This document shows, in pieces, positions 1 through 26,440 of a stretch of DNA of 26,440 nt. This DNA is from a virus. The first letter of the stretch is position 1; each line of letters opens with the position of its first letter. The translations under genes and the position numbers were made by a program. The notes below the pieces were generated by a model. It saw only the letters and a program-made list of their open reading frames with translations. It was not told the DNA's origin and made no database searches. The stretch lies in IMG/VR virus record IMGVR_UViG_3300030333_003053, positions 1 to 26,440 of that record, one strand, 5' to 3'.

Positions 1-729
1 TGGGAGGTTGCTTTCCATTTGCTCCCTCTCTGGGTCGTCGGGGGCGGGTGTAACGGTTTGCATATCTTCCGCTGGTGATGTTCCTCCCTTTTCTTTGACC
101 GAATATGGGAATGCGTGGAAATTTGCAGCATCTTGATTTTGAGATCCTGCCACGAACCCAAGCCTTTGGGAGTGAAGGGGTGAAAAGTTAAAATTAATTG
201 TTAAAAACTTAGGAAACAACATTCCATTTGAAAAAAAGGCACCCTCTTTTAAATCAAAACTATGGTCCAAGCTTTCAATAAATCCAAGCAGGGGTCCGCC
301 GGTTGCCGCATCTTGAATAAGATTCATCATTTTTATTTTTATAAGAGGGCGATCCTTGATCGCTCCCCCCTCGTAAGTGGGATACATGAATTGCGATAGC
401 TTTGACATCTGTGCCATGTTTCTTTGTGCTATAGTTTCTGATTCCGCAATTAAAATTATACTTACGCTCATGCTCCTTTGTGTATTGGAGTAGTTCGCAA
501 TATAGTCCATGCGCCCATAGCTTTCTTCCTTGGACCATTTGGCTGAGAAGTTATCGGAAAAACTATCGATGATACCCGAATTAAATTCGAGGCTTTCCTG
601 GGTGGATGGGTAGATTACACTAAGCAGCTTTCCCTTGACATATCCACGGAAAGTGTCATTAAGGGTGGTTCCGTTTGGCAAGTCCGTAACCGGGCTCTTT
701 TTTATAACTACTGGATTTTCTTCACTCAC
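1..729 (-). CDS. Putative baseplate / tail-tube initiator protein (partial, cut by window start)
   Basis: An open frame of 243 codons runs without a stop from a GTG at 729 to the window edge, so the C-terminus is missing. The GTG is preceded at about 8 nt by a strong AGGAGGG site that overlaps the end of the tape-measure gene, which decides the start. The protein begins with VSEENPVVIKKSP (initiator read as Met). Visible features are alternating beta-like stretches such as SMSVSIILIAES and FLTINFNFSPLHSQ, and a GPLLGFIESLDHSF segment. This recalls tube-fold proteins such as T4 gp48/gp54 or LysM-adjacent baseplate proteins. In T4 the tape measure gene 29 is followed by 48 and 54, so position supports a tube-initiator role, but this is inference. 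The frame and start are secure; the function is not. Confidence 0.7.
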   Translation of the reverse strand, partial: MSEENPVVIKKSPVTDLPNGTTLNDTFRGYVKGKLLSVIYPSTQESLEFNSGIIDSFSDNFSAKWSKEESYGRMDYIANYSNTQRSMSVSIILIAESETIAQRNMAQMSKLSQFMYPTYEGGAIKDRPLIKIKMMNLIQDAATGGPLLGFIESLDHSFDLKEGAFFSNGMLFPKFLTINFNFSPLHSQRLGFVAGSQNQDAANFHAFPYSVKEKGGTSPAEDMQTVTPAPDDPEREQMESNLP

Positions 730-741
730 CTATGGACCCTC

Positions 742-3300
742 CTATAAATTTAATTCGCGATTAACGATGTCCACCACTGCGGATCCAAACTTGCGTTTAT
801 CCAACTCTAGTGATACATGTACTGGCTGTGCTGATCCTGCACCAGCGGCTACTGGTGTGTTCATGGAGTTTGCTATCTTCTCCAGTGCGGCAATTAGTCT
901 TTCGGGCACTTGGCTTGTGGGGGCGGCTGTTCTGTTAAAGGCTTCATCCACGGGACCTCCCGGCTTTGCTCCGATAAGTTCGTCTTTAGAATTAATGGGA
1001 GTAATCTTTGGCTTCCCGCTTACTTCCCCTTGGACGATAAAGTCATCCATTCCGGCTCCCATATCAAAACCCTTTGCTTGACCTGCGCCTGCCGTTAGGT
1101 CAGGGGATTTGCTCATTTTTGGTGCGCCGCCTCCGGTGGGTCCCGATGCCAATGCCATCAAGCCTGCGGCTGCTATTCCAAAAGCAGCGAGATAGGCAAT
1201 CGCTGTCTGTGGTCCGGTAATGAGCCCATAAAAAGCTGCTCCTGCAAGGGCGGCGGCTACAGCGATGGCAGTAATTCCGGCAGCAATGTATCCGTAATCC
1301 GGACCCATCAGAGAATCAAACATGTCAGTCAAAGGTCCCAGTGCGAGAGAGGCTATGCTATATCCTGCTGCCACTATTCCAAGTTGTTCCGCTAGCTTTC
1401 CCATCTTGCCATCAGCCATATCAGCTTGTTCAGCTAGACCCCCCAACTCATCTGCCATGTCCCCTGTTGTACCTGCAACGTCTGTACCTTCATCGGCTAC
1501 TTCACCAAGGGCTTCCCCTATGCCTCCCATGCCAGCGGAAGCAATCTCGGCGCTCGCTCCTGCGGTTAGAGCTGACTGGGAAAAGCTGTTGAGAGAAGTG
1601 GTAAATTCTCTGACAGTATTAAGCGTATCCTTGGCTGCCGCTTTAGCGGATAGAAATCCCTTGATGGCTAACGCAATGGAGCCAACCACCACGACGCCAA
1701 TCACATAGCCAAGACCATCACCCAGGGAAGTCGCCACGCTCCTAAACATATCCGCAGTTTCAGTTAAAAAGCCAGTTAAGCTCTGCAAGGATTGAGACAA
1801 TATCTCAAGGGAAGGAGCAGCCTCTCTTGCTATTTCTTCCAGACTTTTTGTTTGTTCGTTAAGCTCATCTTGACTGTCTATTTGTCCGTCAAGGATGGCT
1901 GTCAAAGTATTTATTTCAAGCCCAAACTGCTGTGCCATAAATTGCTTTTCTCGGAAATCCAAGTCCGCTACCGATCTACCCGCCGCTTCGAGTCCGTCTC
2001 GAAGTAGTTTTATCTGCTCAAATGGTCCTTCGGCTGCTGCCATCACCAAATCATAAGTATTGACAAAAGAGCCGCCCAACGTAAGATTAAATGCTGCCAC
2101 TTTTTCGGCTGCCTCATCAAATGTGTCGAGACCTTCACTGAGTGCAAACAAGCTTTGACCAAGATCGTTGACCTCCATACCTAGAGATTTAGCAGCCTTT
2201 GCTGTTTGTTCAAAAATCTGAGGTGCGTTTTTGCCAAAAAGTGCGAGGCGTGGTTGAAGCGCATCGAATGATTCAGCCATCTGGCTCGCTGGAATGCCCA
2301 TTTGTCGCCCGGTTGTCACGAAGCTCTCTAGAGTTGCCTGGGCTTCGCCAACGCCGATCCCTAATCCCGAAACCAAATAAGTCATATTATCTGCGGTGGT
2401 TCGAGAGCTAATTCCTAATTGCTCCATGAGGGCGGCGGATTCTATAAGAGATTGTCTAACTTCGTTGTTTTGCTGCGAAAACCTACCAAATTCTAGAGTG
2501 AGGGCTTCAGCGGCGGATCCTGCCTCCTGTATACTGACACCATATTTGGCTGTAGCCAAGAAGCTATCTTCAATAACTGCCCCAAATTCTCTAGATGCCC
2601 CTGTCGCTGCTACAAAGTTAGAGGCAACATTGTCCATGGCAACGCCCATCTCTATCATATGTTGCACAAAATATGCAGCAACATTCGACAAGCTAAAGAG
2701 ATCCATGGCTTGTGCTGCTGCGCCTTGGAGAGCGGCACCAAGCCCCTTACCGGATGAGGCTGCTTTTAACAAATTGCCCGTAATGCCAGTGCTCAAATTA
2801 TCTGAGAAACCAATGAGTTTTCCCATGTTAGAGACTATACTAGCTCCCGCCACAACACCTGCTTGTTGAGCTTCGTTCAGCTTTTTTTGTTCTGCTAATT
2901 GTTGCTTTAGTGTATGGAGTCTTGCTTCAGCGCTTGCCTGAAGTTCTTCGTTACCTGTCCTAGAAAGGGCTTCCAGGGTTTGAATTTCTTTGAGAATTGC
3001 GACCTGTGCCTGGTAATTTTCACGATTTATTCTTCCCTTTTCCTTATCTCTTTCTAATTCTTGCAGCATAGATGCAGCAATTTTACTTCGCTCCTCACCT
3101 TCGGTTTGCAAAAGCTCTAACAATTCAGCTTGAAGAGATCCTCTTAGGGCATACGTTTCCGAAAGTTCTTTCGCTTTGGAAACCTCCTCCCCCTGAAGTC
3201 TCGCCATTTTTGCATGAAACTCCACCTGCTTGGCTAAACCTTGATTGGTCTTTTCCAATAATTCATTTAGTTTTTGCTGCTCTTCTGGTGTTAAAGCCAT
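742..3300 (-). CDS. Tail tape measure protein (gp29-like by position)
   Basis: The 852-residue protein would span the tail tube lumen, set tail length and be ejected ahead of DNA. The N-terminal ~150 residues are strongly helical and charged, with coiled-coil character (repeated Glu, Lys and Leu). The middle is Ala/Gly/Ser-rich helix. From about residue 530 there are hydrophobic segments, including YVIGVVVVGSIALAIKGF, and a cluster near residues 640-730 (YIAAGITAIAVAAALAGAAF, IAYLAAFGIAAAGLMALASG). A long helical protein with late hydrophobic segments, located after sheath and tube, is the usual tape-measure signature. The start has AGGA about 9 nt upstream. T4 gp29 is 590 residues, so a longer tail than T4 is possible. 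The TAG stop sits just before the ribosome-binding site of the next gene. Family assignment rests on composition and context rather than a motif. Confidence 0.82.
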   Translation of the reverse strand: MALTPEEQQKLNELLEKTNQGLAKQVEFHAKMARLQGEEVSKAKELSETYALRGSLQAELLELLQTEGEERSKIAASMLQELERDKEKGRINRENYQAQVAILKEIQTLEALSRTGNEELQASAEARLHTLKQQLAEQKKLNEAQQAGVVAGASIVSNMGKLIGFSDNLSTGITGNLLKAASSGKGLGAALQGAAAQAMDLFSLSNVAAYFVQHMIEMGVAMDNVASNFVAATGASREFGAVIEDSFLATAKYGVSIQEAGSAAEALTLEFGRFSQQNNEVRQSLIESAALMEQLGISSRTTADNMTYLVSGLGIGVGEAQATLESFVTTGRQMGIPASQMAESFDALQPRLALFGKNAPQIFEQTAKAAKSLGMEVNDLGQSLFALSEGLDTFDEAAEKVAAFNLTLGGSFVNTYDLVMAAAEGPFEQIKLLRDGLEAAGRSVADLDFREKQFMAQQFGLEINTLTAILDGQIDSQDELNEQTKSLEEIAREAAPSLEILSQSLQSLTGFLTETADMFRSVATSLGDGLGYVIGVVVVGSIALAIKGFLSAKAAAKDTLNTVREFTTSLNSFSQSALTAGASAEIASAGMGGIGEALGEVADEGTDVAGTTGDMADELGGLAEQADMADGKMGKLAEQLGIVAAGYSIASLALGPLTDMFDSLMGPDYGYIAAGITAIAVAAALAGAAFYGLITGPQTAIAYLAAFGIAAAGLMALASGPTGGGAPKMSKSPDLTAGAGQAKGFDMGAGMDDFIVQGEVSGKPKITPINSKDELIGAKPGGPVDEAFNRTAAPTSQVPERLIAALEKIANSMNTPVAAGAGSAQPVHVSLELDKRKFGSAVVDIVNRELNL

Positions 3301-3310
3301 GAGTTATTTC

Positions 3311-3640
3311 CTATTTGAAAGGCCACTTGATACCTGTGGACTTTTCAAATCCTGCAATTGCTTTTTCTAATTTGTGCCTATTGTTTAGAGTTCTCTTGTC
3401 GGTCAAGCCGTGCTTTTCAAAAGCTCTAAGGTATCGCCTTTCGTTGCCAAGTGCCCTGGCAAAGTGAGATACTTGTTCTTTTGTACCCCTAATGCTGGTG
3501 GGGACAAAAGAGCCGCCAAACATCATTTTTAATATTGCTTCTATTTGAAAGCCGAGCATCCTAAGATAGCCTTCGTCAATTGTTTCGGGTTTCAAATTAA
3601 TCTCGATAGGTGCGAGATCTTGCGCTTTGTTATCTTCCAT
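3311..3640 (-). CDS. Small conserved-looking tail-region protein, function unknown
   Basis: A 109-residue protein lies directly upstream of the tape-measure gene, with only a 10-nt gap, so the two are probably co-transcribed. The start ATG has an excellent GGAGGAG site 6 nt away. The protein has a polar N-terminus, a hydrophobic patch around residues 27-46 (LRMLGFQIEAILKMMFGG), then a basic helical C-terminal half rich in Arg and Lys. There is no clear membrane segment and no catalytic motif that I recognise. Genes in this position in other tailed phages often encode tail assembly chaperones that coat the tape measure, but that is only positional inference. The gene follows a terminator and a candidate promoter motif (3655-3666), suggesting that it starts a new transcript with the tape measure. 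Confidence 0.75.
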   Translation of the reverse strand: MEDNKAQDLAPIEINLKPETIDEGYLRMLGFQIEAILKMMFGGSFVPTSIRGTKEQVSHFARALGNERRYLRAFEKHGLTDKRTLNNRHKLEKAIAGFEKSTGIKWPFK

Positions 3641-3654
3641 GACATACTCCTCCG

Positions 3655-3666
3655 TTATAAATAGTT
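3655..3666 (-). promoter_or_regulatory. Candidate late promoter motif upstream of the 3640/tape-measure unit
   Basis: The coding strand reads AACTATTTATAA, matching the recurring intergenic motif ACTATTTAYWA. It lies between a strong terminator (3676-3723) and the gene starting at 3640, only 14 nt before the ATG and abutting the GGAGGAG site. This spacing would leave almost no leader if transcription began just downstream. The opposite strand contains TATAAATA (3656-3663), identical to the T4 late promoter core, but points away from all genes. The promoter role is inferred from recurrence. Confidence 0.4.
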
Positions 3667-3675
3667 ATTAATAAT

Positions 3676-3723
3676 AAAAAAAAAGATCAAAATAAGCCGT
3701 TGGTTATAGGCTATCTTGATCTT
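3676..3723 (-). terminator. Rho-independent terminator after the gp26-like module
   Basis: On the minus strand an arm at 3723-3709 pairs with 3698-3683, giving about 15 base pairs with one G-T pair and one bulge, including a perfect AAGATCAA/TTGATCTT base. The loop is 10 nt. It is followed by an uninterrupted run of nine T (complement of A 3676-3684). The 5' arm contains the TAG stop of the small gene ending at 3711, so the end of that gene and the terminator overlap. Confidence 0.88.
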
Positions 3724-3941
3724 CTTTTGGCTTTTTCTATTTCTTGCTTTTCTTTATCGAATTGCTTTTGCAGCCTTCTAATAAACCACCTTCTAATCAT
3801 TATGGGTAGATTATATGTCTCTAGCAAACTCCAGCCGCCGTGATACTTCAAGAGGAACATTTCCTCGTATACACTCTCAATATATTTATCACTTAGGCCA
3901 AAAAAAGTCAGAGGTAAACGGTACCTCCAAATCTTGTTCAT
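3711..3941 (-). CDS. Small basic protein of the baseplate region, unknown function
   Basis: The likely product is 76 residues from the ATG at 3941 (MNKIWRYRLPLTFFG). It is rich in aromatic and basic residues with a strongly basic C-terminus (EIEKAKRRSR). It overlaps the 3' end of the gp26-like gene by about 53 nt in another frame, which is unusual in this compact cluster. The open frame extends further upstream to 4055, but that part lies entirely inside the gp26-like gene and reads as shadow. ATGs at 3953 and 3962 are alternatives, and none has a good ribosome-binding site, so the start is uncertain and translational coupling is likely. It resembles small proteins found beside gp26-type genes in T4-like phages, where hub-assembly factors such as gp51 are encoded, but I cannot assign it. 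The terminator at 3676-3723 ends this transcription unit. Confidence 0.7.
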   Translation of the reverse strand: MNKIWRYRLPLTFFGLSDKYIESVYEEMFLLKYHGGWSLLETYNLPIMIRRWFIRRLQKQFDKEKQEIEKAKRRSR

Positions 3942-4758
3942 AGCCGCAATCATTGCATTCATAATGTTGCACAAGTTCAACATTAGGCATAAGGTCCCTA
4001 TATGTGCTTCTGAGATACCTAGAGTCAAGGGCTGGCATGTTGTCAATAAACTCATGCGGATTAACTGGAGATCCTTGATTACTAGCGGATATTACGTAGT
4101 TTTTCATATGGTCGGTAAGACCAATAGGTGCCAGTTTGTGCTTTTTTCTAGTTGCTTCTGAGTTGATTAGAGATTTCTCATCGGCTCCCGTAAGAGGTCT
4201 GACTTCTACTGTTACCCCCGACTTTGGAAGTGTAAGCAGAAAGGTGCCATTCTCAGTCTGGGTTGCGTTGTGAGTGTCTAGGTCTGGGGTGGTGACTTTA
4301 GCTGCTTCGGACAAGTCAAACTCATTCTCCGAGATGGCTCCGCACGAAGGGCACGCTATCTTTGTTAAATATTCTTCACCATACCCGGTAATTCGTGTGG
4401 CAATAATCACAGCGTTCTTGTCACCGACTAGAAGATCAGCCACCTTTATATTCTTGTTCACTATTACGCTCTCAAGAAGGCGGTCAATAACAATGCCCTT
4501 TTTAATATAAGATTGGTTGACAAGAATATCTTCGTCTTTGGCGGTCATGTGCCGAATTTCCAACGCAGTTGTGTTATAAAGGGGATGACCTTCGGGATAA
4601 AACGCTCCCTTGGAAGGCAACTCCACCATCTCAGTGGGGGCAATGTAAGACATTGTAGGCTGCGTGGCTTCAGTTTGCTGCAATATTTCTGGTGCAGGTA
4701 CATCACCATCTGGGGAAAGGGGTCCCCCAAATCTCTCTTGGTTATTTCTAGAACTCAT
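3889..4758 (-). CDS. 26: T4-type baseplate protein (gp26-like)
   Basis: A 289-residue protein with a disordered Pro/Gln-rich N-terminus (about 1-40), then the segment VELPSKGAFYPEGHPLYNT and MTAKDEDILVNQSYIKKG, which are hallmarks of the T4 base-plate protein family (gp26-like) in distant T4-like phages. Two Cys pairs, CPSC near residue 136 and CNDC near 271, could bind a single zinc ion across the fold. T4 gp26 is part of the baseplate hub assembly. The gene follows the tube gene and precedes the tape measure, consistent with hub or assembly-factor function. The start has a GAGG site 6 nt upstream. T4 gp26 is shorter (208 residues), and the extra length here is the N-terminal tail and the zinc-type region. 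Family membership is likely; the exact role is inferred. Confidence 0.78.
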   Translation of the reverse strand: MSSRNNQERFGGPLSPDGDVPAPEILQQTEATQPTMSYIAPTEMVELPSKGAFYPEGHPLYNTTALEIRHMTAKDEDILVNQSYIKKGIVIDRLLESVIVNKNIKVADLLVGDKNAVIIATRITGYGEEYLTKIACPSCGAISENEFDLSEAAKVTTPDLDTHNATQTENGTFLLTLPKSGVTVEVRPLTGADEKSLINSEATRKKHKLAPIGLTDHMKNYVISASNQGSPVNPHEFIDNMPALDSRYLRSTYRDLMPNVELVQHYECNDCGYEQDLEVPFTSDFFWPK

Positions 4759-4825
4759 TTATACCTCGTGTGGTTTAATTGGTAGGATAATTATAGGCTA
4801 GGTGGAAAAAAATGTTAAGTATTTT

Positions 4826-5434
4826 TTAAGAATTACCGGGACTGGCAAGCTTGCCGTAGAAGGCAGCTCCACCAGAAGAGTTAATTCTTTCTCCTTTCTC
4901 TTGTCCCTCGATAGCGTATGTTGCATAGTCGTACTTCATGGTCACATCAATCGACATGAGGTCATCTGCCGTGTAATCATAATCCCCAGTATTAGCTTGG
5001 GAAATCCACGCATTCCAGAGTGTCCAAGTGTCAAGAAGGTTGCCGTCAGCATCAATGGAGGAGATCTTAACATTGTCGATATTAGACTTGGCTTTAGAAA
5101 TAGTCCCTTGAGCATTGGGGCTTGTCGCTTGATTAGGCAATTTATATCCAGACGCAGATAACATTCCCATCAAAACTCCAGTGGAGTCTGGATTGATGGC
5201 GTCAACCACTGTGAACGAAACGTCTTGCCATGTAAGTCTTCCTGGGAAGTAGAAGGTGTGATTTAAGTATGCGTGGGTTGTCTCGCTGATTTGAAAACTA
5301 GGTCTGTTGACCTTGGTGATTACCCATTTTTCAAACTTTAGAGATTGCCCAGGTACCGTCTTGGAAATATCCAAAATAAATCTATACTTTCTTTTTGCTT
5401 CTGCATTCGAGTTTGCCCAAAATTTTGCTGCCAT
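4826..5434 (-). CDS. 19: Tail tube protein (gp19-like)
   Basis: The 202-residue protein (T4 gp19 is 163) forms stacked hexamers that make the inner tail tube through which DNA passes. It begins MAAKFWANSNAEAKRKYRF and has the family pattern of beta strands around FYFPGRLTWQDVSFTVVDA and a C-terminal DDLMSIDVTMKYDYATY strand, typical of the T4 gp19 tube family. The gene directly follows the sheath gene, as in T4, but has its own candidate promoter motif (5482-5493). The start has AAAGGA about 11 nt upstream. The extra length relative to T4 lies mainly in a central insertion around residues 95-140. Confidence 0.92.
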   Translation of the reverse strand: MAAKFWANSNAEAKRKYRFILDISKTVPGQSLKFEKWVITKVNRPSFQISETTHAYLNHTFYFPGRLTWQDVSFTVVDAINPDSTGVLMGMLSASGYKLPNQATSPNAQGTISKAKSNIDNVKISSIDADGNLLDTWTLWNAWISQANTGDYDYTADDLMSIDVTMKYDYATYAIEGQEKGERINSSGGAAFYGKLASPGNS

Positions 5435-5481
5435 TTTATTACGTTTCCTTTGAAGTGTATTTTGTTAATTGTTTCGCTTCA

Positions 5482-5493
5482 TAGTAAATAGTT
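5482..5493 (-). promoter_or_regulatory. Candidate late promoter motif upstream of the tail tube gene
   Basis: The coding strand reads AACTATTTACTA between the sheath stop and the tube start, with 47 nt between the motif and the ATG. It is identical in core to the motifs before sheath and scaffold and has nearly the same spacing. It overlaps a small AT-rich hairpin (AAATAGT at 5486-5492 pairing with ACTATTT at 5499-5505). The promoter role is inferred from recurrence before highly expressed virion genes. Confidence 0.55.
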
Positions 5494-5506
5494 TTGATAC
5501 TATTTT

Positions 5507-8491
5507 TTAATCCTCAAAACCTGCACCAGAGTTTGTGATCACGAAATCAATTGCGAAGAACTCTACAGCTTTAGTTGGCTTCAAGAAAATCTTAGCGTAA
5601 ATGATGTTTTGATCAATCAAGTCTGGAGTTGTTGTAGTGTCGTCCAAGATAACCTTGAAAGCATCTAGACCAAAGTTGTTCTTAATATTGTTAAGGAACG
5701 GCTCTGCTCTGGAGGTGAAGTTATTCCAAGTTGACTGCACGTTAGGCTCGAACAACAACGTTGATGCAATTCTAGAAATTTCTTTCTTCACAAAAATCAT
5801 CAACCTTCTTACGTTAATTCTATCCAGGGCGGAAGGAGTAACTTGTAGTGTCTTCTGACCGAAGATTACAATGCCTTCGTTCGGGAATGTTGCAATCGGG
5901 TTAATGTTTGCGTCATAAAGATCATCTCTTTGTTTAGAAGTTAGCTTGCTTCTAACCATTGTCACAGGGATACCGGCAGCACCATCGGTCAATCCACCTC
6001 TGTTAAATCCTGCTGGTGCAAACCAAAGGGCGGACTGACTTTCAGAGTAAGAAAGTGCGCCGAGGGCTGCTACGGAAGGTGGTGACCAAACGCCGCGCCC
6101 GCTGATAGTGTCGGTAACTCTAACCCAAGGATAGTACGTGGCTCCGTAACTGGAGTTCAGTGCTCTCGTGGTCATGTTAGAGACAACATCTGTGACATGT
6201 GTTGTCGAAATTCTTTCTTGCTCAGTCTGAGTATTTTCTGAAGCAGGAGTATAGCCACCTCTAGGATCAATAATTGCCAAGGTGTCACCTCTGCCTTCCG
6301 CTGTCTCAATCATTCTTGTGGTAAGACCCTCATTGACAATTCCTGGGGCTACTAACAAGTTACCTTCGATGAATTCAGGATCAGCATACATATCGATGGC
6401 TTTCTTCACCGAGTAATACATCGAGTAGCCAACCTCAGTTGCTCCCTCTGGGAGTGCTCTGTAATTGAATGGCTCCTTCTCTCGAATATTAAATCCGTTA
6501 AAGCCTCCATAAAGCGGCGATGTAAATCTATCATATCCCTTGTCGAGAATAGCCTTATAAGAACCTGTCATCGCAGTAACCGAAGATCCGTTTGCGCGGG
6601 ATCCAGATTGGTAATAAGCTGGCTTTGTTGAAGCATCATCAGTTACCAAGTCATCTAGTGTGAAGTACCATGAAACTTGGGAGGTATTGGAGACGGCTGA
6701 AAATCCGTCACTTCCACCCGCTCCGTTCGGAAGGGTGTAAAGAACATCGAAACAGCTTTCGTCGAACACAACAGAGGAGGATCCTCTCGTGAATTGTGCT
6801 CCGAAATACGCCTCGGTTGGATCCGATAAACCATCAGTGCTGGCGCTAACTCTCAACGGGAGGGCTGGGAATTCAACACTTCCTGTGAAAGGAAGGGCGT
6901 TTGACCCAGTAGCCAAAAGAACTGCGCCGAAATCGACAGATCCGGTAACTGCTCCATACTGAGAACCAGAACCCGCTGTCAAGAAAGGAGCGGTATTCGC
7001 AATTGGCTGACTAGCGGATAGTTGAGTTTGGTCTGTGGTAAAGTCAAAGTCTTTAAGCTTCACAGGACCGTAAACGCCGAACGGAAGCAATTCCGGATTA
7101 GTCTGCGCTGCCTCTACAGAATTTGCCATCTCTACACGAACAATCTTTGATTTATTTGGGTAAGACCCATATTCAACCAATCTATGCTCCGTAGTGTCCC
7201 ACTGCACATACATGTCACCAATCTGATTGGCGATGTAGTTTGGAGAGTTTGGATCCAAGGTAAGATTTGTGTAACGCTCAACATATTTTCTAGCCCCGTC
7301 AGTATCTCTGATATCTCTAATGGAAAGTGTGAAAGTTCCATACGGGCTATTTGGATTTCTAGAATATCTAAGGTCCTCAATGGATACCTTGAAGCTTCTC
7401 TGCTCTTCCTCGCCAGTGGAAAGGGTGTGCAACTTGAAAAGCCTCGAAGCGAGTGCTGTATCTCCAGCGTCGAAAGATGGGCTTAACTTGTTTTCGTCAG
7501 AGTCGGCAGACCCAGAAGTGTTTCTAAGGTCTTGTGAGAAGAACCAACCAGTTTGTGAAGCATTGGTAGCGAATTTATAATTACCACCATCTTCAACGGT
7601 AGTTCCGCCGATTTGCATAATCAGACCATAGCAGTCAGTGCTTGCCGAAATCACATCCTTAACATGCCTATCGTAACTTTGTCCCAAGAAGAAAGTATCC
7701 GTTGGGGTTGAAACATTGCTATTGGTCTTAGTTGGGTTGGTGTTAAACACCTTTCTGATATAATTTTGCGAAGTTGGATCAAAATTAAAGATCGTTTCCT
7801 TGAGAACGTTTCCATCGCTTGCCAAGGGGAAGCCACCTTCGTCGTATATTCTTATTTTAAATGTTTTGTTAGTGTCAAGAGAGCAAATCAAGGCGGAGGA
7901 TCCCGTCATCTTGCCGCCACTGTTCCATGCATGATCTTGGTCATCAGTAACTGGGTTTCGAATTGAGCCAGAAAGGACTGGGGCTCCTGTGGTGCAATAG
8001 AATGTAGCAGCCAAGCACCCTTTCGAGTTCTCCGCATCTTCTCCCGATGCTCCCGAGTTGAAAAGGAACAATCCGTATGCTCCACCACCCGCTGCTGCAA
8101 AGGTAGAAGATCCCTTTTCGGTCACAACCCAACCGGCTGTCGCGTTATTATCCGAAGTTGCTGCCAACGGGTCTTGGTCCCCCAGAAGGCGAATGAAAGT
8201 TAAAGGAGAGTTATTCTTAAGCCAAGCTTGGGCTGCGTAAGCAGCAAATGTGGGAGCGGTAGGAATTCCGCTTCTCCAAATATCGCTGGCTTCTTGACCA
8301 GCAACAGGGTTTCCAAAAATTGTAATAAATTCTGAGAATGAATTTACTTTTACTGGTCTATATGCTGGACCTCTTCTGGCACGACCAATAACTACTGGAC
8401 CGATTGCCTCTGGAGCTTCTGGAATTTGAGAGTTGTCGATTTCCTCAATAAATACTCCCGGTGATACAAACTTGTAATCTCTTGCTGACAT
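5507..8491 (-). CDS. 18: Tail sheath protein (gp18-like), unusually large
   Basis: The 994-residue protein forms the contractile sheath around the tail tube. The N-terminus has the sheath signature SPGVFIEEIDNS followed by VVIGRARRGPAYRPVKVNSF. The C-terminal third carries the conserved sheath core: SALWFAPAGFNRGG, DLYDANINPIATFPNEGIV, IFGQKTLQ, LDRINVRRLMIFVKKEI and a final IDFVITNSGAGFED. T4 gp18 has 659 residues. The extra ~330 residues lie in the middle (about 120-620), are Ser/Thr/Gly/Asn-rich and beta-like, and probably form surface-exposed domains on the outside of the sheath. The start is supported by AAGGAGA about 9 nt upstream. A candidate promoter motif lies 51 nt upstream, and the tube gene follows. 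Confidence 0.95.
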   Translation of the reverse strand: MSARDYKFVSPGVFIEEIDNSQIPEAPEAIGPVVIGRARRGPAYRPVKVNSFSEFITIFGNPVAGQEASDIWRSGIPTAPTFAAYAAQAWLKNNSPLTFIRLLGDQDPLAATSDNNATAGWVVTEKGSSTFAAAGGGAYGLFLFNSGASGEDAENSKGCLAATFYCTTGAPVLSGSIRNPVTDDQDHAWNSGGKMTGSSALICSLDTNKTFKIRIYDEGGFPLASDGNVLKETIFNFDPTSQNYIRKVFNTNPTKTNSNVSTPTDTFFLGQSYDRHVKDVISASTDCYGLIMQIGGTTVEDGGNYKFATNASQTGWFFSQDLRNTSGSADSDENKLSPSFDAGDTALASRLFKLHTLSTGEEEQRSFKVSIEDLRYSRNPNSPYGTFTLSIRDIRDTDGARKYVERYTNLTLDPNSPNYIANQIGDMYVQWDTTEHRLVEYGSYPNKSKIVRVEMANSVEAAQTNPELLPFGVYGPVKLKDFDFTTDQTQLSASQPIANTAPFLTAGSGSQYGAVTGSVDFGAVLLATGSNALPFTGSVEFPALPLRVSASTDGLSDPTEAYFGAQFTRGSSSVVFDESCFDVLYTLPNGAGGSDGFSAVSNTSQVSWYFTLDDLVTDDASTKPAYYQSGSRANGSSVTAMTGSYKAILDKGYDRFTSPLYGGFNGFNIREKEPFNYRALPEGATEVGYSMYYSVKKAIDMYADPEFIEGNLLVAPGIVNEGLTTRMIETAEGRGDTLAIIDPRGGYTPASENTQTEQERISTTHVTDVVSNMTTRALNSSYGATYYPWVRVTDTISGRGVWSPPSVAALGALSYSESQSALWFAPAGFNRGGLTDGAAGIPVTMVRSKLTSKQRDDLYDANINPIATFPNEGIVIFGQKTLQVTPSALDRINVRRLMIFVKKEISRIASTLLFEPNVQSTWNNFTSRAEPFLNNIKNNFGLDAFKVILDDTTTTPDLIDQNIIYAKIFLKPTKAVEFFAIDFVITNSGAGFED

Positions 8492-8542
8492 TATCGAATT
8501 CTCCTTTATTTCGTCTTTGCAATTATGACGGTATTATTTCTT

Positions 8543-8554
8543 TAGTAAATAGTG
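8543..8554 (-). promoter_or_regulatory. Candidate late promoter motif upstream of the sheath gene
   Basis: The coding strand reads CACTATTTACTA between the gp15-like stop and the sheath start, leaving 51 nt to the ATG. The core ACTATTTACTA is identical to those before the tube and scaffold genes. No terminator-like hairpin separates it from the upstream gene. The promoter role is inferred. Confidence 0.55.
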
Positions 8555-8577
8555 TTTTGTTTTTTGAAAGTCCAAAA

Positions 8578-9492
8578 TTATTCTCTATACTTGCCGTCCA
8601 CTCCAACATTTTCTTTACTTGCGCGAGGGGGACCGCCTGTAACCAGGGGATCATCCCACACAACATGCTCTCTGGGGATCTGTACTTCGACGGCGTTTTC
8701 TCTAATAGAAAATCGAGGAGTTTGCTGGTTTTCTCCTTCGCCAACGAGGTAGCCTAACACCTCCAGAGTGATGACTGTTTCATACTTTCTCTCTTCGTTC
8801 TCCATGGCATTCAAATTGTTGTCGGAACGGAAGTTTGCTCCCAGAAAAACTTCATATCGATGTCCGTCTCGATTTACCATGAAACTATTGATAAAGCCCG
8901 GTTTCGTTACAAAGGGAAGAATCAACTCATTCATTTGTTGTTGGTATTCGGTTCTTATCCTAATTTCATAATTAACTGAAACATGAATAATGGGAGGTAT
9001 GGATATCGTTTCATACACCACCTTCTTTGTCGCTTTTCTGACAAAGTTGGGTGCGGCGACGTTGTTCCACCTCCTGTCTGCGGTGGCATTTGCATAATTG
9101 GATGTTTTGTCTTGTTTTATTTTTCGCGAAATAACAATAGATCCGCCCTTTTCCTTTTGGGTATTGAGAGGGAACATTCCTCCGTAATAAGCACCCTTTC
9201 TGGATGGGTTCTTGTCGACATCTTTTCTTTCTATTGTTAAGGCGGGTAGAATAATCATCCCCTCGTCATCTCGATACTCTTCGTTGTTCTTAATCTGGAA
9301 GGATCTTTCTGCGGATGCCCATATAACTGGGACTTTTTTTGTCCCTGTGTTGGTGCTTATCTTGAGTGCTAGCTCGTCATTTATGTAATCATAGAGTGCA
9401 AAATCAATGGTCTCTAGAGTCGAGGGGGCAAAATTGAGATCTCGATCAATCCCCACTCTATCTTCATCTGGAATTCCTGTATAGTTCGACAT
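8578..9492 (-). CDS. 15: Probable tail sheath stabilizer / tail completion protein (gp15-like)
   Basis: A 304-residue protein encoded between the gp14-like gene and the sheath, where gp15 caps the tail and joins it to the neck in T4-like phages (T4 gp15 is 272 residues). Consistent features are the helix-turn YQQQMNELILPFVTKPGF, the beta strand YEVFLGANFRSDNNL and the paired acidic-then-strand segment ENEERKYETVITLEVLGYLVG, a layout I associate with gp15 proteins. The N-terminus contains an acidic DEDRVGIDRD stretch and the C-terminal ~50 residues are polar. The start has AGGA about 8 nt upstream, and the upstream stop lies 10 nt away. The assignment combines context with weak sequence resemblance; gp3-type tail terminator is the main alternative. 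Confidence 0.68.
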   Translation of the reverse strand: MSNYTGIPDEDRVGIDRDLNFAPSTLETIDFALYDYINDELALKISTNTGTKKVPVIWASAERSFQIKNNEEYRDDEGMIILPALTIERKDVDKNPSRKGAYYGGMFPLNTQKEKGGSIVISRKIKQDKTSNYANATADRRWNNVAAPNFVRKATKKVVYETISIPPIIHVSVNYEIRIRTEYQQQMNELILPFVTKPGFINSFMVNRDGHRYEVFLGANFRSDNNLNAMENEERKYETVITLEVLGYLVGEGENQQTPRFSIRENAVEVQIPREHVVWDDPLVTGGPPRASKENVGVDGKYRE

Positions 9493-9502
9493 TGGTTAAA
9501 TC

Positions 9503-9991
9503 CTAGTAAGCATTAAAAGTTCCCTTTCTCGCTCTTCGACATGTTGCTTCTATCTCGTATTTATAGTCCACTTGACCAAAAAGCTGACGGGGTTCGTTGA
9601 GAGTGACTATTTCGTAATGAAAATTGCCATACAAAATAAAGTCTCCTTCTCGAACGTAAAGGTTTTGGTCTTCAGTTAGCCTTCTCTTGTGGAAATATAT
9701 GTTAATAGAAGACCTCTTATCAACCCCAAAAGAATTATTGGTTGTTTGCTGTCCATCCCAGCCGATCAAAGCATAAACCCTCACCGGGGGCAAAAAAGTC
9801 TTTTCTATCGCTTCGCCATAAAGGGGATGAAAGTTAGTATCTTGCATACTTATGGGATAATAAAGGACAGTTTGACCTATGACCCTCTCGATGACCTCAT
9901 CATTGATCTGCTTGACTAAATTGCGCTCTTTCTCCCCAGTAAATAAGGGAGGAGGAGGACTATCTGGTTGTGACCACTTGTTATCTGCCAT
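9503..9991 (-). CDS. 14: Probable neck / head-completion protein (gp14-like)
   Basis: A 162-residue protein with a Pro-rich N-terminus (PDSPPPPLF) and a beta-rich body. The segments VRVYALIGWDGQQ, FGVDKRSSINIYFHKRRL, VREGDFILYGNFHYEIV and DYKYEIEATCRRAR match the layout of T4 gp14: an FG-D-K/R strand, then an EGD-I-hydrophobic-FEI strand. That fold seals the portal-proximal neck after packaging. It is shorter than T4 gp14 (256), retaining mostly the core. The gene is 5 nt downstream of the gp13-like gene with AGGA inside that gap, so the two are translationally close, as 13 and 14 are in T4. The assignment is mostly contextual, with supportive sequence pattern. Confidence 0.65.
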   Translation of the reverse strand: MADNKWSQPDSPPPPLFTGEKERNLVKQINDEVIERVIGQTVLYYPISMQDTNFHPLYGEAIEKTFLPPVRVYALIGWDGQQTTNNSFGVDKRSSINIYFHKRRLTEDQNLYVREGDFILYGNFHYEIVTLNEPRQLFGQVDYKYEIEATCRRARKGTFNAY

Positions 9992-9996
9992 TTATA

Positions 9997-11289
9997 TTAT
10001 CCTACAAATACTGAAGGGGGTATGTTCTTCAGTACGTTCTGCGAGGAGTCAGCAATGTTGCTGTCTTTCTCAGCAAGTTTTTCATACGTAAGTTCATCAA
10101 GCACAGTCTTCAGTTCGTCCCTCAAAGCCTGTTGTTCTGTCTTGGCTTCTGTAACAAGGGCTGGACCGTTTAGCGTTACACTTTCATTAGGGATGGGTAT
10201 AGTAGCGAACTTGCTTCGGACAAGTCCCAGCATCTCTTTAGAGAGAGCAAGGGCAAACCTTCGGATCCATTGTTTACCAATTGAATTGATACTGTCATAC
10301 GGTATGTTTTCAAATGGCAGCGTATTCATATTGTTGATGCCCTTGGCACCATCCAGTTTGTTGCTCTCCTCCGTCCAAGGATCTGTCTCCACCGTGAAAT
10401 CCACCCACATCTTTTTTGGAGAAGAATCCACCGGGCTTGGGAATAACCTCAAGTTGTTATCTTTTATCTCGTAAGAAAAGTGTGAATTTCTCGTGTAAAT
10501 TGCGTCCTCAAACGCCATGGCTTGTGCTTTGTTCTGCCAAGCTGGAATTACTTCAAAAGTAGAATCGTCTGAATATTGACCATAGTATGATAGGTTTCCG
10601 ACTGTATTCAAGCCGCCATAATATCCGTAGAATCTCCACATGGCATTCGGAGTTTTATAATACACTTTTCTGATCGTTATTCTTTTATCTCCCACCTTCT
10701 CGAAATAAGGGGCGCTAGCAGAGTTAGCAGCCGAAGAAGATATGAGGGTTTGCAAATCGTAGTCTTGTTGATCCGTAACCGTGTTGAAAGAGGCAGAGTA
10801 AATGGGGACAAGACCACCAAGTCCTGCTTCTGTAGATACAGTTTCGCCAACTCGCTTTGCATATTGAAAATCATACCTGGGATATTTGAGGGCAACATTT
10901 GAGCCACTAAGTGCGTCTGCGCTAAGAAGCTCTCCATCATTATCAAAAGACCCAGTACCGGCACCCAAAACGCTACCAAGGACATTCTTGGCTTGGTGAA
11001 CGTTGACCAAGTACGAATATTCAAGACAGGCTTCTTCATAAGCTGCGTAAACCTGATGTTCTGTAATTTCAATGTCAAGGACATCGCCACCAAGCTTCCG
11101 GTAAACATAGGCGACTTGATCGACTGCGCCGGTCACAAAACCCTTCAGGGCATCATGTGAGGAGGCATGATCGATATAAACCCCATACGGTAAGGGGTTG
11201 GTTGAAGCATTTACATTATCTGCATTCCCCGTAACTGGAAGTCTAGAGACGCTGATAGTGCTAGCTGGTGTGAGAGTTGGATAAGCCAT
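9997..11289 (-). CDS. 13: Probable neck protein (gp13-like)
   Basis: The 430-residue protein is longer than T4 gp13 (309). It contains the diagnostic stretch around residues 60-95: YRKLGGDVLDIEITEHQV followed by AAYEEACLEYSYLV, matching the gp13 pattern of a short helix, LG-x-P/D-V-I-x-I-x-V/I-T and an acidic helix of the D-A-L/C-x-x-Y type. gp13 and gp14 form the neck ring between portal and tail. The C-terminal part contains the helical segment DELKTVLDELTYEKLAEKD. The start has AAGGAG about 9 nt upstream. It follows a strong terminator after the capsid gene and a diverged copy of the candidate promoter motif, suggesting its own transcript together with 14 and 15. Confidence 0.75.
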   Translation of the reverse strand: MAYPTLTPASTISVSRLPVTGNADNVNASTNPLPYGVYIDHASSHDALKGFVTGAVDQVAYVYRKLGGDVLDIEITEHQVYAAYEEACLEYSYLVNVHQAKNVLGSVLGAGTGSFDNDGELLSADALSGSNVALKYPRYDFQYAKRVGETVSTEAGLGGLVPIYSASFNTVTDQQDYDLQTLISSSAANSASAPYFEKVGDKRITIRKVYYKTPNAMWRFYGYYGGLNTVGNLSYYGQYSDDSTFEVIPAWQNKAQAMAFEDAIYTRNSHFSYEIKDNNLRLFPSPVDSSPKKMWVDFTVETDPWTEESNKLDGAKGINNMNTLPFENIPYDSINSIGKQWIRRFALALSKEMLGLVRSKFATIPIPNESVTLNGPALVTEAKTEQQALRDELKTVLDELTYEKLAEKDSNIADSSQNVLKNIPPSVFVG

Positions 11290-11319
11290 TCATTCAATCT
11301 CCTTGGCGCAGGTATATCA

Positions 11320-11331
11320 TAATAATTAGTT
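11320..11331 (-). promoter_or_regulatory. Diverged copy of the late-promoter-like motif before the gp13-like gene
   Basis: The coding strand reads AACTAATTATTA, matching AACTATTTACTA at 10 of 12 positions. It lies 30 nt upstream of the gp13-like start and directly after the capsid terminator. The divergence makes this site less certain than the sheath, tube and scaffold sites. Confidence 0.35.
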
Positions 11332-11360
11332 CTGGATAGCAGTTAAAGCATAATAGAAAT

Positions 11361-11394
11361 AAAAAAGCCCCACCAAGTTAATGGTGAGGCTTTT
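11361..11394 (-). terminator. Rho-independent terminator after the major capsid gene
   Basis: On the minus strand AAGCCTCACCA (11392-11382) pairs with TGGTGGGGCTT (11375-11365) with one G-T pair and a 6-nt loop. The stem can extend through flanking A and T to 13 pairs. Six T follow (complement of 11361-11366), then ATTTCT. It lies about 20 nt past the capsid stop codon. The plus-strand side also ends in TTTT, so it could act weakly in both directions. Confidence 0.92.
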
Positions 11395-11416
11395 CTGTGT
11401 TTAGATCGTGCTATAA

Positions 11417-13150
11417 TTAGCCGTTAAGATCTTCAACAATGACGAGACCATACATATCAGGTCTAACCATCTTCTTGGCGTAGCGGGTCATGACCCCCTT
11501 ACGAGGTACGAAGTCCTCGACACCGAAAATGGTTGGAGTTACCTGGAGTGGTACATATGGTGCGTAAACGTATCCGCTCTCAAGGAACGATCCACCTTTA
11601 CGTCCGACTAGAACAACGTTACGTGGGAAGTAAGGATCCACATAAACATCGAACTTCTTGCTCAAAGATCCAACGTTAACTGCTCCGATAGATCCACGGT
11701 CATCGTCGTGAGAAACACTAGCGCGGAAACCGGCAGTGAACTCAAGGATGTTAGCAACTTCTGGGGAACAAACAACGAAGTTTGCACCGCCGCGAAGTGT
11801 CTTTCTGTGGATTTGTGCGGAAACATCATTGATGCTTTCTGCAAGTGTCTCGTACCATTCGGAAACAGTACCAGTGAAGTCAGCACCCATCAAGGATTCG
11901 TTGGAAAGATTTCCACCGATCTGGGCACCAGTGTCGCGAACCACGAATTTACCTGGGCGACGTGACCAGTATTGAGTAGAAGCTGCCGCACCTTTGATAA
12001 GGTCCTCAAGGATCTCACGATCAATCTCAAGAGCAACTTGCTCAGAGAGAATGCTTGTAAGTTCAACTTCTGCATCAAGGTTGTGGTATGCATTAAGGTC
12101 TTGCCCCAATTCTGGTGTCCACTTTGCCTTGAGCTTTTTCGTCATAGCAGTTACGCTAACCGAATCAACTTTGATGTCGATCTCTGGGATCTGATCAGTG
12201 TTCTCAAGTCCCCAAGTAGGATCACCAACAACTGCACCAATTCCGCGACCACCAGCTTCAGTAACATTATTGAAATTGTCTCTGATTGGGAAGTTAAGCA
12301 AGAATGCTGCTGTTTGTTCCAAGTCAACACGCAAGTCATCATTAACTGCATTGCTGCTAGCTTGGAATACCAATTGAAGCATGAAGTTAGCATTGGTTAC
12401 ATCGTCTCCGCCATTAGAAGCAGAGTGAACTTGTGTAAGTCTTCTCACCATAGTACCGTTTGCCAAAGAACCAGTAGGTGCAATAGCAACAAGGTTGTTG
12501 AGATCCAACTGAGCCAAGTTAGCAGAACCAGTGATTGCAACAACAACACCAGCAGAACCAGACATATCTGGGTCGAATTGGATTGCTCTGTTGAAGTCAT
12601 TATCATCAGCAGAACCAGTTCCCGCAATGATATTTGCGTCAACAGGTGTAATGCATTCACCCGAGGAAGCAGTTGGGCTTGAGTAGCCGTTGTTCAAGCT
12701 GTATGGACCAGCCTCAAGGTTGGCACCAGTGAGGTTAACACCGCCTGTCAACTGCTGTCCCACAACACCACCGCCGTAGAGTGAATCTCCACCAGTGTAT
12801 CCGAGCTTAGTATCAAGCACGGTAAAGTCGAGGAAGAAGATGAGTCCCGATGGGAGGCTCATTGGCTGAACGCTGACGAGATCATTAGCGATCAAGCTGC
12901 CGAATACACGGCGCACGATTGGGAATGCAACTGCTGCAAAACCCTCGACATCTCCACCAGCCATGGTGGATGCCTCACGCAACAACTCTTTAGCTTGGTT
13001 TTCAAGCAAACGAGCCATGGCGTCTTTCGAACGGTCGTTATCCAATCCTTCAAGAAGTCCGGTCTTTTCCCACTTATTAAGTAGAGCAGCACCTTCCTTC
13101 TGGAGATCACGATTAACGATACCTTCGGTTAATTTATCTAAAACTGACAT
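11417..13150 (-). CDS. 23: Major capsid protein (gp23-like)
   Basis: The 577-residue precursor forms the icosahedral shell. It carries the gp23 signatures DAMARLLENQAKELLREAST (about 43-62) and FPIVRRVFGSLIANDLVSVQ followed by PMSLPSGLIFFLDF, then the C-terminal block FEVYVDPY-like KKFDVYVDPYFPRNVVLVGRK and YAPYVPLQVTPTIF. The phage protease cuts after L/I-x-E; LRE at residues 57-59 is a plausible site for removing the scaffold-binding N-terminus, near the T4 position (E65). The start has AAGGAG about 10 nt upstream. The scaffold gene lies just upstream and a strong terminator follows, so 22 and 23 form one unit. T4 gp23 has 521 residues; the extra length is in a Gly/Asn/Ser-rich region around residues 120-215. 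No separate gp24 vertex gene is visible in this window. Confidence 0.96.
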   Translation of the reverse strand: MSVLDKLTEGIVNRDLQKEGAALLNKWEKTGLLEGLDNDRSKDAMARLLENQAKELLREASTMAGGDVEGFAAVAFPIVRRVFGSLIANDLVSVQPMSLPSGLIFFLDFTVLDTKLGYTGGDSLYGGGVVGQQLTGGVNLTGANLEAGPYSLNNGYSSPTASSGECITPVDANIIAGTGSADDNDFNRAIQFDPDMSGSAGVVVAITGSANLAQLDLNNLVAIAPTGSLANGTMVRRLTQVHSASNGGDDVTNANFMLQLVFQASSNAVNDDLRVDLEQTAAFLLNFPIRDNFNNVTEAGGRGIGAVVGDPTWGLENTDQIPEIDIKVDSVSVTAMTKKLKAKWTPELGQDLNAYHNLDAEVELTSILSEQVALEIDREILEDLIKGAAASTQYWSRRPGKFVVRDTGAQIGGNLSNESLMGADFTGTVSEWYETLAESINDVSAQIHRKTLRGGANFVVCSPEVANILEFTAGFRASVSHDDDRGSIGAVNVGSLSKKFDVYVDPYFPRNVVLVGRKGGSFLESGYVYAPYVPLQVTPTIFGVEDFVPRKGVMTRYAKKMVRPDMYGLVIVEDLNG

Positions 13151-13177
13151 AGTTTTATTTCTCCTTAAAGTTAGTGT

Positions 13178-14236
13178 TTAATTTAAACCTGCCAATCTAC
13201 GCATTCTTTCCATGCGAGGATCAACTGATTTAGCCTCTTTAGTTTGTGGTAATAAAGTAGATTTCCTACTAACCGCCTCGCTTAGTGTTTTTGGGTTCTC
13301 TTTCTGAGTACCACTCACCGTGCTTTGAAGGGTTTCAAAGATTACCTTTGCTTCTTCGACAGACTTAGCACTTGAAATAGCTTCGACAATTTTATTCTTT
13401 TGTCGCCCATTCAAAGAGTCACTAGTCAATACTTCGTTTGTGTAAAGTAGCTTTGCGTTCTGAACGGAGGTTTCGTTCAAAGCGTCTTTTAACTTGAGGA
13501 CAACGCCCTCAATGTGTTTGGTGTTAGACTGAAGGTTTTGGAGTTTCTCTTGAAGTTCTTTCTTTTCTGCTTCAAGGGTCGCGACATTCTCCTGCAAGCC
13601 TGTCAGCTTCTTCATGGCAGCAATTTCAGCAGGGATTACGTCTTCGCCTTCCTCTTCTTTGTCTGCATGGGCTGCAAGTGCGTCATACTCATCATACCCT
13701 CTATCAACTTCGGATCGAGGCATTCCCAACCAGCCTGATTTTTCTGGACTGAAATCTAGGGTGAGCTTTTCTGCAATGTCTGCTAGGGTCTCTTCGTCTA
13801 AATTAATTTCTTCGTCTTCAAATAAGTTAGCCAAATCGATCTCGGTGTTTTCCTGAAGGTCATTGTCTTCTTCGTATTCCTCTTCAGCGTCTTCGATTTC
13901 GTCTTCTGCAAATTCGTGGCGATCTACCATCTCTTCTGCGTCTGCTTCTTCCTCGGAAGCCATCTCTTGGTCGATCATTTGCTCAAGCTCTTGAAAATCA
14001 AGCTCTACCACATCGGAAGCCGCAATGGGAGCGTCATTGATGTCTGATGCAGCCATGGGAATATTATCCATCGCCACACCATCTTCAGAGATAATCTCTT
14101 CTTGGTTGAGCATCGTATCCACCGCTTCTCTTATCTCTTGGGAATATTTCTCCACGATGGCGGATTCTGCGGTTTTAATAGCTGCTTCTTTTAATGCTTT
14201 AGCATCCACAATTGCTTGATCTAACATTGATGACAT
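13178..14236 (-). CDS. 22: Prohead core scaffolding protein (gp22-like)
   Basis: The 352-residue protein forms the internal scaffold that is digested after prohead assembly. I chose the ATG at 14236 (MSSMLDQAIVDAKAL) because AGGAG lies 8 nt upstream; the open frame extends to 14314 but runs through the leader. After a helical N-terminus comes a very acidic middle (about residues 70-190, many runs of E and D), then a coiled coil (about 210-260, LQENVATLEAEKKELQEKLQ) and the conserved C-terminal block of this family: AKLLYTNEVLTSDSLNGRQK, KIVEAISSAKSVEEAKVIFE and LSEAVSRKS, ending RMRRLAGLN. Encoded immediately before the capsid gene, as in T4. It is longer than T4 gp22 (269) because of the acidic middle. 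Confidence 0.92.
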   Translation of the reverse strand: MSSMLDQAIVDAKALKEAAIKTAESAIVEKYSQEIREAVDTMLNQEEIISEDGVAMDNIPMAASDINDAPIAASDVVELDFQELEQMIDQEMASEEEADAEEMVDRHEFAEDEIEDAEEEYEEDNDLQENTEIDLANLFEDEEINLDEETLADIAEKLTLDFSPEKSGWLGMPRSEVDRGYDEYDALAAHADKEEEGEDVIPAEIAAMKKLTGLQENVATLEAEKKELQEKLQNLQSNTKHIEGVVLKLKDALNETSVQNAKLLYTNEVLTSDSLNGRQKNKIVEAISSAKSVEEAKVIFETLQSTVSGTQKENPKTLSEAVSRKSTLLPQTKEAKSVDPRMERMRRLAGLN

Positions 14237-14281
14237 TATATAATCTCCTAATATTTGGTCGCAAATAGACGTTTTGCGTCT

Positions 14282-14293
14282 TAGTAAATAGTT
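14282..14293 (-). promoter_or_regulatory. Candidate late promoter motif upstream of scaffold and capsid genes
   Basis: The coding strand reads AACTATTTACTA, 45 nt before the scaffold ATG, identical to the tube-gene motif. T4 also has late promoters near genes 22 and 23. The leader just downstream can form a small hairpin (AGACG, 5-nt loop, CGTCT). The promoter role is inferred from recurrence and location. Confidence 0.55.
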
Positions 14294-14331
14294 CTTTAAA
14301 AAGCAAAAATACAAAAAAATAACAACTTAGT

Positions 14332-14586
14332 TCATGAAATCACTAAGTTACCGTCTTCGTCCCATGAAAGACTGTTGGCGTCTTGCAAATAACCCTCTAT
14401 GGACATTAGGTAAAAATTCATCTCGTTGGGTTGCATCTTCTTTGTATTTAATTGATGATAGCACCATTGGACAACGGTGTTAATAATAAAAGCTTTGGGG
14501 GCAAACACAACATTGCCTTCTATACGATAAGAAGGATCGTATTGTTCTAAATAGCGAAGAATGTCGGTTCGGTCTTTGATTTTCAT
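14332..14586 (-). CDS. Small protein of unknown function between fibre and scaffold genes
   Basis: An 84-residue protein from the ATG at 14586 (MKIKDRTDILRYLEQYD). The frame is open further upstream to a TTG at 14637, but that part passes through a strong hairpin (14599-14628), so the ATG is preferred. Visible content is mixed: an amphipathic helix at the N-terminus, a beta-like NVVFAPKAFIINTVVQW stretch, and an acidic C-terminus (SWDEDGNLVIS). No motif is recognised. Unusually for this cluster, the ATG has no recognisable purine-rich ribosome-binding site; the sequence just upstream is CCTCACCCTTCTTATT. Translation may depend on coupling or on the hairpin. I am fairly sure that it is a gene because of its composition and fit in the gap, but less sure of its start. 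Confidence 0.6.
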   Translation of the reverse strand: MKIKDRTDILRYLEQYDPSYRIEGNVVFAPKAFIINTVVQWCYHQLNTKKMQPNEMNFYLMSIEGYLQDANSLSWDEDGNLVIS

Positions 14587-14628
14587 AATAAGAAGGGTGA
14601 GGGCAGAGACCCGTAGATCCCTGCCCTC
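14587..14628 (-). terminator. Terminator-like hairpin after the large fibre gene
   Basis: On the minus strand GAGGGCAG (14628-14621) pairs perfectly with CTGCCCTC (14606-14599), an 8-bp GC-rich stem with a 14-nt loop, followed by ACCCTTCTTATT. The pyrimidine tail is only partly T, so it may be a weak terminator or an RNA-stability hairpin. It starts about 15 nt past the fibre stop and ends just before the start of the next small gene. Confidence 0.6.
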
Positions 14629-14643
14629 GGTTATCAAAAAGTA

Positions 14644-17235
14644 TTACTTCTTGAGGATTGCTTTCAATTCTTCAATCTGAACTTGTTGTGCTTTAACAGC
14701 CTCAACGAGAACCGAAGTAAGTCTTGAATAGTCAACTCCCTGCACTCCATCTTCTGCAACGTGTACAGCTTTTGGAAGAACAGCTTGGACTTCTTGAGCG
14801 ATGAAACCGAAGTCACGGTCGCCCGAATCTTTCCAAGTAAACTCAACACCGTTCAAGGACATAACAGTATCAAGCGCAGTGTTGCTCATGGAAGCAACGT
14901 CGCTCTTGAGGCTTTCGTCCGAATAGGTTACGAATGCAGCCGCTCTCATCTTGTTAGCGTTGTCAGATCCGTTTGCTACGTCAACAGCGTACTCAGAAGA
15001 AGCATCACCACCGAGAGTAACGATTGTTGCTCCAGAGCTATTCTGGATGAACAAAGTGTTCTCGCTGGCATCATACATCATCTTCTCGTTAGCAGCACCA
15101 CCGTGAACAGAAAGGTCAGCACCTTCTCCGTCAGATCCAGCAGTCATAGCGCCGTTGAATTGGAGGGCTCCAGCAGAAGAAACGGACAAGCCGGATCCAC
15201 CATCAGAGTATCCACCACCAATGCTAACACCACCATCAACAGTCAAGTCACCGTTCATCTGGAGGTTACCAGCAGAGCTAACAGTAACACCAGTAGAACC
15301 GTATCCGCCTGCAACAGTCATTGAGTTAACAACAGCAGTGTTTCCACTTCCGTCGAATGTGATGGAGGAGTTAGATCCGCCATCAACAATGCTGTTTCCG
15401 CCAGCGATAATGTGCGAAGTAGCTTGCATGGTTGTGAACTTACCAGTAGAGTGGTCGTTCGCACCGATAGCTGTTCCGTCAATTGCGCCACTGTTGACAT
15501 CAACGTTGGTCAAAGCAACATTGTTCAAGTCCTGTGCGGCGCTCCAAGTCAATCCACCAGAGATGGTTGCAGCGGAGATGTCACCAGAATCAATGTTAAC
15601 GTTAGTCATTGCTTGGCTAGCGCAGTTCAAAGCAGCACCAAGTGCATCAGCACGAAGGTCATCAATGTAAGCAACGCCGTCAAGGTAAAGATCTTTAAAT
15701 TCTTTCGAAGAAGAACCAAGATCAACCGCATTATCATCAAATGGTAGGAAGTTACCAGCAGCAGTCACGGTAGAAGCGAATGTTGCAGCACCAGAACCAG
15801 ATACAGTTGTGAACTTAGCAGTAGACTGTGCAGCGGCACCAATGGCTGTTCCATCAATTGCACCAGAGTTGATGTCAACGTTTGTGATAGCCTGGTTGTT
15901 TGCGTCAAGTGCAGCGCCCAACTGATCAGCCTGGAGGCTGTCAATGTAAGCAACACCGTCAAGGTAAAGATCCTTGAACTCAGCACCAGAAGCACCAAGA
16001 TCAACATCGTTATCACTTTCCGGACGAAGAACGCCGTCTGCGAGGCGCATTTCAGTTGTTGCACCGATGTTGAAGTCAAGAGCACTGTTTGCGTGGTCCC
16101 AAAGAAGGGATGCGTGTCCAGTTTCATCAGCTCCACCACCAATCTTAAGTCCACCGCCGCTAGCATTAGCAGAGGAAGCAGAAACAGCAGAAATGATTAA
16201 CTTGTCGTCAATCTCAAGAATTGACTCTGTTTGAGCAATACTGTTAATGGTAACTACGTCGAGGTTTGTGATTCTTGCGTGTGAAGCAGTAAGTTGCTGT
16301 CCAACATTAACGTGTCCAGTAAAAGTTACTGTGTCATCGGTTTGAGTACCAAAAGTAACGTTGCCACCCAAGTCAACATTGAAGTCCAACTTAGTAGCAG
16401 CGATTGCAGCACCAGCAGCAACAGAAGCATTGACAACAGCGTCAGCAGCCAACTCGTCAGCACCAACAGCGTCATCGGCAAGCATAGCGTTGGTGATACC
16501 CTGTGCTTTCACGCGGAGAGCATCAGAGTTAAGCTCGATTGAACTATCATCAACACCAACAGCGAGAACACCAGAAGCAGCAGCAAGACCGTTACCGGCA
16601 ATGTTAGATACAATGTCAGACCACTGCTCTTTTTTGGCTTCACCAGAGGCTCCGCCGTCAAGGAAAAGAACATAGTCGTCCGCAACAGCCATAGCAGCTT
16701 CGGAAACAAGAGCAGGTGCGTCTTTTGCAAGACTGTCAACGCCGTACTTCTTGAGTGTTCCACCATCACTGATCAAGAGTTCATCAGCAGCAGCAAGTGA
16801 TCCTTGTGCCAATTCTCCTCCGCCAATGCCAGAGATACAATTGTCGTTGAGCATTGAGCCTTCAACAGCATTAGCTTGAATGGTAGCAGCACCACCAGCA
16901 GCAACTGCGATATCACCAGAAACATTTCCGAAGATTGCATCTTCGAGGTTAGAGAAAGTAATTTTCTTCTCAGTTCCACCGTCTGAGAACAAGAAGTAAT
17001 CCCCTTGAGCAACACCGGTTCCACCGAGAGCGCTGAAGCTATCAATGTTAACCGACAAGTTTGCAATGTCTAGAGCACTACCACCTTCGTTTTGAAGGTA
17101 AAGACTTGCAGAACCGACAGCACCAGAAGCGAAGAGATAAACTCCTCCCGCTGGGGCTTCGGCTGGATCTCCAGAAGCCGAGACATTCTGAAGAGAAACG
17201 TATTTTCCGTATTCGGATACAGAAACATTAGCCAT
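14644..17235 (-). CDS. Large fibre protein with C-terminal S74 intramolecular chaperone
   Basis: The 863-residue protein starts at MANVSVSEYGKYVSLQNVSA. The ATG at 17235 has GGGAGGA 7 nt upstream, which excludes the start five codons earlier. The N-terminus would attach to the virion. The middle is repetitive Gly/Ala/Ser/Asp-rich beta material with two copies of a 93-residue unit (core EFKDLYLDGVAYID and TNVDINSGAIDGTAIG). The last ~95 residues are a peptidase S74 (endosialidase-type) chaperone: SDESLKSDV, FTWKDSGDRDFGFIAQEVQ and a final VEAVKAQQVQIEELKAILKK coiled coil. S74 domains help trimerise fibres and then usually cleave themselves off; the Ser and Lys of SDESLK are candidates for the dyad. 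It probably binds host receptors, or forms a head or neck fibre given its place beside head genes. Confidence 0.88.
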   Translation of the reverse strand: MANVSVSEYGKYVSLQNVSASGDPAEAPAGGVYLFASGAVGSASLYLQNEGGSALDIANLSVNIDSFSALGGTGVAQGDYFLFSDGGTEKKITFSNLEDAIFGNVSGDIAVAAGGAATIQANAVEGSMLNDNCISGIGGGELAQGSLAAADELLISDGGTLKKYGVDSLAKDAPALVSEAAMAVADDYVLFLDGGASGEAKKEQWSDIVSNIAGNGLAAASGVLAVGVDDSSIELNSDALRVKAQGITNAMLADDAVGADELAADAVVNASVAAGAAIAATKLDFNVDLGGNVTFGTQTDDTVTFTGHVNVGQQLTASHARITNLDVVTINSIAQTESILEIDDKLIISAVSASSANASGGGLKIGGGADETGHASLLWDHANSALDFNIGATTEMRLADGVLRPESDNDVDLGASGAEFKDLYLDGVAYIDSLQADQLGAALDANNQAITNVDINSGAIDGTAIGAAAQSTAKFTTVSGSGAATFASTVTAAGNFLPFDDNAVDLGSSSKEFKDLYLDGVAYIDDLRADALGAALNCASQAMTNVNIDSGDISAATISGGLTWSAAQDLNNVALTNVDVNSGAIDGTAIGANDHSTGKFTTMQATSHIIAGGNSIVDGGSNSSITFDGSGNTAVVNSMTVAGGYGSTGVTVSSAGNLQMNGDLTVDGGVSIGGGYSDGGSGLSVSSAGALQFNGAMTAGSDGEGADLSVHGGAANEKMMYDASENTLFIQNSSGATIVTLGGDASSEYAVDVANGSDNANKMRAAAFVTYSDESLKSDVASMSNTALDTVMSLNGVEFTWKDSGDRDFGFIAQEVQAVLPKAVHVAEDGVQGVDYSRLTSVLVEAVKAQQVQIEELKAILKK
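15582..16014 (-). repeat. Two tandem copies of a 279-bp unit inside the fibre gene
   Basis: Nearly the same sequence recurs with an exact 279-bp offset (for example CACCAGA at 15582 and 15861, CAAGGTAAAGATC at 15681 and 15960), a 93-residue unit. The shared protein core is VDLG-(S/A)S-x-x-EFKDLYLDGVAYID followed by a D-L-x-AD-x-LGAAL segment. A third partial copy of the DxNSGAIDGTAIG part lies near 15471-15515. These are fibre shaft repeats that could recombine. Confidence 0.8.
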
Positions 17236-17280
17236 AATAAATCCTCCCATAGATTTAATAGATTAAATTTTAAATTAAAG

Positions 17281-17307
17281 TTAAAGAAAAAGCGCTCGAT
17301 GAGCGCT
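17281..17307 (-). terminator. Terminator-like hairpin in the leader of the large fibre gene
   Basis: AGCGCTC (17291-17297) and GAGCGCT (17301-17307) form a perfect 7-bp stem with a 3-nt loop; on the minus strand it is followed by TTTTCTTTAA. It sits between the candidate promoter motif (about 17331-17342) and the fibre start at 17235, so it could act as an attenuator, or as the terminator of the gene ending at 17427. Confidence 0.6.
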
Positions 17308-17310
17308 CCT

Positions 17311-17327
17311 GGCACAACATGTGTGCC
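17311..17327 (-). other. Second small hairpin in the fibre leader
   Basis: GGCACA (17311-17316) pairs with TGTGCC (17322-17327) around a 5-nt loop, just upstream (in transcription) of the terminator-like hairpin at 17281-17307. The two hairpins stacked in tandem begin right after the candidate promoter motif. The role is unknown; 5' protection of the mRNA or attenuation are possible. Confidence 0.5.
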
Positions 17328-17330
17328 CAT

Positions 17331-17342
17331 ATATAAATAGTT
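17331..17342 (-). promoter_or_regulatory. Candidate late promoter motif upstream of the large fibre gene
   Basis: The coding strand reads AACTATTTATAT, the same core as the other intergenic motifs. It lies about 95 nt before the fibre ATG, the longest spacing in the set, with two hairpins in between. The opposite strand carries TATAAATA at 17332-17339. The promoter role is inferred from recurrence. Confidence 0.45.
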
Positions 17343-17426
17343 AGATGGAGGGGTTTTAGGTGTTACAAAATCGTGCCTTTGTGGGTTTCAATACACAATT
17401 GCCTGTAAAGACGGGGAAAATAAATT

Positions 17427-17930
17427 TTAGTGTTGACCGTCCGACCAAGTTGAAACGCTAATTCCGGATCCGGTTAGAGCATACATATCAGCTTTGTCAA
17501 TACCTGTCAGTTCTGCATAAACACCAAAAGACCCGGCGTTGACGGCTCCAGCGGCAGGTCCCGCGATAAGACCCCCAAGAGGGGCAGCAGTGATGTAAAG
17601 TTCCTTACATTTTATGTGAGCTTCAAAAGAGCCCGTCGAGGGAGAGTTTGTGGCAAGAGCGGGTGGAATAACATAATAGTGAATACCCGTAGCCACAGCC
17701 GGTGTGGTCGCTTTTGGAACGAAATACACAGCTAGTTCACTAGATGTGCAGTAATTTATAACTCTAACGTATTTAGTAACAGTTGGGAACTGAACTTTGT
17801 ATTCGTTTCTTGCTCCAAATGCAGCAGATCCCTCTGCTTCAACAACAGATCCGGTTAAATAAGGCTTTCCGGAAACTTGATATGCTGCTGAGTTTCCTAA
17901 ACCGCTTGCCCATGGTGAATAAGTTGACAT
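17427..17930 (-). CDS. Probable virion structural protein, unknown function
   Basis: A 167-residue, Gly/Ala/Ser/Thr-rich, beta-looking protein (MSTYSPWASGLGNSAAYQVS). Strands such as YKVQFPTVTKYVRVINY and ELYITAAPLGG, together with low charge, resemble capsid decoration or fibre-associated proteins. There is no signal peptide or membrane segment. The ATG has a GGAGA site about 8 nt upstream, which lies in the 11-nt gap after bS21, so it is probably co-transcribed with bS21. The next gene is the large fibre, so a partner of that fibre or a head decoration protein are both reasonable guesses. I do not recognise a family. Confidence 0.72.
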   Translation of the reverse strand: MSTYSPWASGLGNSAAYQVSGKPYLTGSVVEAEGSAAFGARNEYKVQFPTVTKYVRVINYCTSSELAVYFVPKATTPAVATGIHYYVIPPALATNSPSTGSFEAHIKCKELYITAAPLGGLIAGPAAGAVNAGSFGVYAELTGIDKADMYALTGSGISVSTWSDGQH

Positions 17931-17941
17931 TTTATTTTCTC

Positions 17942-18178
17942 CTAGTCTTTATATTTAGCGTCATATTCTCTTTGAAGCCTTTTTAATGTTCTTTGTCTGT
18001 CCATTTTTTTGCGTCGACGCTTTGCCGTGGGTTTCTCAAAGAACATGTGTTTCTCGCGCCACTCATCAAGGACGCCTTCTTTTTTGACTTTCTTGGTGAA
18101 CCTCTTAATCATTCTTTCGGGAGATTCATTTTTTCTTGGTGTAACTTCTACGTTAACTGGTTTAGCTCTCTTTCTCAT
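17942..18178 (-). CDS. rpsU: Phage-encoded 30S ribosomal protein bS21
   Basis: The 78-residue, strongly basic protein matches bacterial bS21 along most of its length: ESPERMIKRFTKKVKKEGVL, then a DEWREKHMFFEKPTAKRRRK block that corresponds to the conserved RRREFYEKPTxxRKR segment of E. coli S21 (71 residues). The family signature helix is present with Met and Thr at two usually conserved positions. An N-terminal extension of about 12 residues precedes the core. bS21 binds the 30S platform near the anti-Shine-Dalgarno end of 16S rRNA and helps initiation. The gene starts 8 nt past the stop of the upstream gene, with AGGA 5 nt before the ATG. bS21 genes are known in other phages; finding it inside the head cluster suggests late expression and possible exchange into host ribosomes, which is inference. 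Confidence 0.93.
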   Translation of the reverse strand: MRKRAKPVNVEVTPRKNESPERMIKRFTKKVKKEGVLDEWREKHMFFEKPTAKRRRKKMDRQRTLKRLQREYDAKYKD

Positions 18179-18185
18179 TTCATTC

Positions 18186-18602
18186 CTATTTTATTAATTG
18201 CTTCCAAACATCAGTAGATCCAAGTAAGCTTGAAATATCTACCCCGGAATCACCTGGGTCGACGCCCTCAAGAACCGAAGACGGTGCCCCTGGGGGTCCT
18301 GAATTTCCGGCTTTCCTCATGGGGGTTGTTCCTTCAAAAACATCAACGCCTCCGTAGGAAGAGTTCCCTATGGCATCAAGCATCTTTCTCTTTGTTTCGT
18401 CTAGCTTCTGTCGTTGTTTCTCGGCTGCCTCTTGGCTAGCCTGCTTTGCAAATGACTGTTGTGGGTCGGTCGCCGGTTGTTCTGTCTGGATTGTGCCCAC
18501 TGCCTTTACTACTTCGGAAATAACATCTTTAAGAACGCCCTCTTCTATAAGAACCTCCTTTACGCTTTCCTTAATAAGATCTTTAAAGTCACTCTTTTTC
18601 AT
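18186..18602 (-). CDS. Small probable prohead-core or head protein, unknown
   Basis: A 138-residue protein (MKKSDFKDLIKESVKEVLIE). The N-terminal ~35 residues form a charged amphipathic helix, followed by a Gln/Glu/Lys-rich helical stretch (about 55-75, EAAEKQRQKLDETKRKML), then a flexible Gly/Pro/Ser tail (GNSGPPGAPSS). This composition resembles small internal prohead core proteins such as T4 gp67/gp68, which lie near gene 21, but there is no clear sequence match. It begins 1 nt after the protease stop, with AAAGGA overlapping that stop, so the two are translationally coupled. It is directly followed by bS21. Confidence 0.75.
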   Translation of the reverse strand: MKKSDFKDLIKESVKEVLIEEGVLKDVISEVVKAVGTIQTEQPATDPQQSFAKQASQEAAEKQRQKLDETKRKMLDAIGNSSYGGVDVFEGTTPMRKAGNSGPPGAPSSVLEGVDPGDSGVDISSLLGSTDVWKQLIK

Positions 18603-18603
18603 T

Positions 18604-19200
18604 TTAATCCTTTACAATATCGTTTAAAAGTCTGTTTATCTTGTCAGCCTTTGTCCACACATTCGGCTCTTTATTTTCCCTCATCATAAAAGCACCAGTT
18701 GTGGAAGGCTCCGAAACCATATCAAAACAGATCAACTGAAAGTCATCATTAACTCTTGCAGCGCCGTTGCTTTCGTCAACGGTGCCCAAGCCACGGGAAG
18801 AGATACCAACTTGGCATCCACCCTCAACAAGTGCTCGAAGTGTTTTTCCTGCTGGTGTGTCTAGGACTTTAATTTTTCCCATAACATCCTTGCCCTCAAA
18901 CCAAATGTCTGTAACAATATGGGATGCGTTGGCGAGGTTAACGATGGAAGACTCTGGATGATCTAATTCCCCCAGTGCTCTCTTTTCTTTTACGAGCTTC
19001 TTATAGTTATCCACCTCTCGCTCCAAAACACGCGCAGGATAAACTCTGCCGTTTCCGTTCTGCGCTTCTGCTCTCTGCATCACACCAGAAAGAATAAGAC
19101 CGCCGTTGGCGATATATCGCTTTTCGTCTTCGGTGAGAAGATCTTGGCACACACCACCTTCGCATAGTTGATAAAATTCTGTTAGTAACATTTTTGACAT
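18604..19200 (-). CDS. 21: Prohead core maturation protease (gp21-like)
   Basis: The 198-residue serine protease digests the scaffold and trims the capsid protein during head maturation. It has the T4 gp21-type (S80) layout: NGNGRVYPARVLEREV near residues 48-63, the catalytic His in GELDHPESS (His81), and the catalytic Ser in VGISSRG (Ser134 or Ser135). The length is close to T4 gp21 (212). I chose the ATG at 19200 (MSKMLLTEFYQLCEGG), which has AAAGGA about 9 nt upstream. The frame is open further upstream to 19254, but that stretch (Arg-rich) passes through a hairpin and precedes the ribosome-binding site. The gene sits between the membrane protein and a small core-like protein. An odd 17-codon ORF with a strong ribosome-binding site lies just upstream. 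Confidence 0.92.
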   Translation of the reverse strand: MSKMLLTEFYQLCEGGVCQDLLTEDEKRYIANGGLILSGVMQRAEAQNGNGRVYPARVLEREVDNYKKLVKEKRALGELDHPESSIVNLANASHIVTDIWFEGKDVMGKIKVLDTPAGKTLRALVEGGCQVGISSRGLGTVDESNGAARVNDDFQLICFDMVSEPSTTGAFMMRENKEPNVWTKADKINRLLNDIVKD

Positions 19201-19215
19201 AATAACAATCCTTTT

Positions 19216-19230
19216 ACGGGCGCGACCCGT
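19216..19230 (-). other. Small hairpin adjoining the ribosome-binding site of the protease gene
   Basis: ACGGG (19216-19220) and CCCGT (19226-19230) can form a 5-bp stem with a 5-nt loop. On the minus strand it ends directly at the AAAAGGA ribosome-binding site of the protease gene. It could modulate protease translation, but the stem is short. Confidence 0.4.
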
Positions 19231-19235
19231 GCGAG

Positions 19236-19289
19236 CTAAGAGCCACGGCAGCATCTTCTAACTGGTTGTAACATCCATTTTGCTGTCAT
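19236..19289 (-). CDS. 17-codon mini-ORF with a strong ribosome-binding site, upstream of the protease
   Basis: ATG at 19289 is preceded by GGAGG with exactly 5 nt spacing, one of the best ribosome-binding sites in the window, located directly after the TAA of the membrane-protein gene. The frame encodes MTAKWMLQPVRRCCRGS and stops with TAG at 19236. It could be a translated leader peptide controlling the protease gene, a tiny functional peptide, or the remnant of a longer N-terminus lost by frameshift. The protease frame is reached by a -1 (or +2) shift, but no clear slippery heptamer is seen. The signal is real at sequence level; the function is unknown. Confidence 0.4.
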   Translation of the reverse strand: MTAKWMLQPVRRCCRGS

Positions 19290-19299
19290 TTTAGCCTCC

Positions 19300-19614
19300 T
19301 TACTCGTTAATCTGATTAATTTTTATTCCGCCATCGCCTATAACAACATTGAGAGCGTAAGAAGTAGCAGAAGAAATACAGCCCAAAATCAGCAAATTAG
19401 CGATATTATACTCAAAATTAAATAGTTCTGTTAAGCCATTTATGCCGAACAAAAATACGCCCACCCAAAAACCCGTACACATTGGGCAATGGATAAGTGC
19501 GCCAAACCAATCAGATTTTTCTAAAATCCAATGGCGCTGTTCTGAAAAAATGCTTCCGTAAACTAAGATTTGGGTCATTCCCCAAGAGGCGAGAATAAAA
19601 TATAAAAGCTCCAC
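19300..19614 (-). CDS. DUF1360-like small membrane protein
   Basis: A 104-residue protein with three probable membrane segments: residues ~1-22 (LLYFILASWGMTQILVYG), ~48-66 (FWVGVFLFGINGLTELF) and ~72-94 (IANLLILGCISSATSYAL). The motif CPMCTGFWVG at the start of the second segment is the CxxC-G-F/V-W pattern of the DUF1360 family, whose function is not established. It starts with GTG overlapping the TAG of the upstream gene (TAGTG), so translation is coupled. A membrane protein is unexpected among portal, protease and scaffold genes; it might anchor head assembly at the membrane, protect the cell from superinfection, or be a passenger. These are guesses. Confidence 0.82.
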   Translation of the reverse strand: MELLYFILASWGMTQILVYGSIFSEQRHWILEKSDWFGALIHCPMCTGFWVGVFLFGINGLTELFNFEYNIANLLILGCISSATSYALNVVIGDGGIKINQINE

Positions 19615-20162
19615 TATTCGTACCTGTACATTCCTGCTAGTCCATAATAATACCCCGGATATCCTGGGCTTAATGTTCCTTTTTTGGGCTCTTGTGGGAC
19701 CTTGCCCAATGGGGTGGTTTCGCTGTTGGGAGGGTCGGCTACTCTCTCGTCTTCGACCTCTTCAACCCACTCGAATGATTGCATATAGGGTCTTTCTTCA
19801 TTCATGAAGCCAGCGATGTTATATAGTACTATCTCCACCAAATTATCAATCTTTTGGTCCACAGGATAAGAACACTCCATAGCACCAAAAACATTTGCCC
19901 CTTTTACACTATCTGGATAAATGACGCCCTTTTTAAAAAGATATTCAAACAATCTGTTTTGACTCTTGTATACCAATTCCCCGAAATCCTTTTTTGTATA
20001 GGCAGTAATTTTGCCCTTTTGTGCATCCAGCACAATATCCATGTCGATATGATTGAAGACCATAATGTGACCCGCCAATGAGCGCTTCATCTCAAGGATC
20101 TTTATCTCATTTTGCATTACATCTAATGGTAACTGATTTTTCAAGGTAATTTTAACAGTCAT
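19614..20162 (-). CDS. Unknown protein between portal and protease genes
   Basis: A 182-residue protein (MTVKITLKNQLPLDVMQNEI). The first ~145 residues look like a folded alpha/beta domain (MVFNHIDMDIVLDAQKGKI, LVEIVLYNIAGFM). The C-terminal ~40 residues are Pro/Gly/Tyr-rich and probably disordered (GTLSPGYPGYYYGLAGMYRYE). No family is recognised. It begins 1 nt after the stop of the preceding gene and ends overlapping the start of the DUF1360-like gene, so it is part of a tightly coupled block. By position it may be a head-assembly factor, but nothing in the sequence proves this. The ribosome-binding site is weak, consistent with coupling. Confidence 0.75.
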   Translation of the reverse strand: MTVKITLKNQLPLDVMQNEIKILEMKRSLAGHIMVFNHIDMDIVLDAQKGKITAYTKKDFGELVYKSQNRLFEYLFKKGVIYPDSVKGANVFGAMECSYPVDQKIDNLVEIVLYNIAGFMNEERPYMQSFEWVEEVEDERVADPPNSETTPLGKVPQEPKKGTLSPGYPGYYYGLAGMYRYE

Positions 20163-20163
20163 T

Positions 20164-20994
20164 TTAGTTATTTATTTCCCTAGCCAATTCTTGGATCTTT
20201 AAGATCTTCTTTAGGTCCTTGTCCTCTAGAGGCTTTTGGCTGAAAGCTTCTAAAAGTCCGAGTACTTGGTCTGCCTTTTCGGTCATTTCGCCGTCTTCCA
20301 AAAATTCTTTGCTTGCCTTGGCAGTCGCAACTTCTTCCTTTAATCTTCCAATCTCTGTATTTAAGTAGATCTGGAACTCAAGGTCATTACCGATGCCGGA
20401 AGCGATAAATCTGGAAAGTAACGTCTTCTGTTCTTCGAGGAGACCGCTATATTCGTTGTTAAATCTTTCGACAAAAGATTTAAACACAAGGCTGTCGATG
20501 TGCTTTAGTTCTTTTTGGCTATCCTCTTCTTTAGCCTCCACCATTAGAATTAGGGCTTCCTCTTCTAAAAGAACCCTCTCTTTGGCTGATAGGTCGAGAT
20601 TGTTAAATACTTGATGAAGTGTAGCCAAGTTTTTGTAATTTGGGACAAAAATGTTAAATACATCTTTGGAAAGCTCCTTGTTGATCTTGGAGATCATTTG
20701 GCTTTGCTCTGTGAAAATCTGCTTCTTATTGAGAACAGAGTACTCGATTTTAGATTCAGACAAGATTTTTTCTGCGATGTTTGTTTTCGCATCCTTGGTT
20801 TCCAAAATGTTTTTGTAGATCCGCACTTCGCGTCCCATGAGGGTATTGGCATTAAAATGCTCTTTGACAATATTCAAGATAGTTTCTCTCCTGCCTTGAT
20901 CCCTATCAACAGTAGCTTTTGTCAATTCTCTGACGAGCGCTTCGTAAAGGAAAATAGTGTTCCTTTTTTTGTTGTGCTTAATTTTCGCTGACAT
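20164..20994 (-). CDS. Helical protein of the portal-protease region, unknown function
   Basis: A 276-residue, highly charged, mostly helical protein (MSAKIKHNKKRNTIFLYEAL), with Lys/Glu-rich coiled-coil-like stretches around residues 130-165 and 180-250. No catalytic motif or membrane segment is visible. It overlaps the 3' end of the portal gene by 17 nt in another frame, indicating translational coupling to the portal. Helical charged proteins in this place in T4-like phages include prohead core proteins (gp67, gp68), so an internal core or scaffold-associated role is plausible, though at 276 residues it is larger than those. I do not recognise a specific family. Confidence 0.77.
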   Translation of the reverse strand: MSAKIKHNKKRNTIFLYEALVRELTKATVDRDQGRRETILNIVKEHFNANTLMGREVRIYKNILETKDAKTNIAEKILSESKIEYSVLNKKQIFTEQSQMISKINKELSKDVFNIFVPNYKNLATLHQVFNNLDLSAKERVLLEEEALILMVEAKEEDSQKELKHIDSLVFKSFVERFNNEYSGLLEEQKTLLSRFIASGIGNDLEFQIYLNTEIGRLKEEVATAKASKEFLEDGEMTEKADQVLGLLEAFSQKPLEDKDLKKILKIQELAREINN

Positions 20995-22930
20995 CTTTCT
21001 TGGTCTCCAATTCCATTATTAAACTTTTTACTTCGTTATTAATTTTAAAGATTTTTCTTTCTTCTTCTCTATAATTAGAATCCTGTTCCTCTTTAATCCC
21101 TCTTGCCAAGCGTGAAAGGTCATGATAGCCCTTGTTGATGTTTCTGCTAGCACTACTTGCAAGATTGCTTCCCGCATCGGCAGACATCTGTCTTTGCTGT
21201 GCTCTTTTTCCAGAAAGGTCATTTCGTGGCTTATACCACTTTCCCTTGGACTTGGCAGTCGTTGTCATCTTTTCGCCGCCAACTTTCTTTTCAACTTTGT
21301 CATCCCGGTTAGCTGGTGGTACTGCCAAAAGGTTCGTGTCTGGTTCTTCTGCTGCGGGCTCTTCCGGTAAGCCTTCCCCCTCTTCGCCTTCGTCACCGAG
21401 AAGGTCTTCTCCTCCACCGCCTTCGTCGCCCAAGAGATCGTCGCCGCCAAGACCACCGCCGCCGCCCATGGCATCCACTGCTTCGGCTGATTGATCTAGT
21501 TCTGCTGTAATTATTCTATCGTGGAACATTTCTCTTTGGTTACGCAAAAACTCCTCTTCTGAAATTGCGAAGAGATTTTCTGCAATCCAGCGCTTGGAGA
21601 AGAATCCTTCTGCTGCTGCGGTGGCAACATCGAATTTGGTTCTCCACTGTTCCAAGTCTTGGAGTTCAGCAATCTTAGATGGATTGTTCATTGAAAGTTT
21701 AAAAGAAATAAGATCGTTCTCTCTGTATCCCAAAGTGAAAAGGTGGATAATGGCGATCTTTTCTAGTTCTGTAATAACAACTCTTTGCAATCTCTGGATT
21801 GTTCTCGCAAAACGAATGTCTTTTTGAGCCAAAGTTGCCTTGTCCTCATCAGCACCTTCGCCACGGAAAAGGTAAGATTGGGGAACTTTAAGTGCCGAGA
21901 ATAGTTTATCTTTTAGGTATTTAACATCATCAATGTCGCCCGTGTAAGTTCCTCCGGGCAAGCTTTCAACCCTGGTTGATTGTCCGCCACGAGTAGGAAT
22001 AAAGTAATCCTCATCAACAGACATGGGATTATAGCGAAGATCAACGCGACCAGTATCTGCATCAACAACTTGGTTACGCTTCATAGAAGTCATAACCTTC
22101 TGCATGTATTGCTCAACATCGTTGGGAGCCATATTTCCGACATCAACATAGAATACACGTCGCTCAGGTGACCGAACAATGCGATAAGCCATCATCGCGT
22201 CCTCTAAAAGGGTTAGCTGTCTGAATATCCTTCTGGAAGGGTCTAGGACGGAGGTACCGTAAGGGGCGTATTTATCATTTCCCAAAATACGAAAGTGTGC
22301 AATTTGCCAGTTTTCAAAAGTAAGACCTGCTGAATTCCACTGGTATTGGATGTAATTGGGATTTGTTTTGTCCTGCCCTTCGAGCCTTTCTACCTCGCGA
22401 AGCGGCAGACTGATTACGTTTTCAACCCCCGTTTTGTCATCGATTTCCAAATATAGAATGTAATCTCCATATTTACACAAGGTCCTGCACCAGTTAAAAA
22501 TATTATGCTCAATATTCAAAACATTGTGAAAGAGGGAATTCAAAATAATTTTAATCTCCTCGTTCTGACAATGGATGTTAAGTAGTGGTTTCATGTGGGA
22601 AGAGGTGGTCATTTCATCTGCATAGATGTCCAAGGCGGAAGCAATAATTGGCTCATACTCCATCTGATCAAAGTCAACGTACCTTTGGAGTCTGGACTGG
22701 TTTAGGTAAACGTTTGCTGCTAAATCAGAAAATGGATTATAATCTAGTCTTTTAAATTGCTTCCCCGAGGCAGACTGGAACTTAGATGCATATTTGTCCA
22801 GCTCCTGTCTTCTGTTTTGATTTACGTTTTGTGCTCTGTAGTTTACGATTGGACCAGAGAAAAGCCTGGTTAATCTTTTAAAGAGAGGGGAGGCGGGATT
22901 TCTTACATTCTTTCCATTTTTGGGAGCCAT
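20978..22930 (-). CDS. 20: Portal protein (gp20-like)
   Basis: The 650-residue protein forms the dodecameric vertex ring for DNA entry and for neck attachment. T4 gp20-type features are the NRRQELDKYASKFQ region, YVDFDQMEYEPIIASALDIY (about 85-105), CKYGDYILYLEID (about 150), YGTSVLDPSRRIFRQLTLLE (about 224), RSPERRVFYVDVGNM and LKDKLFSALKVPQSYLFRG (about 335). T4 gp20 is 524 residues; the excess is a C-terminal tail from about residue 485, beginning with a repetitive Gly/Asp/Glu-rich stretch (GDDLLGDEGGGGEDLLGDEG) and ending in basic helical sequence. The start has AAAGGA about 9 nt upstream. It follows the terminase with only a 5-nt gap. Confidence 0.95.
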   Translation of the reverse strand: MAPKNGKNVRNPASPLFKRLTRLFSGPIVNYRAQNVNQNRRQELDKYASKFQSASGKQFKRLDYNPFSDLAANVYLNQSRLQRYVDFDQMEYEPIIASALDIYADEMTTSSHMKPLLNIHCQNEEIKIILNSLFHNVLNIEHNIFNWCRTLCKYGDYILYLEIDDKTGVENVISLPLREVERLEGQDKTNPNYIQYQWNSAGLTFENWQIAHFRILGNDKYAPYGTSVLDPSRRIFRQLTLLEDAMMAYRIVRSPERRVFYVDVGNMAPNDVEQYMQKVMTSMKRNQVVDADTGRVDLRYNPMSVDEDYFIPTRGGQSTRVESLPGGTYTGDIDDVKYLKDKLFSALKVPQSYLFRGEGADEDKATLAQKDIRFARTIQRLQRVVITELEKIAIIHLFTLGYRENDLISFKLSMNNPSKIAELQDLEQWRTKFDVATAAAEGFFSKRWIAENLFAISEEEFLRNQREMFHDRIITAELDQSAEAVDAMGGGGGLGGDDLLGDEGGGGEDLLGDEGEEGEGLPEEPAAEEPDTNLLAVPPANRDDKVEKKVGGEKMTTTAKSKGKWYKPRNDLSGKRAQQRQMSADAGSNLASSASRNINKGYHDLSRLARGIKEEQDSNYREEERKIFKINNEVKSLIMELETKKDVSEN

Positions 22931-22935
22931 TGTTT

Positions 22936-24510
22936 TTATCCTTTAAGAATCCAATTAAATTGCTGTTGTTCTTTTATCTTAGCACTTTTTGCAACAGGTT
23001 TATAGCCCTGTTGACCCGGAATTGTCGTATTTAATTCACTTTTTGTCCTAGTCATTGTGCTGAGAAATGTTTTTGTATATTCTATGTCTCTCTGATTAGT
23101 TTCAAGAGCCGTATCTCTAACCCAACAACCAATAGCAAAAGCCATAACCAAGTCATCATTATACATACGCATGGCTTGGGGGCGACCGTTTTGCCAAACA
23201 AATGTTTCTAACTCATTAAATAGTCTAGCCGAATATATTGTAACTAGTTTATTTCTAATGAATTCTTCCATTTTTGCCACAATCAAAGGTCTGGTCTTGG
23301 AAGTGGTGGAGAAACCTGCGACGGCGTTTGAAGCAGTTTCACCTATGTATTGTTCGACGTATTCGTGGGTGGACTTGATCGAATAGTAAAGGTTGGGATA
23401 AGCCAAGTCTCTTAGTTTGTCGAGCACGGCAAAGCCTACAGAGTTATTTTCAATAACCATTAGGCATTCGCCAAACTCTTTACCAACCTCGTTTAACATG
23501 TTGGCGAAAAGATCTGGTGTGATCTTTGACTTATACTCTCCGATGATTTCCATTGTTTCTAGCTTAAAGATGTGAAAAACAGAACTATCCTTATCATCTC
23601 CTCGTGCTACGTCGGCTACCAAAAGATAAGTTGACCCTGGCTGGTATTCTTCCCATATCCAAAAGTTCCTATCAAACCCTGTTTTGTATTTTGGGTCCTG
23701 CAATCCTTGTTTAATTGTGGTCATGTCGTCAGGGTGAATGACGGTTTCTCCCGACATGTTGAAGTTGCACTCATATTCTTGAGCCACTTGGCGCTGGGAC
23801 ATGTTTTTGGTTTCTTCTTCAAACCATTCATCATCTCGATCAGGGTGAACGTGCCATGGAAGCACCGTTGGAAAAAAGTCGTTAATGCCTGCTTCTGCGT
23901 CTGTATAAGTTTGGTGAAACCAGTTTCCTACACCATTTGGGGTAGATAAAGCAATGCAGCGCCCGCCTGTTGATAGAGTAGGATAGAGACCAGTCCACAG
24001 TTCATCAAGCCCTTCTACGTGCGCTGCCTCATCAATAACAAGAAGAGACAATGCTTCCGAACGACCCGCATCGCCAGAGGTTGTTGATGCTTTGATCTGG
24101 GAGCCGTTGTTCAACTCAAACGATGTTCTGTTGTCGATGGAAATATTTGCTATCTGCATCCATTCTGGTAAGTTTTTAATGATTGCTTTGACTTTCTTGA
24201 CCAAGTTTGCTGCTGTCTGGAACTTAGTTGCCATGACAAGAATGTTCTTGTCGCGGTGGAAAAGCATCATCCAAGACACATAGGCAGCAGTAATGGTAGA
24301 AATACCCAATTGGCGACCCTTTAGTATGACATTGAAACGATGGTCGTTAAAATCTTTTAACAGTTGGGTCTGGAAGTCGTAGGTCTTGAAGGGAACAAGA
24401 CCTTTGATTGGGTGGGAGATCCTAGCGTAACTATTAATAAAGAAGTCAGGGTCTTTTCCGCACTTCACTATTTCAGCGAGGATCTCTTTTTTTGACAGTT
24501 TATAAGCCAT
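22936..24510 (-). CDS. 17: Large terminase subunit (gp17-like)
   Basis: The 524-residue motor ATPase-nuclease packages DNA through the portal. The ATPase domain has a variant Walker A, GRQLGIST (65-72, preceded by Lys64), Walker B LLVIDE (156-161) and a coupling-type motif LSTPNG (188-193). The nuclease domain shows the acidic residues of the RNase H-like fold: LLVADVARGD (Asp300), MVIENNS (Glu354) and YNDDLVMAF (Asp452/453). The P-loop lacks the usual Lys before the final Ser/Thr (Ile70 instead), a pattern seen in some terminases where an earlier basic residue takes over. It is shorter than T4 gp17 (610). The ribosome-binding site is weak (GTAGAA) and the upstream gene ends 2 nt away, so coupling is likely. 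No recognisable small terminase lies upstream. Confidence 0.96.
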   Translation of the reverse strand: MAYKLSKKEILAEIVKCGKDPDFFINSYARISHPIKGLVPFKTYDFQTQLLKDFNDHRFNVILKGRQLGISTITAAYVSWMMLFHRDKNILVMATKFQTAANLVKKVKAIIKNLPEWMQIANISIDNRTSFELNNGSQIKASTTSGDAGRSEALSLLVIDEAAHVEGLDELWTGLYPTLSTGGRCIALSTPNGVGNWFHQTYTDAEAGINDFFPTVLPWHVHPDRDDEWFEEETKNMSQRQVAQEYECNFNMSGETVIHPDDMTTIKQGLQDPKYKTGFDRNFWIWEEYQPGSTYLLVADVARGDDKDSSVFHIFKLETMEIIGEYKSKITPDLFANMLNEVGKEFGECLMVIENNSVGFAVLDKLRDLAYPNLYYSIKSTHEYVEQYIGETASNAVAGFSTTSKTRPLIVAKMEEFIRNKLVTIYSARLFNELETFVWQNGRPQAMRMYNDDLVMAFAIGCWVRDTALETNQRDIEYTKTFLSTMTRTKSELNTTIPGQQGYKPVAKSAKIKEQQQFNWILKG

Positions 24511-24512
24511 TT

Positions 24513-25022
24513 CTACAACGGTAGGTTATTGTTTTTTGCACCTTTCAGCCAGTTCTTGATATTTTCGTTAATATCTCCCGGCTTATCTGCCTCTAGAACA
24601 CCTTTGGCACCCGCAAGCTTATAAATGCAGCTAGCCTGATACCATGTGCGGACATTGGACATCTTTTGAACGAGGATATCAGTTTCCCCTTCCTTTGTCA
24701 AGCGAAGATTTGATCCCGCCGATGCTCTATACTCTTTCTGCAAAAAGGAAATGATGTCTGCAATTTTTTGCTCCACCATATCTTCAAAGTTTGGTTTTTG
24801 AACCTGCTTAATATTACACTCCGACGAATAGTTAAGAATCATCTTGTCGCCCTGGAAGCGTACAGCAAAGCCATCAACGAGCCTGCTATCTATAACGATA
24901 TTAGGAACCTCGCGGCTGAGTCCGATCTTAATTGGATTTCCTTCTTCGTCGAGTGCGCCGTCGTAGCCCTTGGTGGATACGATGTTTTGAATTGTTTGTA
25001 CAACATCTAAAATATTAGCCAT
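24513..25022 (-). CDS. Unknown protein upstream of the terminase gene
   Basis: A 169-residue protein (MANILDVVQTIQNIVSTKGY). A beta-rich central part (VPNIVIDSRLVDGFAVRF, KMILNYSSECNI) is followed by a helix with many acidic residues (EDMVEQKIADIISFLQKEY) and a mixed C-terminus. No motif is recognised. Its size is close to T4 gp16 (164), the small terminase encoded just before 17, but it does not show the helical oligomerisation pattern of gp16, so I do not call it a small terminase. It overlaps the upstream zinc-ribbon gene by 8 nt. Its ATG is preceded by a GGGGAAAG site. Confidence 0.76.
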   Translation of the reverse strand: MANILDVVQTIQNIVSTKGYDGALDEEGNPIKIGLSREVPNIVIDSRLVDGFAVRFQGDKMILNYSSECNIKQVQKPNFEDMVEQKIADIISFLQKEYRASAGSNLRLTKEGETDILVQKMSNVRTWYQASCIYKLAGAKGVLEADKPGDINENIKNWLKGAKNNNLPL

Positions 25023-25431
25023 TATCTTTCCCCTTATAAAAGTTTCCTAAAAACTCTACTCTTTGGTCTATGTTTTCCCAGCGTTCCTCTCTGCCTTCAA
25101 CAAAATGCATGTAACATTTCCAACAACAGTCGTACTTGTTCATGTATAAATCGTCTTTCAAACTAAACGAGTATTCAAAGCAAGCAGGACAAACACGGTC
25201 TTCGTCTCTAGTAAGTAGTTTTTTTGATACGAAAAAACCATCTTTATTAATCTTTTCGCCATCTTCTCTGCGTTTAAGGTCTTGCTTAAACCTTTCTTTT
25301 ATTTGTTGCAGATAATCAACTTCTTTTTCTTTGGTCCAGCCAGATCTGGGATTTTGTACGGTTTCGGGACCGTATTTCTTTGAGATGGCTTGTTCTAGTT
25401 TGGCTATGTCATTTAAATCAGGCTTTTTCAT
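25015..25431 (-). CDS. Zinc-ribbon-like small protein, unknown function
   Basis: A 138-residue protein whose C-terminal half holds two Cys pairs, CPAC (81-84) and CCWKC (102-106), spaced as in a zinc ribbon. The N-terminal ~60 residues are helical and highly charged (EKEVDYLQQIKERFKQDLKR). This combination suits a small nucleic-acid-binding or protein-docking factor. It lies two genes upstream of the large terminase and overlaps the next gene by 8 nt, so a packaging accessory role is possible but unproven. The ATG has no clear ribosome-binding site; it starts 9 nt after the preceding stop, suggesting coupling. Confidence 0.75.
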   Translation of the reverse strand: MKKPDLNDIAKLEQAISKKYGPETVQNPRSGWTKEKEVDYLQQIKERFKQDLKRREDGEKINKDGFFVSKKLLTRDEDRVCPACFEYSFSLKDDLYMNKYDCCWKCYMHFVEGREERWENIDQRVEFLGNFYKGKDNG

Positions 25432-25440
25432 TTGACACCA

Positions 25441-26355
25441 TTATACATCTATTTTGTCTAATTTTTCAGCTAAAAGATCTATTTTCTTTTGCTGCTCTTT
25501 GACAGCCTCAACCAAAAATGAAATAATCCTAGTATAGTCCATTGTGTTGGCGTATTGTGGGTCCTGATTCCATTCAACAATCTCAGGTATCACTTTCCCA
25601 ACATCCTCTGCGATGAAGCCAAAATCTTTCTTTCCGGTGTCCTTCCAGCTATACGAAACGCCCTGCAATTTACTGATTGTACTAACAGCAGCCTCAAGTG
25701 GCTGAACGTCCTTCTTGTATCTAATCGAGGAATACGATACAAAAGCATTTGCCTTTACTTTTCCAGAATCATCGCTTGCGTCTGGCAAAGTGATTGCGTG
25801 GGTAGCAGAACAGTCTCCAATAGCCAAATACTTGTCAACATGAACACAAGATCCGGACAAGACCAAGCCTCGTTGTACTGACCCCGAAACGATCAACGCC
25901 CCATTGCCGCCGTCTTCGTAGTATATTTTCGCTTCGTTATTTGGTCCAAAGTTGAAAGCAGCCGTGTCACCCGTGGATACAAACTGTAGCTCACCGCCGA
26001 TCTTTAGAGGAGAGGCACCCTCTAGGGTTCCTGCTATTTGAATTGTTGAGCCCGACAATACGATGCCATGATCCGATCCCGAAATGACTAAAAAATCATC
26101 CTGATTCTCGTTATATTCTATGTGGGCATCTGAGTTGGTGCCGAAAATCATCTTTACATCGTCGGCAATCTTCATGTCGGTCCCATCGAAAGTAAAAGTA
26201 GGTATATTTCCGAAGGACCCATTGTTGTTATATTGGACATGCGTATTGGATCCGGCTGGGCTAGTGGTTCCTCCCCCGCCGTCACCAGTCGTAATCGCAG
26301 ACTGCTGCTTAATCAAAGCCATCAATTTGCTGTGGCTATACTTACCTATCGCCAT
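25441..26355 (-). CDS. Fibre-like protein with C-terminal S74 chaperone
   Basis: The 304-residue product starts MAIGKYSHSKLMALIKQQ. I prefer the ATG at 26355 (GGAG about 10 nt upstream) over a TTG nine codons earlier. After a short N-terminal helix comes GSNTHVQYNNNGSFG, a motif common in phage fibres, then beta repeats of the VISGS/VLSGS type (for example DHGIVLSGSTIQIAG and QRGLVLSGSCVHVDK). The last ~100 residues are a peptidase S74 chaperone: SSIRYKKDV, YSWKDTGKKDFGFIAEDVG, and a terminal coiled coil (EAVKEQQKKIDLLAEKLDK). It likely forms a trimeric fibre or tip. The domain is homologous to that of the large fibre but clearly diverged. The start overlaps the end of the upstream gene by 14 nt. 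Confidence 0.88.
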   Translation of the reverse strand: MAIGKYSHSKLMALIKQQSAITTGDGGGGTTSPAGSNTHVQYNNNGSFGNIPTFTFDGTDMKIADDVKMIFGTNSDAHIEYNENQDDFLVISGSDHGIVLSGSTIQIAGTLEGASPLKIGGELQFVSTGDTAAFNFGPNNEAKIYYEDGGNGALIVSGSVQRGLVLSGSCVHVDKYLAIGDCSATHAITLPDASDDSGKVKANAFVSYSSIRYKKDVQPLEAAVSTISKLQGVSYSWKDTGKKDFGFIAEDVGKVIPEIVEWNQDPQYANTMDYTRIISFLVEAVKEQQKKIDLLAEKLDKIDV

Positions 26356-26440
26356 TTGATTTGATCTCCACGGCGACTGCAAAGACTGCTATGGAAAGAA
26401 CTATACCACCAAGCACACCACCGGCAAGCCACCAATGGCT
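26342..26440 (-). CDS. C-terminal end of a small membrane protein (partial, cut by window end)
   Basis: An open frame enters from the window edge and ends with TAA at 26342. The visible 32 residues contain a single strong hydrophobic segment (WLAGGVLGGIVLSIAVFAVA) followed by a short polar tail (VEIKSNGDR). The last 14 nt overlap the start of the fibre gene in another frame, and its 3' end supplies that gene's ribosome-binding site. A one-membrane-segment tail next to fibre genes could belong to a holin-like, spanin-like or anchoring protein, but only the end is visible, so no function is assigned. Confidence 0.55.
   Translation of the reverse strand, partial: SHWWLAGGVLGGIVLSIAVFAVAVEIKSNGDR

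Follow-up and report, generated by a model that had tools for sequence, protein, structure and literature searches.

The window analysed here, an IMG/VR virus record 26,440 bases long and probably a fragment of a longer virus genome, encodes a true ribosomal protein bS21 among its head-assembly genes (Table 1). The gene is a core gene of the group of T4-like phages to which the window belongs, is under strong purifying selection and belongs to a separate viral lineage. On balance, we think it probable that the product is a vertically inherited, late-expressed paralogue that joins the host 30S subunit and there sustains or tunes Shine-Dalgarno (SD)-dependent initiation on phage messages.

Table 1. 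Features of the window, and tmRNA genes of its long relatives
Feature	Position	Strand	Evidence or remark
Major capsid protein Gp23	11417..13150	-	PF07068, 246 bits
Probable scaffold protein upstream of capsid gene	13178..14314	-	Position and conservation in relatives; no family match; start probably at an internal MSSM
g17427, downstream neighbour, fast-evolving	17427..17930	-	34-80% identity in close relatives; no family match
Phage bS21 (ribosomal protein S21 paralogue)	17942..18178	-	PF01165, TIGR00030, AlphaFold2 two-helix model
Junction g18186/bS21	18179..18190	-	TAG stop overlaps AGGA Shine-Dalgarno site; gap 7 nt
g18186, probable prohead core protein	18186..18602	-	Adjoins bS21 in 127/127 loci; protease-site-like motif in 82% of homologues
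Prohead protease (T4 gp21-like)	18604..19254	-	PF03420 Peptidase_S77, 117.6 bits; PHROG 207; real start probably within this ORF
Portal protein (gp20-like)	20978..22930	-	PHROG 213, E = 8e-75
Large terminase (gp17-like)	22936..24510	-	43% identity to terminases of Flavobacterium phage immuto and Microcystis phage Mel-JY01
tmRNA genes in window-clade contigs of at least 100 kb	L175:8839-9249; also L362-L368 (G002-G007, G011)		

An earlier note, made from the letters of the DNA, had recognized a bS21 homologue and proposed a search against bS21 profiles; this gave significant matches above the curated cut-offs. The 78-residue product, which starts at an ATG, scores 54.9 bits (E = 7e-15; cut-off 27) against PF01165 (Ribosomal_S21) and 44.1 bits (cut-off 28.95) against the NCBIfam equivalog TIGR00030, and PHROG 21469, 'ribosomal protein S21', matches the ORF with an E value of 6e-10. 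An AlphaFold2 model (pLDDT 82.7, pTM 0.40) has the two-helix fold, with helices at residues 20-45 and 50-76. Five of the six Foldseek matches to this model are bS21-type ribosomal chains and the sixth is mitochondrial; all are weak (E of at least 0.14), as expected for two helices.

The core protein, protease, portal, terminase, capsid and sheath genes lie with bS21 on one strand, the sheath and tube genes beyond the head genes being probable assignments by position and homology. The protease is two genes from bS21, and the capsid, portal and terminase genes are in the same block; a core structural gene is found within ten genes of bS21 in 388 of 900 bS21-encoding genomes (PMC9723584). As the earlier note had stated, bS21 is on its neighbours' strand and has an AGGA site. 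This site, 5 nt ahead of the ATG, is partly supplied by the TAG stop of g18186, which suggests that the two genes are translationally coupled. The 7-nt gap leaves bS21 no room for a promoter of its own between the genes, so that expression jointly with the head genes is the natural reading. The proposed position inside a late structural operon is likewise upheld by the T4-type genes around it; late timing in the window phage, which we infer from this arrangement, has a precedent in the bS21 of Bacteroidetes phages, transcribed late according to metatranscriptomics (PMC9723584). The T4 late promoter motif TATAAATA, allowing at most one mismatch, occurs 42 times in the window compared with 24 by chance; it was dropped as evidence of late expression, none of the occurrences being just upstream of bS21.

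The flanking assignments made earlier stood in part. The core protein on one side is g18186, a probable prohead core protein that found no family match in PHROG or Pfam profile searches, whereas the 'probable virion protein' on the other side, g17427, is not upheld, no family match having been found in PHROG, Pfam or NCBIfam profile searches. Conserved motifs of the g18186 family are KE..EVL.EEG.LS and GVDLFEGT.P...dP.D.GVDIS. Between g17427 and the scaffold gene lies a tail-fibre-like gene (14644-17250) that is highly variable among relatives; its product and a second tail-fibre-like protein (25441-26382) have a common C-terminal intramolecular chaperone region, Peptidase_S74, assigned by profile match in the former and by homology in the latter.

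A protein scan with the window bS21 revealed relatives on 57 virus contigs, in the same operon slot. To avoid selecting on bS21, 80 loci were sampled by prohead protease alone: bS21 is present in 70 of these, and the remaining ten are cut off ahead of the scaffold and capsid genes. In every one of the 127 window-clade loci that have bS21, the gene immediately upstream is a g18186 homologue (median gap 7 nt). Some of these loci have an insertion of as much as 3.2 kb that separates the protease gene from g18186; since the adjacency to bS21 is kept despite such insertions, the conserved unit is g18186-bS21, and the two proteins may be functionally linked. Close relatives are 76-91% identical in bS21, compared with 49-75% in g18186 and 34-80% in g17427, and the median dN/dS of bS21 is 0.057, with synonymous sites saturated in one third of pairs. 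Distances between bS21 proteins are correlated with those between proteases (r = 0.68; none of 2000 permutations was that high), as vertical descent predicts. The bS21 genes in records labelled as phages of Listeria, Klebsiella, Staphylococcus, Enterococcus or Acinetobacter look like cellular DNA or prophage flanks and were excluded as phage bS21; in OR847736, OR849273, OR850381, OR846595, MK416018 and other phage-named records, the rpsU looks cellular and probably stems from host DNA or the flanks of a prophage.

Comparison of 78 window-clade proteins with 60 bacterial sequences, mostly from Pseudomonadota, defines what the viral protein has kept and what it has changed. Like cellular bS21 (rpsU), the window protein exceeds the equivalog cut-off and has two helices and the RF and KP motifs, and the family-marking residues R/K26 and F27 (basic-basic-Phe) and K49 and P50 (Lys-Pro) are kept in the window clade. 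It departs from cellular bS21 at position 23, which is Met (Met/Leu in the clade) in place of the Ala of 95% of the bacterial sequences, and at position 28, which is Thr (Thr/Ile/Leu in the clade) where all 60 bacterial sequences have Lys/Arg. In addition, position 32 has changed to Lys in the clade, Gly35 is lost in half of it and the window subclade has a one-residue insert between the helices. Judging from their spacing, positions 23, 24, 27, 28 and 31 would share one face of helix 1, where the changes would widen a hydrophobic stripe. The two altered signature positions of the earlier note, Met23 and Thr28, are therefore real but clade-wide, not private to this phage. As to the functional divergence that they were thought to mark, the altered helix-1 positions are conserved across the clade, and a consequence for function is possible. 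The N-terminal extension relative to bacterial bS21 is about eight residues by alignment (Met1 of F. johnsoniae bS21 corresponds to window residue 9), not the 12 first counted, and is shorter in more distant clade members; such extensions of phage bS21 were already known (PMC7162821).

The bS21 tree comes from a short alignment of 76 columns, with bacteria mainly from Pseudomonadota plus a few named others, and its deep forks are not settled. The window clade forms one side of a branch (93/85), and its nearest viral neighbour is the Mel-JY01 group (80/76); the bS21 of HTVC008M falls with alphaproteobacterial-type sequences (97/91), apart from the window clade. The tree had been proposed as a means of finding the host lineage, but the viral clade parts from the sampled bacteria and points to no host. 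Among 84,980 species genomes the pattern [RK]RF[TI]KKVK turns up 170 times, and just one of these places encodes a relative, on a phage contig in a MAG; no cellular bS21 with this clade motif was found among the genomes scanned. A genome scan with the viral alignment was rejected as a route to the host, its one relative being on a phage contig binned in an Acidiferrobacteraceae MAG. This 24-kb contig, PBOB01000007.1 (L059), belongs to the window group of phages and carries protease, capsid and bS21 genes; the MAG's own rpsU lies elsewhere. A test for a cyanobacterial host, which is not decisive, found psbA/psbD (Photo_RC) absent from ten relatives and from Mel-JY01.

Tyr54 of F. johnsoniae bS21 helps to block the anti-SD sequence. 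The equivalent of this residue (chain 7jil, confirmed letter for letter) is Arg63 in the window, and the clade has Arg (86%), Ala (8%), Lys (5%) or Gln (1%), with no instance in the window clade of the aromatic residue of the Bacteroidetes-type, anti-SD-occluding bS21. The genes of the window in turn use SD sites: their mean SD energy is -5.9 kcal/mol versus a background of -2.8, and sites of -4.4 kcal/mol or stronger precede 14 of 19 genes in the window and eight of 13 in Mel-JY01, which is SD-using like the window, whereas none of 12 head genes of immuto has an SD site. Given this difference, the window phage appears unlikely to infect SD-blind Bacteroidia (for their SD blindness, see PMC9976891). 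The suggestion that bS21 biases initiation towards late mRNAs through their strong SD sites was not supported, SD strength not being late-specific: in six long relatives, with gene starts taken from a simple script, late and other genes showed no significant difference (p = 0.08 to 0.995). Strong SD sites occur genome-wide, and SD strength is not supported as a mark of late genes.

The closest cultured counterpart in gene order is Mel-JY01 (PP395634; bS21 WWT39311), a Microcystis phage in which protease, one gene, bS21, scaffold and capsid follow one another in the same head-operon slot and on the same strand. An rpsU gene in this slot is also present in ten of 12 relatives, the other two being cut short. 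Its bS21, of the viral group nearest to the window clade, is 38% identical to that of the window over 50 residues; it retains the Lys where the window has Thr28, and the gene upstream of it has no detectable relation to g18186. The terminase of immuto is as close to that of the window as is that of Mel-JY01, but immuto and 80 related loci (L138, L197-L276) have no bS21 near the protease, despite the same head-gene order. The bS21 of freshwater Bacteroidetes jumbo phages also sits in the structural-gene region, among terminase, portal, protease and capsid genes (Chen et al. 2022, PMC9723584), and its divergence is likewise concentrated in the N-terminal helix. Unlike the window gene, however, it is on the strand opposite the structural genes, and it is aromatic at the Tyr54 position, where the window, with its SD-using genes, has Arg (PMC9723584). 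The Pelagibacter phage HTVC008M (AGE60443) is another T4-like phage with bS21, but there the gene is part of the replication module, close to the genes for an Hsp20 and the sliding clamp, and its product lacks the window-clade signature; the window does not group with this type. Pelagimyophages have bS21 as a core gene that is not part of a cluster (PMC7029224). A phage bS21 that is encoded near the protease and capsid and expressed late has been published before (PMC9723584, PMC6375957).

All seven window-clade contigs of at least 100 kb carry a complete one-piece tmRNA, an RNA that rescues ribosomes (106-131 bits; cut-off 47), with the tags ANDNVEFDYALAA, ANDNVEVDYALAA, ANNNNYFEQRLAA, ANNNNHYDEVRLAA, ANDADYGLALAA, ANNADYDLALAA and ANNDVELDNFAQAA; the gene is known from these long relatives, not from the 26,440-base window. 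In the five mapped contigs (G007 treated as circular), it shares the strand of the late genes and precedes the terminase gene by roughly 70-88 kb. A search of the tmRNA-bearing relatives found no SmpB gene. Mel-JY01, immuto and HTVC008M, in contrast to the long relatives, have no tmRNA. The frequency of tmRNA is 2.3% of phage genomes (PMC9004378), and bS21 and tmRNA are each found among huge phages (PMC7162821); we found no description of the pairing as a group trait in the literature searched. A tentative and rather doubtful proposal is that the virus-specific bS21, with its changed helix 1, and the phage tmRNA make up a ribosome-takeover kit in this uncultured T4-like group, in which bS21 would steer or sustain initiation and the tmRNA would clear stalled ribosomes in the late burst.

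Cellular bS21 takes its place on the 30S platform, next to the anti-SD tail, as a late step of assembly, and phage versions can replace it. For these reasons, the phage copy would most likely displace or supplement host bS21 on the platform. Co-transcription and translational coupling with the prohead core gene, both probable, would make bS21 abundant when the virion proteins are made, and once incorporated into host ribosomes it may keep or tune SD-dependent initiation on phage messages in the late burst; any effect on message choice in the window phage is inferred. Loss of Lys/Arg28, kept in all 60 bacterial sequences, means that binding may differ. This missing helix-1 Lys/Arg, a clade-wide trait, would also suit a protein that shuts off the host by making its ribosomes poor at host messages or inactive, the benefit then being inhibition. 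The bS21 of HTVC008M, the phage version whose incorporation was tested, enters E. coli 70S ribosomes, which then have only about 5% translation activity in vitro (PMC6375957), a result that fits inhibition equally well and counts against the account we favour. However, the figure comes from a mismatched host, and the window gene is among the late genes, when the phage's need for translation peaks; we regard shut-off as unlikely. The retained ribosomal-family residues and the strong purifying selection could reflect simple supply, with phage bS21 covering a shortage of the host protein after host gene shutdown and message preference unchanged, but clade-fixed changes at bacterially conserved positions are unexpected of a plain substitute, and this explanation too seems improbable. 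Least likely of all, and in our view very unlikely, is recruitment of the small basic protein to the head, either to bind DNA or act as an internal head protein, or to travel in the capsid and act when the next infection starts. Encapsidation was raised as a possibility by Chen et al. (PMC9723584), and the constant adjacency to g18186 favours such a role. Against it, a protease-site-like motif, [LIV]xE|[GAS], stands near the N-terminus of 82% of g18186 homologues, whereas [LI]xE|[GAS] is found in just 2% of the bS21 proteins, which speaks against a processed or packaged bS21, and bS21 conservation tracks ribosomal-family residues.

What appears to be new is the obligate pairing of g18186 with bS21 in this uncultured group of T4-like phages, together with a clade-fixed change in helix 1 and a companion tmRNA. 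To our knowledge, bS21 is the commonest phage-carried ribosomal protein. In the window group it is a late core gene, not an occasional acquisition, in phages that rely on SD sites, and has a clade-fixed change at a position invariant in the 60 bacterial sequences; this offers natural comparisons of phage with cellular bS21 and of SD-using with SD-blind hosts. The cultured Mel-JY01, with the same gene order, opens late expression, packaging and ribosome incorporation to direct testing.
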